Shown in pieces: positions 1-64,000 of a DNA stretch of 64,000 bases (position 1 is its first letter; the number at the start of each line of letters is the position of its first letter). The notes under the pieces are model-generated. The model searched no databases, was not told the origin of the DNA, and saw only the letters and a program-made list of their open reading frames with translations. Position numbers and translations under genes: made by a program. Origin of the DNA: Acinetobacter apis (GTDB taxonomy: Bacteria > Pseudomonadota > Gammaproteobacteria > Pseudomonadales > Moraxellaceae); assembly GCF_900197575.1 (NCBI RefSeq), contig NZ_FZLN01000001.1, forward strand, positions 372,001 through 436,000, given 5' to 3'.

Positions 1-440
1 TGAGATGGCGTTAAATTGGCAAGTAAATGCGTCAACCGTTCAAGATGATCTTCTTGGTCATGTTTATCAAGCGGTGTAAGGTCAATGAGCTGCGATAAAA
101 TAAACTCATCAGCCAGCTCTTTAGACCAATGACGATTATATTTACGCAGTACATCAACAGCACGTGCAGATGTAATGGTGGATAACCATGGCAAAATTGG
201 CCGTGTCGGGTCATAGGTATGGCGTAAGGTATGAACCGTCATTAGTGTGTCTTGGACAATATCATCGACAATTGTGTCATCTTTCACCTTATAGCGTGCA
301 AAGGTTTGTAATACAGGCACCATCGCAGACAATACTTTATGGTATGCCTGCTCATCTCCTTGTTGTGCTTGATGCATTAGCGTTGACCATTGCTCTTTGG
401 GTGCAAGCCCTTGCGATGGCCTAGAGGTCGATCTGCTCAA
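1..440 (-). CDS. RNA polymerase sigma factor, ECF/sigma-70 family (partial)
   Basis: The gene runs off the left window edge, so only about the first 146 residues are visible. After an N-terminal stretch with A-Q-Q-G-D-E, the region DIVQDTLMTVHTLRHTYD followed by PWLSTITSARAVDVLRK is a typical sigma region 2. The start is TTG at 440, chosen because a strong Shine-Dalgarno (AAGGAGAG) lies 6-7 bases upstream and no ATG fits. It is the third gene of a minus-strand set after a peroxiredoxin and a DsbD-like protein. ECF sigma factors usually sit beside an anti-sigma gene, which would lie outside the window. The context suggests control of a periplasmic thiol or peroxide stress response; that is inference. 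Confidence 0.8.
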   Translation of the reverse strand, partial: MSRSTSRPSQGLAPKEQWSTLMHQAQQGDEQAYHKVLSAMVPVLQTFARYKVKDDTIVDDIVQDTLMTVHTLRHTYDPTRPILPWLSTITSARAVDVLRKYNRHWSKELADEFILSQLIDLTPLDKHDQEDHLERLTHLLANLTPS

Positions 441-463
441 TGCACTCTCCTTGAAAAATCATC

Positions 464-1717
464 TTATTGTTTTGCGGCTTTTTCTAACTCCATAATAAAC
501 GAAGCGGTGGTTAAGATCTGTGGCAAAATGATTGGATCTCCACCATTTGCAGGGTAAAGCACATAGAGCGGTAAACCATCTCTGCCATAGTCCGCCATGG
601 CTTTGACAATCTCTGCATTATAATTGGTTGCATCTGCAAACATGAAAATGGTGTTGGTCTTGAGCATTGCTTTTTGAACATCATCAGTTGAAAGCACATT
701 TTTATCGTTAACTTGGCAGGTAATACACCATGAGGCACTAAAATCAATAAAAATGGGTCGATGCTGTTTTCTTGCTTCTGCTAAGGCTTGTGGTGACCAA
801 GTGATTTTTGTTGCTTTGGTTGCTTGAGCTTCTGATGTTAAAGCAGGGGTTGGTGCTGTTTTTAATGTGGTTTGTAATGCACTATTGGGTTGAAAGATTA
901 AGAATAAAACGCCAAGACCAATCACAAAAGCGATCAAATACAACATAAGACTTTTTTGTCCCATGAGCGTTCTTTTTTGTGCAAGACCATAAATCCAACA
1001 TATCATGGCAAAGCTAACACAGCAGATAAAAATGATAGCAAGTCCTGTGGCATCGGTTTGTTGTGATGCTACCCAAACCAGCCATGCCGCAGCAGCATAC
1101 ATTGGAAATGCTAAAAATTGTTTTAACGTTTCCATCCATGCACCAGGTTTTGGTAGTTTTTTTGCTAAATTGGGGCTAAAGGACAACAAGGTAAAAGGTG
1201 CTGCAAAACCAATCGCTAAGCTTAGAAAAATGGACAGTGCAACAATTGGGCTTTGTACTGAGGCATAGCCAATGGCACTGGCCATAAACGGCGCAGTACA
1301 TGGTGTAGCGACAATAATTGCCAAAGCACCAGTTAAAGCGGCACCATATGCACCGCTTGTAGAGGTTTGATTTTGTCCTATTTGTTGAAGGCGAAGACCC
1401 GCTTCAAACAAACCTGATAAATTGAGTGCAGAACCGAGCATCACCAAAGCGAGAAGTGTCACCATCTTTGGTGATTGAAGTTGAAAGCCCCAGCCAACTG
1501 CTTCTCCACCGCTCCGTAAGATCAGTAAAAATCCTGTTAGTGCAAGCATTGATAAAACAACGCCCACCATAAATGCCAAGCCTTCTACACGCAAGCGTTG
1601 CTTGTCATTAACATGGCGGAGTAATCCCATAATTTTAAAAGAAATAATAGGAAATACACAGGGCATAAAGTTTAAAATAAGCCCACCTAAAAAAGCCGAT
1701 AGAATCGCAATTAACAT
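464..1717 (-). CDS. DsbD/ScsB-like thiol:disulfide interchange membrane protein
   Basis: 417 residues. The N-terminal two thirds form a polytopic DsbD-beta/CcdA-like core with the two expected transmembrane cysteines, one near residue 20 (F-M-P-C-V-F-P) and one near 138 (A-T-P-C-T-A-P-F). A linker leads to a C-terminal thioredoxin domain with a W-C-I-T-C active site near residue 330. The family moves electrons from cytoplasmic thioredoxin across the inner membrane to periplasmic thiol proteins. Classical DsbD also has an N-terminal periplasmic alpha domain; it is absent, so this is a beta-gamma form. It lies 17 bases after the peroxiredoxin gene, the obvious candidate to receive its electrons, and before the sigma factor gene. 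Confidence 0.87.
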   Translation of the reverse strand: MLIAILSAFLGGLILNFMPCVFPIISFKIMGLLRHVNDKQRLRVEGLAFMVGVVLSMLALTGFLLILRSGGEAVGWGFQLQSPKMVTLLALVMLGSALNLSGLFEAGLRLQQIGQNQTSTSGAYGAALTGALAIIVATPCTAPFMASAIGYASVQSPIVALSIFLSLAIGFAAPFTLLSFSPNLAKKLPKPGAWMETLKQFLAFPMYAAAAWLVWVASQQTDATGLAIIFICCVSFAMICWIYGLAQKRTLMGQKSLMLYLIAFVIGLGVLFLIFQPNSALQTTLKTAPTPALTSEAQATKATKITWSPQALAEARKQHRPIFIDFSASWCITCQVNDKNVLSTDDVQKAMLKTNTIFMFADATNYNAEIVKAMADYGRDGLPLYVLYPANGGDPIILPQILTTASFIMELEKAAKQ

Positions 1718-1734
1718 GGTATTTTCCTTGAATA

Positions 1735-2310
1735 TTATTTCTTGTTTTTATGCCATTGTGTTACTGCTTCCATGGTTTTTTCGATGTGTTTTTCAGGGTT
1801 GGCATCGGTATAGGCCAATAAGATTTTATGGTCTGGTGCAATGACATATGAAGTACGGTTTGAAAGCACTTTATTGTCTTTTGTGGTCATTAAACTGTCG
1901 TAACGCTTCGCAATTTTTGCACCTGGATCGGCAATAACAGCAAATTTATTACGACATTCTTGTTCTGAAAATTCTTTAATTTTTTCGACATTGCCTGAGG
2001 TAATCCCAAATACTGTGGCACCTTTAGCATTAAATGCATCTGATGCTTCAGCAAAGGCATGAGCTTCTAATGTACAGCCTGATGAAAAAGCAACAGGAAA
2101 GAAGTAAAGCACCACAGGACCTTTTTTAAGTGCTTTATCTAAAGAAAAAGCAAAACTTTTTCCAGCAAGAGATGCATCTGCATTAAAAGAAGGTGCAGCG
2201 CTATTAACAGGTAATGCAGCATGCAGGTTAAATGAACATACAGTGAACGCAGCAGCCAAGATTGATGTTTTGATCAGGCCTGCATTTTTTTTGGTTTTTA
2301 AGTGCGACAT
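1735..2310 (-). CDS. Periplasmic peroxiredoxin (AhpC/TSA, Bcp-like)
   Basis: 191 residues. A basic N-terminus and hydrophobic stretch ending in L-H-A-A-L-P (residues 1-34) look like a Sec signal peptide, so it should act in the periplasm. The peroxidatic motif P-x-x-x-(T/S)-x-x-C appears as PVAFSSGC, followed by T-L-E-A-H-A-F. Peroxiredoxins reduce peroxides through this cysteine and need thiol reductant, which the downstream DsbD-like protein could supply. It is the first gene of the minus-strand operon; its promoter should lie in 2311-2503. The C-terminus is lysine rich. The exact physiological substrate cannot be told from sequence. Confidence 0.87.
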   Translation of the reverse strand: MSHLKTKKNAGLIKTSILAAAFTVCSFNLHAALPVNSAAPSFNADASLAGKSFAFSLDKALKKGPVVLYFFPVAFSSGCTLEAHAFAEASDAFNAKGATVFGITSGNVEKIKEFSEQECRNKFAVIADPGAKIAKRYDSLMTTKDNKVLSNRTSYVIAPDHKILLAYTDANPEKHIEKTMEAVTQWHKNKK

Positions 2311-2503
2311 TATTTTATTCTCTATCCATAAGTAGTCAGTATTTGGAAGTAAATACAGATCTACATATCTATAGTTCGTTTTGAATCATGAAAAAGTTTC
2401 GCTGATTGAAAAAAAATTTAAAGATTATTAAAAATAAATGGGTGAATGTGATAAATCATGAACCAAGCAGCACAATAAATGTCAGTTTAGGAAAGAATGA
2501 CAG

Positions 2504-3166
2504 ATGAAAGAAAATATTATTTTTGATTTAGATGGCACATTAATATCCACTGATTGCACAAAAAAATGGCTGATCAAACAACTTAAATCAAATATGTTTC
2601 GTTATCTTGGCGCTTTATTGGTTATTCCAATTGCCATACCTTGTATGAAAAGTAAGAAATATCGATCTGTGGGTGTCGGATTATTTGTTTGGCTTGCCAC
2701 TTATCGATGTGATGAATCACAACTTAAAGCAAGCTTTGCAGATTTTGCATTTGCCGTGAAAAGTAATACAGTTCCTGAACTCTATTGGCTAAGTGATGCA
2801 ATCTCAGTGCTTGAACAGCATATTAAGGAGCATCAAAACATTATTGTTGTGACTGCAGCAGCTGAACTGTTGGCTCAAGCGCTCATTGAATCTTTAAATT
2901 TAACGGCACATGTCACAGTCATTGGAACACCGTTAAACAGAAAATGGGGTGGTTGGGTTGGCGGTCAACACTGTCGCCACCAAGAAAAAGTCAGAAGGCT
3001 ACATGCCATCGGTATAACATCACCATGGTATGCAACATATACAGATGACCCAGAAGAAGATTATCCACTGTTGATCAACGGTAAATATAAATTTTTAATT
3101 AATGTTCAGCAGCTCGATGACATGATGAAAGAATTAAATCATCTTCAATATTTAACATGGCGTTAA
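2504..3166 (+). CDS. pgpC: HAD-IB phosphatase, PgpC-like
   Basis: 220 residues. HAD motif I is F-D-L-D-G-T at residues 7-12, motif II lies in V-V-T-A-A-A near 126, and the acidic motif is T-D-D-P-E-E-D near 185. A hydrophobic segment follows motif I (Y-L-G-A-L-L-V-I-P-I), and the late stretch G-G-W-V-G-G-Q-H-C followed by H-Q-E-K-V resembles Escherichia coli PgpC (YfhB), a phosphatidylglycerophosphate phosphatase of phospholipid synthesis. The gene stands alone between the divergent redox operon and the tonB operon. A different lipid or small-phosphate substrate is possible. The HAD assignment is firm; the PgpC assignment is a family-level match recalled from memory. Confidence 0.72.
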   Translation: MKENIIFDLDGTLISTDCTKKWLIKQLKSNMFRYLGALLVIPIAIPCMKSKKYRSVGVGLFVWLATYRCDESQLKASFADFAFAVKSNTVPELYWLSDAISVLEQHIKEHQNIIVVTAAAELLAQALIESLNLTAHVTVIGTPLNRKWGGWVGGQHCRHQEKVRRLHAIGITSPWYATYTDDPEEDYPLLINGKYKFLINVQQLDDMMKELNHLQYLTWR

Positions 3167-3280
3167 AGTTTAAACTGAGTTTTTTTTGTTGGCATCTATA
3201 CAGGGCGATAGGTTTTAAATTCAAGCAGTGAGCCATTTAATGATCAGTTGAATCGTTTAGATCATTGATTGGTTGATAAA

Positions 3281-3299
3281 GCGAATCATTATCATTAGT
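3281..3299 (-). promoter_or_regulatory. Candidate Fur box ahead of the tonB-receptor-protease genes
   Basis: Read on the minus strand, the 19 bases match the classic Fur consensus at 14 of 19 positions by hand count, with an unbroken core TAATGATAAT. It lies about 35-50 bases upstream of the likely tonB start, where a Fur repressor site would be expected for an iron-uptake operon. Confidence 0.55.
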
Positions 3300-3332
3300 A
3301 TTGCGATCTCGTTCTGTGCAGGATGCAATAGT

Positions 3333-4127
3333 TTGACTTTGAAGAGGATAAGTTTTCCGTATATTGTTTTAATCACCTGTATTTTATTGCATGTTGCTTG
3401 CATCATTGCAGTATGGAACGCATCAAAATGGTCGCAACCTGCTAAGACTGCAGCATCCTCAAGCACGGCATCGAACACTAACGCAATACATGTGACATGG
3501 GTTTTGCCACCAAAGCAAGTTCAGCATGTGCATCAAACACCTCAGCCTGAATTAATAAAAAAACAAATTACACATGATCAAGCAATTATTGCCATTAATC
3601 AGCCTAAAGCAGTGAAGGCTATAACCCAACATCACAGAGAAAAAGCAAAACAACAGGTCAATGATGCTGTAGCTGTCCCTACACCTAAAGCAATAGATTT
3701 GACAGTCCATTCAAATCAAGAACAGGTGCAACCTGTCAAGGAAACAGCGCGTCTGAATGCTGATCAACCACAAAAACCACCAACAACCAATATGGCAGAG
3801 AGCGTAGTCAAGCCAAGCCAAGCCGAGACATTGCCAACCAAGCCTTCACCAATTAAAGCCATTCATCGCCGTGTGAATTATCCCAATCGCGCACGGGCAC
3901 TTGGTATAGAGGGCAAGGTCACAGCGCAGTTTGATGTATCAGAACACGGTATGGTGCGCAACATTTCTATTTTATCAGAAACACCAAAGGGTGTTTTTGC
4001 AGATGCTGTACTCCAAGACATGGCGCGATGGCGTTATGAGTCTGCGCATGAGGCTACCCAGCAAAAGGTCACTATTTTATTCAAACTCAACGGCCAAGTG
4101 GTCGTAGAAAACAACTCTCCATTATAA
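3333..4127 (+). CDS. tonB: TonB family energy transducer
   Basis: A short cytoplasmic start and one transmembrane helix (F-P-Y-I-V-L-I-T-C-I-L-L onward) lead into a Pro/Lys/Gln-rich periplasmic spacer and a C-terminal TonB domain of about 75 residues with Y-P-x-R-A-R-A-L-G-I-E-G-K-V and W-R-Y-E. It couples the proton-motive force to the outer-membrane receptor encoded just downstream. The open frame extends up to a TTG at 3273, but that start lies inside the candidate Fur box. The TTG at 3333 has an AGGA nine bases before it and puts the helix at the N-terminus, so I chose it. An operon-dedicated TonB is typical of Fus-like systems. Confidence 0.85.
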   Translation: MTLKRISFPYIVLITCILLHVACIIAVWNASKWSQPAKTAASSSTASNTNAIHVTWVLPPKQVQHVHQTPQPELIKKQITHDQAIIAINQPKAVKAITQHHREKAKQQVNDAVAVPTPKAIDLTVHSNQEQVQPVKETARLNADQPQKPPTTNMAESVVKPSQAETLPTKPSPIKAIHRRVNYPNRARALGIEGKVTAQFDVSEHGMVRNISILSETPKGVFADAVLQDMARWRYESAHEATQQKVTILFKLNGQVVVENNSPL

Positions 4128-4151
4128 TTGACGATGCAAGGCGCATGAGGT

Positions 4152-6695
4152 ATGAAAAGAAAGGTTTATTTTATTTTGGCTTGCTCAACATTAGTTAATC
4201 CCGCATATGCCGAAGAAGCCATTAAAAAAGGACTAGAGGATGATCATACGCAGGCTTTAGATGAAGACACCATTATTGTACGGTCGACACCTACTAGCCA
4301 AACCACAGGCACGCAAATGATTACTGCAGATCAGATTCAGCGTATGCCAATACGTAATGGTTCAATTACAGAGTTACTTAAGAATAACCCCAATGTGCAA
4401 TTCGCCAACAGTTCAGACAATGGCAACACGCCTGGGGAGTTGCAGCCAGAAAATGTATCTTTTCATGGTGAGAAGTTTTATCAAAATAATTTTATGATTG
4501 ATGGCTTATCAAATAATAACACCATTAATCCTGGTGCCAACGGCGGTGAGCTCACAGCAAGTCCCGATGGTTATTCGCCAACAGACTTACCGGCAGGTGG
4601 TGCACAAAGTTTTTGGATTAATTCAGAGTTAATTGAGTCGGCAGAGGTATTTGATTCGAATATTTCTGCAAAATATGGCAATTTTACAGGTGGTGTGGTT
4701 GATGCCAAGCTTAAAAAACCAAATTTAACCAAAGCTGGCGGGCGAGTGTCTTACCGTACAACCAATGATCATCTTACACAATATCATGTCAATGAATCCA
4801 TTCAGACCGATTTTGATCGTGCTGTAAATTTATATTATCAGCCTGAATTTAATAAACAATTTTATAGTTTGAGTCTAAATCAACCATTGTCTGAACGCCT
4901 TGGGATAGTTTTTTCTTATAACCGTCAGCAATCAGATATAGGTTATTTTCACCCATATTTAAATAAAAAAGATCAGCAGCAACGTTTAAGTGAAACCTAT
5001 CTATTGAAAGCCATGTATTTGACAGATGGGGGAGATACGTTAAACAGCACAGTGATGTATTCACCGCATGAGTCAAAGTATTTTAAAAAAGACATTCAAA
5101 ATGGAGCTTATACCAATACAGGTGGTGGTTATCGTTTTAATTTAGATTGGGAACATGTTGCTTCATGGGGGCAAGTCAAAAGTTTAATTGGCTATCAATA
5201 TGAGCAAAATGATATTCAACATGAAGTTGACTATTATGCCAATTGGTACAGTAAATATCTGAACCAAGCTTCTTCAGTGATTGATTGGAATTCTACAGGT
5301 TCGGACACTACCGCAACACGGTTTGGTCAATATGGTGGTTATGGTCATTATGCCACTGAAAAAACCACCACGACGGTCAAACAAGACTATGAACTTCATC
5401 CAATTCAATGGCAGGGAGTCACACATCAGTTAGATTTAGGCTGGGAAATAAATGCTTACCAAGCGCGTTATCAGCGCTTTAACGATGTTTATATGAGTAG
5501 AGGTTCACCGACATGGAGTAAGTCAACAGCATGCCAAGTGGCTGATCCGTATTGTATTGCGGGTGAACAATATTTTAAAAGTCGAACACGATATCCTGCA
5601 CGAACAGTTGAGGGCGACTATGTAAATTATGCAGTGTATTTACAAAATAGCATGTTATGGAAAAACCTAGAGGTTACCCCTGGCTTGCGTTTAAACTATG
5701 ACGACTTATTAGGAAACTTTAATATCTCACCACGCTTAGCGACATCATGGGATGTATTTGGTAATCGTCATACGCGTTTATTTGCTGGGGCAAACCGTTA
5801 TCATGCACAAGGTATTTTGGCCTACAAATTACGCCAAGGTATTGGTGAGTATTCTATTGAAACCCGTACAGATTCAATGTCAGCTTGGAAAGCTGGATCA
5901 GCACTTCAAGCAAGCTATGACTACAATATTTCGAAATTAAAAACGCCGTATAGTGATGAATTGAATTTTGGACTATCGCAACACCTTGGTCAAACGGTGT
6001 GGACACTCAAATATGTGAACCGACAAGGTAGAGATCAGTTTGGTCGAAATAGCAGTGTAATGAGCAATGGGCAAAAATATTATTATTTAGACAATACTGG
6101 GCATACAGAAGGAAATACAGTCTCACTGACCATTGAGCCGATTAGTCCTTATGAATTTAAATATGCTCAGCTCAAATGGATGTTTGCTGCCAATTACACT
6201 AAAAATAAATCAAGCTCGCAAACTTATTATGATTTGAGTAACACAGACCAAAATATGGTGATTTTTAAAGGGAAGTTGATGGAAAAAGGCGACATGGAAG
6301 CTTTAGATTTTAATACACCATGGACAGCTTTTTTTAACCTCGACTTAACAATTCCAAAAATTCATTTAGATTGGTCACAGCGTATCGGCTATACCGCAGG
6401 ATATCGTTCTTATTCGACAAGTACAGTCAATTGTGTTGAATACTCAAGCATATGCGGTAACTATGATGGCAATGCAACATTGTATATGCCGATTAAATAT
6501 AAGAATTATTTTTCATATGATTGGCATTTTAATTATCGCCAACCTATGTTTAAAGACCATGTTTTAGACATTACCTTAGATGTGATGAATGTTTTTAACA
6601 AAGCGATTGCAACGGATCAGTTGTCTACTTTATCACGCACATCAGTGAATAAAACAGGACGTCAGTTTTGGCTCGGTGCAGCATGGAGCTGGTAA
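4152..6695 (+). CDS. TonB-dependent outer-membrane receptor
   Basis: 847 residues. A signal peptide ends near residue 20 (N-P-A-Y-A), and a TonB-box-like D-T-I-I-V lies near residue 40. Next come a plug domain (M-I-T-A-D-Q-I-Q-R-M-P onward, with a G-x-N-G-G-E-L loop) and a 22-strand-type barrel rich in alternating aromatics, ending on Trp. The ligand cannot be read from sequence. Its position between a dedicated TonB and an M16 protease matches FusA (plant ferredoxin) and YddB-PqqL systems, suggesting import of an iron-binding protein or peptide. The gene follows tonB by 24 bases and shares its presumed Fur control. A hairpin with a T-run follows it. Confidence 0.85.
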   Translation: MKRKVYFILACSTLVNPAYAEEAIKKGLEDDHTQALDEDTIIVRSTPTSQTTGTQMITADQIQRMPIRNGSITELLKNNPNVQFANSSDNGNTPGELQPENVSFHGEKFYQNNFMIDGLSNNNTINPGANGGELTASPDGYSPTDLPAGGAQSFWINSELIESAEVFDSNISAKYGNFTGGVVDAKLKKPNLTKAGGRVSYRTTNDHLTQYHVNESIQTDFDRAVNLYYQPEFNKQFYSLSLNQPLSERLGIVFSYNRQQSDIGYFHPYLNKKDQQQRLSETYLLKAMYLTDGGDTLNSTVMYSPHESKYFKKDIQNGAYTNTGGGYRFNLDWEHVASWGQVKSLIGYQYEQNDIQHEVDYYANWYSKYLNQASSVIDWNSTGSDTTATRFGQYGGYGHYATEKTTTTVKQDYELHPIQWQGVTHQLDLGWEINAYQARYQRFNDVYMSRGSPTWSKSTACQVADPYCIAGEQYFKSRTRYPARTVEGDYVNYAVYLQNSMLWKNLEVTPGLRLNYDDLLGNFNISPRLATSWDVFGNRHTRLFAGANRYHAQGILAYKLRQGIGEYSIETRTDSMSAWKAGSALQASYDYNISKLKTPYSDELNFGLSQHLGQTVWTLKYVNRQGRDQFGRNSSVMSNGQKYYYLDNTGHTEGNTVSLTIEPISPYEFKYAQLKWMFAANYTKNKSSSQTYYDLSNTDQNMVIFKGKLMEKGDMEALDFNTPWTAFFNLDLTIPKIHLDWSQRIGYTAGYRSYSTSTVNCVEYSSICGNYDGNATLYMPIKYKNYFSYDWHFNYRQPMFKDHVLDITLDVMNVFNKAIATDQLSTLSRTSVNKTGRQFWLGAAWSW

Positions 6696-6716
6696 TTTAA
6701 ACCTAAAAAAGGCTAT

Positions 6717-6750
6717 GGATGAGTGACATCAGATTACTCATCCTTTTTTT
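6717..6750 (+). terminator. Rho-independent terminator or attenuator after the receptor gene
   Basis: Eight-base arms GGATGAGT and ACTCATCC enclose an 11-base loop and are followed by seven T. It sits between the receptor and protease genes, 24 bases before the latter, so it may lower protease expression relative to the receptor. Confidence 0.7.
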
Positions 6751-6774
6751 ATCGATTAAGCTGAGCTGTTTTTT

Positions 6775-9570
6775 ATGATGCGCTATGTAGTTTGTTTTAT
6801 TTATTTATTTTATGTTCAGATGGCTGTGGGTCGTGCAGCTGAAGTGATGAGCGCATATCAACCTGCACATCAGGGTCAATTGAGCAATGGGGTGCGTTAT
6901 ACATTGATCCCCTTAGCAGGACAGGGCAATCGCATTGATGTACGAATGATTGTGCAAGCAGGTGCGCTGCATCAAACAGAACAACAAAGTGGTGTTGCTC
7001 ATATGGTTGAGCATATGGTGTTTTATCGAAGTGAACACTATCCGCAAGGACTTGCCAAATATTTGCAGTCTGAGGGATGGGAGCGTGGGAAGAATTATAA
7101 TGCTATGACCAATGCAGAGCGGACACTATTTATGTTAAGTCCGCCCAAGGGTAAATTGGAATTAGCACGGAGTCTAAACACCCTTGCAGAAATTGCCCAA
7201 AATAGCCGTTTTAATGCTGAAGACCTTAAACAAGAACGTTTGGTAATTTTAGAAGAGTGGCGAGGTAAATTGGGCGTGGCTGAACGTATGAATGATCAGC
7301 GTATGAAGGCCTTACGCCTGGGTTCGTTATATCCACAGCGCTCTGTGACAGGCAATGAAAACACCATTCAAACCATGCCACTCAATGAACTCAAACAATT
7401 TTATGATACTTGGTATCAGCCTCAGCATATTCAGCTTTTAATTATGGGGGATATCGATGTCAATGCAGTAAAGCAGCAGATTGAGCAACAATTTGGACAG
7501 TTAAAACAAACTTCAACCCCAAAACCCATCTCTGCTGATGTGGCATTACAAAACCAACTGCGTGTGGTTCGTTTAAAAGACAGCGAAAGCGGTAGTAGTC
7601 AAATTTCGTTTGTTTATCGCTTTAATGATGTTTTAGCCAAACAAGCAGACACTGAAGCTGGGCTGAAACAAAGGTTAATGCATCAAATTGCATTAGAGGC
7701 ATTAACCATACAACTCAAACACCAACAGCAAGTATTGCCTGATTTTGCACATCGGATTGTGGTCCGTAAATCAGAAATTGGTGCACATCAGTTTGCATTG
7801 GCTTTTTTTGCAGATGTAACACCTGGGCAGCAAGAACAGGCCTTACCGATTTTATTGGCAGAAATTGTGAAGCTGCAACAAAATCAAATTTCAGATGAAA
7901 TTATTCAACAAGTTAAGAAAGATATTCAATTGACCGCTACAAAAATGGCTCAAACCAAGGAACAAAGGGAGTTTTCGGATTGGGTGAGAAAAATCGTCCC
8001 TAGCTGGCAACAAAATCAGCTTTATCGTGGCAGTGCATTCATTGGTCAGCAAGTCTTGACTGTTTTACCCCAAATCAGTACAAGCGATATTCATCAAACG
8101 ATTCATGATTGGCTAACGCAAACAGATCAGTTGGTGCAATACAGCATGCCTGGACATGAAGAAATCGATTTTCCGCAACCACAAGCTATTCAAAATACAT
8201 TGAAAAGATTGACCGAGCAGCGCCTCAAGCTAGCATCACCTCGGATTGACGCCGTGGCAAAACTCAATGTTCCATCAGGTCAAGGCAAAATTTTAGCTCA
8301 AGTACAACGAGCTCATGGGATTACTGAATTTGAATTAAGTAATGGTGATCGGCTCATATGGCTGACGACGCCTTTGGCTAAAAATCAGATGTATTTTACA
8401 AGCAAGTCATCTGCTGGATTTAATCGAACCGATTTAAATTCTTGGCAAGCACAAATTGCAAGTCAATGGATTGCACAGAGTGGACCACATCAATGGCAGA
8501 ATACACAATATGTTCAGTGGAAAAAGCAGCATAAGGTAACCATGTCGATTGATCATCAGCCTAACTTTATGCAGTTTTCAGCACAGGCATCGGCCACGCA
8601 GTTTAAAGACCTATTACAGCTGTATGCAGCACTGCAACAACCTTACTCATTTGATCAGGCACAACTTCAACCGACTTTGGCTGAAATGATACGCATTAAA
8701 GTCATGGAGCAACAATCTGTTTCAGGACTTCGCCGATCAGATATACAGCAACTCAGATTTGGCACACGGTTGCGAGAGCCTACATCTGAACAATTACAGA
8801 CCCTAAATGCACAACAACTTGACAAAGTATGGGATCACATTCGAAAAACCCCGACCATATATTATGTGCTGAGCGCTGAATCGCCTTTAGCATTTGAACA
8901 TGACATTGAACGTTATCTTGCAGCACCGACCCGTGATATATCTCGTAAACAATTGAATTTTAATTCTATTATACAGCAAACCGGTCGTTTAGAAAAAATG
9001 GCTGATATTAATCTTGAGCCACGTGCAGAAATACGAGCATGGAGTATTCACCCTGTGACATGGTCACCACAACAAGCGCTGAATGTATCGATTGCTAAAA
9101 CGCTTGCTGAAAAAAAATTACGCTATCAATTGCGTGATCAAATGCAAGGCATTTACCGAATGACATTCAATAGTGAACTTGATGACCAAAAAAATGCGGT
9201 ATATACCGATGTTTCCTTTACTGCATCTCCTGAACGAGCAATTGCGTTATGGCAAGAGACCCAAAATGTACTCTTAAGCTTTGCCAATCAGCTGACAGCA
9301 GATGATGTTGCACAAGAAGTACAGAAACGTGTGGCAGCAGCACAACTGAAAAACAAAGACATTTTAACCTTACAAAAACGCTTGATGCTCAGTTATCAGC
9401 ATTATAACGATGCTCGATATTTACAGCAGGCATCCGAGATCTATAAAAAGATTGCTTTGTCAGATATTCAACAAGCTGCACAATATTTATATGATCCAAA
9501 TTATACAGCGCTATATATCACCTTTCCTCAAAAATCAGCTGTCACGCCTTTACCAAAGGCAAATGATTAA
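6775..9570 (+). CDS. M16 (insulinase-like) zinc metalloprotease, PqqL/FusC-like
   Basis: 931 residues with an N-terminal hydrophobic signal sequence. The inverted zinc motif H-x-x-E-H is present as HMVEH near residue 79, and the third ligand is expected in the L-E-E-W segment about 75 residues later. Four M16-type lobes are implied by the length, which matches the roughly 930 residues of E. coli PqqL and of FusC. These periplasmic proteases cut imported iron-bearing proteins after TonB-dependent uptake. A role in pyrroloquinoline quinone synthesis is not suggested, as no pqq genes are nearby. No ABC exporter (FusD/YddA) accompanies it here. Substrate unknown. Confidence 0.83.
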   Translation: MMRYVVCFIYLFYVQMAVGRAAEVMSAYQPAHQGQLSNGVRYTLIPLAGQGNRIDVRMIVQAGALHQTEQQSGVAHMVEHMVFYRSEHYPQGLAKYLQSEGWERGKNYNAMTNAERTLFMLSPPKGKLELARSLNTLAEIAQNSRFNAEDLKQERLVILEEWRGKLGVAERMNDQRMKALRLGSLYPQRSVTGNENTIQTMPLNELKQFYDTWYQPQHIQLLIMGDIDVNAVKQQIEQQFGQLKQTSTPKPISADVALQNQLRVVRLKDSESGSSQISFVYRFNDVLAKQADTEAGLKQRLMHQIALEALTIQLKHQQQVLPDFAHRIVVRKSEIGAHQFALAFFADVTPGQQEQALPILLAEIVKLQQNQISDEIIQQVKKDIQLTATKMAQTKEQREFSDWVRKIVPSWQQNQLYRGSAFIGQQVLTVLPQISTSDIHQTIHDWLTQTDQLVQYSMPGHEEIDFPQPQAIQNTLKRLTEQRLKLASPRIDAVAKLNVPSGQGKILAQVQRAHGITEFELSNGDRLIWLTTPLAKNQMYFTSKSSAGFNRTDLNSWQAQIASQWIAQSGPHQWQNTQYVQWKKQHKVTMSIDHQPNFMQFSAQASATQFKDLLQLYAALQQPYSFDQAQLQPTLAEMIRIKVMEQQSVSGLRRSDIQQLRFGTRLREPTSEQLQTLNAQQLDKVWDHIRKTPTIYYVLSAESPLAFEHDIERYLAAPTRDISRKQLNFNSIIQQTGRLEKMADINLEPRAEIRAWSIHPVTWSPQQALNVSIAKTLAEKKLRYQLRDQMQGIYRMTFNSELDDQKNAVYTDVSFTASPERAIALWQETQNVLLSFANQLTADDVAQEVQKRVAAAQLKNKDILTLQKRLMLSYQHYNDARYLQQASEIYKKIALSDIQQAAQYLYDPNYTALYITFPQKSAVTPLPKAND

Positions 9571-9637
9571 TTGAACAAGCAGGTGAATATGTCACTGAAC
9601 AGGCATCTTTGACCTCGTTCAGTGGCATCTGTATCAA

Positions 9638-10360
9638 CTATGATCGATGTGCATTGATTTGTTTACGAATATCTTGAATAGATTGGATCTGCTGGTGATG
9701 ATGATCAAAATTATGCGGTGCAAGCCATGTTTGTAAAACCAATTTATTGTTTGGCCATTCATCATCAATTAAAGAAAACCAATCCGTATCTCGGCTACGA
9801 CCTTTATATACAATCAGTTTTCGAAATGTACCTTCATAAGAGAAACCAAGCCTTAAAGCAGCTTGTTTCGATGCTGTGTTAAAGTGGTCGCATTTCCACT
9901 CATAACGACGATATTGTAATTCATCAAATACATACTGCATTAATAAAAACTGTGCTTCAGTGGCAATTTTAGTTTTTCTTAATAAACGTGAGTAAAGCAC
10001 ATAACCCATTTCCACTTTGCCATTTAAGGTGTCAGGTTGTATGAGGGCAATGGTTCCGATGGCTTTTTGTGTGGATAAATCAATAATCGCAAAATGTAAA
10101 TTGGTGTCACTATGCTCAAAGGTGTTTAACACTTCATATAAGTCTGAAAATTCAGCAAAGGGTCCAATTGATAACCATGTCCAATCCCGCCCATCAGGTG
10201 CTGCTGAAAATGCATCAAATAAGTCACGACCATGCTGATCGGCACTTAATGGCTCAAGATCACATGATTGCCCATGAAAGATTTTTTTTTCAGGCAGTGC
10301 TCTTGGTGCCCAATCGGGTAAAGGTGCTCCAATTTGCTGACCATATTCATTACTATACAT
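9638..10360 (-). CDS. GNAT acetyltransferase, RimJ/RimL type
   Basis: 240 residues. An N-terminal strand with L-E-P-L-S-A-D-Q-H-G-R-D-L precedes a GNAT core: G-T-I-A-L-I-Q-P, the acceptor strand K-V-E-M-G-Y-V-L, the acetyl-CoA region K-T-K-I-A-T-E-A-Q, and the late W-K-C-D-H-F-N-T-A-S-K-Q-A-A-L-R-L-G-F motif that marks the RimJ/RimL subgroup. Relatives acetylate protein N-termini, antibiotics or small amines; the substrate is unknown. It converges with the protease gene and stands alone. An eight-base inverted repeat (9593-9600 with 9617-9624) lies between the two genes and may form a weak convergent terminator. Confidence 0.82.
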   Translation of the reverse strand: MYSNEYGQQIGAPLPDWAPRALPEKKIFHGQSCDLEPLSADQHGRDLFDAFSAAPDGRDWTWLSIGPFAEFSDLYEVLNTFEHSDTNLHFAIIDLSTQKAIGTIALIQPDTLNGKVEMGYVLYSRLLRKTKIATEAQFLLMQYVFDELQYRRYEWKCDHFNTASKQAALRLGFSYEGTFRKLIVYKGRSRDTDWFSLIDDEWPNNKLVLQTWLAPHNFDHHHQQIQSIQDIRKQINAHRS

Positions 10361-10733
10361 GACACTGTGCCTAAGCTGAGATGATGTGTTTTTAGGATAA
10401 TCTAATTTGTTGATACTTTTAAATGGATTAGAACGATTGGTTCTGCACTTTAAATTGACTAATTTGTAGCGGCAAAGCCCTAGGTTTACATTTTTCTTAC
10501 AATTTTGGTAAAAACAAATTCATGATTTAAAATGATATTTTTAAAGTGTAATTTAAGAACTAAGTGAATGATTTAAAAAATATTAAATTTTAATTATTGA
10601 TATAAAAATATTTTTTCAAATTATACCATATATTTAAAACACATAAATAATGAATATATTGTCAAACTATATTTTATATTAGTGTAATAATTCTATTATA
10701 ATTTATAATAAATTGATTTTCGTACAAGAAAAT
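10361..10733. other. AT-rich intergenic region before the secretion operon
   Basis: 373 bases between the divergent acetyltransferase and gspG genes, almost pure A/T from about 10500. No open frame with a ribosome site was seen. It holds the candidate gspG promoter listed separately. Confidence 0.6.
10659..10688 (+). promoter_or_regulatory. Candidate sigma-70 promoter for the type II secretion-like operon
   Basis: TTGTCA at 10659-10664 and TGTAAT at 10683-10688 are separated by 18 bases. Transcription would start near 10695, about 39 bases before the gspG start. A/T richness makes chance matches likely. Confidence 0.35.
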
Positions 10734-11147
10734 ATGAGACAGAGCAAACTAGGTTTTACACTTTTAGAATTATTAATCGTAGTTGTCATTATTGGATTAC
10801 TCGCTGGTATTGTGGGTCCAAAATTATTCAAAAACATCAATAAATCTGAAGTCGCAACAGCAAAAGCGCAGGTAGATACATTCATTAAAGCGCTTGATAC
10901 GTTCCGTATAGACACAGGACGTTATCCTTCTACTGAAGAAGGATTGGCTGCATTATCCAATCGACCAAATGGCTTACAAGGGTGGAACGGTCCTTATTTA
11001 AAAAAAGGTGCACCTGCAGATCCATGGGGTAGTCCTTATCAATATGCAATGCCTGGCCAACATGGAGATGACTATGATGTCTATTCATTTGGTAAAGATA
11101 AAAAACAAGGTGGCGATGATGATAACAAGGACATTGGTAATTGGTAG
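10734..11147 (+). CDS. gspG: Type II secretion major pseudopilin GspG
   Basis: 137 residues. A short leader ends in Gly before F-T-L-L-E-L-L-I-V-V-V-I-I, the prepilin-peptidase cleavage site with Glu at +5. The body has R-I-D-T-G-R-Y-P-S-T-E-E-G-L and P-A-D-P-W-G-S-P-Y-Q-Y, and an acidic Ca-binding-type C-terminus (D-D-D-N-K-D). All are GspG hallmarks. I took the ATG at 10734, not the upstream TTG at 10713, because it gives a normal 7-residue leader. GspG is the main subunit of the periplasmic pseudopilus that drives substrates through the secretin. It is the first gene of the operon. Confidence 0.9.
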   Translation: MRQSKLGFTLLELLIVVVIIGLLAGIVGPKLFKNINKSEVATAKAQVDTFIKALDTFRIDTGRYPSTEEGLAALSNRPNGLQGWNGPYLKKGAPADPWGSPYQYAMPGQHGDDYDVYSFGKDKKQGGDDDNKDIGNW

Positions 11148-12197
11148 ATGAAATCAAAAGGGATCTTAGGTCAGCTATTCGCAAAATCAACATTTGACCT
11201 AACAGTGTTTTTATATGAGTTTAAAACACTGTTAGAGTCAGGCGTCAGTATTGTCGAAGCTGTCGATATTTTGCTTGAGCGCGGTCAGCACTATCATGAT
11301 GTGCTTTTTCCAATCTATACACATTTGAGATCTGGAAAAACCTTGTCTCAGAGTATGGCTGATCAGCCCAAATACTTTCCGGAGCTATTTGTTGCAATCA
11401 TCAAGTCAAATGAAAAAACAGGCAGTTTGATTGTCGGCATTGACCGCTATTTGTCATATACCAAAAACATAGATCAAATTAAAAATAAATTAGTCAATGC
11501 GCTGATTTATCCCATGACAGTGCTTGTGATTGGGATGATTATTTTCTTTTTTCTACTGTTTTATTTGATCCCTAAGTTTTCATTAATTTATGGTGATTTA
11601 GAAATTAAATTGCCATTTTTATCTAATTTACTGATCCAATCTGGTTTTTATATTTTGCAATACCGCGTGTATTTAATTATTGGTTTGATTGGCTTATTTG
11701 GTGCATTAATTTTTTACCGAAAAAAAGCCATGGACTATAGTTTACGGCAGCTAACACAGATTAAATTCTTTGCGTATTACTACAATACCTTTGTATTTAC
11801 ACGATTTTACCGTGGCTTGGGATTAATGTTAGAAGGTGGTTATCCTCTAATTTATGCATTGAAAAACTGCCAAGATATTTTAGATCAATATCAAAAAGCC
11901 AAAATTCCTTTGGTTGAGCAAGGCTTAAAACAAGGCGAGAAGTTAAGTGATTTATTGCATAAGTATCAATTAACCACATCAATTGCTGATCGGCTGATTC
12001 GCAGTGGTGAAGTGAATGGCAATATCAGTAGTATGTTAGAAAAAACAGCTGAATTTCATGATGCAGAAATATCACGTTTTATTGAAAAAGTATCCAAGGT
12101 GATTGAACCGATTTTAATGATATTTATTGGGGGATGGATTGGATTTATTGTCATTTTGCTTTATTTACCAATCTTTGACATGGTGGGTTCGCTATGA
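11148..12197 (+). CDS. gspF: Type II secretion inner-membrane platform protein GspF
   Basis: 349 residues. Two GspF/PilC repeats are visible, each with a G-x-x-L-x-x-(A/S)-L-type pattern, for example F-K-T-L-L-E-S-G-V-S-I-V-E-A and Y-R-G-L-G-L-M-L-E-G-G-Y-P-L. Three transmembrane helices lie near residues 120-145, 170-190 and 320-345. GspF is the polytopic core of the assembly platform that works with the GspE ATPase. It starts directly after the gspG stop codon. At 349 residues it is shorter than the usual ~400 and begins at the first repeat, lacking the small N-terminal cytoplasmic domain of classical GspF. Confidence 0.88.
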   Translation: MKSKGILGQLFAKSTFDLTVFLYEFKTLLESGVSIVEAVDILLERGQHYHDVLFPIYTHLRSGKTLSQSMADQPKYFPELFVAIIKSNEKTGSLIVGIDRYLSYTKNIDQIKNKLVNALIYPMTVLVIGMIIFFFLLFYLIPKFSLIYGDLEIKLPFLSNLLIQSGFYILQYRVYLIIGLIGLFGALIFYRKKAMDYSLRQLTQIKFFAYYYNTFVFTRFYRGLGLMLEGGYPLIYALKNCQDILDQYQKAKIPLVEQGLKQGEKLSDLLHKYQLTTSIADRLIRSGEVNGNISSMLEKTAEFHDAEISRFIEKVSKVIEPILMIFIGGWIGFIVILLYLPIFDMVGSL

Positions 12198-13768
12198 TTG
12201 AGCATGCGCTCTTAAAACAGTTTAAAGCTGATGCACTCAAACGTGAGAATTGGCTACAACGTGTTGATGCATCGCAGCAAAAGCAAACAATTTCAGCATT
12301 AGAAACTTTGTACGGCATTCCTTATTGGAGCACTGAGCAAGAGATTGAGTTATCTGATCACTTGATGAATTATCAAGAGATGTTTCGCTATCATATTTTG
12401 TTGGCAAAATACCAAGGTGAAGATATCTTTTTAATTCCTTCGCCTTGGCATCACAATTTAACCACGTTAATAGATGATAAGCAGGTGAGGGTATTTTTTA
12501 CTTCACCTGAATTTATTCAAATTCATCTACAAAAAATTCAAAGCTTTTCTAGCAATAATAACGATCAAGATGCATCTGCTGCAAAAGACCATAAAGATCA
12601 AGATTCTGTTGAAATCATTTCTTTAAATAGCATTGCGAACACCACCAATGAAGTTGTACATACCGTAAACTCAGCGTTATATGATGCTTATATACGTAAA
12701 GCCAGCGATATTCATTTTGAAAATACATCCAATGGTTTAGTGATTCGATATCGCTTAGATGGCATCTTAATTCAAGTGAAGAAAGTATATAAAATAGATT
12801 TATCGCAGCAAATTATTTCACGTATTAAAGTCTTGGCTGAACTAGATATTGGTGAAAGTCGTGTACCACAAGATGGTCGTTTTACCATTAGTTTAGAGCA
12901 TAAGTTACTTGATTTTCGTGTTTCGATTATTCCCGGAATTTTTGGAGAAGATGCGGTACTTCGTTTACTTGATAAAGATGGGGTATTAAAACAAGGTCAG
13001 AAATTACAGCTTAGTGATTTAGGTTATACCCCCAAATATTGTCAACAGCTTCATCAAATTGCTAATCAGCCTTATGGCATGGTGCTCTTAACAGGTCCAA
13101 CCGGTTCGGGTAAAACCACCACAATTTATTCATTGATTAATGAAACGCTGAAGCCTTACGAAAAATTAATTACCATTGAAGATCCAGTTGAATATGCATT
13201 GGATCATGTTTTACAAGTACCAATTAACTCTAAAAAAGGTCTGACTTTTGCCAAAGGGCTGCGCTCTATTTTACGGCATGACCCTGACAAAATTTTAGTG
13301 GGTGAAATCCGAGATAAAGAAACCGGGGAAATTGCAATCCAAGCAGCATTGACCGGGCATTTGGTTTTTACCACAGTACATGCCAATAACATTTTTGATG
13401 TGGTAGGGCGTTTTCAGCATATGGAAATTGATCAATTCAATTTTGTAAGTGCTTTAAACGGAATTGTCGCGCAACGCTTAATTCGCTTGCTTTGTCCAGA
13501 ATGTAAAAAGCCAGCAGATGCACATTATTATGTTGCTGTAGGTTGTCAGCATTGTAATCAAACAGGCTATAAAGGTCGTAAAGCCATTGCCGAGATTTTA
13601 GTGCTTGATGACATTTTAAAAGACATGATTATTCATCGTGCTTCTTTGGCTGAGCTTAAAAGAAAAGCAGCAGACTATGGAATTACCTCAATGCGTGATT
13701 TGGCTTTAGAGATGGCATCTGCAGGTGAAACCTCTTTAGAGGAGGTGAACCGTGTTACCTTTAAGTAA
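12194..13768 (+). CDS. gspE: Type II secretion ATPase GspE
   Basis: 524 residues. The N-terminal domain (1-130) is divergent. The ATPase core has Walker A GPTGSGKTTT near residue 302, an Asp box (I-T-I-E-D-P-V-E-Y), a Walker B region (I-L-V-G-E-I-R-D-K-E-T) and a His box (L-V-F-T-T-V-H-A-N-N). A four-cysteine zinc module C-P-E-C ... C-Q-H-C-N-Q-T-G follows. The hexameric cytoplasmic ATPase powers pseudopilus assembly. The gene overlaps gspF by four bases (ATGA), consistent with translational coupling. It ends with a strong AGGAGG that serves the next gene. Confidence 0.92.
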   Translation: MIEHALLKQFKADALKRENWLQRVDASQQKQTISALETLYGIPYWSTEQEIELSDHLMNYQEMFRYHILLAKYQGEDIFLIPSPWHHNLTTLIDDKQVRVFFTSPEFIQIHLQKIQSFSSNNNDQDASAAKDHKDQDSVEIISLNSIANTTNEVVHTVNSALYDAYIRKASDIHFENTSNGLVIRYRLDGILIQVKKVYKIDLSQQIISRIKVLAELDIGESRVPQDGRFTISLEHKLLDFRVSIIPGIFGEDAVLRLLDKDGVLKQGQKLQLSDLGYTPKYCQQLHQIANQPYGMVLLTGPTGSGKTTTIYSLINETLKPYEKLITIEDPVEYALDHVLQVPINSKKGLTFAKGLRSILRHDPDKILVGEIRDKETGEIAIQAALTGHLVFTTVHANNIFDVVGRFQHMEIDQFNFVSALNGIVAQRLIRLLCPECKKPADAHYYVAVGCQHCNQTGYKGRKAIAEILVLDDILKDMIIHRASLAELKRKAADYGITSMRDLALEMASAGETSLEEVNRVTFK

Positions 13769-14321
13769 AAATAAGCCAAAATATTATTTAACCCAAAACA
13801 CATTGTATTTAATTACAGCCAATGAACTGCAACTGATTGGCGCATTTCCTGATGTGTTGACCTCCAAAGATTTAAAAGAACCAAGCTTTATTTTTTTAGC
13901 AGCAGATTGCTATGAAGTGTTTATTTGCCCTGCTCAAAGTGAGTATTCACCGGCAGAATTTTTAACAGTGGCAGAAAACAGTTTTAATGCGTATTTTCCA
14001 CATTTAGAAGCCATAGAGTATCAGTTGATTCTAGATCAGCCTCAATTTGATCGACCATTTTTATGTTTAGCTGTAAAAAAATATTGGCTTGAACAGTGTA
14101 CAAACCAATTAACGCAAAAGAAATTTTATTCAACACAAGTACAGCCGCTTGCCACCTATATTTTCGAGAAAACAGCAAAAGATCAAGCACGTTTTATCTG
14201 TACGGAGCCTGACGTCATTACTCATTTTGTTCAAACAAATGGGGAGCTTGATATGGTGTTTCGTCAACATATGATTGCAGATGAAACAATTGATTTTAAA
14301 ACATGGATGAGCTTGAAATGA
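13752..14321 (+). CDS. Type II secretion-like assembly protein, possible GspL/PilM-type cytoplasmic part
   Basis: 189 residues with no strong motif. The GTG start at 13752 lies inside the end of gspE and is preceded by AGGAGG seven bases upstream, so the overlap is real. The sequence is soluble, with alternating strands and no transmembrane helix. By position (after gspE, before two bitopic coiled-coil proteins) it takes the place of PilM or of the cytoplasmic half of GspL, which dock GspE to the membrane. It is much shorter than PilM (about 350 residues) and shows no actin-like nucleotide motif that I can see. The function is inferred from position only. Confidence 0.55.
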   Translation: MLPLSKNKPKYYLTQNTLYLITANELQLIGAFPDVLTSKDLKEPSFIFLAADCYEVFICPAQSEYSPAEFLTVAENSFNAYFPHLEAIEYQLILDQPQFDRPFLCLAVKKYWLEQCTNQLTQKKFYSTQVQPLATYIFEKTAKDQARFICTEPDVITHFVQTNGELDMVFRQHMIADETIDFKTWMSLK

Positions 14322-14794
14322 GTTTTATCATTTATGACGGCAGACGGTTTAAACATCCGATTAAAGCGGCCATGTTGACTGTATTTTTTCTGCTGAGCTT
14401 ATGGGGATTGAATCAGATTCTAGATCAGCAGGCTTTATTTGCTGAAGAAGAAGAGCATTTAATGACGTTGAAATCTGAGCTTGATAAATTACAGAAAAAA
14501 GAGCGTACACAACCATCTCATCACACAGGAAATGACAGTGCGATGGTGTTTGATTTAATGAATCAAGTGGTGGTGTATTCCAATGAAAAGGTGCGATTGA
14601 CGAAGCTTGACTTTAGAAAAACGACCAATCAATTGGACATGAGCGGTGATGTTCAATCACTTGAAGAGCTCGCTCAGTTTAAAGATTGGTTGGTGGCATT
14701 CCCGCAAATTAAACACATTGAAGTTATTTCTAATGCGTATTTGACGGAGCAAAACAAATACCGTTATAACTTTTTTGTGAAGGTTATGCTATGA
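14318..14794 (+). CDS. PilN/GspL-C-terminal-like bitopic assembly protein
   Basis: About 158 residues. A short basic N-terminus (Y-D-G-R-R-F-K-H-P) and one transmembrane helix (A-A-M-L-T-V-F-F-L-L-S-L-W) precede a coiled coil rich in Glu/Lys and a small ferredoxin-like alpha/beta domain with V-R-L-T-K-L-D-F. This is the layout of PilN and of GspL's periplasmic half. I chose the ATG at 14318 because it overlaps the upstream stop as ATGA; another in-frame ATG at 14303 is possible. It should form the inner-membrane alignment complex with the next gene product. Confidence 0.65.
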   Translation: MSFIIYDGRRFKHPIKAAMLTVFFLLSLWGLNQILDQQALFAEEEEHLMTLKSELDKLQKKERTQPSHHTGNDSAMVFDLMNQVVVYSNEKVRLTKLDFRKTTNQLDMSGDVQSLEELAQFKDWLVAFPQIKHIEVISNAYLTEQNKYRYNFFVKVML

Positions 14795-15273
14795 ATCAAA
14801 AAAGAATAGCATGGGTCTTGAATCAGGCTGTAGATGGTCTAAATAAATTTGATTTTATCACATTATTTCTGTTGGTTTTTTTCTTGGCAAGTGCTTTATG
14901 GGTATTGCCTGAATATGAAACCAATCTGTCTAATGTGCAAAGTGACAGTCAGTCGGTTCGTAAAGAGCTTAAACAATATCGCAAACAGCAAAATCCACAA
15001 ACGTCTGCAACCAAAGTTTTATTGGGTGCACCAGTCATTGAAATTTCAAAAGCCTATTCATATCAAAATATTCAAGTATTAGATGCGAAGTATGACCCTG
15101 AAGGGCATCAATTACAATTGACTGTATCAGGTGCAATTCAAACATTGCTGAATACCACACATGATTTAGAGCAATATCAAAATATTAAATTATTGGGCTT
15201 TAGCATTGTCCAAAATGAAATAAAGAACCAGCCGACTGTTCAAGTCACTTGGCAAGTGCAGGAGCAAAAATAA
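14791..15273 (+). CDS. PilO/GspM-like bitopic assembly protein
   Basis: 160 residues. There is one transmembrane helix near residues 20-38 (F-D-F-I-T-L-F-L-L-V-F-F-L), then a coiled coil (S-V-R-K-E-L-K-Q-Y-R-K-Q-Q) and a C-terminal alpha/beta domain. This fits PilO or GspM, the partner of PilN or GspL. ATGA overlap with the preceding gene and one-base adjacency to the next suggest strict co-translation. Sequence alone does not separate PilO from GspM. Confidence 0.65.
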   Translation: MNQKRIAWVLNQAVDGLNKFDFITLFLLVFFLASALWVLPEYETNLSNVQSDSQSVRKELKQYRKQQNPQTSATKVLLGAPVIEISKAYSYQNIQVLDAKYDPEGHQLQLTVSGAIQTLLNTTHDLEQYQNIKLLGFSIVQNEIKNQPTVQVTWQVQEQK

Positions 15274-15758
15274 TGCGACGTTTTTTACTGATCTTTGTAT
15301 TGATTGGCACGTTAGCATTAACTGCTGCTGCGTATTTTATACCTGAAGCATATGAATCTGTGTCAGAACCTAAAGCGGTAGTGACCAAGCCGGTTCAATT
15401 TCATGCTTTAGCATCTTCTGACAACAAAGAGGTGACTGACCGTCAAACCCAACAATTTGTACCGCTGCAAACAGAACCTGAGCGAGTGACAGCTCAAGCG
15501 CAAGATGTAGAGCAAGACCATGACCCTAAACCAACTGCTCCTGAACCACCTGTAGAGCCAACGCCTGAGTTGCAATACATTGGTCAAATGACTGATTCAC
15601 ATGGGGTGAAGAAAGTATTTTTAACACGTGATGAGAATACTTTTGTGGCTCAAGTCGGTGATGTGGTTGAGGAACGCTGGAAAGTAAGTGCAATTGAAGA
15701 CCATCAAATTAAGGTCTTTGATATGACAAATCAACAATCTTTGGTGCTATCGATTTAA
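15273..15758 (+). CDS. GspC/PilP-like inner-membrane-to-secretin connector
   Basis: 161 residues. An N-terminal transmembrane anchor (F-L-L-I-F-V-L-I-G-T-L-A-L) precedes a long Pro/Glu/Gln-rich linker to about residue 100 and a C-terminal beta domain with L-Q-Y-I-G-Q-M and A-Q-V-G-D-V-V-E-E-R-W-K-V. That is the homology-region fold shared by GspC and PilP, which touches the secretin's N0 domain. Start ATG at 15273 has an AGGAG ten bases upstream. The secretin gene follows within three bases, which supports the connector role. Confidence 0.68.
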   Translation: MRRFLLIFVLIGTLALTAAAYFIPEAYESVSEPKAVVTKPVQFHALASSDNKEVTDRQTQQFVPLQTEPERVTAQAQDVEQDHDPKPTAPEPPVEPTPELQYIGQMTDSHGVKKVFLTRDENTFVAQVGDVVEERWKVSAIEDHQIKVFDMTNQQSLVLSI

Positions 15759-15760
15759 TT

Positions 15761-17545
15761 ATGAAAAGATTATTTTTAACGACTTTATTATGGGGCACAG
15801 TATCATCTTCATCATGGGCGAATGTGAATGAAAATGCTTCTGTTGCAGCGTTGCTTGATACCCCAATTTCTTTAAACTTTAAAGAAGCCAATGTGAAACA
15901 AGTGATGGATGTTGTTTCACAAAGTACAGGGGTCAACTTTATTTTTGACAATGATGTCGGGACCGATTTAAAGACCACTATTTACGCCAATAATGCCAAA
16001 ATGTCAGAAGCATTAGATCTGATTCTTACCACCAATAATTTGCGTTATAAAGTGATTAATCAAAAGACTTATCTTATTTATAACGATACTTTAGACAAAA
16101 TGCAGCAGTATGAAGACTTGCAAATTAAGACTTTTGTACTGAAAAGTGGTGATGCAAAGAAAATACAAGATGTTTTAAAAACCATTGTTAATCCAAAGTT
16201 TATGTATATTGATGAAAAAAACCGCATCATTACATTGCGTGACCGTGATGAGGTGTTAAAAACAGCTGAAAAAATCATTGATGTATATGATCAACCTGAT
16301 CCTGAGGTTGTTTTAGAGCTCAGAGTGTATGAGGTGAGTAATGAGCTGCTCAATAATCTTGGTATTGCATTGCCAGATAAAGTGTCATTGTCACCGATTA
16401 GCTTATCCGGGCAAAATGGCGTTTTAAATTTAAATGATTTGTTTCGAATGTCGAGAAGCAGCACCAGTGTTGCAGGTGTTTCGCCGCTACTTACATTAAA
16501 TTTGCAAGACACCAATGGCAATGTCAGTTTATTGGCACGCCCATCGTTACGGGTTAAAAATTTAGAGAAAGCCAAGATTGTGGTTGGGGACAAAATTCCT
16601 GTGATCACATCGACCATTAACCAAGTGTCGAATGCCATTACAGAGTCTGTGAGTTATTTAGATGTAGGGTTAACATTAGAAGTTCAGCCTGAAATTCATG
16701 TTAATGATGAAGTGGGCATCAAAGTTGGTTTAGAAGTCAGTAATATTGTGAAAGAAATCCGAACCAATACAGGCTTATTGACATATCAAATTGGTACACG
16801 AAATGCCAATACTGTATTGCAATTAAAAGATGGTGAAACAGAAGTTTTAGCCGGTTTAATTCGTGAACAAGAGCGCCGTAGCAATGTCAATATTCCATTC
16901 TTAGGACGTATTCCCATTTTAGGTGCTTTATTCTCAAGTCGTTCAAAAGACAAAAATAGATCAGAAATTTTATTGTCAATCACGCCTAAAATTATTCGTC
17001 GTAATACAGAACGTTTAAATTATATTAAAGAATTTGATTCAGGTACTTATGATCATATTACTTTAAAAACCAATAATTCACCTGCCACTTTTAAAGGTGA
17101 AGTGGTGAATGTCAACACCACAGGTGGAGTGACACCTCAAGAGACCAGTATTTCATCACCAGTGAAAAGCCCAAATGCGAAGACAGCTGCAGAAAATAAA
17201 ATTCAAGTGACTGTGCCTGAGCAGCTTGCAGGCACTGACCCTGCAAATATTTTTATTGAGGCTGAATCCATTTTAAAAGGCAGCAAAATTGTAGTGAAGT
17301 TTGATCGTCAAGCATTTAATTTTTCTGATATCCGCTTAATGACGCAAGCAGCTCAATCTGTCAATTATAAAACATTGGCAGATGGGGTTGAAATTACTGT
17401 CAGTGAAGATATCAAACAACAGTCTTTGGCGATTGTGGCATTGCAAATTGTTCCAGGTTACAAAGGGAAAGGTGAAATTAGTATTGAAAGTTCACATCCA
17501 CAATCTGCAACACAGCAAGTTAAAAAGACCGTGGATATTAAATAA
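15761..17545 (+). CDS. gspD: Type II secretion-type secretin GspD (short form with C-terminal cohesin-like domain)
   Basis: 594 residues. A signal peptide ends near residue 21 (S-S-S-W-A). N0/STN domain: N-F-K-E-A-N-V-K-Q-V-M-D-V-V. One further N-domain runs to about residue 190. The secretin core spans roughly 190-430 with V-V-L-E-L-R-V-Y-E-V, L-D-V-G-L-T-L-E-V-Q-P and the late signature G-L-I-R-E-Q-E ... P-F-L-G-R-I-P-I-L-G-A-L-F. After residue 470 comes a beta-rich tail (V-T-V-P-E-Q-L onward) resembling the cohesin-like domain of some non-classical T2SS secretins. Classical GspD has four N domains; this one has fewer. It forms the outer-membrane channel. Confidence 0.88.
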   Translation: MKRLFLTTLLWGTVSSSSWANVNENASVAALLDTPISLNFKEANVKQVMDVVSQSTGVNFIFDNDVGTDLKTTIYANNAKMSEALDLILTTNNLRYKVINQKTYLIYNDTLDKMQQYEDLQIKTFVLKSGDAKKIQDVLKTIVNPKFMYIDEKNRIITLRDRDEVLKTAEKIIDVYDQPDPEVVLELRVYEVSNELLNNLGIALPDKVSLSPISLSGQNGVLNLNDLFRMSRSSTSVAGVSPLLTLNLQDTNGNVSLLARPSLRVKNLEKAKIVVGDKIPVITSTINQVSNAITESVSYLDVGLTLEVQPEIHVNDEVGIKVGLEVSNIVKEIRTNTGLLTYQIGTRNANTVLQLKDGETEVLAGLIREQERRSNVNIPFLGRIPILGALFSSRSKDKNRSEILLSITPKIIRRNTERLNYIKEFDSGTYDHITLKTNNSPATFKGEVVNVNTTGGVTPQETSISSPVKSPNAKTAAENKIQVTVPEQLAGTDPANIFIEAESILKGSKIVVKFDRQAFNFSDIRLMTQAAQSVNYKTLADGVEITVSEDIKQQSLAIVALQIVPGYKGKGEISIESSHPQSATQQVKKTVDIK

Positions 17546-18021
17546 TGAAACAATTCTGCGTTCGGGGCTTTACTTTGGTCGAAATTTTGGTCACGTTGAC
17601 CTTAATTTCCCTGATTGCATCAATGGCGTTTCCATTGATTCAACTTGATCAAAAGCGTCAGCAAGAACGTGAGCTGAAAGAGGCATTATCACAAATTAGA
17701 ACGGCATTAGATCGTTATAAACAAGCTGCAGATGAAGGGCGTATTTATATGGCAGTGGATAGCTCAGGCTATCCCAAAAAACTGAGCGATTTGGTCGATG
17801 GTGTTCCTGATTTAAAAGATATTAAAGGTCGTAAAATTTACTTTTTAAGACGAATACCTACAGACCCTTTTGTGCCAGATCAAACGGTAGGTGTTAATTC
17901 ATGGGCATTACGAAGTTATGCAAGCCCACCTACTGCGCCAGAAGCAGGAGATGATGTTTATGATGTGCACTCCAAAAGTAAAAAATCATCGCTCAATGGA
18001 ACAACCTATGATACGTGGTAA
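17545..18021 (+). CDS. Type II secretion pseudopilin (GspG/GspH-like)
   Basis: 158 residues. The prepilin leader M-K-Q-F-C-V-R-G is followed by F-T-L-V-E-I-L-V-T-L (Glu at +5), then a helix and a body with T-D-P-F-V-P-D and a C-terminal Y-D-T-W. It shares its tail pattern (aromatic-rich end in Y-x-x-W, D-V-H-S-K-S) with the next pseudopilin, so the two probably arose by duplication. The start codon overlaps the last base of the gspD stop (TAATG). It is a likely minor pseudopilin of this secretion system. Confidence 0.8.
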   Translation: MKQFCVRGFTLVEILVTLTLISLIASMAFPLIQLDQKRQQERELKEALSQIRTALDRYKQAADEGRIYMAVDSSGYPKKLSDLVDGVPDLKDIKGRKIYFLRRIPTDPFVPDQTVGVNSWALRSYASPPTAPEAGDDVYDVHSKSKKSSLNGTTYDTW

Positions 18022-18394
18022 GCAAAAAAACTATCGAGGCTTTACACTCATTGAAATATTGGTGGTTTTGGTTATCATCGCCTCATTATTGAGTGTGGTG
18101 ATGCCGAAGTATATTCGCAGTCTTGATAAAGCAAATGACTCTGCATTAAGAAGTGATTTATCAGCACTACGTATGTCAATTGATCGCTTTTATGCAGATA
18201 AAGGCTATTATCCTAAAAATTTAAATGACTTGAAAACAGAAAAATATTTGCGCCAAATCCCTGTGGACCCGATCACTCAACAAGCCAATTGGCAGTTGAT
18301 TTATATTACAGTGGATGATGAACAAGTAATTTATGATGTTAAAAGCAATGCCAAGGGAACTGCTGTCGATGGTAGCCGCTATCAAAGTTGGTAA
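18008..18394 (+). CDS. Type II secretion pseudopilin (GspG-like)
   Basis: 128 residues. Leader M-I-R-G-K-Q-K-N-Y-R-G precedes F-T-L-I-E-I-L-V-V-L-V-I-I with Glu at +5. The body has Y-A-D-K-G-Y-Y-P-K-N-L and I-P-V-D-P-I-T and ends in Y-Q-S-W. Of several in-frame ATGs I chose 18008 because it gives an 11-residue leader; the upstream ones would give leaders of more than 14 residues, up to about 50. It overlaps the previous gene by 14 bases. Confidence 0.8.
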   Translation: MIRGKQKNYRGFTLIEILVVLVIIASLLSVVMPKYIRSLDKANDSALRSDLSALRMSIDRFYADKGYYPKNLNDLKTEKYLRQIPVDPITQQANWQLIYITVDDEQVIYDVKSNAKGTAVDGSRYQSW

Positions 18395-18833
18395 TGCCCA
18401 ATCGGGGTTCACCTATGTCTTTTTTTTATGGTTTATTTTGGTCTTTGGTATCATGCTTGGTACTTATATTGAAGTTACGTCTACGCAGTCAAAGCGCTTA
18501 AAAGAGCAAGATTTTGTTAATTTAGGCTTAACGTATACCAAAGCATTAGAGAATTATTATAAAGATCATTTGGTGTTTCCAAGCGACATCAATTTCTTAT
18601 TGTGTGATGGTCGAAACTATCCCTGTAAACGATATTTAAGAGCACTGTATTCTGATCCACTGACCAATAAAGCATTTGTATATATTATTGATGAACAGCA
18701 ACAAATTATTGGTGTAAGAACCAATGCACAAGGCGACATTATTAATGCAAAACTCAGAGAAGATTATAAAGTTGAGCATTATCAAGATTTGAAATTTGAA
18801 GCCAAGCAAGACAATCGAACGTTACAAAACTAA
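18369..18833 (+). CDS. Atypical pseudopilin lacking the +5 glutamate (GspK-like role possible)
   Basis: About 154 residues. A 13-residue leader ends Q-S-G before F-T-Y-V-F-F-L-W-F-I-L-V-F, a class III prepilin site where the residue at +5 is Phe instead of Glu. Loss of Glu5 is the mark of GspK, the pseudopilus tip, but GspK is normally about 300 residues, so this is only an analogy. The body has Y-Y-K-D-H-L-V-F-P-S-D-I-N, a cysteine pair (L-L-C-D-G ... Y-P-C-K-R) and S-D-P-L-T-N. It overlaps the previous gene by 26 bases and closes the operon. The start is not certain. Confidence 0.7.
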   Translation: MVAAIKVGNAQSGFTYVFFLWFILVFGIMLGTYIEVTSTQSKRLKEQDFVNLGLTYTKALENYYKDHLVFPSDINFLLCDGRNYPCKRYLRALYSDPLTNKAFVYIIDEQQQIIGVRTNAQGDIINAKLREDYKVEHYQDLKFEAKQDNRTLQN

Positions 18834-19101
18834 TCAACAATGTATTACAGCATCTGTGACAGCGAGGTTATTTTGCTGTTTACCGTGACTTGTCATTTCA
18901 CATTCTCATACTTACATATTTATTTGGCGATTGATGCTGTTTTTATCTGCTGAATAAATCCTATTATTTTATAAAAAACGATGTGTTACACATTTAAACA
19001 AATTATTATGATTTTTTTAATATTCATAAATTATTTTGATAATTGATTCTCTTTATTATTCTTTAAGGGAATTATTTTTTTTTGTTTATATTTGGGGTTT
19101 T

Positions 19102-20319
19102 ATGATGAATGTGTCATTTACAAAGTGGTCTTTCCGCTTAATTGCATTAGCATTATCTACATCTGCGTTTCCAACGCATTCTAGCGATCTTCGCCGTGTG
19201 TCTTAGCCAAGTATGCCAAGTAGTTGTAATGTGTTGTATGCAAGCGGTGGTTTAGCCACAGGCGATATACAAAAGGCGTTAAATTCGTGTGCTAAGGGGA
19301 AAGCTGTTCGTTTGGCCAGTCGTGGATCAAATAATGTATTTTTAACAGGTCCATTGAATATGCCATCAGGCGTCAGTTTATCCATTGACCGTGGTGTGGT
19401 ATTGCGTGCTGTTAATAAAGCATCTGTTTTTGATGATGGTGGCAAAACGTGCGGTACATTAAGTAGCGGTGGTAAAGGCTGTAAAGCAGTCATTACATTT
19501 AATAATGTCAGTAACAGTGGTATTTATGGCGAGGGACAGATTGATGGTCAAGGCGGTACAACGTTAAGTGATAAAGGCACCAGTTGGTGGAATTTATCAC
19601 AAAAGGCCAAAAACTCAGGGCAAAAACAAAATGTACCGCGGTTAATTCAGATTAATGGCAGTCAAAATATTACGCTTTATAAAATAAATTTGCGAAATTC
19701 ACCGAATTTCCATGTGGTATTTTATAAAAGTAATGGTTTAACCGTGTGGAATGTGAATATTAACACTCCAGCCAATGCACGAAACACTGACGGTATTGAT
19801 CCAATTTCCTCAAAAAATGTGACTGTGGCATATACCGATATTAGTACAGGGGATGACAATGTCGCGATCAAAGCCAATCCGAACAGTGGTTCGGCCAGTA
19901 ATATGACGTTTTTAAATAATACATTTGGCTCAGGTCATGGACTATCAATTGGTAGTCAGACCAACGATGGCGTTTATAATATTGATGTCAATCAGTTATC
20001 TATGAACGGTACAGACAATGGCTTACGCATTAAAAGCGATAAGTCATCAGCAGGTGAAGTGGCAAATATTCGTTATAACAATGTCACGATATCAAATGTA
20101 AAAAATGCCATTGTGATGGACACGGTATATGAAAACAAATCAGGTTCTTTAAGAGCGAATTGGCATGATGTGTCTTATAACAACATTACAGTGAAGGGCA
20201 ATTCTAATATTATTTTTAATGGCACAAATGCGTCACGCCCATTACAAGCGACAATGACCAATATGCATTTACCAAGCAACATTGTTTGGAAAGTGAAAAA
20301 CGCGAATATTAAAAAATAA
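19102..20319 (+). pseudogene. pehA: GH28 endo-polygalacturonase with in-frame TAG after the signal peptide
   Basis: From ATG 19102 a Sec signal peptide (about 27 residues, ending A-F-P-T-H-S) runs into S-D-L-R-R-V-S and then TAG at 19204-19206. The same frame continues without further stops to 20319 and encodes a complete GH28 right-handed beta-helix enzyme with N-T-D-G-I-D, G-D-D-N-V-A-I-K, G-S-G-H-G-L-S and R-I-K-S-D, the catalytic Asp, Asp-Asp, His and Arg-Lys sites. It closely resembles Pectobacterium PehA, where the codon at the TAG position encodes Glu (S-E-P), so GAG to TAG is the simplest origin. It would cut pectin outside the cell via type II secretion. The internal ATG at 19213 lacks a ribosome site and a signal peptide. 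Confidence 0.85.
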
Positions 20320-20333
20320 AATGCGTTTCTGTT

Positions 20334-20364
20334 AAAGATGAGGCAGTTATACTGCCTCGTCTTT
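20334..20364. terminator. Bidirectional rho-independent terminator
   Basis: Arms AAAGATGAGGCAGT and ACTGCCTCGTCTTT (one G-T pair) around a 3-base loop, A-rich on one side and T-rich on the other. It lies between the polygalacturonase and the convergent ASCH-like gene. Confidence 0.75.
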
Positions 20365-20382
20365 ATTAATAACATGGATCAA

Positions 20383-21291
20383 TTAGTTAGATAGCAAGGT
20401 CACTTCAATTTCTACACGTTTATGTTGTGCACGAACTTCAAAGCTGAGCTCAATATGGTTGTGTTCCTGAATATAACGAATAGATTCGATATCTAACAAT
20501 TTAAAAAACTCGCCAATATGATTAAAGTCAGCACTTAATGCATTGAAATCTGCTTTAAATTCTTCGACTAATACATGTTCTAGCGCACATGATAATGATT
20601 TATTTTCTGTGGTATATTCAAAATGTTCAGTGTGTTGGGTCTGTGTGTCTTTAACCGCGCATTTCACTTGGTAGTGTAAGCTTTCGCGGTCATTTAAATA
20701 AGATGGATGTAATGCCGATTTGTCAGTATCGATAGAAAATTCAATGGCATAAGTCCAAAGATCTGTTGCACCACGAAATTGTGCCCAATCTTCTAAAAAA
20801 GCATCTTTGGCTGTAATTTCACGGCTTAAATCGATTTGTTCTATATTTTTAAAGAACTCAGGAACAAAGCCCATGGCTTTGGCATTGTCTTCACTGATGT
20901 CTTGAATTTGCTCAATCCACACTTTTTCGATGGTGAGATGCAAGCGAGATACAAATTTTGGCATCGTGTCTGCTAAACGCCATGTTCCTCTTAATGATGC
21001 AGGGCAGCCTTGAGACCCTTTATTTGATACACCATCTGCTTGATACCAATAGTTGTCATCTTCAGCGGTTTCACTTTTACATGCTTCGCTTTCGACATCG
21101 TTGTATGACCAATGGGCAGCCCAATTTTCTTGAATCCAAATACGGTCGCCAACTTTGAATGGAATGTCTTGTTCTGAAGGTGTTTGGCCTGCTTGAGGTT
21201 GTGGTTCAATAGGGACACGCAGTTGTTGTTTGGTTTTTCTAAGTATTGAGTTAACTTCGCCTGCTAGCAAAGGAATTGAAAATTCGTTCAT
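20383..21291 (-). CDS. ASCH/phage-morphogenetic-like protein of unknown function
   Basis: 302 residues. The first half follows the pattern of phage-encoded ASCH-type proteins: L-A-G-E-V-N-S-I-L-R-K-T-K-Q-Q-L-R, then F-K-V-G-D-R-I-W-I-Q-E-N-W, Y-Q-A-D-G, P-K-F-V-S-R-L-H-L and I-Q-D-I-S-E-D-N-A-K-A-M-G-F. ASCH domains bind RNA or modified nucleotides. The last ~110 residues are an unrecognised acidic region. There are no other phage genes nearby, so it is either a domesticated relic or a chromosomal family. Start ATG at 21291 is the family-like N-terminus. Confidence 0.55.
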   Translation of the reverse strand: MNEFSIPLLAGEVNSILRKTKQQLRVPIEPQPQAGQTPSEQDIPFKVGDRIWIQENWAAHWSYNDVESEACKSETAEDDNYWYQADGVSNKGSQGCPASLRGTWRLADTMPKFVSRLHLTIEKVWIEQIQDISEDNAKAMGFVPEFFKNIEQIDLSREITAKDAFLEDWAQFRGATDLWTYAIEFSIDTDKSALHPSYLNDRESLHYQVKCAVKDTQTQHTEHFEYTTENKSLSCALEHVLVEEFKADFNALSADFNHIGEFFKLLDIESIRYIQEHNHIELSFEVRAQHKRVEIEVTLLSN

Positions 21292-21588
21292 TTAATATCC
21301 TAAAGGGGTTCAATTAAAGATGCAAATGCAGCACATTGATGTATAGGTTATAGGGCAAAGAACTGTGTGCTATAACGTATATATAAATATGACCAGCTAA
21401 GTGACGCTATTTTGTTATAACATTATCAAGGTAAAAACCAAAATTAAAAGCATTACGTTTTATTTTTAAAAGACCATAAACACTTAATTATAAAGTAAAA
21501 AATTAAATGTTTATGTTTTTTAATTTGATTTTATTTTAATCATTAACCCATCTGTGTTGTGAATGATTGGGTATGAATTTAAGTTAAA

Positions 21589-22482
21589 TCAGTTAGATTC
21601 ATTGCGATGTTGTTGCTGTTTTAATTGTTGTTGTCCAATCCAATGTTTAGAGAATTGATATGCTGCTCGACCTGAGCGTTGACCACGTGCTTGACACCAT
21701 CTTAATGCTTCAGCACGGACAGTATCATCTAAAGTAATGTCTGATTTACCAAGATAGTTCTCAACAATTGTTAAATATAAATTTTGATCCATCGGATAAA
21801 AAGACAGCCATAAGCCAAATCGATCGGACAATGATATTTTTTCTTCAATGGCTTCTTGGGGGTGTAACTCAGTATATTGTGGGACATCAACGCGCGTTTG
21901 TGGCGTATTTTCATGCATAAATTCAGGCAATAAATGACGTCGGTTACTTGTGGCATAAACAATAAAGCGGTTATTGCCAGATTGTAAAGAACCATCTAAG
22001 GCGCTTTTTAAACTGCGATAATTTTCATCTTCTGCGTTAAATGCTAGGTCATCACAATACACAATAAATTTTTCCTCACGTCCTTGGATTTGTGCTTGTA
22101 TTAAATGTAAGTCGGCAAGGTCATCACGTTCAATTTCAATTAATCTTAATCCTTGGCTGTAGTATGCCTGTAGTAAAGCACGTACCAAAGAGGATTTTCC
22201 TGTGCCACGAGCACCTGTGAGCAGAATATCGTTGGCAGGAAAGCCATTTAAAAATTGTAAGGTGTTTTGAATGACACTTTTCTTTTGGCGTTCAATGCCT
22301 TTGAGATCGTCTAAATAAATATGTTTTAAGATCGGAATACCTACCAATTGTTTGTTTTTCCATTGATAAGCATATGCTGAAAAATCAGTCGGTTTAGGCA
22401 AAGGCGGTAAATGCTGTTGAACTTGTTTTAAGACCTGATTGAGGGTGTCGATCAGCGTGTCTGATAAGTTTAATTGAGACAT
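21589..22482 (-). CDS. DUF815-family AAA-type ATPase
   Basis: 297 residues. Walker A is G-A-R-G-T-G-K-S-S near residue 93. A Walker B-like I-V-Y-C-D-D-L and a sensor-like V-Y-A-T-S-N-R-R-H-L-L-P-E-F are present, with D-R-F-G-L-W-L-S-F near residue 210. These are the markers of DUF815 ATPases, whose function is not established. A signal peptide or membrane segment is not visible, so it is cytoplasmic. It diverges from the patatin-like gene across a 193-base spacer. Confidence 0.8.
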   Translation of the reverse strand: MSQLNLSDTLIDTLNQVLKQVQQHLPPLPKPTDFSAYAYQWKNKQLVGIPILKHIYLDDLKGIERQKKSVIQNTLQFLNGFPANDILLTGARGTGKSSLVRALLQAYYSQGLRLIEIERDDLADLHLIQAQIQGREEKFIVYCDDLAFNAEDENYRSLKSALDGSLQSGNNRFIVYATSNRRHLLPEFMHENTPQTRVDVPQYTELHPQEAIEEKISLSDRFGLWLSFYPMDQNLYLTIVENYLGKSDITLDDTVRAEALRWCQARGQRSGRAAYQFSKHWIGQQQLKQQQHRNESN

Positions 22483-22675
22483 AACAATCCAGTACAGAGG
22501 TTAGTATGTATTATCTTGTCGTTTTTCCTAGACCTTGTATAGTGTAATCTCGTGATGGATCAAAATGCCATTGCTTCTTCAACTGAAGCATGGTGAACTG
22601 AAAAGATGATGGAACATCAAGGATGATGAACATAACAATGTTAAATCAGTAATATGATGATGTTAGGATAAAAAT

Positions 22676-24157
22676 ATGCTCAAGTTGATTTCACAGCAAA
22701 CCTCAAAAATTCAGCAAACATATCAAACTAAAAAGTTGCAGAATCAGCTTGAGCATGCTGAAAGTTATGCAGAATGGCGTAACATTGCTCAACAGCTTGA
22801 CCAAATGTCAGGTGCTCAGGCATGGAAGCAAGACCCTAAATCTCCGTATTACAGTGCTGATGTGATTGCTTCACGTATTCAGCAGCTCAAAGGGTATCGT
22901 GCACAGCATCAAGTACGAGACTTAATTCATTTACTAAGTGAAGGTTTAACATATGACATTGGTAATATTTGCCATCCAATGTTGTTTGTGGTGTGTCGTT
23001 TAGGCACCAAACAAATCATTGAAGATTATATTGATGAAGTCAATCAGACATTGCGTTACCTTGAACAGGTTGATGAAACATATTTGAGTTTAGACGATAA
23101 AATCAGTTTTTTTGAAAACTCACAAATTGCTTATGGGCAGCCTGCATTGATGTTTTCAGGTGGTGCTACCTTAGGATTATTTCATAGTGGTATGTGTAAG
23201 GCATTACAAGAACAAGATTTGTTGCCTAATGTATTTTCAGGTTCGAGTGCAGGAGCCATTATGGCAGCACTGCTTGGTACTTTAGACACTGCGCGTTTTA
23301 ATCAGCTATTAAGCGGTAAAAACTTTTATAGCCATGTATTTGAATTTAAATCGATTAAAATGCTTTTAAAAGAACCAGAAGGATTTACTAGCATTGAACA
23401 TTTAAAAAGCTTTTTAATTGAGCATTTAGGCGATGTGACGTTTGCTGAAGCGTATCAGCGTTCAGGATTAAATATTAATATTGCAGTAGCGCCATATGAT
23501 GCATCACAAAGTCCACGTGTTTTAAATAAGTATACATCACCTGACCTTTTGGTATGGAGTGCTGTATTGGCGTCTTGCGCTGTACCGATTTTATTTTCTC
23601 CAGTTGAGCTGACGGCTAAAAAATACGATGGCTCACATGTCCCATTTTTAGCCAATACTCGATGGGTTGATGGCAGTGTACGCAGTGATTTTCCACAAGA
23701 GAAAATGGTGCGTTTATATAATGTTAATTACACCATCGCCAGCCAAGCCAATCCGCATGTGGTGCCGTTTATGCAAACGGACGCAGATCGGTATCGTCAA
23801 GACTTGCTCAGTTGGCCTGAACGAATTGTACGTAGACAAGGCAAAATTTTCGTAAAAGGTATGATGGATTTTACTCGGGAACGGGCAGGTGCTGTGCCTC
23901 AGGTACGCCGTTTGTTGGACCATGGTTATGGCATTGTAGATCAGCATTACTATGGTGATATCAATGTAATTGGAAAGTATAATTTACGTCATTATGCCTA
24001 TTTGCTTAAAAACCCAACCCCTGAAATTTTTAAAAAACTACAGCGTGAAGGGGAGCGTGCTACATGGCCTAAAATTTCAATGATTGAAATGTATGCACGT
24101 ACAGGCAAAACAATTGAGCATATTTTGGCGCGTTTGAAGCAGCGCCAAAGTGGATAA
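22676..24157 (+). CDS. Patatin-like phospholipase with DUF3336 N-terminal domain
   Basis: 493 residues. The N-terminal ~140 residues (Y-A-E-W-R-N-I-A-Q-Q-L-D onward) match DUF3336, usually fused to patatin domains. The patatin domain has the oxyanion loop S-G-G-A-T-L-G-L, the nucleophile elbow G-S-S-A-G (Ser near 192) and the dyad Asp in V-D-G-S-V-R. Relatives hydrolyse acyl chains from phospholipids or triacylglycerols. There is no signal peptide. An AGGAT ribosome site precedes ATG 22676. Its 3' end touches the kinase-like gene, suggesting a two-gene unit. Confidence 0.83.
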   Translation: MLKLISQQTSKIQQTYQTKKLQNQLEHAESYAEWRNIAQQLDQMSGAQAWKQDPKSPYYSADVIASRIQQLKGYRAQHQVRDLIHLLSEGLTYDIGNICHPMLFVVCRLGTKQIIEDYIDEVNQTLRYLEQVDETYLSLDDKISFFENSQIAYGQPALMFSGGATLGLFHSGMCKALQEQDLLPNVFSGSSAGAIMAALLGTLDTARFNQLLSGKNFYSHVFEFKSIKMLLKEPEGFTSIEHLKSFLIEHLGDVTFAEAYQRSGLNINIAVAPYDASQSPRVLNKYTSPDLLVWSAVLASCAVPILFSPVELTAKKYDGSHVPFLANTRWVDGSVRSDFPQEKMVRLYNVNYTIASQANPHVVPFMQTDADRYRQDLLSWPERIVRRQGKIFVKGMMDFTRERAGAVPQVRRLLDHGYGIVDQHYYGDINVIGKYNLRHYAYLLKNPTPEIFKKLQREGERATWPKISMIEMYARTGKTIEHILARLKQRQSG

Positions 24158-24161
24158 CGGC

Positions 24162-24935
24162 ATGATGCCATGGCTTGATTATCAGCTACCGTATTCCATA
24201 ACCGATGTGACATCTCAAACAAGTCAGCAATATGGGCGGCAAATTTATTATATTCAACAACAGCAGCGGCAGTATTGGTTAAAATATCAAGCCCAAGACG
24301 GGCATCCACAATATGTACAAGGCTTTCAGCAAGAGCAACTGATTTATAATTTGCCTCAGATGCATCAATTAACCTTGCCTTGCCTTGTTTTACATCCTGA
24401 TCAGCTGACCGCTTTTGATTTAAAAGCAGGAACAGCTTTACTCATCCAACATGCTGAACCCATCTTGGCATATCCACCACAACATATACTTCATGCAAAA
24501 AACATAATAAAGCAAATGATTCAGGCTGTTTTAGCATGGCATGATAGCGGGTGGTTACATGCCGACCTTAAACCTAAGCATTTTGTCAGACATCATAATC
24601 AAGTTTATCTTATAGATTTTGAGCATGCGCAAGCTGTAGATACCGTGTCTGAGTATTTAAATGCAACGCCACACTATATGGCACCTGAGTTGTTTCATCA
24701 TCATGCTAAAACCATACAAAGCGATATTTATGCATTGGGTGTAATTATTTATGAATGGCTCAGCCAACAACCATTAAAAGCGAAGAGCTATCGTGAGTGG
24801 GCGATTTTGCACTGTCAGCATAGTATATTTCATTTACCTTTGGCATATCAGCAGTTACAGCCATTACTCGATCAGATGTTGCAGCGTCAGTTTAAACACC
24901 GATTGGCACATTTATCGTTATTAAAAAATTTATGA
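24162..24935 (+). CDS. Serine/threonine protein kinase-like protein
   Basis: About 257 residues. The catalytic loop reads W-L-H-A-D-L-K-P-K-H-F, so the usual HRD Arg is Ala; the metal site is I-D-F-E in place of DFG. The A-P-E motif (Y-M-A-P-E-L-F) and the D-x-x-x-x-G helix (D-I-Y-A-L-G) are clear. The N-lobe is poorly conserved, with no obvious Gly-rich loop. These changes suggest an unusual or weak kinase. A GTG at 24150 inside the patatin gene is an alternative start; I prefer ATG 24162 or 24165. The near-overlap with the phospholipase gene hints that one regulates the other, which is inference. Confidence 0.68.
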   Translation: MMPWLDYQLPYSITDVTSQTSQQYGRQIYYIQQQQRQYWLKYQAQDGHPQYVQGFQQEQLIYNLPQMHQLTLPCLVLHPDQLTAFDLKAGTALLIQHAEPILAYPPQHILHAKNIIKQMIQAVLAWHDSGWLHADLKPKHFVRHHNQVYLIDFEHAQAVDTVSEYLNATPHYMAPELFHHHAKTIQSDIYALGVIIYEWLSQQPLKAKSYREWAILHCQHSIFHLPLAYQQLQPLLDQMLQRQFKHRLAHLSLLKNL

Positions 24936-25019
24936 AATCAATATATTGATCGCGTCTTAAACATCATTTCTATTTTGCGTGTTATTTGTGCATGTGGTTT
25001 AAAATATAGAAAAAAGGGC

Positions 25020-25048
25020 TTGTCAGCAGGTAGAGTTCTCTATATTAT
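25020..25048 (+). promoter_or_regulatory. Promoter of the tRNA cluster
   Basis: TTGTCA at 25020-25025 and TATTAT at 25043-25048 with a 17-base spacer. The predicted start is about 25055, five bases before the first tRNA. Confidence 0.7.
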
Positions 25049-25059
25049 ACACAGCCATC

Positions 25060-25144
25060 GGGGGCGTGGCGAAATTGGTAGACGCACTGGATTTAGGTTC
25101 CAGCGCCGCAAGGTGTAAGAGTTCGAGTCTCTTCGCCCCCACCA
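25060..25144 (+). tRNA. tRNA-Leu (anticodon UAG)
   Basis: 85 bases including encoded CCA. The acceptor pair is GGGGGCG with CGCCCCC, the anticodon loop TTTAGGT gives UAG, and a long class II variable arm (GCGCCGCAAGGTGT) and T-loop TTCGAGT are present. It is first in a three-tRNA transcript. Confidence 0.95.
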
Positions 25145-25167
25145 ATCTACTTTGTAGTTTGGGAATT

Positions 25168-25241
25168 AGAGGATTGGTGTAATGGTAGCATGACGGTCTC
25201 CAAAACCGTTCGTAAAGGTTCGAATCCTTTATCCTCTGCCA
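25168..25241 (+). tRNA. tRNA-Trp (anticodon CCA)
   Basis: 74 bases including CCA. The acceptor pair is AGAGGAT with ATCCTCT, the anticodon stem ACGGT/ACCGT holds loop CTCCAAA (anticodon CCA), the T stem is AAAGG/CCTTT and the discriminator is G. The D stem (GTGT with GCAT) is weak, relying on G-T pairs. Confidence 0.88.
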
Positions 25242-25268
25242 TATCGTTTTAAGTGAACGATAACCGAT

Positions 25269-25353
25269 GGGGATGTGGCGAAATTGGTAGACGCACTGGA
25301 TTTAGGTTCCAGCGCCGCAAGGTGTAAGAGTTCGAGTCTCTTCATCCCCACCA
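25269..25353 (+). tRNA. tRNA-Leu (anticodon UAG), second copy
   Basis: 85 bases including CCA. The body is identical to the first tRNA-Leu; only the acceptor stem differs (GGGGATG with CATCCCC), and the changes are compensated so pairing is kept. Confidence 0.95.
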
Positions 25354-25356
25354 TAG

Positions 25357-25387
25357 AAAAAAGCAAGATGATTATCTTGCTTTTTTT
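25357..25387 (+). terminator. Rho-independent terminator of the tRNA cluster
   Basis: Stem AAGCAAGAT / ATCTTGCTT with a 4-base loop (GATT) and a run of seven or more T, just after the second tRNA-Leu. Confidence 0.85.
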
Positions 25388-25426
25388 GTGCCTGCCATTT
25401 GGGTAGATCTAATCAGCGAAAGATGA

Positions 25427-25630
25427 TTATGCTTTTAAGTGATCTTCGAATTCTTCTCCCAATTTGCATGCAAGTGGATTGCCTGCTAAATCATAAGTGA
25501 CTAATCCATATTCTTTTTTAAAACGGAACGTAAAGCCTTTGTTGTCCGCTAAACTGTGAATGGAATACCCCAAATTTTCTAACCAAATTCGAAATGCAAT
25601 CATATTCTTTGCTTTAACTACTTTTTTCAT
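25427..25630 (-). CDS. Small conserved-looking hypothetical protein
   Basis: 67 residues starting M-K-K-V-V-K-A-K-N-M-I-A-F. The ATG at 25630 is chosen over 25648 because AAAGGAT sits eight bases upstream. The sequence is soluble, mixed charge, with W-L-E-N-L-G-Y and F-T-F-R-F-K-K-E-Y-G. I do not recognise the family. It is transcribed towards the tRNA terminator and stands alone. Confidence 0.6.
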   Translation of the reverse strand: MKKVVKAKNMIAFRIWLENLGYSIHSLADNKGFTFRFKKEYGLVTYDLAGNPLACKLGEEFEDHLKA

Positions 25631-25912
25631 CAGAAGATCCTTTATCATTCTTTCTTTGAGTTCTTTATAAGGCTGTTGGTGTGATTTTTAAAGTGTAAAA
25701 CACAAAGAAATCCTATAAAAAAACGTTTTCATATATAAGCATTATCATTTCACTCAAACTGTAACTGAACACTTTGGTTTTTAAGTGAATACTTTCTTAT
25801 AAAAATTTTATAATTCAAATGGTTATTATGAACGTTTAAAAGAGCAAGTGCTGTTTCTCACAATGACACATTTTGTGATGGTTTAACAAAATGTGTCAAA
25901 TTAAAATATCAA

Positions 25913-26647
25913 TTAGCTTTGATCTTTTAAGGTACGGATTTTTGAAAACTCTTCAGCTGTTTGAGCACGCAAAAATAAATTCGTTTCAAGCTCAATTGCA
26001 AGCTGCGTTGGCAGTGTTGGAAGTTGTTGTGCCCGTAATTGTTCCACTTCTGCTGTTCTTGCTTGTAACGCTGTATTGTCAGGTTCAATGGTCAATGAAA
26101 ATTGAGCATTGGCTAGTGTATATTCATGACCGCAATAGAGTCGTGTTTCTTTAGGCAGTTTGGCAAGACGTTGTAAAGAATGAAACATTTGTTCATGTGT
26201 GCCTTCAAAGACACGTCCACACCCCATTGCAAATAAAGTGTCGCCCACAAAAGCAGCTTCTATCGCGGGTACAAAATAAGAAATATGACCAAGCGTATGC
26301 CCAGGCGTTGCAATGACTTCGACAGTAAGTCCGTCAAATGTTAGTTGATCATGGTCATGAAGAAAATGGCTAAGAACAGGGATCTTTGCTTTTTCAGCAT
26401 CAGGTCCATAAACAGGAACAGAAGTATGTTGTAATAGTTCAGGTACACCAAAAGTATGGTCTTTATGCCAATGAGTAATCCAAATTTGTTGAATGTGAAG
26501 CTGATGTTGCTGAACAAGTTCAAGTACAGGCGCAGCTTCGGTGGGGTCGATCACTACAGCATGTTGGTTGCTTGTATTTTCAATAACCCAAATATAATTT
26601 TGCATTTTGTTGTGAACATCGATGAGATGAACTTTAAAATTTGACAT
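25913..26647 (-). CDS. gloB: Hydroxyacylglutathione hydrolase (glyoxalase II)
   Basis: 244 residues. The metallo-beta-lactamase dinuclear metal motif T-H-W-H-K-D-H lies near residues 57-63, with later ligands in T-P-G-H-T-L-G-H, F-V-G-D-T-L-F-A and Y-C-G-H-E-Y-T. The C-terminal substrate-binding helix region ends with R-T-L-K-D. It hydrolyses S-lactoylglutathione to lactate and glutathione in methylglyoxal detoxification. The ATG at 26647 has a GAGGA ribosome site; the open frame extends further upstream but without support. Confidence 0.92.
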   Translation of the reverse strand: MSNFKVHLIDVHNKMQNYIWVIENTSNQHAVVIDPTEAAPVLELVQQHQLHIQQIWITHWHKDHTFGVPELLQHTSVPVYGPDAEKAKIPVLSHFLHDHDQLTFDGLTVEVIATPGHTLGHISYFVPAIEAAFVGDTLFAMGCGRVFEGTHEQMFHSLQRLAKLPKETRLYCGHEYTLANAQFSLTIEPDNTALQARTAEVEQLRAQQLPTLPTQLAIELETNLFLRAQTAEEFSKIRTLKDQS

Positions 26648-26949
26648 ACAACATCCTCTATGGCGAGTTGGGCACATGATGTTACTTTGATCATGACCAT
26701 GCAACTGGCTCTAATTATTGATGAAAATTAAAAAATATTAAGCTTAGTCTATACTGTTACTCAGTTAAAAATATAGTTGATGAGCGGTGCTTTTTACTGT
26801 GTTTCTGCAACAGACATTTGAATCCATTGGTTCAGACGGTTGCATTTGATGTATTTGAATAAAATAAAACAAACCCTTTCTCACAAAATGCTAAGAATTT
26901 TTATGTAAAAGCCCTTAAACTGAACAGATATGAAAACAAGTAGGGCAAT
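26648..26949. other. Divergent intergenic region between gloB and pabC
   Basis: 302 A/T-rich bases that must hold the promoters of both gloB and the pabC-mltG-tmk unit. I see no open frame with a ribosome site, no repeat and no clear promoter pair worth naming. Confidence 0.5.
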
Positions 26950-27780
26950 ATGGTGTTGTGTTTAAAAAACGATAAGCCAGAACAAAATGTACCGATTCAA
27001 GATCGTGCATTTCAGTATGGCGATGGATGTTTTACAACAGCTAAAGTTGTAAATAACAGTATTTTACTGTGGTCAAGACATCAACAACGTTTGCATCAAC
27101 ATGCACAGCAGCTATTGCTTCGGCCCAATTGGTCTTGTATTGATCAATTGATTGAAAAATTGCAGTTATATACAGGAACTTTAACCTTAAACGGCACTTT
27201 AAAAATTATAATAAGCCGTGGAGAAGGACAGCGTGGGTATGGCTTTTCAAATGAGCAGCCTGCAGATCTGTATGTACTGTTTTATCCTATACAGCAGCCT
27301 GCAAGATTAGGTCTAAGTTATATTTGTGCTGATGTGTTGCAATCTAAAATTGCAGCGAATGTGATGCCACAGCTGCTTGGGGTGAAATCATTAAACCGTT
27401 TAGAGCAAGTGATGCTAAAGCATGAAGCAGCGACAAAATCAGTGCCTGAAGCATTGGTATTTGACTATGCTGATCAATTGGTTGAAGGTGTGAGCAGTAA
27501 TTGTTTTATTTATATTGATGGCCATTGGCTGACGCCTCATCTACAGAATAATGGCATTGCTGGGGTGATGCGCGCAGAAATATTGACACGCATGCAGGAA
27601 CAAAAAATTGTTTGTCAACAAACAGCAATTTCAAATGCACAATGTCAAAACATTGAAAGCTTATTTTTCTGCAATGCATTAAATCCGATGCAAATCGCAA
27701 CCACATTAGGTCATAAAACCTTAAATATTCAACCTGCTGAAACTTTATTTCAATTATTGACCTTGGATCATTTATCATGA
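26950..27780 (+). CDS. pabC: Aminodeoxychorismate lyase
   Basis: 276 residues, fold-type IV PLP enzyme. The PLP lysine is in G-V-K-S-L-N-R-L-E-Q-V (near residue 140), and the phosphate-binding region is E-G-V-S-S-N-C-F and G-I-A-G-V-M-R. It releases pyruvate from 4-amino-4-deoxychorismate to give p-aminobenzoate for folate. The gene overlaps mltG by four bases (ATGA), and the pabC-mltG-tmk order is the common gammaproteobacterial one, which supports pabC over a branched-chain aminotransferase. Confidence 0.9.
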   Translation: MVLCLKNDKPEQNVPIQDRAFQYGDGCFTTAKVVNNSILLWSRHQQRLHQHAQQLLLRPNWSCIDQLIEKLQLYTGTLTLNGTLKIIISRGEGQRGYGFSNEQPADLYVLFYPIQQPARLGLSYICADVLQSKIAANVMPQLLGVKSLNRLEQVMLKHEAATKSVPEALVFDYADQLVEGVSSNCFIYIDGHWLTPHLQNNGIAGVMRAEILTRMQEQKIVCQQTAISNAQCQNIESLFFCNALNPMQIATTLGHKTLNIQPAETLFQLLTLDHLS

Positions 27781-28832
27781 GTGCAACTCCGACTCACAAA
27801 AAAAAACGCGGTTTATGGTCGTTCAAAACATTATGTGTTTGTTTTATTGCCCTGATCTTAATGGCCATATTGGTTTATAGCTTAAGTTTAGGACGTCACT
27901 ATCCTGTTCAAGGAGAGAAACAGTTTGTTTCGATTCGTAAAGGTGATACGTATTCTGCGTTAATAGATCGTTTAGCAGAAAAAAATCAAATTGATTTTGC
28001 GTTTATTGTGAAAGCATATCGGCATTTTATGATTCGTGGCACATTAAAAGCAGGGGTTTATGAAATTGAAAAAGGCATGAGTGTGAAAGATGTCTTGCGC
28101 TTTATGTCAAATGCTGAAAATTCTCAAATGAATACCATCATGGTTATTGATGGAACCACCAGTAAACAGTTGTTGGCACGATTAAGACAAGATCCTTTTG
28201 TGAAAAAAACCATTGTTCATCTGCCTGAAGCAGAAATCATAAAAGCATTGGGAATCCCTTACCCAAGCTTGGAAGGTTTGTTTGCACCAAATACTTATTT
28301 TTTTAGTAAAGGTGAAACAGATGAGCGTATTTTAATGAATTTGTATCATCGTCAAATGGATGAGTTAGATCAAGCATGGGAAGGGCGAGCTAAAGATTTA
28401 CCTTATAAGAATAAGTATGAGGCATTGATTATGGCCTCGATTATTAAAAAAGAAACAAGCTTGAACCAAGAGGCCAATCAAGTGGCAGGGGTGTTTATTC
28501 GCCGTTTAAAACTAGGTATGCGATTACAAACCGACCCAACGGTTATTTACGGGATGGGCGATCAATATCAAGGCAACATCACGCGTAAAGATTTAACAAC
28601 ACCAACGCCATATAATACCTATACCAATGCAGGATTACCGCCAACGCCAATTGCATTGCCAGACAGTAAATCGATTGAAGCGGCTATGCATCCTGATCAA
28701 TCTAAAAATATTTATTTTGTTGCCACAGGACATGGTGGGCATACCTTTAGTGAGAATTTAGCGGATCATAATCGGGCTGTGCAAAGCTATTTGTCAGTTT
28801 TAAAATCAAAGAAAGATGGAGTCACACCTTAA
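27777..28832 (+). CDS. mltG: Endolytic murein transglycosylase MltG
   Basis: 351 residues. The N-terminal cytoplasmic tail is basic, a transmembrane helix lies near residues 17-38, then a LysM-like region and the YceG catalytic domain: G-L-F-A-P-N-T-Y-F, L-I-M-A-S-I-I-K-K-E-T, M-R-L-Q-T-D-P-T-V-I-Y-G-M-G and G-L-P-P-T-P-I. The usual E-K-E-T appears as K-K-E-T, keeping the second Glu, the likely catalytic one. It cuts nascent glycan strands and limits their length. Confidence 0.92.
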   Translation: MSATPTHKKKRGLWSFKTLCVCFIALILMAILVYSLSLGRHYPVQGEKQFVSIRKGDTYSALIDRLAEKNQIDFAFIVKAYRHFMIRGTLKAGVYEIEKGMSVKDVLRFMSNAENSQMNTIMVIDGTTSKQLLARLRQDPFVKKTIVHLPEAEIIKALGIPYPSLEGLFAPNTYFFSKGETDERILMNLYHRQMDELDQAWEGRAKDLPYKNKYEALIMASIIKKETSLNQEANQVAGVFIRRLKLGMRLQTDPTVIYGMGDQYQGNITRKDLTTPTPYNTYTNAGLPPTPIALPDSKSIEAAMHPDQSKNIYFVATGHGGHTFSENLADHNRAVQSYLSVLKSKKDGVTP

Positions 28833-29438
28833 ATGTTTATTAGTTTTGAAGGCACAGAGGGTGTTGGAAAAAGCACGCTGATCCAGCGTCTACATGATTA
28901 TTTTATCGGACAAGGTAAACATGTGGTACTCACGCGTGAGCCAGGTGGCACCCCCTTGGCCGAAACCATCAGAAATTTATTGCTTGCGGTCAATGAACAA
29001 GAACAAATGTGTGTAGACACCGAGTTGCTACTGATCTATGCTGCAAGAAGCCAACATCTTAATCAAGTGATTCTCCCTGCACTTGAGCGTGGTGATGTGG
29101 TATTGAGCGATCGCTTTACCGATGCAAGTTTTGCATATCAAGTTAAGGGGCGCGGTCTAAGTGCCGAAAAGCTTGAATTGTTAAATCAAACATTTGTACC
29201 ATGTATGCCAGACTTTACATTTTGGCTCGATGCCCCTGTAGAAATTGGTATGGCAAGAGCCACAGCACGTGGTGAATTAGATCGCTTTGAACAAGAGAAA
29301 CTCACCTTTTTTGAGCGTGTTAGAGCAGGCTATGCGCAGTTGCATCAAGATGCACCACAGCGTATTCAAAAAGTTGATGCAACTCAATCTGCCGAGCATG
29401 TTTTTCAGCAAGTGATTCAGTTGCTTAGCCGAAAATAA
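28833..29438 (+). CDS. tmk: Thymidylate kinase
   Basis: 201 residues. P-loop F-E-G-T-E-G-V-G-K-S-T near residues 5-15, DR(Y/F) motif S-D-R-F-T-D-A-S, R-E-P-G-G-T substrate loop and a lid region A-R-G-E-L-D-R. It phosphorylates dTMP to dTDP for DNA synthesis. It starts directly after the mltG stop codon and ends the pabC-mltG-tmk unit before a terminator. Confidence 0.95.
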   Translation: MFISFEGTEGVGKSTLIQRLHDYFIGQGKHVVLTREPGGTPLAETIRNLLLAVNEQEQMCVDTELLLIYAARSQHLNQVILPALERGDVVLSDRFTDASFAYQVKGRGLSAEKLELLNQTFVPCMPDFTFWLDAPVEIGMARATARGELDRFEQEKLTFFERVRAGYAQLHQDAPQRIQKVDATQSAEHVFQQVIQLLSRK

Positions 29439-29761
29439 TAGGGCAAATTTCAAATTAACCGCACGCTAATCGTGCGGTTTTGTTTTTCCTTGTAAATAAA
29501 TAGTGCATTTATGTAACTTCAGACTATGCCATGTACACAGCTGAATAATAACGAAAAATCAATTAAGGGGCTTAAAACCCAAGAAATTTCATGAAATAAG
29601 AATTATTTTCATTTAAAACAGTACAAAACTTTCTTTAAAGCCAAAGTTGGCGCGATCATTGCTATATAAAAATTCATATACAGGATGTCGGTGTGTCATG
29701 AGATTTAAATCACGACACATTAACTTAAAAGCATAGTTAAGTTGGCCAGTAGGGGCAAAAA
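29439..29761. other. Intergenic region between tmk and gltI
   Basis: 323 bases. It contains the tmk terminator and then about 270 A/T-rich bases leading to gltI, with no supported gene. The stretch near 29600-29617 resembles a Fur box only weakly and I do not call it. Confidence 0.5.
29457..29487 (+). terminator. Rho-independent terminator after tmk
   Basis: Perfect arms AACCGCACG and CGTGCGGTT, 5-base loop, then a T-rich tail (TTTTGTTTTT). Confidence 0.85.
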
Positions 29762-30655
29762 ATGAAAATGGTATCAAAAACTGCATTATTTTCAGCAATG
29801 GTTATAACAACATTAAGCGGGATGACACAAGTCCATGCAGCAGATACGCTGATGAAGATCAAGACCACAGGGAAAATTGTGATTGGTCATAGAGAGTCAT
29901 CTGACCCGATTTCTTATGTGTCTGGTGGAAAACCAGTAGGCTATGCTTTAGATATTTGTAATAACATTGCCGCTGAAGTTAAAAAACAACTCAAATTACC
30001 CAACTTAAAAGTTGAATATAAAGCTGTAACGTCATCAACACGTGTTCCTGAGCTTCTAGCGGGCAATATTGACATGGAGTGTGGCAGCACAACCAATTCA
30101 AAACAACGTCAAGAACAAGTTGCTTTCTCAATTAACTATTATGCAACTGAAGTTCGTATGGCTGTGAAAGCAGCATCAGGTATTAAAAGTATTAGTGATC
30201 TAAATGGCAAGGCTGTTGTGACGACACAAGGTACAACATCTGATAAATACATTAAAATGAACGAAAAAGGTCAAAACGTAAATGTACAAAACATTTATGG
30301 TAAAGACCATGCAGATTCATTTGCAATTTTAGCTTCAGGGCGTGCAGCAGCTTTTGTGATGGATGACAATATTTTGGCAGGTTTGATTGCCAAGTCATCA
30401 ACACCAAAAGCATTTGCAATTGTTGGTCCTATTTTATCATCTGAGCCTTATGGCATTATGCTGCCAAAAGCAGATCCACAATTTAAAGCAGTGGTTGACC
30501 GTGTCGTTTTGGGCATGTGGAAATCAGGTCAAATGGATCAGTTATATAAAAAATGGTTTTTATCACCAATCCCGCCAAAAAACATTAGCTTAAATATGCC
30601 ACAAAGTGAGTCATATAAGCAGTTAAAAGCGCATCCAAATGATGCTGGTATCTAA
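29762..30655 (+). CDS. gltI: Glutamate/aspartate ABC transporter substrate-binding protein
   Basis: 297 residues with a Sec signal peptide ending near T-Q-V-H-A (about residue 26). The solute-binding fold shows V-I-G-H-R-E-S-S-D-P-I-S-Y, G-Y-A-L-D-I-C, and E-C-G-S-T-T-N-S-K-Q-R, the typical GltI ligand-binding stretch. It captures acidic amino acids in the periplasm and hands them to GltJK. Two ATGs (29762 and 29768) follow a GGGG-rich ribosome site; I took the first. A hairpin separates it from gltJ. Confidence 0.9.
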   Translation: MKMVSKTALFSAMVITTLSGMTQVHAADTLMKIKTTGKIVIGHRESSDPISYVSGGKPVGYALDICNNIAAEVKKQLKLPNLKVEYKAVTSSTRVPELLAGNIDMECGSTTNSKQRQEQVAFSINYYATEVRMAVKAASGIKSISDLNGKAVVTTQGTTSDKYIKMNEKGQNVNVQNIYGKDHADSFAILASGRAAAFVMDDNILAGLIAKSSTPKAFAIVGPILSSEPYGIMLPKADPQFKAVVDRVVLGMWKSGQMDQLYKKWFLSPIPPKNISLNMPQSESYKQLKAHPNDAGI

Positions 30656-30671
30656 ACGATAAAATGTCATA

Positions 30672-30707
30672 CAAACTGACCATGTGACCATGGTCAGTTT
30701 GCTTTTT
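30672..30707 (+). terminator. Intra-operon hairpin (partial terminator) between gltI and gltJ
   Basis: Perfect 13-base arms (CAAACTGACCATG and CATGGTCAGTTTG), 4-base loop, then CTTTTTG. Such hairpins commonly make the binding protein more abundant than the membrane parts. Confidence 0.7.
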
Positions 30708-30718
30708 GAGGGGAATAT

Positions 30719-31561
30719 ATGTCATTTGGCTCGTTAAATTGGACTGCATTTTGTAATGCATCAAATGAATATGGGGTCGACAAATCAGCATGGGCAGAAA
30801 CAATTTGTCAGCAGATTGGTGGTTCAAGTTATTCAGCAGCTGCAGAAGCACCAACATGGTTACAAATGCTAGGTGCAGGTGTGTTTACCATGGTGTGGAC
30901 AGCTATTGCAGCTTTCTTGATTGCATTTGTGCTTGGTTCTTTATTGGGTGTTGCACGAACATTACCGAATAAGTTTCTCGCAGGTATTGGTCATGTTTAT
31001 GTGGAAATATTTAGAAATATTCCATTAATTGTACAGCTCTTTTTTTGGGCATTTGTATTCCCTGAATTTTTACCGCAAAGCATTAGTGCAGGTAGCGGTG
31101 AAATGGTGGCTGGTGGTTGGTGGAAAAATTTACTAAATACCCAGCCTGCTGTTGTAGGGGTATTTGCACTTGGTCTTTATACCGCAGCACGTTTATCTGA
31201 ACATATTCGTGCTGGCATATTAACTGTGCCACGCGGGCAAAAGTTTGCAGCCTCTGCCATGGGGTTTACGACTGCACAAAGTTATCGCTATGTGATTTTA
31301 CCTGTGGCGTATCGAACTGTATGGCCAACAGTCACCTCTGAAGCCATGAATGTGTTTAAAAACTCAGCAGTACTGTATGCCTTGAGTGTTTTAAACTTTT
31401 TTGCTTATACCAAAACCATGCGTGAAGAAACCTCTCAAGATATTGTGATTTTAGTCCTATCTACACCTGTGTATTTGGTGGTGACATACACCATTAAAGG
31501 CATTATGGTTTGGATAGAAAAAAGAATGGCAGTTCCAGGCTTAGGTTCAGGAGGAAAGTAA
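30719..31561 (+). CDS. gltJ: Glutamate/aspartate ABC transporter permease
   Basis: 280 residues. A periplasmic N-terminal stretch is followed by a His/Glu/Gln/opine permease domain with helices from residue 52 on; F-R-N-I-P-L-I-V-Q-L-F-F-W and the EAA-loop region A-S-A-M-G-F-T-T-A-Q-S-Y-R-Y-V-I-L-P are clear. It pairs with GltK to form the pore. The gene lies between gltI and gltK, one base from the latter. Confidence 0.9.
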   Translation: MSFGSLNWTAFCNASNEYGVDKSAWAETICQQIGGSSYSAAAEAPTWLQMLGAGVFTMVWTAIAAFLIAFVLGSLLGVARTLPNKFLAGIGHVYVEIFRNIPLIVQLFFWAFVFPEFLPQSISAGSGEMVAGGWWKNLLNTQPAVVGVFALGLYTAARLSEHIRAGILTVPRGQKFAASAMGFTTAQSYRYVILPVAYRTVWPTVTSEAMNVFKNSAVLYALSVLNFFAYTKTMREETSQDIVILVLSTPVYLVVTYTIKGIMVWIEKRMAVPGLGSGGK

Positions 31562-31562
31562 T

Positions 31563-32240
31563 ATGGATTTTTCTCTACTTCAGCATACCGATGTGATTGA
31601 AGCACTCAGTAAAGGGTTAGGCTTTACTTTAACCGTTGCTGTGCTTTCCATGATTGGCGGTATTTTAATTGGTACACCGCTTGCCATGATGCGTTTATCA
31701 AGTCACCGTGTAGCCAGTCAGTTTGCAAAACTTTATGTGGATTGTTTTCGTGGTATTCCACTGATTCAAGTTATTTTCATATTTTACTTTTTATTGCCTA
31801 AAGTATTTGATTTTCAGACAGACACTTATTATGGTCCACTGTTTTCAAGTGTACTAACTTTTGCAATTTTTGAAGCTGCTTTTTTTGCTGAAATTGTTCG
31901 CTCAGGTATTCAATCTGTGCCTAAAGGTCAAGTTGCTGCAGGTTATGCCATTGGTTTTAATTATGCGCAATCCATGCGCTATGTGGTGTTACCACAAGCA
32001 TTTCGTAATATGATTCCTGTGCTTTTGACGCAAACCATTATTCTTTTTCAAGATGTATCTTTGGTTTATGTGATCAGTGCCCCTGACTTTTTGGGCAGTG
32101 CAGATACTTTAGCCAATACCTATGGCCCAGAAACCAAAGCAACTTTTTATATGATTGTTGCTATCGTTTATTTTTCAATTTCTTTCTTTTTATCTAGACT
32201 CGTGAAAAAGCTACAAGAAAGAGTTGCCATTATCCGTTAA
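31563..32240 (+). CDS. gltK: Glutamate/aspartate ABC transporter permease
   Basis: 225 residues. Standard amino-acid permease: G-L-G-F-T-L-T-V-A-V, F-R-G-I-P-L-I-Q-V-I-F, and EAA loop A-A-G-Y-A-I-G-F-N-Y-A-Q-S-M-R-Y-V-V-L-P-Q-A-F. It works with GltJ and the GltL ATPase in the inner membrane. Confidence 0.9.
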   Translation: MDFSLLQHTDVIEALSKGLGFTLTVAVLSMIGGILIGTPLAMMRLSSHRVASQFAKLYVDCFRGIPLIQVIFIFYFLLPKVFDFQTDTYYGPLFSSVLTFAIFEAAFFAEIVRSGIQSVPKGQVAAGYAIGFNYAQSMRYVVLPQAFRNMIPVLLTQTIILFQDVSLVYVISAPDFLGSADTLANTYGPETKATFYMIVAIVYFSISFFLSRLVKKLQERVAIIR

Positions 32241-32253
32241 TAGGGAATTTAAT

Positions 32254-32997
32254 ATGCCAATGATCGACATTCAACATATCTCTAAATGGTATGGCAACTT
32301 TCAAGTACTCACTGAATGTTCAACTTCAATTGAAAAAGGGGATGTGGTTGTTGTTTGTGGACCATCAGGTTCAGGCAAATCAACTCTCATTAAAACCGTC
32401 AATGCACTCGAACCTTTCCAAAAAGGCAATATCGTTGTGAATGGTTTGTCATTAAATGATCCTAAAATTAATTTAGCGCAATTTCGTTCTCAAGTGGGGA
32501 TGGTTTTTCAGCACTTTGAATTGTTCCCACATATGACCGTGCTTGAAAATTTAACGATTGCGCAAATTAAAGTACTAAAGCGCACTTTAGCGGATGCAGA
32601 AAAAAAAGCCATCCAATATTTAGAACGGGTTGGTATGCTCGCGCATAAGCATAAATTCCCAGGTCAGTTATCCGGTGGACAGCAACAGCGTATCGCAATT
32701 GCCCGTGGCTTGTGTATGGACCCAAGTTGTATGTTGTTTGATGAGCCAACATCAGCACTAGATCCAGAAATGGTGGGCGAAGTACTTGATGTGATGGTAC
32801 AGCTTGCGAATGAAGGTATGACCATGATGTGTGTGACCCATGAAATGGGCTTTGCACGTAAAGTGTCTAACCGTTTAATTTTCATGGATGAAGGTAAGAT
32901 TTTGGAAGACTGTTCAACGCAAGAGTTTTTCCAAAATATCAGTGCACGTCATGAGCGTGCGCAAACGTTCTTAGAAAAAATCCAAGCTGTACATTAA
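32254..32997 (+). CDS. gltL: Glutamate/aspartate ABC transporter ATP-binding protein
   Basis: 247 residues. Walker A G-P-S-G-S-G-K-S-T, Q-loop V-F-Q-H-F-E-L-F, signature L-S-G-G-Q-Q-Q-R, Walker B L-F-D-E-P-T-S-A-L-D-P and H-loop T-H-E-M-G-F-A. ATG 32254 has AGGGA upstream; an earlier in-frame start at 32224 would overlap gltK and lacks a ribosome site. It energises the GltIJK importer. Confidence 0.92.
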   Translation: MPMIDIQHISKWYGNFQVLTECSTSIEKGDVVVVCGPSGSGKSTLIKTVNALEPFQKGNIVVNGLSLNDPKINLAQFRSQVGMVFQHFELFPHMTVLENLTIAQIKVLKRTLADAEKKAIQYLERVGMLAHKHKFPGQLSGGQQQRIAIARGLCMDPSCMLFDEPTSALDPEMVGEVLDVMVQLANEGMTMMCVTHEMGFARKVSNRLIFMDEGKILEDCSTQEFFQNISARHERAQTFLEKIQAVH

Positions 32998-33000
32998 TTT

Positions 33001-33585
33001 TCAAAGCATACCAATCTCTTCAAAGAAGTGTTGGTATGCTTTGACCTTTTCTGTAAGTGCCAAAGGATAGGCACGCGATGAGGAGGGCAGTCTGTATAAA
33101 TTTAATGCGCGGTCATGAAAAATAGTTTGGCTTGATTTGAGAATGCTTGGTTTCATGGTTGACGCTGTAAAATGAGTCATGAGCGATTCAGTTGCTTTAT
33201 CGCCTGTGGTCATAATAGTCTGACAAGAGGGAATGAGTTCTAGCATGTGCTTTAAGTCTATAGGCTGAACAATTTCTAAGTGTTTGTCAGACGCATTGCC
33301 TTGATGTCGAATTACTGCTGCTGCAACATCATATATTGCAATGTGATGTGTAATTAAAAAGTCCTTGATCAAACTGAGCTTAAACATTTTATGCTCAACA
33401 TCTAAAAAATAATCTTTATCTTGATAAAATATGCTCCCCATAATTCGCCACATATCATTTTGATAATTTGGGTAGAAGAAATTCATTTTCCATTTGTTTT
33501 TAGGTGGCGGGAAGCTGCCTAGCATAAGCAATTGTGCATCTTGCGGTAAAAAGGGTTGAAGTGGGTGTGTTTCAGACATTGGCAT
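33001..33585 (-). CDS. Uracil/hypoxanthine-DNA glycosylase-family protein
   Basis: About 194 residues. The motif L-M-L-G-S-F-P-P-P-K with F-F-Y-P-N-Y-Q-N-D-M-W-R-I marks the MUG/UDG superfamily branch annotated as DNA-deoxyinosine or uracil-DNA glycosylase. A late motif R-L-P-S-S-S-R-A-Y matches the family's substrate loop. It would remove deaminated bases from DNA. I chose the start at 33585 because AGGA lies eight bases upstream; ATGs at 33591 and 33579 are alternatives. It converges with gltL, only three bases apart. Confidence 0.72.
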   Translation of the reverse strand: MPMSETHPLQPFLPQDAQLLMLGSFPPPKNKWKMNFFYPNYQNDMWRIMGSIFYQDKDYFLDVEHKMFKLSLIKDFLITHHIAIYDVAAAVIRHQGNASDKHLEIVQPIDLKHMLELIPSCQTIMTTGDKATESLMTHFTASTMKPSILKSSQTIFHDRALNLYRLPSSSRAYPLALTEKVKAYQHFFEEIGML

Positions 33586-33732
33586 AGTCATATTCCTAAC
33601 AGATGATACATATTGCACCATTTAATCGCAGGTACAAAGTTACACTGCCATAAATTCTAACAATTTGGATTTTTAGTTTAAAATTGAATCATGGTATAAA
33701 AATTAAACAATCTATTAAAAAGGTGTTTAATC

Positions 33733-33948
33733 ATGAAAATATTTTCAGTCAAAGTTAAAAATCAATTTGATCAAATCCAATATGTAAATGCAAAAATGGA
33801 TCTTTTCAAATTAAGATCATTAAAAGATCAATATATTGCTCATAGTATTGATTATATTGAGATTAATGGTGAAATCATCAAACCTTCAATTGAGTTATTA
33901 TTTCTGAGTCAAAACACAAACCACATCTATAAAGTGCTAGAAGCATGA
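33733..33948 (+). CDS. Small hypothetical protein
   Basis: 71 residues, soluble, Lys/Ile rich (V-K-V-K-N-Q-F-D-Q-I-Q-Y, L-R-S-L-K-D-Q-Y-I-A). An AAGGTG ribosome site precedes ATG 33733. I do not recognise a family. It is first of three short orphan genes in this stretch; each has its own spacer, so they need not be an operon. Confidence 0.55.
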   Translation: MKIFSVKVKNQFDQIQYVNAKMDLFKLRSLKDQYIAHSIDYIEINGEIIKPSIELLFLSQNTNHIYKVLEA

Positions 33949-33973
33949 TTTTTAAAACATATCCTAATTTATG

Positions 33974-34003
33974 TTGCTTTTTTTTATAAAAAGGTGATAC
34001 AAT
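33974..34003 (+). promoter_or_regulatory. Candidate extended -10 promoter of a small RNA
   Basis: TGATACAAT (extended -10, TG-N-TACAAT) with a weak TTGCTT 18 bases upstream. The predicted start is near 34010. Confidence 0.4.
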
Positions 34004-34009
34004 GCACAT

Positions 34010-34068
34010 ATTGAAAGTTGTTCAATTTTACAGCCACGCCAATCACCCCATTAGCGTGGTTTTTTTTG
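34010..34068 (+). ncRNA. Candidate small RNA with terminator
   Basis: About 60 bases with no coding potential. A first hairpin (TTGAA/TTCAA, 5-base loop, 34011-34025) is followed by a second (CCACGC/GCGTGG, 14-base loop, 34034-34059) with eight T. It stands between two small genes with its own promoter-like element. It could be only the terminator of the upstream gene. Confidence 0.35.
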
Positions 34069-34207
34069 CCTAGAGTTTACCCAAATAATTTTATGTTCTA
34101 ATTTGGTGCACAAAGTGCAATGCTTTGAAACACTTTAAAAAGTTACATTATAGACGTTCTATGTTATCTATAACAAAATTTAGATCACTATAAATGGGAT
34201 GTGTTAA

Positions 34208-34441
34208 ATGATTATTACGCTAAGGAAGATTCTGAACGGGGCAACATCTGAAGTATTCAATAAAGAAGTAATTAAATTTAAAGGCAGCCAAGAAATAAAA
34301 TTTAATGAATGGTATAACGAGCGTGAGCAAAAAATCACAGAGTCATACTATCTTAATGTGCTTAATGACCCAGAAGTTGGAAAAGAAATGGGTGCATTGT
34401 TGTTAGAAACGCGCTATCAAATTATTGCTATTCGCGATTAA
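34208..34441 (+). CDS. Small hypothetical protein
   Basis: 77 residues. It has a helical, charged middle (K-F-N-E-W-Y-N-E-R-E-Q-K-I-T-E-S) and ends A-L-L-L-E-T-R-Y-Q-I-I-A-I-R-D. There is no signal peptide or membrane segment. The ribosome site is weak (GGGATGTG). Family not recognised. Confidence 0.5.
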   Translation: MIITLRKILNGATSEVFNKEVIKFKGSQEIKFNEWYNEREQKITESYYLNVLNDPEVGKEMGALLLETRYQIIAIRD

Positions 34442-34575
34442 GGATTTAAAGATAAATACATTGTATTGATTTCTATACACTTTATAATTTGTTTCTTGAA
34501 AATTAACAATACTTATAGTGCAACTTGCTTCTTCATGTTATGGTTTAAACCATTGATTTTAGATAGTTGAGTAGA

Positions 34576-34923
34576 ATGTACGAATACAATTATAGAACGG
34601 GTTGGGGCGATGCAAAGTACGATTTTAGTTCAGAGTTGAATCGCGAATTACAAACATCTGATGGTCCAGTGACTCAAGAAGAGGCCATGGAACGATTGGG
34701 CTATATTTGTGATCAAAGCTTATTTTATAATCCAGTAAATTCACCTAAATATATCACTGTGCTGATTGCAAATAATGTCACAGCAGATATGTATCAATAC
34801 ATTATTATTTTTTCTTTATATACCGATCATACTGAATATTTTGGTGTGCAAGATATCCCAAGTTTAATTGAATTACTCGGAAAGTTGATTCCGATTATCA
34901 GAAGTAAAAGCTCAGGAACCTAA
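34576..34923 (+). CDS. Hypothetical protein
   Basis: 115 residues. N-terminal Y-E-Y-N-Y-R-T-G-W-G-D-A-K-Y, then a mixed alpha/beta body with N-N-V-T-A-D-M-Y-Q-Y-I-I-I-F and I-P-S-L-I-E-L-L-G-K-L. Start ATG 34576; a TTG nine bases earlier is also open, and neither has a good ribosome site. Family not recognised. A bidirectional terminator follows. Confidence 0.55.
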   Translation: MYEYNYRTGWGDAKYDFSSELNRELQTSDGPVTQEEAMERLGYICDQSLFYNPVNSPKYITVLIANNVTADMYQYIIIFSLYTDHTEYFGVQDIPSLIELLGKLIPIIRSKSSGT

Positions 34924-34926
34924 TTG

Positions 34927-34963
34927 AAAGAAGGGATTGACCCAAATCAATTCCTTCTTTTTT
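34927..34963. terminator. Bidirectional rho-independent terminator
   Basis: Arms AAAGAAGGGATTG and CAATTCCTTCTTT (one bulged pair), 8-base loop and T-run. It sits between two convergent genes. Confidence 0.75.
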
Positions 34964-34974
34964 GTATTTACCGG

Positions 34975-35643
34975 TTACAACGCATAATTTGCTTGATGCT
35001 TCATTTTAGCATGAGAGCGTATATTGTCAGAGGCATCACGTTGCATAGACATGGTTTTCATATTCCAATTTAAACCAGGTAAATTAAAGGTGAATTGCTT
35101 TCGTCCTTCACGTGCAAAAGGTAATTCAATAATTACTTTTTTAAATGTTGCGATCGATTGAATAAACTTTTTAGATTGCTTTGGATTCATGATGTATAAA
35201 GTATCTGCTGAATAATATTTTGCAGATTCTGCTAAATTAATTTTTTCAATTTCATGGTCATCAAATTTGATTGATGCATAACAGTTATTGAGTGCCGTGT
35301 TACATGCATATCTTCCTTTTGAAATGGTAAACATGACACTTGGTGGATTTATGGTGTCTTGCTCAATCTCCATGGTTAAATTGGTTCCACCATTATAAGG
35401 TGCTGCAAATTCAAACTGATTACTCGATGTAAGAGATGCAGAGAGTGTAGAGGTTCCCCGCATTTCATCATTGAGCTTTTCATACATCCAATGCCCTTGA
35501 ATTGTTTGATCAGGACTGATTAATTGTTGGGACTTGGACGACTCTGCGTATTTAATGACTTCATTTGAAGATTCTTGACTCGTATTTCCTTGGCTACATC
35601 CTAGTAGTGCGATTAAAAAAGCACCTAAAACCATACGTTTCAT
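34975..35643 (-). CDS. Hypothetical lipoprotein
   Basis: 222 residues. A lipobox A-L-L-G-C at residues 12-16 after a basic start indicates a lipoprotein; the residue after Cys is Ser, so outer-membrane sorting is expected. The mature part has cysteines in Y-A-C-N-T-A-L-N-N-C and beta-strand-like stretches. I recognise no domain. An ACTCCC complement (GGGAGT) lies just upstream as the ribosome site. Confidence 0.7.
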   Translation of the reverse strand: MKRMVLGAFLIALLGCSQGNTSQESSNEVIKYAESSKSQQLISPDQTIQGHWMYEKLNDEMRGTSTLSASLTSSNQFEFAAPYNGGTNLTMEIEQDTINPPSVMFTISKGRYACNTALNNCYASIKFDDHEIEKINLAESAKYYSADTLYIMNPKQSKKFIQSIATFKKVIIELPFAREGRKQFTFNLPGLNWNMKTMSMQRDASDNIRSHAKMKHQANYAL

Positions 35644-36478
35644 AAATTACTCCCTTTTTATAAGTAGATTTACCAGCCATAAGATGGAGCTGTTAAATCG
35701 GATCAACGAATTTTTATTGTTAAAAGAACGCGCAACCTCAAAATCTATACATGCCAAAAGACGACTACAAAATGGTCGTGATGAAATGGGTGTATTCGAT
35801 TGGATTTAACGCAAGATGTTGTGGTGTATTCAGTTCAGCTAACTACACAATATATGATGCATTTTACATTGTGTTGAATAAGGTACTGACGATAAATTCG
35901 TTTGAAAGATGACAAACATGGTTCTTTATCCTTGAATTAAAAAATGTAAATCTTTTTACTTTATTTCCTTTATGAGCAATATGAATTGTATTAATTCATC
36001 ATCCGTGCTCATTCCTCTTATGTTGTGACTCTAGCATAGGAATATGAAATAAACACTACCATTAAATACCTTATTTAAATTTATATATTCTTATTTTGTA
36101 AACTAAATTTATCCGTATAAACATGTATTTATAGGTATTACAGCTAAGTGAAATGCTCATTAAAGTTCTAAGATTGTTGATACAAGTTATATCAAAGCGT
36201 TAAAGGTTTAATCTGAAATTAGGGTGAAAATGAATGTCAGTTTAACTCATATATAACAGTTGAGAGCATCGGATTGACGTGATTTGCAGTATGCGATATT
36301 TGATGAATTGCATGGAAATTTACGGATGAATTGCTTACACTAGCGACCCTGTAATTTTACGATCAATGCCCAAGCATTGAGTATGAATTCACTGTGTAAT
36401 GTGGGGAGTTCTAATACGAGCATTGTATAACAGGTTAATGGTGTGGTTTAAATTTTGACAAAATAGAGGTGATTAAAA
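35644..36478. other. 835-base gap before dusB
   Basis: Very A/T rich with no convincing gene. It holds one 41-codon open frame (35684-35809, listed separately), an orphan imperfect hairpin at 35972-36012 (inner TGAATT/AATTCA, outer ATGAGCA/TGCTCAT) and a small CAATGC/GCATTG hairpin near 36365-36380 that may be in the dusB leader. It could be eroded remains of deleted genes. Confidence 0.5.
35684..35809 (+). CDS. Short open frame, possible small protein or gene remnant
   Basis: 41 codons from ATG to TAA, basic (L-L-N-R-I-N-E-F-L-L-L-K-E-R and K-R-R-L-Q-N-G-R-D-E-M-G-V-F-D-W-I). There is no ribosome site, and the frame stays open upstream of the ATG, so it may be the tail of a lost gene. No family recognised. 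Confidence 0.2.
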   Translation: MELLNRINEFLLLKERATSKSIHAKRRLQNGRDEMGVFDWI

Positions 36479-37498
36479 TTGAGTAACAATACAGTGATTG
36501 ATACATTGTTTAATCGCCCAATGTCGCAGAAAATTTGGGTCGCTCCGATGGCAGGCGTCACCGATCGGCCATTTCGCACACTGTGCAAATATTTTGGTGC
36601 AGGGCATGCAGTCAGTGAGATGATGACTGCAGATAAAGCGCTGCGCATGAGCAAAAAAAGTTTATATCGCGCAAATTTTGACGGTGAAATTGCCCCAATC
36701 TCTGCACAAATTGCAGGTTCAGATCCATATGAATTGGCTGAAGCTGCGCGTTATCAGGTGGCAAATGGTGCGCAAATTGTAGATATTAATATGGGCTGTC
36801 CTGCTAAAAAAGTGTGTAATAAATTAGCAGGTTCTGCCTTATTGCAAGATGAAGATTTAGTAGAGCGTATTTTAACGACTGTAGTACAAGCTGTTGATGT
36901 GCCTGTGACTTTAAAAACGCGCTTGGGTTTTTTAAATGGTGAAGAAAATATTCTGCGGATTGCTGAATGTGCTGAAAAGTCAGGTATTGCAGCTTTGGCA
37001 TTACATGGCCGAACCCGTGAAGATATGTATTTAAATACCGCACGTTATGATTTAATTCGGCAAGTTAAGCAATTAATTAATATCCCTGTGATTGCCAATG
37101 GCGATATTGATAGTCCTGAAAAGGCACAGTTTGTCTTAGCACAGACAGGCGCTGATGCCATTATGATTGGTCGTGCTGCACAAGGTCGACCATGGATTTT
37201 TAGAGAAGTGGCTCATTATTTACAGACGGGAACACATTTAGCAGCGCCTGAAATCGTTGAAGTACGTGATGTATTGATGGACCATTTAAGCGAGTTGTAT
37301 GCATTTTATGGTGAGTATTCAGGCTGTCGTATTGCAAGAAAACATATTGCTTGGTATACCAAAGGGTTACGTTCTAGCAATGAGTTTAGACAAAATATGT
37401 ATCAAGTTGAGCAAACTGCTCAACAAGCACAAGTTGTTGAGCAGTATTTTAACGATTTACTTCATTTTGGCGAACGTTTAAGCGATATTCATGTTTAA
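36479..37498 (+). CDS. dusB: tRNA-dihydrouridine synthase B
   Basis: 339 residues. FMN-binding TIM barrel with A-P-M-A-G-V-T-D-R-P-F-R, E-M-M-T-A, catalytic-Cys loop N-M-G-C-P-A-K-K-V, L-K-T-R-L-G, L-H-G-R-T-R-E-D-M-Y and N-G-D-I-D-S-P. It reduces uridines in the tRNA D loop. The start is TTG at 36479, with AGAGGTGA eight bases upstream. In many relatives dusB is followed by fis; here the convergent metI gene begins one base after the stop. Confidence 0.9.
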   Translation: MSNNTVIDTLFNRPMSQKIWVAPMAGVTDRPFRTLCKYFGAGHAVSEMMTADKALRMSKKSLYRANFDGEIAPISAQIAGSDPYELAEAARYQVANGAQIVDINMGCPAKKVCNKLAGSALLQDEDLVERILTTVVQAVDVPVTLKTRLGFLNGEENILRIAECAEKSGIAALALHGRTREDMYLNTARYDLIRQVKQLINIPVIANGDIDSPEKAQFVLAQTGADAIMIGRAAQGRPWIFREVAHYLQTGTHLAAPEIVEVRDVLMDHLSELYAFYGEYSGCRIARKHIAWYTKGLRSSNEFRQNMYQVEQTAQQAQVVEQYFNDLLHFGERLSDIHV

Positions 37499-37499
37499 G

Positions 37500-38159
37500 T
37501 TAAACGCGCTTTTTATCGAGCTGTGATGAAATATGGTCACCAAAAAATTGTATCAGCATGACTAAAATAACCAATACCACAATGACTGCAAGCATAATTT
37601 GTACATCAAAGCGTTGATAACCATATCGATATGCAACATCGCCTAAACCACCTGCACCAATTGCACCAGCAATCGCTGATGAATTGATCATGGTGACAAT
37701 GGTCACGGTAAAGCCTGCCACAATACCAGACATGGCTTCAGGCAATAATACATGCCAAATGATTTGTTTACGGTTACAGCCCATGGCTTGAGCAGCTTCG
37801 ATTAGACCTTGATCCACTTCACGTAAACTGACCTCTGCAATCCGTGCAAAGAAAGGGGTAGCGGCTAACGTGAGCGGTACCACCGCTGCCCACAATCCAT
37901 AGCTTGTTCCCACAATAAAGCGCGTAAATGGAATTAAAGCCACCATCAGAATTAAAAAAGGGATAGAGCGAGTAATGTTGACGACCCAGCCGACAGGCTC
38001 ATGAATTCGAGTGGATGGATAAATCCCATTTTTATCTGTACAAACCAAAAGCACAGCTAAAGGCAAACCAAACACAAAGGCCAATATGGCAGAAGAGCCA
38101 ACCATCACAATAGTGTCTAAAGTGCCTGTAAGTAGTAGGTCAATTAAATCATTAAACAT
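37500..38159 (-). CDS. metI: Methionine ABC transporter permease
   Basis: 219 residues, five to six transmembrane helices. The permease motif N-I-T-R-S-I-P-F-L-I-L and EAA loop A-A-Q-A-M-G-C-N-R-K-Q-I-I-W-H-V-L-L-P-E-A fit MetI. The start at 38159 overlaps the end of metN by eight bases and has AAGGAG seven bases upstream within metN. It forms the channel for MetQ-delivered D- or L-methionine. Confidence 0.9.
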   Translation of the reverse strand: MFNDLIDLLLTGTLDTIVMVGSSAILAFVFGLPLAVLLVCTDKNGIYPSTRIHEPVGWVVNITRSIPFLILMVALIPFTRFIVGTSYGLWAAVVPLTLAATPFFARIAEVSLREVDQGLIEAAQAMGCNRKQIIWHVLLPEAMSGIVAGFTVTIVTMINSSAIAGAIGAGGLGDVAYRYGYQRFDVQIMLAVIVVLVILVMLIQFFGDHISSQLDKKRV

Positions 38160-39201
38160 AACCATGCTCCTTAATTCGTACTGACAATAGAGCAGGGTCT
38201 GTTGGTGCTGTAATGCCGCTTTCCTCAATAGACGATAAAATTAGCAACTCACCAATGCAATGGTTTTGTATTTCATCAACACGGCTTTGTAATAGCGTAT
38301 AGGCACGAAGTGGCTTTAACAGTTGTTGTAAATTAAATGCATCTTGTAATGCATGGACATAATAAATACTAATCACTTGGTGTTGATGCTGATCATTACG
38401 CTGCGCATGTATGCCTGCGGGTAAATTGTGATGACCTAAGTCCAACAGCTCTTTGGTGATCTCTTGGCTTGGCTGCGAAAATACGTGCCAAACTGTCCCA
38501 CGTTCTACAATTTCACCATGATCTATCACCACCACTTCATCACAAATGTCACGAATGACTTGCATTTCATGAGTGATTAAAATGATGGTTAACCCCAATT
38601 TTTGGTTAATTTCTTTTAAAAGTGTCAAAATGCTTTGTGTGCTTTCAGGGTCCAATGCAGAAGTTGCTTCATCACACAACAGTATCTCAGGCTGATTAAT
38701 CAGTGCACGTGCAATGCCTACACGTTGTTTTTGTCCACCTGATAGTTGTGATGGATAGTGATCTGCTTTATTGGCAAGACCAACGAGTGCCAAAGTTTCA
38801 TCAACACGGCGAGCAATATCGGATGCAGCGACGCCAGAAATCTTTAGAGGCAATGCCACATTCTCACGGACTGTTTTTGCAGACATTAAATTAAAATGCT
38901 GAAAGATCATCCCAATTCGTTTTCTGAACTCTGTGAGTTGGTCATGGTTCAGTTGTGCTAAATCTTGACCGAGTACGTGTATTTGCCCTGAGCTAATCGA
39001 CTCTAAACCATTTAGTGTACGGAGCAATGAAGATTTTCCTGCACCACTGCGTCCAATAATGCCAAAAATCTGCCCCGCTGCAATTTTTAATTGAATATCT
39101 TTTAATGCATGCATCGGGGTATCATCTTGGCGATGGTAGTATTTATTTAAATCTTGAATATCAACATGTAAATTAAGATTAGATTGTGTCTGACTCATCA
39201 T
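38152..39201 (-). CDS. metN: Methionine ABC transporter ATP-binding protein
   Basis: 349 residues. Walker A G-R-S-G-A-G-K-S-S, signature L-S-G-G-Q-K-Q-R, Walker B L-L-C-D-E-A-T-S-A-L-D-P, H-loop T-H-E-M-Q-V. A C-terminal ~90-residue NIL regulatory domain follows, where methionine binding inhibits transport. The gene begins directly after the metQ stop in the order metQ-metN-metI, next to an organosulfur cluster, so sulfur-source import is the likely role. Confidence 0.9.
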   Translation of the reverse strand: MMSQTQSNLNLHVDIQDLNKYYHRQDDTPMHALKDIQLKIAAGQIFGIIGRSGAGKSSLLRTLNGLESISSGQIHVLGQDLAQLNHDQLTEFRKRIGMIFQHFNLMSAKTVRENVALPLKISGVAASDIARRVDETLALVGLANKADHYPSQLSGGQKQRVGIARALINQPEILLCDEATSALDPESTQSILTLLKEINQKLGLTIILITHEMQVIRDICDEVVVIDHGEIVERGTVWHVFSQPSQEITKELLDLGHHNLPAGIHAQRNDQHQHQVISIYYVHALQDAFNLQQLLKPLRAYTLLQSRVDEIQNHCIGELLILSSIEESGITAPTDPALLSVRIKEHGYV

Positions 39202-40035
39202 TTACCAGCCTGGATACCATAATGTTGGACCGATTTCTTTTGCCAAGGCATCTTTGACAACAGGTGAATGTTGGTAAATATCAACAAATTTCTTTAATTG
39301 ACCATCTGGGTCTTTAAAGTCATCGCGGACAACAAATAAAATGGCATAGCGTTTGTCTTCTTCTTTATTTAAATACAGCGCTTTTTCAGGTTCGATAGTT
39401 TTTGACAGTTTTAAATAATGTGGATAGGTAAATGCCAAATCAACATCATCTACAGCACGTGCTGTTTGTGGACCTTCCATTTCAATAAACTGTAAGTCTT
39501 TGGGATTAGACGTAATGTCACGTAAGGTCGATAAATGATTGGTTGGATCTTTTAATTGAATTAGTTTGGCTTCATTTAAAAGCAGTAATGCACGACCACC
39601 ATTAACAGGATCATTCGGTATAGCGACGCGTGCTTTGTTAGGTAATGCATCTAAGCTGGTATATTTTTTTGAATATAATCCAACACGTGATGCTGCGCCT
39701 GCTGCAAAGGGCTTAATTTTATAGCCACCTTCTTTAATTGCATTGGTTAAGAAGGGCTGATGTTGGAAAAAGTTGGCATCAATATCACCATGATTTAGGG
39801 TAATATTGGGCGTATTCCAATCTGAAAATTCAACCAATTTGACTTTTACGCCTTCTTTTTCTGCTTCTTTGGCTGTCACTTGTAAAATATTTCTAAAAAC
39901 AGGGTTGGTTGCAATGACCAATTCACGGCTAGGTTCTTTTGCTTGTCTAAAGTGATTCCATGCAAATAGGCCAATCACCAATATCACGACTATTCCGCCA
40001 AGGGCGAATACTTTTTTATTGCTGCTTTTACTCAT
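39202..40035 (-). CDS. metQ: MetQ/NlpA-family substrate-binding protein
   Basis: 277 residues. The NlpA-family core has D-W-N-T-P-N-I-T-L, D-A-N-F-F-Q-H, G-L-Y-S-K-K-Y and I-P-N-D-P-V-N-G-G-R-A-L. Unlike most MetQ proteins there is no lipobox Cys; an uncleaved-looking N-terminal helix (F-A-L-G-G-I-V-V-I-L-V-I) may anchor it in the inner membrane. It lies nine bases after the DszA-like gene on the same strand, so it may bind methionine or another organosulfur compound. Confidence 0.85.
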   Translation of the reverse strand: MSKSSNKKVFALGGIVVILVIGLFAWNHFRQAKEPSRELVIATNPVFRNILQVTAKEAEKEGVKVKLVEFSDWNTPNITLNHGDIDANFFQHQPFLTNAIKEGGYKIKPFAAGAASRVGLYSKKYTSLDALPNKARVAIPNDPVNGGRALLLLNEAKLIQLKDPTNHLSTLRDITSNPKDLQFIEMEGPQTARAVDDVDLAFTYPHYLKLSKTIEPEKALYLNKEEDKRYAILFVVRDDFKDPDGQLKKFVDIYQHSPVVKDALAKEIGPTLWYPGW

Positions 40036-40044
40036 GGAGTACCT

Positions 40045-41415
40045 TCAATATTCATTTGTTTTTTGGGCAAAAGTGGGCTTCATTGCAGGATGATCTGCAG
40101 GTAAATGATTGCCTTGTTGAAATAATTTGTGGCGTAATGTGCCATCTTGGTATTGGGTTTTATAGCGTCCACGCTGTTGTAATTCAGGAATTACCCAACG
40201 AATAAAGTCTTCATGCGACTCAGGAGAGACCGTTCGGGTTAAATTAAAGCCATCAATGCCTGTGGCATCAAACAGATGAATCAGTTGTTCTGCAACATGT
40301 GCACCACTACCTACAAATAAAGGGTAACGACCACCTAATTCATGTTGCTGTTTTAAATGGTGTGGTGTAATGGCTTGTTCTTTAAATTTTTCATTGATGG
40401 ACACAATGCTATTGGTTTTTTGATATTGAATGGTGTCATGTTCGCCATACTGTGACAGATCAATACCAACTGAGCTTGAGTAATGCGCTAAACCTGCTTC
40501 AGGACTGGCATAATGTTTATATTCATTGAGTTTTTCATGTGCTTGCAGTTCAGTTTCATCTGTGACCACCGTAATACCGACAAAGATTTTAATCTCTTGC
40601 TCATCGCGACCTTGTTGTTGTGCTGCCTGACGAATACGCATGACATTGTTTTTAATTTTATCAATTTGATCACCGCCAATAAAAATACATTCTGCATGTG
40701 TAGTTGCAAATTGAGTTCCTGCAGGTGATGCACCTGCTTGAAACAGCACTGGTGTACGTTGTGGTGATGGCGCAACTTGAAACACACCTTCACTATGAAA
40801 AAAACGTCCATGATGTTGTATGGCGTGGACTTTATTTGGATCTGCAAACACACGAGCTGTTTTGTCTTTGAGAACAGCATGATCTTCCCAAGAGTGTTGC
40901 CAATATTTGTAGCATAAGCTTAAAAACTCATCTGCTTGCTCATAACGTAAGTCATGTTCAGCCAAAGCATCGCGGCCAAATAAGCGTTCAGCACTGTCTA
41001 AATAGCCTGTCACAATGTTCCAACCGACACGGCCTTGGCTAAGATGATCTAAGCTGGCAAAACGCCGTGCCAACGTATATGGGTGTTCATAACTTAAATT
41101 GACAGTGATCCCAAATCCCAAATGTGTGGTGACTGCGGCCATAGCGGACACAAGGGTGGTAGGGTCATGGCTTGGCAGTTGTACAGATTCTTTTAAGGTG
41201 ACGTCTAAGTTGCCTTGATAGACGTCATACACACCGACAATGTCTGCAATGAATAATCCATCGAATAAACCTTTTTCTAAAGTTTGAGCCAAGTTGGTCC
41301 AATAGCCTAAGCTGTCAAATTGACTAGATTGATCACGAGGATGCGTCCATAAACCATGGTTAATATGTCCAACGCTATTCATGTCAAATGCATTGAGTAA
41401 GATCTCTTTGGCCAT
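40045..41415 (-). CDS. LLM-class flavin monooxygenase, NtaA/SnaA/DszA family
   Basis: 456 residues. N-A-F-D-M-N at the start, W-T-H-P-R-D-Q, F-D-G-L-F-I-A-D-I-V-G-V-Y-D-V-Y, and G-R-V-G-W-N-I-V-T-G-Y are characteristic. These FMNH2-dependent enzymes oxygenate sulfones, sulfonates or amines. Start ATG 41415 overlaps the previous stop (TAATG). It shares its layout with the second DszA-like gene at 45421. Substrate unknown; sulfur release is likely from neighbours. Confidence 0.85.
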   Translation of the reverse strand: MAKEILLNAFDMNSVGHINHGLWTHPRDQSSQFDSLGYWTNLAQTLEKGLFDGLFIADIVGVYDVYQGNLDVTLKESVQLPSHDPTTLVSAMAAVTTHLGFGITVNLSYEHPYTLARRFASLDHLSQGRVGWNIVTGYLDSAERLFGRDALAEHDLRYEQADEFLSLCYKYWQHSWEDHAVLKDKTARVFADPNKVHAIQHHGRFFHSEGVFQVAPSPQRTPVLFQAGASPAGTQFATTHAECIFIGGDQIDKIKNNVMRIRQAAQQQGRDEQEIKIFVGITVVTDETELQAHEKLNEYKHYASPEAGLAHYSSSVGIDLSQYGEHDTIQYQKTNSIVSINEKFKEQAITPHHLKQQHELGGRYPLFVGSGAHVAEQLIHLFDATGIDGFNLTRTVSPESHEDFIRWVIPELQQRGRYKTQYQDGTLRHKLFQQGNHLPADHPAMKPTFAQKTNEY

Positions 41416-42638
41416 TACAGTGTGCCTCGGCGAGGGGGCAAAATTTGATTTAAACGATAATTGCCAATGAAATAATATTTCCAACGTGCTGCATCATGTA
41501 AGGTATGGACACGGGTATTACGCCAATATAAATCGAGACCATCATGACTTTGACTGCCTCTACTGCCTGCCAACTCTATCAGTTTAGACGATGCTTTTAA
41601 TGCTGTTTCAGTACTGTGTGCTCGGACACGTGCCACATGAATTGAAGCTTCTGCAATATTTTCTGCATCTACATGTGCTTTAATTTGGTCAATAAATTGT
41701 GCAGCATGTTTGAGTAACAGTTCCGAGGCTTTAACATCGACAGCAACATGCCCTAACTCATACAAAGTGAGCGGGTCTTCTGTTGCAGAACTAACATCAG
41801 CTTCAATCCATGGTCGTGCTTGACGGACATAATGTAATGTATCTTCAAAAGCAGCGCGTGCAATCCCGACTTCAATTGAAGCATGCAGCAGTTGTGCATA
41901 GGGTCCAACCAATGTTGGGGAAGTAAATACATCACTAAATGGAATTAAATCGTCAGCATCAACATAAACCTGATCGAGTTTAACTGTCCCGCTGCCCGTA
42001 ACACGTTGACCAAAGCCACTCCAGTCATCAATTAAAGTTAAGCCTTTGGCATCTTTTTTTACAAATGCTAAGAACTCGTGCTCTTGTTCATCCTTCACTA
42101 AGGTTGGAATGCGATGGGCAAACAAACTGCCTGTACAATAGAATTTTTCACCTTGTAATAGATAACCATCACCATGGGGTGTCAAATAGCTGTTTTTCTG
42201 TGTGGCATTTTGTGACTTAAATTCTGCCAATGCATTGCCGAAACGACTGCCTTGCAATACTTCTTGGTAGAGCCGTTTTTTTTGTGCTTCTGTACCTGTA
42301 TTACGAATGACTTCGATGGCATAAAAATGGTTTTGAGGAATTTGTCCAATCGAACCATCTGCACCACTAAATAAGGCTATAACTTGTGCCACAGTCCAGC
42401 TTGATACTTCAGCACCGCCATAGGCTTTCGGGACAGTAATTCCCCATAATCCTGATTGACTAAACTCTTCAATTTCTTGAAAAGGCAAGATGCGTTGTTG
42501 GTCGCGTTCAACTGCTGAGGCTTTGAATTTAGCACTGAGTGTTTTGGCAATGCTTAATGCTTCTTCATCAGAGCGAATCAGATGCGCTGTTTGAGTCGGT
42601 TGCGCAGGAAAATTTAAAGTTTTTTGATATGACGTCAT
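41415..42638 (-). CDS. SfnB-family acyl-CoA-dehydrogenase-like flavoprotein
   Basis: 407 residues. Acyl-CoA dehydrogenase fold: F-Y-C-T-G-S-L-F-A, D-D-W-S-G-F-G-Q-R-V-T-G-S-G-T-V, and a C-terminal R-N-T-R-V-H-T-L-H-D-A-A-R-W-K-Y-Y. SfnB-family members assist sulfur acquisition from dimethyl sulfone and related compounds. Ten bases separate it from the paralogous gene upstream. The reaction is not defined. Confidence 0.82.
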   Translation of the reverse strand: MTSYQKTLNFPAQPTQTAHLIRSDEEALSIAKTLSAKFKASAVERDQQRILPFQEIEEFSQSGLWGITVPKAYGGAEVSSWTVAQVIALFSGADGSIGQIPQNHFYAIEVIRNTGTEAQKKRLYQEVLQGSRFGNALAEFKSQNATQKNSYLTPHGDGYLLQGEKFYCTGSLFAHRIPTLVKDEQEHEFLAFVKKDAKGLTLIDDWSGFGQRVTGSGTVKLDQVYVDADDLIPFSDVFTSPTLVGPYAQLLHASIEVGIARAAFEDTLHYVRQARPWIEADVSSATEDPLTLYELGHVAVDVKASELLLKHAAQFIDQIKAHVDAENIAEASIHVARVRAHSTETALKASSKLIELAGSRGSQSHDGLDLYWRNTRVHTLHDAARWKYYFIGNYRLNQILPPRRGTL

Positions 42639-42648
42639 TGTTATTCAC

Positions 42649-43860
42649 CTAAATCCAAGCATGACGTGCAGGAAATTTTTGATTTAAATAGTAGTTACCC
42701 AATGCATAATATTTCCAGCGTACAGGGTCATGTAAAGTATGTACTCGGGCATTTCGCCAGTGTTGGTCCAAATTATATTTTGCTAGTGATGAACGACTAC
42801 CACCGAGCTCAATGAGCTTTTCTGAGACATTTAATGCAGCATGGTGGGCATAAATTTTTGCCTCAGCCACAGCAATAGAGGCTTTGGCAAGATCAGCTTC
42901 TGTAAGGTGAGATTGCTGTTCAAGCGTATCTAATACCTCTGCTGCTTCATTAAGCAATAAAATACTGGCTTGTAAGGTCACATCTAAACGACCGACTTCT
43001 TGCAATAGATAGGGTTCTTGGGAGGCATGCTCGACATTGGCATCAACAATAGGACGGGCTTTTTTAACGGTACTCACCAAGTCCTGATATGCACCTTCTG
43101 CAATCCCCACATCAATTGCTGCTTGCATGATTTGAGAATATGCACCTCTAAAGTTGAGCTGTTCTGTTAAAATGCGCTCATCAAAAATAAGGAATGGATC
43201 AATTTTGACATGATTTAAAGTCACTGTACCGCTTGATGTGGTCCGTTGGCCAAAACCATTCCAGTCATTAATTACCTCAACGCCTTGAGCTTGACGTTCT
43301 ACCAAAACCAAGACGACATGGCCTTCAGGATGTAGGGCTTTGATTGCGAGCCAGTCTGCAAATGAACTGCCTGTGGAGTAAAATTTTTTACCACTAATAA
43401 AATGGCCATCATCTGTTATGGTCAGTTGGGTGCTTAATGTTTTAACATTAGGTGCATTCTTTTCAGGGCCGCCGTTGGCTAAAAATTTTCCATTTAAAAT
43501 TTCTTGATAAACAAACTGCTTTTGTTCTTTTGAACCAATTAGTTCAATAATTTGTAAAATTGCAAATTGATTTTGTGGAATTTGTCCAACGTTGGCATCT
43601 GCTTTCGACAAAATGCGAAAAATACGTGTCAAAGTGAGATGCGATACATGCGCACCGCCATATTCATGAGGAATACGTACTGTTGTTAAGCCTTTTTTGG
43701 CAAGCTGCTGAATTACCTCGGTCGGTAAAATTCGCTGTTGATCGCGCTGATTACGTTCTTCTAAAGCCAAATCTGCAACATGATATGCCACATTAATTGC
43801 ATCATTATCACTTTTGATCGCTTTATAATGCTGTGAATTAGTTCCTTGTGTCATCATCAT
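42649..43860 (-). CDS. SfnB-family acyl-CoA-dehydrogenase-like flavoprotein, second copy
   Basis: 403 residues, same family and domain order as its downstream neighbour (F-Y-S-T-G-S-S-F-A, N-D-W-N-G-F-G-Q-R-T-T-S-S-G-T-V, R-N-A-R-V-H-T-L-H-D-P-V-R-W-K-Y-Y). The two are clearly divergent paralogues. It is the first gene of the minus-strand set, with the promoter in 43861-44068. Three Met codons open the frame; I took the outermost. It probably shares a pathway with the flanking monooxygenases. Confidence 0.82.
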   Translation of the reverse strand: MMMTQGTNSQHYKAIKSDNDAINVAYHVADLALEERNQRDQQRILPTEVIQQLAKKGLTTVRIPHEYGGAHVSHLTLTRIFRILSKADANVGQIPQNQFAILQIIELIGSKEQKQFVYQEILNGKFLANGGPEKNAPNVKTLSTQLTITDDGHFISGKKFYSTGSSFADWLAIKALHPEGHVVLVLVERQAQGVEVINDWNGFGQRTTSSGTVTLNHVKIDPFLIFDERILTEQLNFRGAYSQIMQAAIDVGIAEGAYQDLVSTVKKARPIVDANVEHASQEPYLLQEVGRLDVTLQASILLLNEAAEVLDTLEQQSHLTEADLAKASIAVAEAKIYAHHAALNVSEKLIELGGSRSSLAKYNLDQHWRNARVHTLHDPVRWKYYALGNYYLNQKFPARHAWI

Positions 43861-44023
43861 TACCTCATTTTTATATATAAACTAATCGAGTTATGAATAA
43901 ATAAGAAATAAAAATAATGGGAAAACTTATATAAAAAAGAGAATTCTTGCTAAACCGCTTGATCAAATGAATAGCAGATATATGGATTTACTTATCTTAA
44001 AAAAATGATTTTATTTTTTAATA

Positions 44024-44064
44024 AATGTTCTAGTTTAAAAAAAGATCCAAATTACTAGAGCATT
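44024..44064. promoter_or_regulatory. Inverted repeat at the divergent organosulfur promoters
   Basis: Arms AATGTTCTAGT and ACTAGAGCATT (10 of 11 complementary) with a 19-base spacer. The right arm ends five bases before ATG 44069, so it may be an operator or may hide the ribosome site. Confidence 0.4.
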
Positions 44065-44068
44065 TAGA

Positions 44069-45373
44069 ATGAGTAGTTCAGAAAACGATTTTATCTTTGA
44101 TAATTTATATGTTAATACAGCACAACATTCGCTGATCGGACAGCTTTGGGGGCAACCGCCATCTTCACGTTATGAAGAATTGGCTGCACATTTTAGACCT
44201 ACATTTCAAAAAATTAAGCAAGGTACTCTACACCGTGAACAACATCATATTTTGCCGCATGAGCAAATTCAGTGGTTGAAAGATGTTGGTTTTACTCGTT
44301 TAAGACTGCCAACGGCCTACCAGGGGTTTGATGCCACTATTCCTGAGTTATTTGCGTTGTTGGTTGAACTTGCAGAAGCAGATTCGAATTTGCCACAAAT
44401 CTTACGCGTGCATTTTGGTTTTAGTGAAGATTTATTGCTGTCGCGTAATGCTGAGCATCAAAAGAAATGGCTCACCCGTTTATCTCAAGGTGAAACCATT
44501 GGCAGTGGCTGGTCTGAAGGGGGGAAAGAAGCACAAGGTCAATTTCAAACTCATATTTATAAAGACGAACAAGGTCATTTGAAGCTGACAGGAAAGAAAT
44601 TTTATACCACAGGTAGCTTATATGCAGATTGGATTGAAGTGGGTATCACTGATTTAAATGGTGAGTCTGCATCGGTGTTAGTGCATCGGCATGCTGAAGG
44701 TGTTGAGGTGATCGATGATTGGAATGGCTTTGGTCAGCAATTAACAGCAAGTGGTACAGCTATTTTTACCGCTGCAGCTGTGGATGCAGATGATGTATTG
44801 CCAGACCATGTACGTTTTAAATATGGTGCAGCTTATTATCAGTTGGTACAACTTGCGATTATTGTTGGGCTTGGTCGGGCATTAACACATCAACTTTCAG
44901 ATGCGGTACATAAAAGAACTCGAAATTATAGCCATGCCAATGCTGCGCATATCCGTGATGATGCGCAAATTTTACAAGTCGTGGGTAAAGTGCGCAGCGC
45001 AACATATACCTCAGGCGTTATTGTTGAGAAAAGTGCAGCCGCTTTACAACGGACGTTCTTAGCTGGACTAGATGATGATTTACAAGCAGAAGCAGAGCAA
45101 AATGCAATTGTGGAGCTTGAAACGGCACAAGCACAAATTATCATTACAGATTTATTGCTTCATGCTTCAACCATTGCTTTTGATGCATTAGGTGCATCTG
45201 CAACAGATAAGGGAATTGGATTAGACCGCTATTGGCGTAATATCCGTACCCTTGCATCACATAATCCACGCATTTACAAAGACCGTATTGTTGGTGACTT
45301 TAGTGTCAATGGCACATTACCGCCATATCAATGGCGTATTGGTGAAGTCACTGCATTGAATAAAGCCAGCTAA
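44069..45373 (+). CDS. Acyl-CoA-dehydrogenase-family monooxygenase, DszC-like
   Basis: 434 residues. The group D flavin-monooxygenase/acyl-CoA dehydrogenase fold is seen in F-Y-T-T-G-S-L-Y-A-D-W, D-D-W-N-G-F-G-Q-Q-L-T-A-S-G-T-A and L-D-R-Y-W-R-N-I-R-T-L-A-S-H-N-P. DszC-like proteins oxidise organosulfur compounds with reduced flavin. It starts the plus-strand half, divergent from sfnB-like genes and just ahead of a DszA-like gene, so they may act in sequence. Substrate unknown. Confidence 0.8.
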   Translation: MSSSENDFIFDNLYVNTAQHSLIGQLWGQPPSSRYEELAAHFRPTFQKIKQGTLHREQHHILPHEQIQWLKDVGFTRLRLPTAYQGFDATIPELFALLVELAEADSNLPQILRVHFGFSEDLLLSRNAEHQKKWLTRLSQGETIGSGWSEGGKEAQGQFQTHIYKDEQGHLKLTGKKFYTTGSLYADWIEVGITDLNGESASVLVHRHAEGVEVIDDWNGFGQQLTASGTAIFTAAAVDADDVLPDHVRFKYGAAYYQLVQLAIIVGLGRALTHQLSDAVHKRTRNYSHANAAHIRDDAQILQVVGKVRSATYTSGVIVEKSAAALQRTFLAGLDDDLQAEAEQNAIVELETAQAQIIITDLLLHASTIAFDALGASATDKGIGLDRYWRNIRTLASHNPRIYKDRIVGDFSVNGTLPPYQWRIGEVTALNKAS

Positions 45374-45420
45374 GTAAAACTTGAAAAGATGTTCCATTAG
45401 AAAGAATGTGGTTGCAGAGT

Positions 45421-46782
45421 ATGACGAAGAGAATCAGTTTTAATGCATTTGAAATGAATTGTATTGCCCATCAATCTCCAGGATTATGGCGCCATCCACA
45501 AGATCGCTCAACAGAATATAAAGATATTGAATATTGGACTGATCTTGCCAAAATCCTAGAACGTGGAAAATTTGATGGCGTATTTATTGCAGATGTATTA
45601 GGCGTTTATGATGTATATTATGGCAATGTCAATGAAGCTGTCTACGGTGCTGTACAAGTGCCTGTTAATGATCCATTACAAATTATTCCTGCCATGGCAG
45701 CAGTAACCAAACATTTAGGATTTGGTTTAACCACATCAATTTCGTTTGAGCACCCATATCCATTTGCACGGCGAATCAGCACATTAGATCATTTAACCAA
45801 AGGTCGTGTAGGTTGGAATATTGTCACATCATATTTAGAAAGCGGTTCTAAAAATATTGGTTTAAAAACACAGCTAAACCATGATGAGCGTTATAACATC
45901 GCAGATGAATATCTTGAAGTGTTATATAAGCTGTGGGAAGGTTCATGGGAGAGCGATGCCGTTAAACGTGATAAAGCGACTGGTGTATTTGCAGACCCTA
46001 AAAAAGTGCATCCCATAGCACATGAAGGTGAATATTTCTCAGTACCTGGTATTCATTTATCTGAACCATCACCGCAACGTACACCTGTATTGTACCAAGC
46101 AGGAGCATCATCACGTGGGCAAACCTTTGCGAGCCAAAATGCAGAATGTGTATTTATTGCAGCTCCATCGAAAGCAGCCACTAAAAAAATAGTCCAAGGT
46201 ATTCGACAAAAATTGGTTGAGGCAGGGCGCTTGCCTACCGACGTGAAAATATATGCCTTGGTTTCTATCGTGACAGATGAGACAGATGAAAAGGCACAAA
46301 AGAAATTTGAAGAATATCAAAGCTATGGTAGTTATGATGGTGCTTTAACTTTAATTTCTGGTTGGTCAGGGGTAGATTTTTCCCAATACCAATCGACTGA
46401 CAAAGTAGAATATATTCAAACCAATGCCATTCAGTCTTTATTAGATTCTTATGTCAATGCCGATCCAAACCGTGTTTGGACAGTTGAAGAAATTGCACGG
46501 TGGAACAGCGTAGGTGGCAACGGCCCAGTGTTTGTTGGTTCGGCAACCACTGTGGCAGATACATTGCAATCTTGGATTGAAGATACCGATATTGATGGTT
46601 TTAACTTGGCTTATATTTTAGCCCATCAAACTTTTGAAGATGTTGTGACATGGATTGTACCTGAGCTACAAAAGCGCGGTGTCTATCAGACTGAATATAG
46701 AACGGGAACTTTACGTGAAAAACTATTTGAACAGGGAGATCATTTAAAATCATCTCATCGCGGATACCAATATAAAATATAA
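45421..46782 (+). CDS. LLM-class flavin monooxygenase, NtaA/SnaA/DszA family, second copy
   Basis: 453 residues. N-A-F-E-M-N, W-R-H-P-Q-D-R-S, F-D-G-V-F-I-A-D-V-L-G-V-Y-D-V-Y and G-R-V-G-W-N-I-V-T-S-Y parallel the copy at 40045. I chose ATG 45421 by alignment with that copy; ATG 45406 is also open. It is followed by a strong terminator, so it forms a two-gene unit with the DszC-like gene. Confidence 0.84.
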   Translation: MTKRISFNAFEMNCIAHQSPGLWRHPQDRSTEYKDIEYWTDLAKILERGKFDGVFIADVLGVYDVYYGNVNEAVYGAVQVPVNDPLQIIPAMAAVTKHLGFGLTTSISFEHPYPFARRISTLDHLTKGRVGWNIVTSYLESGSKNIGLKTQLNHDERYNIADEYLEVLYKLWEGSWESDAVKRDKATGVFADPKKVHPIAHEGEYFSVPGIHLSEPSPQRTPVLYQAGASSRGQTFASQNAECVFIAAPSKAATKKIVQGIRQKLVEAGRLPTDVKIYALVSIVTDETDEKAQKKFEEYQSYGSYDGALTLISGWSGVDFSQYQSTDKVEYIQTNAIQSLLDSYVNADPNRVWTVEEIARWNSVGGNGPVFVGSATTVADTLQSWIEDTDIDGFNLAYILAHQTFEDVVTWIVPELQKRGVYQTEYRTGTLREKLFEQGDHLKSSHRGYQYKI

Positions 46783-46795
46783 ATATAATTAAAAT

Positions 46796-46828
46796 AAAAA
46801 AAGCAGTATTTAATATACTGCTTTTTTT
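46796..46828. terminator. Rho-independent terminator
   Basis: Arms AGCAGTAT and ATACTGCT, 5-base loop, A-run before and T-run after, so it may work in both directions. Confidence 0.85.
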
Positions 46829-46939
46829 ATTTACAAAGAACACTTAATAATATATCTGTATTTACAAATAATATAAACTTATTTCAAAAATATAATCAAG
46901 AGGTCTATATTTTATTCTATTGAATAAAGAGAAATTATA

Positions 46940-48412
46940 ATGTCTAAACAGGCGAAACTTCATCGTGAAACGCATGAAATAAAAAGTGCTGAGGATATTA
47001 GCCAGCTTATTTCCAAATATGCAGGACAGGGAAAATCAAATAAAGTAATTTGGCTGGCTTTGATTGGCGTATTTATTGATGCATATGACTTAACTACATT
47101 GTCATTCGGGATTGAGCAAGTCATTGCTGAATTCTCTTTAACACCAGTGATGACTGGGGTGGTGGCATCCGCAATTGTCTGTGGAACCATTGTTGGTAAT
47201 TTAATTGGTGGATACCTAACCGATAAAATTGGACGCTATCGGGTCTTTATGGCAGATATGGTGTTATTTGTAATCGCTGCCATTGTTGCAGGTTTAGCAC
47301 CAAACGTTTGGGTACTGATTGTTGCACGGTTTATTATGGGGATTAGTGTCGGGGTAGATTTACCTGTTGCGATGTCTTATTTGTCTGAATTTTCAAAATT
47401 TAATGGAAAAGGAAATAAAGCTGCACGTTTAGCCGCATGGTGCCCAATGTGGTATGCAGCATCAACGGTGTGTTTTGGGGTTGTATTAGGGTTATATTTT
47501 TTATTACCACCAGAATATAGCAATTGGCTTTGGCGTTTATCTTTAATTTTTGGGGCAGTACCTGCTTTACTCATTATTTTTATTCGTGGGAAATATTTAA
47601 CTGAATCGCCAATTTGGCTTGCCAATCAAGGACGTTTACAGGAAGCGGCGGATATCTTAAAAAATTCATATGATATTCAAGCTGTGGTTTCTAAAAACCA
47701 AGTTGTCTCTAAAAAAATGAAAGAAAAACAAAGCTTCTTCGTACTTTTTAATAAAACCTATTTATCACGAACGATTGTGGCTGTTGTGATTCATATTTCA
47801 GTAGCATTTCAATACACTACAATTGCATTCTTTTTACCTTCTATTTTAACTCGTTTTTTTCATACCACGACGCTGACGACCATCACCACCACACTCGGGT
47901 TAAACTTAGCATTTGCCTTTACCGGTGGTTTATTAGGGGTGTATTTGGCGAGCCGTTTAACCTCACGTTCGGTACTTGTGATTGGCTTTGTATTGCAATT
48001 CTTAGCATTAATTGCATTGGGCTTCATTGGCGATCCGAGTGGCTCTTCTATTTTGTTATATGTTGCAATTGGTATGCTTGGATTATGGTTATTTGCAGAA
48101 GGGTTTGGTCCTGGTGCACAGATGATGGTTTATCCAACCATGGCTTATCCTGCTGAAATTCGCGGTATTGGGGTTGGATTTAACCGTGCTGTGACTGGGG
48201 TTGCTCAAGCCATCTCATTATTTGTTTTACCTATATGGATGAATAAATATCAAACTGATATTTTTAGTATTATTGCCATCTTTGCTTTTGTGCCAATCAT
48301 TGTTATTGGGTTTATTTTAAAATTTGAACCAACCAAACAAGATGTTGACTCTGTTATTGAACTAGATAATCTAGAAGATAAAGTAAAGTTAAATAATCAA
48401 ACTGCATTATAA
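46940..48412 (+). CDS. MFS transporter, sugar/aromatic-acid:proton-symporter type
   Basis: 490 residues, 12 predicted helices. MFS motif A-like G-G-Y-L-T-D-K-I-G-R-Y-R follows helix 2, and D-A-Y-D-L-T-T-L-S is in helix 1 as in aromatic-acid/benzoate-type carriers. The central loop is Lys rich. Placed inside the organosulfur cluster, it may import the sulfonate or sulfone substrate or export the desulfurised product. Substrate not readable. Confidence 0.82.
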   Translation: MSKQAKLHRETHEIKSAEDISQLISKYAGQGKSNKVIWLALIGVFIDAYDLTTLSFGIEQVIAEFSLTPVMTGVVASAIVCGTIVGNLIGGYLTDKIGRYRVFMADMVLFVIAAIVAGLAPNVWVLIVARFIMGISVGVDLPVAMSYLSEFSKFNGKGNKAARLAAWCPMWYAASTVCFGVVLGLYFLLPPEYSNWLWRLSLIFGAVPALLIIFIRGKYLTESPIWLANQGRLQEAADILKNSYDIQAVVSKNQVVSKKMKEKQSFFVLFNKTYLSRTIVAVVIHISVAFQYTTIAFFLPSILTRFFHTTTLTTITTTLGLNLAFAFTGGLLGVYLASRLTSRSVLVIGFVLQFLALIALGFIGDPSGSSILLYVAIGMLGLWLFAEGFGPGAQMMVYPTMAYPAEIRGIGVGFNRAVTGVAQAISLFVLPIWMNKYQTDIFSIIAIFAFVPIIVIGFILKFEPTKQDVDSVIELDNLEDKVKLNNQTAL

Positions 48413-48455
48413 TAAAAATAATCAGAATTATAAATATAATAATAATTTCTTTATA

Positions 48456-48501
48456 ATATTCACCAAGTCAATACATAATAAAAATAATGCTTGGTGAATA
48501 T
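48456..48501. promoter_or_regulatory. Perfect 12-base inverted repeat before the FMN reductase gene
   Basis: Arms ATATTCACCAAG and CTTGGTGAATAT with a 22-base spacer. There is no T-run, so it is more like an operator or RNA structure than a terminator. Confidence 0.4.
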
Positions 48502-48620
48502 CCATATCATAAAAATTCATTAGTGCAAAAATAGATAAAGAATCTCATATTTCTTATTTTACAAGCTAACTAATTTAAACCTTAATAGAGTAATCGCTAT
48601 ACATTAAATTGGATATCAAC

Positions 48621-49337
48621 ATGTCACATATAAAAAACCAACCACTTAATATTGTTGCTGTATCAGGTGGGTTAAACACGCCATCAAAAACTGAAAGTGT
48701 AATTCAACATATTCTTGATGCGCTTGCTGAGGCGATTGACATACATGTTCATTTTATTAAGTTAAGTGAAATTGGACCACTATTGGGTGGTGCAATTTAC
48801 CGCCATCAATTACCACAGCAAGTACAAGATGATTTGGCAAAAATTGAAGCAGCAGATGCATTAATTGTTGGAACACCTGTATACCGTGCATCATTCACAG
48901 GGTTATTCAAACACTTATTTGACTTTGTTGAACAAACAGCACTAGTTGATGTACCTGTATTATTGGCTGCCTCGGGGGGCAGTGAACGCCATGCCTTGGT
49001 TCTTGAACATCAATTACGTCCTTTATTTAGCTTCTTCCAAGCGCAAACATTACCTATTGGTGTATATGCAACTGATAAAGACTTTACCCCAGAATATACG
49101 ATTCAAAGTGAGCAATTAAAAGAACGCATTAATCTTGCTGTTGAACGTGCATTACCAATTCTTGAATGGGTGCCAGCGCAAGGTTTACGCGCAGAGTGGG
49201 CAAAACAAAAGTCTGAACAAGCCAATGCCAATCTTGGTATCAATAAACAAATTGAACAGGCTGATATTTTACCCTCTCCAAACCGTCCACATGCTGAAAC
49301 ATCTGAACAGCCACAAAAGAAATCACATGTTGCTTAA
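48621..49337 (+). CDS. NAD(P)H-dependent FMN reductase, MsuE/SsuE type
   Basis: 238 residues. Flavodoxin-like fold with A-V-S-G-G-L-N-T-P-S-K-T, G-T-P-V-Y-R-A-S-F-T-G and L-A-A-S-G-G-S-E-R-H-A-L. It makes FMNH2 for the flavin monooxygenases around it. A Gln/Glu-rich C-terminal extension of about 50 residues is unusual. It lies 34 bases before sfnG, matching the reductase-monooxygenase pairing of known sulfonate systems. Confidence 0.87.
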   Translation: MSHIKNQPLNIVAVSGGLNTPSKTESVIQHILDALAEAIDIHVHFIKLSEIGPLLGGAIYRHQLPQQVQDDLAKIEAADALIVGTPVYRASFTGLFKHLFDFVEQTALVDVPVLLAASGGSERHALVLEHQLRPLFSFFQAQTLPIGVYATDKDFTPEYTIQSEQLKERINLAVERALPILEWVPAQGLRAEWAKQKSEQANANLGINKQIEQADILPSPNRPHAETSEQPQKKSHVA

Positions 49338-49371
49338 AAGCAGAATTTATTAATTGATGATCGAGGTCTAT

Positions 49372-50481
49372 ATGGCACAACGTTCCGAGTTGAAATTTGC
49401 ATATTGGGTACCCAATGTTAGTGGTGGCTTGGTCGTGAGCCAAATTGAGCAGCGCACAGATTGGAGCTATGATTATAATGTTCGTTTAGCTCAAGCCGCT
49501 GAAAAAAATGGCTTTGATTATGCACTTACTCAAATTCGATTTACTGCAGGTTATGGCGCAGAAAATCAGCATGAATCTGTAAGTTTCAGCCATGCTTTAT
49601 TGGCAAAAACCACCAAACTGAAAGTCATTGCTGCAATTTTACCAGGTCCATGGAAACCAGCGTTGGCTGCAAAACAGTTAGCAACCATCGATTATTTAAC
49701 AGAAGGTCGTATTGCTGTGAATGTGGTGAGTGGTTGGTTCAAAGGTGAGTTTGATGCCATTGGTGAAGAATGGCCTGAGCATGATGAACGTTATGTTCGA
49801 TCAGAAGAGTTCATTCGCAGTATTCAAGGTATATGGACCCAAGATCATTTTTCTTTTGATGGCAAGTATTATCAGTTTAAAGACTATACTTTGAAACCAA
49901 AACCGATTCAAAAGCCAAGCATTGAAGTGTTCCAAGGTGGTAGCTCACGTGCTGCTCGAGATATGGCATCTCGTGTTTCAGATTGGTATTTTACCAATGG
50001 CAATACAGTTGAAGAAATTAAAAAACAAGTTGATGATATTCGTGCCAAAGCAAAAGAAAACAACCATCATGTAAAAATTGGTGTGAATGCATTTATTATT
50101 GCCCGAGACACCGAGCAAGAAGCCAAAGCAGTATTGCAAGACATTATAGACCAAGCCAATGTTGAAGCCGTGAATGCTTTTGGAGATGCTACACGTGAAG
50201 CTGGTGCTGCGAGTAAAGAGGGAGAGGGCAATTGGGCTAAGTCTTCATTTGAAGATTTAGTACAATATAATGATGGCTTCAAAACCAATTTAATCGGCAC
50301 ACCACAGCAAATCGCAGAGCGCATTGTTGCTTTAAAAAATGTAGGTGTAGATTTAATTTTGTCAGGCTTTCTACATTTTATTGAGGAAGTTGAGTATTTT
50401 GGTCAGCATATTCTGCCACGAGTACGTGAGATTGAACAAGCAGCAGAGATTAAAGATGCTCCTGCGCCTGCAGATGTCTAA
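49372..50481 (+). CDS. sfnG: Dimethylsulfone monooxygenase SfnG
   Basis: 369 residues. LLM-class barrel with F-A-Y-W-V-P-N-V-S-G-G-L-V, Q-I-R-F-T-A-G-Y-G-A, D-Y-L-T-E-G-R-I-A-V-N-V-V-S-G-W-F and F-Q-G-G-S-S-R-A-A-R. SfnG converts dimethyl sulfone to methanesulfinate with FMNH2. A GAGGT ribosome site precedes ATG 49372; an earlier in-frame ATG (49354) is less likely. Its partner reductase is directly upstream. Confidence 0.88.
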   Translation: MAQRSELKFAYWVPNVSGGLVVSQIEQRTDWSYDYNVRLAQAAEKNGFDYALTQIRFTAGYGAENQHESVSFSHALLAKTTKLKVIAAILPGPWKPALAAKQLATIDYLTEGRIAVNVVSGWFKGEFDAIGEEWPEHDERYVRSEEFIRSIQGIWTQDHFSFDGKYYQFKDYTLKPKPIQKPSIEVFQGGSSRAARDMASRVSDWYFTNGNTVEEIKKQVDDIRAKAKENNHHVKIGVNAFIIARDTEQEAKAVLQDIIDQANVEAVNAFGDATREAGAASKEGEGNWAKSSFEDLVQYNDGFKTNLIGTPQQIAERIVALKNVGVDLILSGFLHFIEEVEYFGQHILPRVREIEQAAEIKDAPAPADV

Positions 50482-50510
50482 CTTGATTTTTTAGTAACAA
50501 AGATAAGATA

Positions 50511-50537
50511 AAAAGCCACCTTTAAGGTGGTTTTTTA
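50511..50537. terminator. Rho-independent terminator
   Basis: Stem CCACCTT/AAGGTGG with one-base loop, A-run before and T-run after. It separates convergent sfnG and the nitronate monooxygenase gene. Confidence 0.8.
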
Positions 50538-51581
50538 TTGCATTTCTTTGACGAGTGTTTGAATTAATGCTTCAGGTGATAACGCGCGAATTTGATGTAC
50601 GTTAGCGCCTGCCCAAAAAATAGAAAAATCATTATGTTCGGTTGGTACAATTGCACTTAATTGTTTTGCGATTGAATATGGATAAGGGTAACTTGGTAAT
50701 GATGGACGGTTCTTACAATCAACAAGATGATGCCAGTCATTGATAATAGCCCGTGCAGGTCGTCCGGAAATACATGCTGTAATGGCAGTTTTTAGCTGCT
50801 GAAATAATGCATTGCGATATTGATCAGAAGCTGCAGATTGCGCGCATTGGATAAAAGCCGTTCCCAATTGGATCGCACTTGCTCCATCATCTAATAACAG
50901 CTTGCCCTGCTGACCATGCATAATACCGCCAGCACAAACAATGGGTAAATGAATATGTGCTCTGAGTTGCAATAATAAAGCATGGGTACTTAAACCACTT
51001 TCTTGGTCTTGCTGAAATAAACCGCGGTGTCCACCTGCTTCTATCCCTTGCGCAATAATAATATCTAATCCTGCATTTTGAATAGACAATGCTTCAGCTA
51101 AACACGTTGCTGTTGCCATTAAAATTACGCCATGCTGTTTGAGCGTTGTAATCTGTTCTTGGGTGGGAAGTCCAAAATGAAAGCTAACGATTTGACAACC
51201 TGCATCTAAAACCAGATCTAAATACGATGAGTCTGATAAAAAACTTTTAAAATCAGCACTCAGTGAGGCAGGAGGTTGCATTTGGAGATTTCTAAAGTGC
51301 GGTGATAAGTAATCTATCCAATTTTGGATATCATGAGGTGTTGCTGTGATTGGTTGGTGACAAAAGAAATTAACTTGAAATGGTTGATCAGTAAGTCTTT
51401 GGGTTTGAACAATGTATTCTTTGGCTGTGTTGAGATCACAAGCGGCTAAACCTAAACTGCCAAGCCCACCTGCATTGGAAACTGCTGCAGCAAGTTCAGG
51501 CGTACTGACCCCAGCCATTGGTGACAGAAAAATAGGATATTGAATCTTTAATTTTTTCATTAAGCTGTTCATTTTAGGCAT
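50535..51581 (-). CDS. Nitronate monooxygenase / 2-nitropropane dioxygenase family
   Basis: 348 residues. FMN TIM barrel with Y-P-I-F-L-S-P-M-A-G-V-S-T-P-E-L-A, G-G-L-G-S-L-G, A-Q-G-I-E-A-G-G-H-R-G and A-G-G-I-M. These enzymes oxidise alkyl nitronates (a known plant defence metabolite class, for example propionate 3-nitronate). It stands alone, convergent with the sulfur cluster. Several Met codons near the start leave the first residues uncertain. Confidence 0.83.
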   Translation of the reverse strand: MPKMNSLMKKLKIQYPIFLSPMAGVSTPELAAAVSNAGGLGSLGLAACDLNTAKEYIVQTQRLTDQPFQVNFFCHQPITATPHDIQNWIDYLSPHFRNLQMQPPASLSADFKSFLSDSSYLDLVLDAGCQIVSFHFGLPTQEQITTLKQHGVILMATATCLAEALSIQNAGLDIIIAQGIEAGGHRGLFQQDQESGLSTHALLLQLRAHIHLPIVCAGGIMHGQQGKLLLDDGASAIQLGTAFIQCAQSAASDQYRNALFQQLKTAITACISGRPARAIINDWHHLVDCKNRPSLPSYPYPYSIAKQLSAIVPTEHNDFSIFWAGANVHQIRALSPEALIQTLVKEMQ

Positions 51582-51730
51582 CCTATTTTATCTTTTAACT
51601 ATAAGAAAACATATATTGTTCAAATTGTAGTAAAATGGTTTACTTACATAGACATTGTGCGAATTGTCGCGTGTTTTTTAATCAGTATGTTATGCTACGC
51701 CAAGTATGATAATACAAGCCTTTTTATCTT

Positions 51731-52600
51731 ATGAAAATCCGTCGTTTTAGTCGAATCCCTAAGCCTTATCTAACATATCCTTCTATTTTAAAAGAAGGCT
51801 TTATTCAATCGTTTGTAAAGCAAAAAACCGATGATGTTTTACCTCATGTTGAATATGTTGTCGATGATTTTTATATCCGAGCAAAGCATTTGGTGGCTTA
51901 TAATAAAGTATGTGGCTTTGATAATGATGGTAATATTCCTGCGATTTATTTTGCTGTGTTATCACAAGCTTTACAAATGCATATGATGACGCAAGAGAAC
52001 TTTCCATTTACAGTGTTGTCATTGGTGCATATTGGCAATCAGGTGAAACAGCATGCTTATTTACCTGCCAATCAGCAATATCAATTGTCTTGCCGATTTG
52101 GTACAACACAGCCACATTCTCATGGTGTAGAATTTGACTTTATTATTCAGGTCCATGCTAAAAATCAATTGGTTATGGAAGGGATAAGTACTTATTTATA
52201 TCAGCCTGAGCAGCAATATTTTAATCAAGAAATTTCATCCTTGTCTCATTTAAATTTACACCAACAGACCACATGGCATATCCCTGAAAATATTGGCCGC
52301 CGTTATGCATTGGTATCAGGCGATTTTAATTTAATTCATTTGCATGCGCTTACTGCGAAAGCATTTGGCTTTAATCAAGCCGTTGCACATGGGATGTGGT
52401 CGAAAGCCAAAGTGATGGCACAGTTAAATCTCCCTGAAAAATACCATATTGATATAACTTTTAAACAGCCAATTGACTTACCAACCACAGTACAGTTGCA
52501 ATCCGCATTTGATGAAAATAAGACTCAGACACACTTTAGATTATTAGATGCACAAAACCATGTAACACATGCAGATGGTCAGTGGTCAGCATTAAGTTGA
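51731..52600 (+). CDS. MaoC-like (hot-dog fold) dehydratase-domain protein
   Basis: 289 residues. The C-terminal half carries the hydratase-2 motif with S-G-D-F-N-L-I-H-L-H-A and A-V-A-H-G-M-W-S-K. The N-terminal half is a second, less clear hot-dog-like domain. Relatives hydrate enoyl-CoA or shape fatty-acid chains. It sits alone; no operon partner is evident. Confidence 0.78.
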   Translation: MKIRRFSRIPKPYLTYPSILKEGFIQSFVKQKTDDVLPHVEYVVDDFYIRAKHLVAYNKVCGFDNDGNIPAIYFAVLSQALQMHMMTQENFPFTVLSLVHIGNQVKQHAYLPANQQYQLSCRFGTTQPHSHGVEFDFIIQVHAKNQLVMEGISTYLYQPEQQYFNQEISSLSHLNLHQQTTWHIPENIGRRYALVSGDFNLIHLHALTAKAFGFNQAVAHGMWSKAKVMAQLNLPEKYHIDITFKQPIDLPTTVQLQSAFDENKTQTHFRLLDAQNHVTHADGQWSALS

Positions 52601-52711
52601 TTAAAGCGTGGGTTATACTACTGCAATCTGTATTTTATTCTTTTTTTAAAATTTATACTAAATTTCAATATTTTATTTAAAATAAATCACTACAGTTTTA
52701 ATTGTCGCTAA

Positions 52712-52730
52712 GTAATTGATAATCATTACT
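52712..52730 (+). promoter_or_regulatory. Candidate Fur box upstream of the first NLP gene
   Basis: 19 bases matching the Fur consensus at 14 of 19 by hand count, with unbroken TGATAATCATTA. It lies about 120 bases before ATG 52853. No similar site was seen before the other two NLP genes. Confidence 0.45.
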
Positions 52731-52852
52731 ATATGCAGTAAAACATCAAACAATAATTATTACTATTATATTTTAAAATAATATATTTAAGATAAATTTA
52801 AGTCACCTAAGCTATTCATAAGCCTCTTTTGTTGACTTAATCGGAAAAAAAT

Positions 52853-53545
52853 ATGATGAAATTTACATTTACATCAATAGCACTTGGGCTGTTTGCATCG
52901 AGTGCGTTTGCTGGGGTTTTATCACATGATAGAGTGTCAGGCTTTCCAGATTCTACACGCGGCTATTTTAAAACATTTCAACCACAACTTAAAGTGTTTG
53001 ATGGCTGTGTACCTTATCCTGCGGTAGACAGTGCAGGCAATGTAAGTGGAGGGCTCGATAATACTGGCGCAATGAATGGGCGTTGTACTTCAAGCCCAGG
53101 GCAAGTCTATGTGAATCAAGCGACATACCGCGGTGAATGCGCAGTCATGTATTCATGGTACTTTCCTAAAGATCAGAATGTAGATGGTCCAGGAAACAAT
53201 GGACACCGTAATGATTGGGAAAATGTTGTGGTATGGCTGTCTAGCTGTGATGATAATGCACGTATCAATGCGGTATCTTATTCAGGGCATGGTAAATATG
53301 ATATTTCAACAAGACCTGGTTTAGATGGAAAACACCCATTGGTGGCATATCAACGCAATCCATTTCCGCTCAATCATTCAGTCACCAATACCAATACCAA
53401 AGGGGGGTATCAACCTGCAATTAGTTGGCTAGGTCTAACGCCTGCAGCACGCCAAACATTAAATACTTACAACTTTGGTAAAGCCAATGTGCCATTTAAT
53501 CAAAGTAACTTCATGAATAATATTCAAAAAGCATATTATAAATAA
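52853..53545 (+). CDS. NPP1/NLP necrosis-inducing protein, copy 1
   Basis: 230 residues. Signal peptide to A-S-S-A-F-A (residue ~20). The NLP core has C-A-V-M-Y-S-W-Y-F-P-K-D-Q and the heptapeptide G-H-R-N-D-W-E, where the canonical form is GHRHDWE. Four cysteines (D-G-C-V-P, N-G-R-C, G-E-C-A, S-S-C-D) fit type 2 NLPs. NLPs bind plant sphingolipids and permeabilise eudicot membranes. The His-Asp-Glu metal ligands expected in this motif are kept; only the second His is replaced. Likely exported by type II secretion. Confidence 0.9.
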   Translation: MMKFTFTSIALGLFASSAFAGVLSHDRVSGFPDSTRGYFKTFQPQLKVFDGCVPYPAVDSAGNVSGGLDNTGAMNGRCTSSPGQVYVNQATYRGECAVMYSWYFPKDQNVDGPGNNGHRNDWENVVVWLSSCDDNARINAVSYSGHGKYDISTRPGLDGKHPLVAYQRNPFPLNHSVTNTNTKGGYQPAISWLGLTPAARQTLNTYNFGKANVPFNQSNFMNNIQKAYYK

Positions 53546-54015
53546 ATGAGCTATACATAGGGTAGCTGATACAGAAGCTACCCTATGTATAGAATTTAGC
53601 TTGAGGGATAGAAGGCAGGCGATGCATGGTGTAATAATTAAAACAAAATGATGGCAAATTGGATAGATAATAATAATTGGAGCTGTGTATGATATTTAGA
53701 GATTCAATTAAATCTTAATAAAAAATATAATCTTTCATTTTTCTTTAGATAATATGACTTAACAGTACACTTTATATAAGCACCTGAAATCAACTGAGTA
53801 TGTACTGATTATTTATAAAATGACTAATCATTTTGATTTTTATCGTTTTTATTTATATAACCAAATAAATATAAAATAATAATAACATCATAAATATATA
53901 TTTAATATGCTCGTCATTAACATAAGATCACAAATTAATATTATATATTTAATAAAAATGTAGGTTGATTAAGTTATTCATATATCTCCTTTTATTGAAT
54001 TATTCGGAAAATAAT
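53546..54015. other. Spacer between NLP copies 1 and 2
   Basis: 470 bases, nearly all A/T after a strong hairpin (53551-53592). No gene seen. The last ~55 bases resemble the leader of copy 1 (A-A-G-(C/T)-TATTCATA and TCGGAAAA), showing the leader was duplicated with the gene. Confidence 0.55.
53551..53592 (+). terminator. Long perfect hairpin after NLP copy 1
   Basis: Perfect 17-base arms starting CTATACATAGGG with an 8-base loop. There is no T-run, so it may stabilise the mRNA end instead of terminating by itself. Confidence 0.55.
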
Positions 54016-54708
54016 ATGATTAAATTTACACTTAAATCAGCAGTACTTGCTCTTTTTGCATCAAGTGCATTTGCTGGTGTGATATCGCATAATCAAGTTA
54101 CAGGTTTTCCAGACTCAACACGAGGCTATTTCAAAACATTCCAACCACAACTTAAAGTGTTTGATGGCTGTGTACCTTTTCCTGCAGTAGATAGCGCAGG
54201 TAATGTAAGTGGGGGATTAGACAACACAGGAGCAATGGATGGACGTTGTTCTTCGAGTCCAGGACAAGTCTATGTCAATCAAGCGACCTATCAAGGTGAA
54301 TGTGCAGTGATGTATTCCTGGTACTTTCCAAAAGACCAAAACGTGGATGGTCCAGGCAACAATGGACACCGTCACGATTGGGAAAATGTGGTAGTGTGGT
54401 TATCGAGCTGCGCGGATAATGCACGCATCAATGCGGTGTCTTATTCAGGACATGGTAAATATGAAGTTTCAACCAAGCCTGGTTTAGATGGTAAACATCC
54501 ATTGGTGGCATATCAGCGTAACCCATTCCCACTTAACCATTCAGTCACCAGTACCAATACCAAAGGGGGTTACCAACCTGCAATCAGTTGGGTCGGTTTA
54601 ACACCTGCAGCACGCCAAACATTAAATACACATAATTTTGGCAAAGCTAATGTGCCATTTAATGAAAGTAATTTTTGGAATAATATTAAAAAAGCATACT
54701 ATAAATAA
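54016..54708 (+). CDS. NPP1/NLP necrosis-inducing protein, copy 2 (canonical heptapeptide)
   Basis: 230 residues from ATG 54016; the open frame continues 17 codons upstream but the signal peptide starts here. It has the canonical heptapeptide G-H-R-H-D-W-E and A-V-M-Y-S-W-Y-F-P-K-D. By eye about nine in ten residues match copy 1, while many third codon positions differ, which points to an old duplication under purifying selection. It is the copy most likely to be cytolytic by motif. Confidence 0.92.
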   Translation: MIKFTLKSAVLALFASSAFAGVISHNQVTGFPDSTRGYFKTFQPQLKVFDGCVPFPAVDSAGNVSGGLDNTGAMDGRCSSSPGQVYVNQATYQGECAVMYSWYFPKDQNVDGPGNNGHRHDWENVVVWLSSCADNARINAVSYSGHGKYEVSTKPGLDGKHPLVAYQRNPFPLNHSVTSTNTKGGYQPAISWVGLTPAARQTLNTHNFGKANVPFNESNFWNNIKKAYYK

Positions 54709-55108
54709 TAATTAAATTGAAAAAAAGTAGCTTGGATTCAAGCTACTTTTTTTAGCTCATGTATTGTCATATTTAAGATTAACTGTGAATTTCGATGTGA
54801 CTTATATAAAAAATAGACTTAAATGTTTAAGTCAAGCCTTAAAAATAATTGTCTTATAATTGCTTATTTTGTCACATTATTAGTTAAATAAGCCATATAA
54901 TTATCCTTTATATAAAAATATGTACTATTTAACAGCCTATATTATAATAAAATATATAATGAAAATTCACTATTAAATTCAATTAAATATAGCAGATTAA
55001 TGCTTTATATTTTCACTTAAACAGATAATATGACCTTTTTGTAATAAAAATGTATGAGTATTCTGTGGTATTAATTGATCTCCTTTTTAACAAAGATGGG
55101 GAGTAAAA
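54709..55108. other. Spacer between NLP copies 2 and 3
   Basis: 400 A/T-rich bases. It contains the copy 2 terminator and no gene. The leader before copy 3 (ending GGGGAG before ATG) is unrelated to the other two leaders, so copy 3 may be regulated differently. Confidence 0.5.
54719..54753. terminator. Rho-independent terminator after NLP copy 2
   Basis: Arms AAGTAGCTTG/CAAGCTACTT, 4-base loop, flanking A and T runs. Confidence 0.85.
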
Positions 55109-55804
55109 ATGAAATTTATTTTAAAATTGATGGCTTGGGGAAGTATGGCAATGATCTCAACATCATTTGCTGCGGTTATACCACATGACCAAGTTGCAGG
55201 ATTTCCAGATTCGACACGGGGTTACTTTAAAACCTTCCAACCACAACTCAAAGTATTTGATGGTTGTGTTCCATTTCCTGCTGTTGACCGTAATGGCAAT
55301 GTCAGTGGTGGACTAAAAAATAAAGGTGCAATGAATGGGCATTGCTCATCAAGTCCAGGCCAAGTCTATGTGAATCAAGCCACATATCGAGGCGAATGTG
55401 CTGTGATGTATTCGTGGTATTTTCCTAAAGATCAAAATGTAGATGGGCCTGCCAACAAAGGGCATCGTAATGATTGGGAAAATGTTGTAGTTTGGCTTTC
55501 AAGCTGTAGTGATAATGCACGTATTAATGCAGTGTCTTATTCAGGACATGGTAAATATGATACATATACCAATCCTGCATTAGATGGTAAACATCCTTTA
55601 GTGGCTTATCAACGAAATCCATTCCCAATGAACCACTCGTTAACAAAAACAAATTATCGAGGCGGTTATCAGCCTGCAATCAGTTGGGTCGGTTTAACGC
55701 CTGCAGCACGTCAAACATTAAATACTTATGATTTTGGACGAGCACGCGTTCCATTTAATGAGGGTAGTTTTTGGAGTAATATCCAAAAAGCATATTATAA
55801 ATAG
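55109..55804 (+). CDS. NPP1/NLP necrosis-inducing protein, copy 3
   Basis: 231 residues. The signal peptide differs from copies 1 and 2 (M-A-W-G-S-M-A-M-I-S-T-S-F-A). The core keeps A-V-M-Y-S-W-Y-F-P-K-D-Q and has the variant heptapeptide G-H-R-N-D-W-E, as in copy 1. It is the most divergent of the three (N-P-A-L-D-G, K-T-N-Y-R-G). A GGGGAG ribosome site precedes ATG 55109. The product is predicted to be secreted. Confidence 0.9.
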   Translation: MKFILKLMAWGSMAMISTSFAAVIPHDQVAGFPDSTRGYFKTFQPQLKVFDGCVPFPAVDRNGNVSGGLKNKGAMNGHCSSSPGQVYVNQATYRGECAVMYSWYFPKDQNVDGPANKGHRNDWENVVVWLSSCSDNARINAVSYSGHGKYDTYTNPALDGKHPLVAYQRNPFPMNHSLTKTNYRGGYQPAISWVGLTPAARQTLNTYDFGRARVPFNEGSFWSNIQKAYYK

Positions 55805-55825
55805 CCATTAACGTTACAAATCAGT

Positions 55826-55855
55826 AAAAAGTAGCTTGTTTGCAAGCTGCTTTTT
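55826..55855. terminator. Rho-independent terminator after NLP copy 3
   Basis: Stem AGCTTG/CAAGCT extended by A/T runs, with a T5 tail. It shares the core AGCTTG..CAAGCT with the copy 2 terminator. Confidence 0.8.
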
Positions 55856-55997
55856 ACATTTTCATATATAAATATAACTTGAATGAATAAGCGATATTGA
55901 GCAAAAATTAACTCAATTTAATGCATGGTAAAATAAATATCTACATTAAATTCCTAAATAACATATATGTATGAATATGAAAAAAAGGATGAGTACA

Positions 55998-56387
55998 ATG
56001 AAAAAACTCTATATTGCTTTTGGATTGTTTTTTTTAGCCATTAAGCCAAGCTTTGCGTTGGATTGCAATAAAGCCATGACTCAACAAGATATGAATATGT
56101 GTGCAGGTCAAGCCCTTAAGCAATCAGACAAAAAATTAAACAGTGCATATCAATCCCTAATGGGAAAAAGCAAAGATGCTCAATACAAAAATGCATTAAA
56201 ACAAGCTCAACGTTCATGGATTAAATACAGAGATGATGACTGTAAATTAGCAGCTTTGCCAAGCACGGGCGGTTCAGTTCAGTCGATGGCATATTCAGGA
56301 TGTTTAACTGAAAAAACGGATCAACGTGTTGCTGAACTCAATAAAATGATGACCTGTGAAGAGGGTGATGTAACTTGTAATCGTTAA
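55998..56387 (+). CDS. LprI-family (DUF1311) lysozyme-inhibitor-like protein
   Basis: 129 residues. Signal peptide to P-S-F-A (about residue 18). The LprI pattern is D-C-N-K-A-M-T-Q-Q-D-M-N-M-C-A, then L-N-S-A-Y-Q-S-L, R-S-W-I-K-Y-R-D-D-D-C and a late Cys pair. Relatives protect against lysozyme or have unknown roles. ATG 55998 has AAGGA nine bases upstream; ATGs at 55971 and 55977 are alternatives. It follows the NLP array on the same strand. Confidence 0.8.
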   Translation: MKKLYIAFGLFFLAIKPSFALDCNKAMTQQDMNMCAGQALKQSDKKLNSAYQSLMGKSKDAQYKNALKQAQRSWIKYRDDDCKLAALPSTGGSVQSMAYSGCLTEKTDQRVAELNKMMTCEEGDVTCNR

Positions 56388-56396
56388 GCACGTAGC

Positions 56397-57722
56397 CTAA
56401 ATATCACTTTGTGATGTTGTGGTATGCATGAGTGCCTCAGCGGTATGACGGCCACTGAGATATGCACCGTGGACTGTGCCTGCATATTGTGGATGACAGT
56501 GTTCACCTGCAAAAAACAGCCGATTTTCTATAGGGCGTTTGAATACATCATGTAATGCATGTGAATATTGTAATGAAGGGAAGCTAAACGAACCATGGCT
56601 CCACGGGTCTGAGCCCCAACGTGTAATGATTAGCTGCTTAGGTTGTATCGGTAAGGTATGAAGATGTTTTACACTGTTTGTGATCATTTGCCATACATCA
56701 TGATCTGAAGCATGATCAATCCACGCTGACATACTGCCACCAAACAACATTAAATACGTTGGTTGTTGATAAATTTTTGAGAGATTTAACACGTTAAAAA
56801 CTTGATCATCTACCCAATAATAACTACTGATAATTAAATCTTTTGATTTATTCTCAAAGCAAGCCAAAGGCTGTTCGAGCTCAAAGAATACTTTATTAAA
56901 TGATCCAAAACCCATCTGTTGAATTGCTTCTAAATAATCACTTGCAAGCGATGGTTGAAAATGAATTTGTTTTTGCTTTAACACACCAAGTGGCACAGCA
57001 ACAATTGCATGCGATCCTAAATAAACCTGCCCATGCTGATCAATCAGCTCAACACCATCTGAGGTATAGCGTATCGTCTGAATAGCAGTCTGATACTGTA
57101 TGTCTAAATCTTTGCCCAACTGATTGACCACTTGGCCATATCCATTTGGAAAAACAACCTCAGATCCCGCATAATAACCTTCATAATCATGATAATTCGA
57201 AATTAAATGATCAAGGTCGGTTGCAAAAGGATCATTGGCAACACGTTCAAAAAATGAGAGTAATAATTGTTTGAGTTGGTCTTTGTTGAGTAACGTATCT
57301 GTATAGTCAATGGTATGAATAATCTGTTGTAAACTGACAAAAGCAGAGCGATTTTTATCTTTAGTGAGCAATTCAGCAACTGTCAAATAATAACGTTCAA
57401 ATTCGAGTGTTTCTTCGGTTGAGAATTTTTGCCCATTCGGATGAAAATATTGAGATTGATCATAGTTTAATACTTCAGTATGAATATTAAATTGCTTGCA
57501 AATTTCATAAATGGGATTGTCTACGATGCCATGAATCCATGAAGCACCTAAATCAAAAGTATGCGTATTAAATGGGCTAGAAAAAATACGTCCACCAATA
57601 CGGTCACGCGCCTCGATGACTTTGACCAAGTGACCTGCTTGTTGTAGTTGTTGTGCGCATGAAATCCCTGCGATGCCTGCACCTATAATATAAATCGGCA
57701 GCGGCTGATTTTCTGTGTTCAT
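56397..57722 (-). CDS. FAD-dependent amine oxidase family protein
   Basis: 441 residues. Rossmann FAD motif I-I-G-A-G-I-A-G-I-S-C near residue 12, E-A-R-D-R-I-G-G-R-I, and the C-terminal F-A-G-E-H-C-H-P-Q-Y-A-G-T-V-H-G-A motif of monoamine/polyamine oxidases. The frame is open to 57782, but the family-like N-terminus begins at 57722; no strong ribosome site marks either. Substrate (polyamine or other amine) unknown. Confidence 0.83.
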   Translation of the reverse strand: MNTENQPLPIYIIGAGIAGISCAQQLQQAGHLVKVIEARDRIGGRIFSSPFNTHTFDLGASWIHGIVDNPIYEICKQFNIHTEVLNYDQSQYFHPNGQKFSTEETLEFERYYLTVAELLTKDKNRSAFVSLQQIIHTIDYTDTLLNKDQLKQLLLSFFERVANDPFATDLDHLISNYHDYEGYYAGSEVVFPNGYGQVVNQLGKDLDIQYQTAIQTIRYTSDGVELIDQHGQVYLGSHAIVAVPLGVLKQKQIHFQPSLASDYLEAIQQMGFGSFNKVFFELEQPLACFENKSKDLIISSYYWVDDQVFNVLNLSKIYQQPTYLMLFGGSMSAWIDHASDHDVWQMITNSVKHLHTLPIQPKQLIITRWGSDPWSHGSFSFPSLQYSHALHDVFKRPIENRLFFAGEHCHPQYAGTVHGAYLSGRHTAEALMHTTTSQSDI

Positions 57723-57810
57723 AAAAAGTGATGTGATGGAAGATGATGTAATTATAATCTGTTTTCGCTTAATTATGACCATCTAATCTTGAACAGCGTC
57801 TTTATCTTAC

Positions 57811-58044
57811 TTACAGGTTTGAATTTTTACTCATGCTTTGGTCGAGCCAATTGATAATATCTTCATAATTTAAACCTAATAATAAATAAATAGAGAACTT
57901 AACTAAGCTTTTAACATTTGAAAATAAATCATTAAAATTATGCGTAATAATATTAAAAAATACAACACCAATATTAAAAAGAACTAAGCCTGAAAATAAT
58001 AAGGTATAAAATTTAAAAAAGTTGGAAAAAGTTAAATATTTCAT
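57811..58044 (-). CDS. Small hypothetical membrane protein
   Basis: 77 residues with one or two hydrophobic segments (L-L-F-S-G-L-V-L-F-N-I-G-V-V-F-F and K-F-S-I-Y-L-L-L-G). AGAGA lies nine bases before the ATG. No family recognised; the high Phe/Asn content partly reflects A/T-rich sequence, so caution is needed. Confidence 0.45.
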   Translation of the reverse strand: MKYLTFSNFFKFYTLLFSGLVLFNIGVVFFNIITHNFNDLFSNVKSLVKFSIYLLLGLNYEDIINWLDQSMSKNSNL

Positions 58045-58131
58045 TTATTTGTCTCTTTAATGATTTAAGAATTGCTTTGTGGTCATTAATCAATAAAATG
58101 TTTTTATAATATTAGATAACGAAATTATATA

Positions 58132-58764
58132 ATGTTGAAAGCAACCGATCAATTGCAAATTTTACAATCAAGTATTTATGCACATCCTGCGTTATATGAC
58201 ATATTGAAGTTATGTGCGACATTAGAACCAACATGTTATGTGGCTGCAGGAGCGATTCGAAATGTACTGTGGTCTGATTTGCATGGTCATTGCGAGCCAC
58301 TTACTGAAATTGATGTGATTTACTATGATGAATTTGAAACAGGACAACATCAAAAGCAGCATATTGAATCAATATTGAAACACGCATTGCCACAATATAC
58401 TTGGGATGTGGTGAATCAGGCTCAAGTTCATACATGGTATAAAACAGAGAGTGGACAATCTATCTTGCCATTAGGTTCTGTGTCACATGCCTTGTCATTG
58501 TGGCCAGAAACGGCAACTGCGATTGCTGTTCGTTGGATTGATGATCATCATTTGGGTGTTATTGCACCGTTTGGGTTAGATGATTTAATCAACTTGAAAT
58601 TACGTTGGAACACAAGACTTGTAAGTCATACAGTATTTAAACAACGAATCAATCAAAAGCATTTTTTACAGCGATGGCCGAAATTACAAGAAGTTGAGCC
58701 ATATCCTAGTAATCAGTTTGTAAGTGATCATGAAATGATTATTAGTATGAGTGAATCTCCATGA
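58132..58764 (+). CDS. Nucleotidyltransferase-fold protein (DUF925-like)
   Basis: 210 residues. Motif A-A-G-A-I-R-N-V-L-W-S-D-L-H-G and the acidic pair T-E-I-D-V-I-Y-Y-D fit the DUF925/nucleotidyltransferase family. The substrate is unknown. It overlaps the acetyltransferase gene by four bases (ATGA), so the two are co-translated. Confidence 0.75.
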   Translation: MLKATDQLQILQSSIYAHPALYDILKLCATLEPTCYVAAGAIRNVLWSDLHGHCEPLTEIDVIYYDEFETGQHQKQHIESILKHALPQYTWDVVNQAQVHTWYKTESGQSILPLGSVSHALSLWPETATAIAVRWIDDHHLGVIAPFGLDDLINLKLRWNTRLVSHTVFKQRINQKHFLQRWPKLQEVEPYPSNQFVSDHEMIISMSESP

Positions 58765-59300
58765 ACCAAAACAAACAGACCAAAGAGCCAACGAAGCTTG
58801 TTATTAGAGCTGCTAAATGTTCCGATATAGATGAGTTAATGAACGTTGAACAGTCAGCAAATCAAGCTTTTTTGGCTATTCCACATTTAGCGTGGCTTGC
58901 AGAAATAGACTTATTACCTGTGGAATATCATCAAAAGTTTATTGTGAATGATTATTCTGCAGTGGCAGTAATTGATGAACAAGTCGTTGGATTTATTTAT
59001 GCAATGCGTTATGAGGAAGATTTATATATTTTAGAGGTTGATGTGGACCGAGCGAAACAGCAGCAGGGCATTGGTCAACAATTATTTAAATACATGACTT
59101 CACTTGCGCAAAAAGATGGGTTTAAGCGTATTACATTAACCACCTTTACTGATGTTGCATGGAATGCTCCATTTTATAGAAAACTTGGCTTTGAAGTTAT
59201 GCCAGCACCATTGCCAGCATATTTAGTAGATAAAATTGATCGAGAAGTCAGTTTTGGTTTCGAGCGTGCAAGTCGTACTGCAATGTATTTTAATCTTTAG
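58761..59300 (+). CDS. GNAT acetyltransferase
   Basis: 179 residues. GNAT core with the acetyl-CoA loop Q-Q-Q-G-I-G-Q-Q-L and L-E-V-D-V-D strand, then F-Y-R-K-L-G-F. It is translated after the nucleotidyltransferase. The substrate is unknown. The 3' end precedes the sRNA region. Confidence 0.82.
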   Translation: MNQNKQTKEPTKLVIRAAKCSDIDELMNVEQSANQAFLAIPHLAWLAEIDLLPVEYHQKFIVNDYSAVAVIDEQVVGFIYAMRYEEDLYILEVDVDRAKQQQGIGQQLFKYMTSLAQKDGFKRITLTTFTDVAWNAPFYRKLGFEVMPAPLPAYLVDKIDREVSFGFERASRTAMYFNL

Positions 59301-59469
59301 AATGTAACTTCATTAAAGTGTCATTTAAGCTGTGTTATAAAGAAATACAGTCAAAAAATTTATTGAATGATTGGTTAAGTAACATTTTTAATTTTTCGTG
59401 CGATGTCTCGTACAGTAATTTTCGACATGACTGATACTCAAATATCAATAAATTGAATATATTAAAACC
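59301..59469. other. Upstream region of the GGA-hairpin RNA
   Basis: 169 A/T-rich bases after the acetyltransferase gene. No open frame. Expected to hold the RNA promoter; a weak inverted repeat ATGTC/GACAT (59403-59407 with 59424-59428) is the only structure seen. Confidence 0.35.
59458..59463 (+). promoter_or_regulatory. Possible -10 element of the GGA-hairpin RNA
   Basis: TATATT placed so that transcription would begin about 59470, at the foot of the first hairpin. No convincing -35 or GacA-type upstream palindrome was found. Confidence 0.25.
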
Positions 59470-59597
59470 ATAGAGAGCAGGAAGTTCTCAAGCATAAAAT
59501 AATGAGAATGAGCTTTACACCAGGATGTGCGGTCAAACAGGAGTATGACCTAACGATGTTCATAAGGCAGCTTCACAGGATGTGAGGCTGTTTTAAT
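59470..59597 (+). ncRNA. Candidate CsrA/RsmA-sequestering small RNA (CsrB/RsmZ-like)
   Basis: About 128 bases, no open frame. Four hairpins each present GGA in the loop: (1) 59473-59489, GAGAG/TTCTC around CAGGAAG; (2) 59518-59529, CAC/GTG around CAGGAT; (3) 59531-59550, GGTCA/TGACC around a ten-base loop with ACAGGAG; (4) 59568-59590, nine-base-pair stem CAGCTTCAC/GTGAGGCTG around AGGAT, followed by TTTTAATTT, making it also the terminator. CsrA binds GGA in hairpin loops, and repeated copies in a short RNA ending in such a terminator are the mark of CsrB/RsmY/RsmZ RNAs that titrate CsrA. The core of 4.5S RNA is absent. Not tested. Confidence 0.65.
59568..59597 (+). terminator. Terminator hairpin of the GGA-hairpin RNA
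   Basis: Nine base pairs, loop AGGAT, then TTTTAATTT. Confidence 0.75.
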
Positions 59598-59705
59598 TTG
59601 ATCATTCATCCTTCAAATTATAAAGAACTCATCGCTTATCTACGATAGATACATTCACTATTGCACGAAAAAACAGTATGCTTAACGGTGCAGAGAGGAG
59701 CATAT

Positions 59706-61610
59706 ATGTATCAAGTGCTAGCGAGAAAATATCGTCCACGTAATTTCAAAGAACTTGTCGGTCAAAACCATGTGTCTAGAGCCTTGACCAGCGCTTTAGA
59801 GCGTGGACGTTTGCATCATGCATATTTGTTTACGGGTACGCGTGGGGTGGGCAAAACGACAATTGCTCGTATTTTGGCAAAGTGCTTAAATTGTGAAACA
59901 GGGGTAACATCTACACCATGTGAAGTGTGTAATACCTGTAAAGCAGTGAATGAAGGGCGCTTTATTGACTTAATTGAAATTGATGCAGCTTCTCGAACTC
60001 GTGTTGAAGATACACGCGAGCTTTTAGACAATGTACCGTATGCACCCACACAAGGTCGATTTAAAGTATATTTAATTGATGAAGTGCATATGCTGTCGAC
60101 ACACTCTTTTAATGCTTTGTTAAAAACTTTAGAAGAGCCGCCAGAACATGTGAAGTTTTTGTTTGCAACAACTGATCCACAAAAGCTACCGATTACTGTT
60201 GTATCACGGTGTTTACAGTTTACTTTACGTCCTTTAGATTTATCTGAAATTAGCGCACATTTAACGGATATTCTTCAACAAGAGCAAGTGACTTATGAGC
60301 CACAAGCCTTGTGGCAAATTGCTGAAGCTGCTCAAGGTTCACTTCGTGACTCATTGTCGTTAACGGATCAAGCGATTGCTTATGGTCAAGGTCAAATTCA
60401 CTACCAAGATGTGAAAGACATGTTGGGTTTAATTGACCGTTCAATTATTTATGATTTGATTTTAGCGATTCATCAGAATCAACAGCGCCGTGTTGCAGCC
60501 TTGTTATTACAATTTAGACAACAAGCTTTAGATGTTGCATTGGTGCTTGATCAAGTTATTTCTACTTTGCATGAATTGGCATTGATGCAGTATCTGCCTG
60601 ATTTAGCACTGCCTTATAGTGAAGAAATCAATCAGAAGATTCAGCAGCTTCGTCAGTTGCTTTTACCTGAAGATATTCAGTTGTATTATCAAATTGCCAG
60701 TAAAGGTCGTGCAGAGCTTTCATGGTCGGTTACGCAAGAGCAAGGCTTTGAAATGTGTATTTTAAGGCTGCTTGCGTTTAGACCTTTACAAGCCAATGAG
60801 CGTATTGTTTCATCTGAGCCATCTGAGCCATCTGAGCCATCTGAGCCATCTGAGCCATCTGAGCCATCTGAGCCATCTGAGCCATCTGAGCCATCTGAGC
60901 CATCTCAAGCTCAAATGCCATCATTGGTAGCAGCTGAAGATTCATCAGTAATTCATTTTGAATCAGATGTAGAGCATCCCTTGATTTCTGTTGATGTGCC
61001 ATCACAATCTATACATTATGAAGCAACTGAACATGATCGTGATATTTTTCCATTTTCCTTAGATATCGAGCATGACCAGCAAGCACCTGTTGCAGATCCC
61101 ACACCAGTTGAACAGACTATAGTTGAATCAAGCACAGTACATGAACAATCAGATTTGCTTCATGTCCAACAAACACACGATGATGTGCTTACACCACAGC
61201 AGATTTTGACGCTGCCTGAACAGCCTTTAACAGGTGAATGGACTGTTGAATCTTGGGAGTATTGGTTCCGTACCAGTGAGCTTTCACCTGCTGTCCAAGA
61301 ATTGGCACAATACGGTATCATGCGTGGTGAGATGAATGGCCGTTCTGTATTTCATGTGCCTGAAGATTATGAAAAACTGCTTGAAGAGCAACAGCATAAT
61401 CTTGAACAAGCATTGTTGGCGCGTTGGCCAGAAAATGCGTTTCAAGTACAGTATGGTGCAGTCGATGAAATTACACCATTTACCTTGCAACGTCAGCGTA
61501 AAGCGCGTGCTTACCAACGTGCAGAAACCATGCTGAAAGAGGAAACACTCGTTAAAGAGTTAGTGACACAATTTGATGGTACTTTACTCAATATCCAATT
61601 GAAACCTTAG
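59706..61610 (+). CDS. dnaX: DNA polymerase III tau/gamma subunit
   Basis: 634 residues. Walker A G-T-R-G-V-G-K-T-T near residue 45, four-Cys zinc module (C-L-N-C-E-T-G, C-E-V-C-N-T-C), D-E-V-H-M-L-S, and V-V-S-R-C. This is the clamp-loader ATPase that also binds the polymerase core through its C-terminal domain. AGAGGAG precedes ATG 59706. A ten-unit Ser-Glu-Pro repeat interrupts the linker near residues 370-399. I see no A-rich slippery site for a gamma frameshift product. Confidence 0.95.
   Translation: MYQVLARKYRPRNFKELVGQNHVSRALTSALERGRLHHAYLFTGTRGVGKTTIARILAKCLNCETGVTSTPCEVCNTCKAVNEGRFIDLIEIDAASRTRVEDTRELLDNVPYAPTQGRFKVYLIDEVHMLSTHSFNALLKTLEEPPEHVKFLFATTDPQKLPITVVSRCLQFTLRPLDLSEISAHLTDILQQEQVTYEPQALWQIAEAAQGSLRDSLSLTDQAIAYGQGQIHYQDVKDMLGLIDRSIIYDLILAIHQNQQRRVAALLLQFRQQALDVALVLDQVISTLHELALMQYLPDLALPYSEEINQKIQQLRQLLLPEDIQLYYQIASKGRAELSWSVTQEQGFEMCILRLLAFRPLQANERIVSSEPSEPSEPSEPSEPSEPSEPSEPSEPSEPSQAQMPSLVAAEDSSVIHFESDVEHPLISVDVPSQSIHYEATEHDRDIFPFSLDIEHDQQAPVADPTPVEQTIVESSTVHEQSDLLHVQQTHDDVLTPQQILTLPEQPLTGEWTVESWEYWFRTSELSPAVQELAQYGIMRGEMNGRSVFHVPEDYEKLLEEQQHNLEQALLARWPENAFQVQYGAVDEITPFTLQRQRKARAYQRAETMLKEETLVKELVTQFDGTLLNIQLKP
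60813..60902. repeat. Ten-copy 9-bp tandem repeat inside dnaX
   Basis: Unit TCTGAGCCA repeated ten times without variation (by hand count), encoding (Ser-Glu-Pro)10 in frame. Perfect copies suggest recent expansion or contraction by slippage; the frame is kept for any copy number. Confidence 0.95.
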
Positions 61611-61661
61611 TGTATTTAGTGTTAGACAAATAACATCCACCATGATCAAAGGAAGTTAAGT

Positions 61662-62162
61662 ATGACAACTCAACCGTATCGTATTTTATGTGTTTGTTTG
61701 GGAAATATTTGTCGCTCACCTACAGCAGAGGTGGTTCTTCGCCATTATGTGGAAACCAATCATTTAAATGTGGTTGTCGACTCTGCAGGCACCAGCAATT
61801 ACCACATAGGTGATTTACCTGATTACCGTAGTCAAGCGCATGCGAGAAAGAGAGGATATGATTTATCCGTATTGCGTGGTCGTCAATTAAACACGCATGA
61901 CTTTGTGAAATTTGATTTGATTTTAGCAATGGATGAAGCCAACTTGACCGCAATCCAAGCATTGTATGACACACTCAGTGACCATGAGCGTCATCAAGCC
62001 AAAGCTAAAGTGCAATTGATGAGTCATGCTTTGAATTCACAGTTAATGATTGCAGACCCATATTATGGTGATGCAGCGGATTTCGAGCGTGTACTTGATC
62101 AATGCGAACAGGCTAGCCAAGCTTGGGTCGACTTATTTAAGCGTGAACGTATAGGTTGTTAA
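61662..62162 (+). CDS. Low-molecular-weight protein-tyrosine phosphatase
   Basis: 166 residues. P-loop C-L-G-N-I-C-R-S near residue 12 (C-x5-R) and the late general-acid D-P-Y-Y-G-D are intact. These enzymes dephosphorylate tyrosine kinases that control capsule or exopolysaccharide; no such kinase is in the window. It overlaps murB by one base (TAATG). Confidence 0.9.
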
Positions 62163-63205
62163 TGACTGTGTTAAATATCCAAAATGGGGTGCAGTTGCAG
62201 CCATTCAATACCTTGAAATTGAATGCAGTTGCATCTCACTATGTTGAAGTTGGCTCGAAAGAGATGCTGATCTTGGCATTAGAATATGCCAAGCAGCATC
62301 AACTCAACACGTTAATTTTGTCAGGCGGTAGTAATATATTATTGCCAAAAATGATTCATGCTTTGGTCATTCATATTCACATTCAAGGGATTAATGTGCT
62401 TGTAGAGCATGGTGATTGCTTGACTGTACATGTGGGTGCCGGCGAAAATTGGCATGAGTTTGTGCGTTATACCACTCAAAAAAAGTGGTACGGATTACAA
62501 AATTTAGCGTTGATTCCAGGGCGTGTTGGGGCATCACCTGTCCAAAACATCGGTGCTTATGGTGTTGAAGTTGGTGAGTGGATTGACACCGTTGAAGCTT
62601 ATGACCAAACATGTGGTCAATTTGTCACACTGACCAAAGAAGATTGTGCCTTTGCATACCGTGATAGCATATTTAAGCAACAGCCTTACCGATATATTAT
62701 TGTTGCAGTGGTATTTAAACTTTCTAAACAACCTGTTTTTCAGCTTAATTATGGAGATTTGAAGCAGGCGGTTGCAGATCATGTCACAATAGACAATGTA
62801 GAGCAGCAAATTATTCATATCCGTCAGTCTAAATTACCTGATCCCAAAGACTTTCCAAATGTTGGCAGTTTTTTTAAAAATCCATTACTCAGTGCAACAC
62901 AACATCAACAGTTAGTCGCTCAATTTCCGCACATTCCGAGTTATCCGCAAGCTGATGGGCGTGTTAAAGTGGCAGCAGGTTGGCTGATCGAACATACAGG
63001 GTGGAAAGGCAAGCGCTTAGGTGCCGTTGGTATGTTTGCAAAACAAGCTTTAGTGCTTGTAAATTATGAGCAAGCCAATTTAAATGATGTCTGTTTAACA
63101 TATACTTCTGTTCAACATGATGTACAAAATAAATTTAATATTCTACTTGAGCCTGAGCCAATCATGATAAAAGAAAATGGCTTGATTCAATCACATATAG
63201 GCTAA
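62162..63205 (+). CDS. murB: UDP-N-acetylenolpyruvoylglucosamine reductase
   Basis: 347 residues. FAD-binding [25 protein letters not shown], catalytic Ser in N-V-G-S-F-F-K-N-P and terminal Glu in L-E-P-E-P-I mark a type I MurB. It reduces the enolpyruvyl ether to UDP-MurNAc in peptidoglycan synthesis. ATG 62162 was chosen for the stop overlap. Confidence 0.94.
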
Positions 63206-63208
63206 TAC

Positions 63209-64000
63209 ATGCACAAAAAACAGCACTTTATGGTCAGATTGGTTCGGACAGTGGCATTACTGTTCGTGCTATTGGCCGGTTTGATGGTTTTTGTTTATAC
63301 GCCATTTTATTCGAAGTGTATTGTATTTTTATTAAATCATTTTGTGCCGATTGAAGTAAATTTGGTGGCGGCAAAGAGTCAACAAATTGCAGCATTAAGT
63401 GAGCATGATAATTTAGAGCCCGGTTCAGATTTGTGGATTGCTCGTCAAGCATATTTAAATGTATTACAAGACACAGCACAACGTGAAGATGCACAAAGCC
63501 TCAATTTGATTGAAGCGCGTTATAAAGTGCTTGAGCAGCAAATCAGTAAAAATCATGTCAATGATGATCAGGACAGTGATGAGCCACAACCGGCTTCTGA
63601 CGTCATATCAACACATCAAGCGGCTTTACATGTTGCGCCACATCCACAAGATGAAGCTGCTGCTGCATCCAATATTGCAGCAATTTTACGTTTAAATAGT
63701 GATGTTGATGCACAGCTATTGATGGAAAAGTACACCAAATTCTTAAATCAATATCCAGTAAAAATTGACAGTAAAGAGCCTGTAAGTTCGCAAGTTTCTA
63801 AGGATTTACAGCAAGTTAAAAATAATAACCATGATTATAAAGTCGATACATCTAAACCATCTGCAATTGTAGTTTTGGGTGGTGGACTCACTTTTGATAA
63901 AACAACGAAAAGTATTGTGGTCAATGGTTATACACGCTTACGATTAGAAAAAACATTAGAAGTTGAACAGCAAAATCAGCTGCCAATTGTATTAAGCGGT
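63209..64000 (+). CDS. YdcF/ElyC-like DUF218 protein (partial)
   Basis: The frame is open from ATG 63209 to the window end (264 codons), so the C-terminus is missing. It has an N-terminal transmembrane helix (V-A-L-L-F-V-L-L-A-G-L-M-V-F), a long acidic/Gln-rich linker of about 180 residues, then S-A-I-V-V-L-G-G-G-L-T-F, the opening of a DUF218 domain. ElyC-type proteins act in envelope biogenesis. The linker is longer than usual for the family. It starts three bases after murB. Confidence 0.75.
   Translation, partial: MHKKQHFMVRLVRTVALLFVLLAGLMVFVYTPFYSKCIVFLLNHFVPIEVNLVAAKSQQIAALSEHDNLEPGSDLWIARQAYLNVLQDTAQREDAQSLNLIEARYKVLEQQISKNHVNDDQDSDEPQPASDVISTHQAALHVAPHPQDEAAAASNIAAILRLNSDVDAQLLMEKYTKFLNQYPVKIDSKEPVSSQVSKDLQQVKNNNHDYKVDTSKPSAIVVLGGGLTFDKTTKSIVVNGYTRLRLEKTLEVEQQNQLPIVLSG

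Follow-up and report, generated by a model that had tools for sequence, protein, structure and literature searches.

We examined a 64,000-nucleotide stretch of the Acinetobacter apis genome (contig NZ_FZLN01000001.1, positions 372,001 to 436,000; here, the window) and consider it very probable that it holds a small RNA gene of ∼127 nt, GacA activated, whose product would sequester CsrA through four GGA loops and which is one copy of a scattered, repeated Acinetobacter family that is also plasmid borne. We rate the function as one of a known kind. What sets the family apart is that it lies under all Rfam cut-offs, is multicopy in most of the genomes counted, and is carried by plasmids. The locus is intergenic and stands alone, with a GNAT acetyltransferase gene on one side and dnaX on the other (Table 1).

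Table 1. Coordinates of the predicted RNA, its parts, and its neighbors in the window, with the plasmid copies that precede a toxin gene
Feature	Position	Strand	Remarks
GacA/UvrY-box-like palindrome CGTGCG-N6-CGTACA	59397..59414	+	10/12 positions; 54 bp before RNA model start; position as in other scored copies
Predicted -10 element TATATT	59458..59463	+	Read by eye; TATGAT-like hexamers at the equivalent place in other copies
Predicted small RNA	59469..59595	+	Full-length match to covariance model R1, 105.9 bits
Hairpin 1, loop GGA 59480-59482	59473..59489	+	-7.3 kcal/mol alone; 100% of cells paired in 4 model pairs; both-side changes in 3/4 pairs
Hairpin 2, weak, 3 bp, loop GGA 59523-59525	59518..59529	+	95.7% of cells paired; both-side changes in 1/3 pairs
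Hairpin 3, loop GGA 59540-59542	59531..59550	+	-7.6 kcal/mol alone; both-side changes in 3/7 pairs
Hairpin 4 plus T run, predicted intrinsic terminator, GGA triloop 59578-59580	59567..59594	+	-15.9 kcal/mol; both-side changes in 11/13 pairs
GNAT acetyltransferase gene (neighbor outside the system)	58761..59300	+	
dnaX (neighbor outside the system)	59706..61610	+	ATG start is our choice
Plasmid copies before a RelE/Gp49-type toxin gene	L200:4829-5391, L201:2501-3334, L202, L205, L206, L361, L363-L365		

The initial annotation had described four consecutive hairpins, each with GGA in its loop and the last serving also as the terminator, and this was confirmed by a motif count and by folding the hairpins singly, with hairpin 2 being weak. 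Four CAGGA motifs occur within 130 nt on the plus strand (59468 to 59597; GGA at 59480, 59523, 59540, and 59578); no other 130-nt stretch of the window, scanned on both strands, held more than two, and none of 5,000 dinucleotide shuffles of the element contained four. Bare GGA clusters are common in the window, with up to seven in other 130-nt stretches. Hairpins 1, 3, and 4 were stable when folded alone, with GGA looped in each, and hairpin 2 (CAC/GUG) was marginal (-1.0 kcal/mol), with shuffled sequences doing equally well. The minimum-energy fold of the entire element (-39 kcal/mol; z, -3.4) recovered hairpins 2, 3, and 4 of the proposed architecture but not hairpin 1, which was replaced by longer-range pairing. 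Comparative data nevertheless support hairpin 1 (see below). A TTTT run follows hairpin 4. The hairpin 4 terminator was absent from the output of the consensus terminator scan, which listed the upstream palindrome described below as a terminator-like site; the promoter scan gave no site upstream of the RNA, its sole listed site being inside the RNA and at chance level.

When 99 same-genus genomes were searched at the DNA level, 17 places in 15 genomes came up, and 14 of these, in 13 genomes, were genuine copies. Loci L013, L016, and L018 were dropped as AT-rich, and L051 to L053, AT-rich or terminator only, were not used as copies. CAGGA blocks 1 and 3 were invariant in the alignment of the 14 copies, and the sequence between the loops was less conserved. 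From these copies we built covariance model R1; the window copy was one of the 14. Of 175 same-genus genomes, 172 had an R1 match at an E value of ≤0.01 (the E values are rough) and three had none. By hand count, 26 listed same-genus genomes held 114 matches of at least 45 bits (median, 4 per genome; max, 14; min, 0), and 4 of the 26 had none at that score. Besides the copy in the window, the window genome has one other good copy, at G000:C3:34216-34341 (76.4 bits). An exact 23-base core pattern was found in at least 118 stretches of named genomes. Among the 80 stretches listed, the species included A. baylyi, A. calcoaceticus, A. nosocomialis, A. pittii, A. seifertii, A. junii, and A. lwoffii, and 15 of the 80 carried two to four core matches each. 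At one locus (L012:1496-1627) the RNA copy sits next to an rRNA operon, at the operon's 5S end. A subclass (L250 to L252, L254 to L256, L258, and L261) keeps the CAGGA loops on re-paired stems with a shorter spacer.

The R1 matches in three other genera (four genomes: L290, L298, L299, and L305) lack the upstream box and resemble bare terminators, and carriage outside the genus was rejected for them. Enterobacterales accounted for 21 records by count; the two among the matches listed both matched at the terminator end, over 29 to 38% of the query. Six matching records are named "Acinetobacter phage MD-2021a," and we claim no phage carriage from them. In one of these, L199 (CAKLQF020000013.1), we saw prp genes, a Vgr gene, and genes for housekeeping functions, and we therefore regard it as a contig of a bacterial chromosome deposited under a phage name. 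It contains four RNA copies in ∼4 kb.

The structure was evaluated in a second alignment (A2) of 74 R1 matches, 66 of them distinct rows, in which L051 and three other fragments were included. In this alignment, which was fitted to R1 and thus favors the three model helices (hairpin 2 lies outside the model), 98.8% of the pair cells of the 27-pair structure formed by the consensus helices and hairpin 2 were paired across the 66 distinct rows. Changes on both sides were found in 18 of the 27 pairs, none of 500 shuffles equaled the structure on any measure, and sliding the pair partners dropped pairing to 33 to 49%. Hairpin 2 was comparatively the weakest helix. The loop GGA was present in 68 of 74 rows for hairpin 1 and in 70 of 74 for each of hairpins 2, 3, and 4, four of the 74 rows being fragments or terminators only. 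Both the GGA loops and the stems drawn in the initial annotation are kept in relatives, with compensatory change in two-thirds of the pairs.

A palindrome, TGTA(A/C)G-N6-C(T/G)TACA, was found upstream at 10 or more of its 12 positions in all 62 copies scored. Its distance to the model start is 54 to 56 bp in 61 copies and 60 bp in one. R1 itself holds no upstream sequence. The 62 copies are the 74 rows minus 8 set aside beforehand (four fragments and four repeat loci), 3 with short upstreams, and 1 duplicate, and because many come from related species, they are not independent. As a control, single-base-shuffled upstreams reached 10 of 12 anywhere in 20 of 1,240 cases. The consensus was written after ∼12 upstream regions had been viewed and was fixed before the weaker-hit repeat and the plasmid copies. 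In that repeat, on 96 further and weaker R1 hits, a box of at least 9 of 12 positions stood at 50 to 62 bp in 34 of 36 hits of 80 to 120 bits, 21 of 23 of 60 to 80 bits, 17 of 20 of 45 to 60 bits, and 3 of 17 of 33 to 45 bits; at 10 of 12, the counts in the same order were 34, 20, 16, and 2. These frequencies by score band indicate that R1 hits down to ∼45 bits are mostly genuine. Of the 114 matches of at least 45 bits counted above, 79 were tested in this repeat; seven had no box in place, one of them because the DNA was masked, and degenerate RNA copies do exist in genomes (for instance, L273, L289, and L291). Of 17 genomes, 10 carried a pattern combining the box with CAGGA, two of the three genomes without R1 hits among them, and none matched the reversed control. 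The strict form of this pattern missed the window genome because its box is weak, among the two weakest of the 62.

For rsmY and rsmZ, the published GacA upstream activating sequence is TGTAAG-N6-CTTACA (PMC4950607, PMC4353343), and, judged by its letters, the family palindrome is this element. The GacA/UvrY activating sequence that belongs to the Csr/Rsm class thus appears to be present, in the window copy at only 10 of 12 positions.

The initial annotation had looked to the Rfam families CsrB, CsrC, and RsmX/Y/Z, and here no family reached its cut-off. RsmY (RF00195), the sole related family at an E value of ≤10 at the RNA, scored 13.6 bits in the window (E value, 0.6) against a curated cut-off of 57 bits; it scored 16.1 to 27.7 bits in five of seven related loci and was not listed in L003 and L012. 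CsrB, CsrC, RsmX, and RsmZ gave no gathering-score match in the window or five further loci and nothing at an E value of ≤10 at the RNA or the seven related loci. Like Pseudomonas RsmY, RsmX, and RsmZ, which are ∼120 nt long with several GGA loops, a terminator hairpin, and a GacA upstream activating sequence (PMC4950607, PMC4353343), the Acinetobacter RNAs show this layout, but they fall below the 57-bit RsmY cut-off in the window and in those five of seven loci. They differ further from the three Pseudomonas RNAs in that CAGGA usually also occupies the terminator loop, in their many dispersed copies, and in plasmid carriage.

That no well-described CsrB-like RNA is known at this place in this genus, as initially stated, holds insofar as the available text of the sources gives predictions only; such predictions do exist, however. 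RsmA-regulating small RNAs were predicted at two loci of Acinetobacter ADP1, ACIAD0018/0019 and ACIAD2750/2751 (PMC5568370), and RsmX, RsmY, and RsmZ are entered in brackets for A. baumannii in Table 1 of PMC7366521, citing Kulkarni 2006. We take the brackets to mean predicted. These RNAs share the genus and the predicted role and are probably members of the present family. For ADP1, two loci are listed, and the available text of these sources holds nothing on a conserved GacA box in Acinetobacter, on plasmids, or on copy number across the genus. Azotobacter vinelandii (RsmZ1-7 and RsmY1-2; PMC7366521) and Pseudoalteromonas (Pf1-3; PMC11882849) are likewise reported to have several sponge RNAs per genome. 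Unlike those sets, the Acinetobacter family is located partly on plasmids, and in the 26 listed genomes its R1 hits of 45 bits or more number 4 per genome at the median and 14 at the maximum.

The RNA lies on the same strand as dnaX and 110 bp upstream of its ATG, an arrangement that would suit a cis-acting leader or attenuator of dnaX. We consider this reading hardly credible and rejected it: the R1 search found no copy at any of 29 other dnaX loci (best other match, 22 bits, L327), the element is closed by a terminator hairpin of its own, and copies elsewhere stand in other contexts, plasmids included. The 30 loci searched were the closest 30 dnaX matches among 97 genomes with one. Since only the window's dnaX locus among these carries the RNA, the neighborhood is incidental, and the special link to dnaX implied by the initial placement is not supported. 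In Pseudomonas, the 4.5S (SRP) RNA precedes dnaX; identity with that RNA was discarded, as there was no such Rfam match in the window. Between the conserved parts of the window's dnaX lies a stretch of Ser-Glu-Pro repeats (∼60850 to 60950).

The predicted protein partners are encoded in the same genome. The window genome encodes one CsrA (G000:C5:847084-847233; 84 bits), with the LTRR and VHREEI motifs, and a GacA homologue (G000:C2:127405-128034). A GacA homologue of 261 to 274 bits was found in all 28 same-genus genomes examined, the window genome included, none of them reaching the 280 bits curated as the UvrY cut-off; the best GacA match in seven genomes of other genera ranged from 104 to 318 bits. 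GacA presence failed to separate genomes with R1 hits from those without. In A. baylyi, an effect of losing GacA/GacS needs CsrA, and the authors proposed sequestering RNAs, none of them named in the available text (PMC12455638); CsrA of this species affects competence and growth on aromatic compounds (PMC12442408). In A. baumannii, CsrA was reported to be essential on rich medium (PMC12802169).

The CsrB/Rsm-type reading of the initial annotation is upheld by conserved, covarying GGA stem-loops and by a GacA-like box at a near-fixed distance in every copy scored. Looped GGAs, an intergenic RNA with a predicted terminator, compensatory stem changes, and a CsrA in the same cell are the features by which the window RNA would be placed in the Csr/Rsm class. 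We regard this as a real family of structured RNAs that bear a GacA-type box and most likely sequester CsrA. GacA would bind the upstream box and the RNA would be transcribed, its four GGA hairpin loops would bind and sequester CsrA, and CsrA-repressed mRNAs would thereby be released. The loops might instead act as base-pairing seeds, since their GGA motifs could pair, and the RNA would then be a regulator of mRNAs with C/U-rich sites and no protein sponge; A. baumannii AbsR28 pairs with tssM through an AGGA-containing seed (PMC11796373). We find this improbable, because the layout is that of Csr/Rsm RNAs, with four equivalent CAGGA loops whose stems change, a GacA-type box, and CsrA as partner, and because the sequence between the loops is less conserved.

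The window's own RNA gave no plasmid match as a query, and a copy from an A. lwoffii plasmid matched 405 records of the plasmid collection, 402 from Acinetobacter and 3 from Klebsiella (the latter by count alone, with none among the matches listed). At least one record (H47) is chromosome sized, and short matches are often terminator only; thus, the 320 records matched over at least 80% of the query are the better figure. No annotated feature was named under the match among the matches listed, the gene table being incomplete. We opened 24 plasmid records, including pAB1 of A. baumannii ATCC 17978, hand-picked and nonrandom from the best and spread rows, and the stretches examined in them contained 26 copies. 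All 26 have a box of 11 or 12 of 12 positions at 55 bp upstream, with R1 scores of 78 to 145 bits; GGA motifs number four or more in 24 copies and three in the other two, L206 and L361.

A toxin-antitoxin gene, annotated or recognized by Pfam, lies within ∼100 bp of 13 of the 26 plasmid copies, and in 9 of the 26 a RelE/Gp49-type toxin gene follows 65 to 77 bp downstream in the same direction (Table 1). The RNA may therefore travel in such modules, and on plasmids it looks as if RNA and toxin-antitoxin pair move as a unit. A gene of pAB1 (A1S_3469, L201:2686-3042) is annotated as diaminopimelate decarboxylase, yet it matches Pfam Gp49 (PF05973), which we take to be a toxin-type family, at 81 bits. 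XerC/D (pdif) sites, searched for by pattern, matched in 18 of 210 loci.

This proximity to toxin-antitoxin genes would also fit an ordinary chromosomal Rsm/Csr family whose plasmid copies are passengers that ride with neighboring modules (toxin-antitoxin or accessory) and leave the host unaffected. We hold this to be possible, if doubtful, as drifting passengers should lose both the box and the GGA motifs, and these are kept across diverged sequences in 26 of 26 and 24 of 26 copies, respectively. The proposal that plasmids carry working, GacA-inducible sponge RNAs that lower free CsrA and rewrite host behavior, with the chromosomal copies as a residue of gain and loss from a mobile pool, seems to us evenly balanced between right and wrong. 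Each plasmid copy would add GacA-dependent sponge dosage, and CsrA-controlled traits of the host might then shift when Gac signaling is on. As with RsmQ of pQBR103, a plasmid element would plug into the host's Gac-Rsm circuit; RsmQ is a CsrA-family protein, whereas the Acinetobacter plasmids are predicted to carry the opposing sponge RNA (PMC9928087). In the text available from open-license papers, we found no report of plasmid-borne Csr/Rsm sponge RNAs.

In the available literature text, CsrA-sequestering RNAs in Acinetobacter have so far only been predicted. The present analysis supplies a sequence, a structure, a promoter box, and a genus-wide inventory, which make the GacA-RNA-CsrA link directly testable. 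Because this predicted CsrA-sponge family is plasmid borne and likely switched on by GacA, Acinetobacter plasmids would have the means to tap the cell's own Gac-Csr circuit. If true, this would be plasmid-to-chromosome crosstalk that runs through RNA and mirrors the case of CsrA proteins encoded on plasmids. With these plasmid copies, it becomes conceivable that a global posttranscriptional regulator is altered by small mobile elements via RNA alone.
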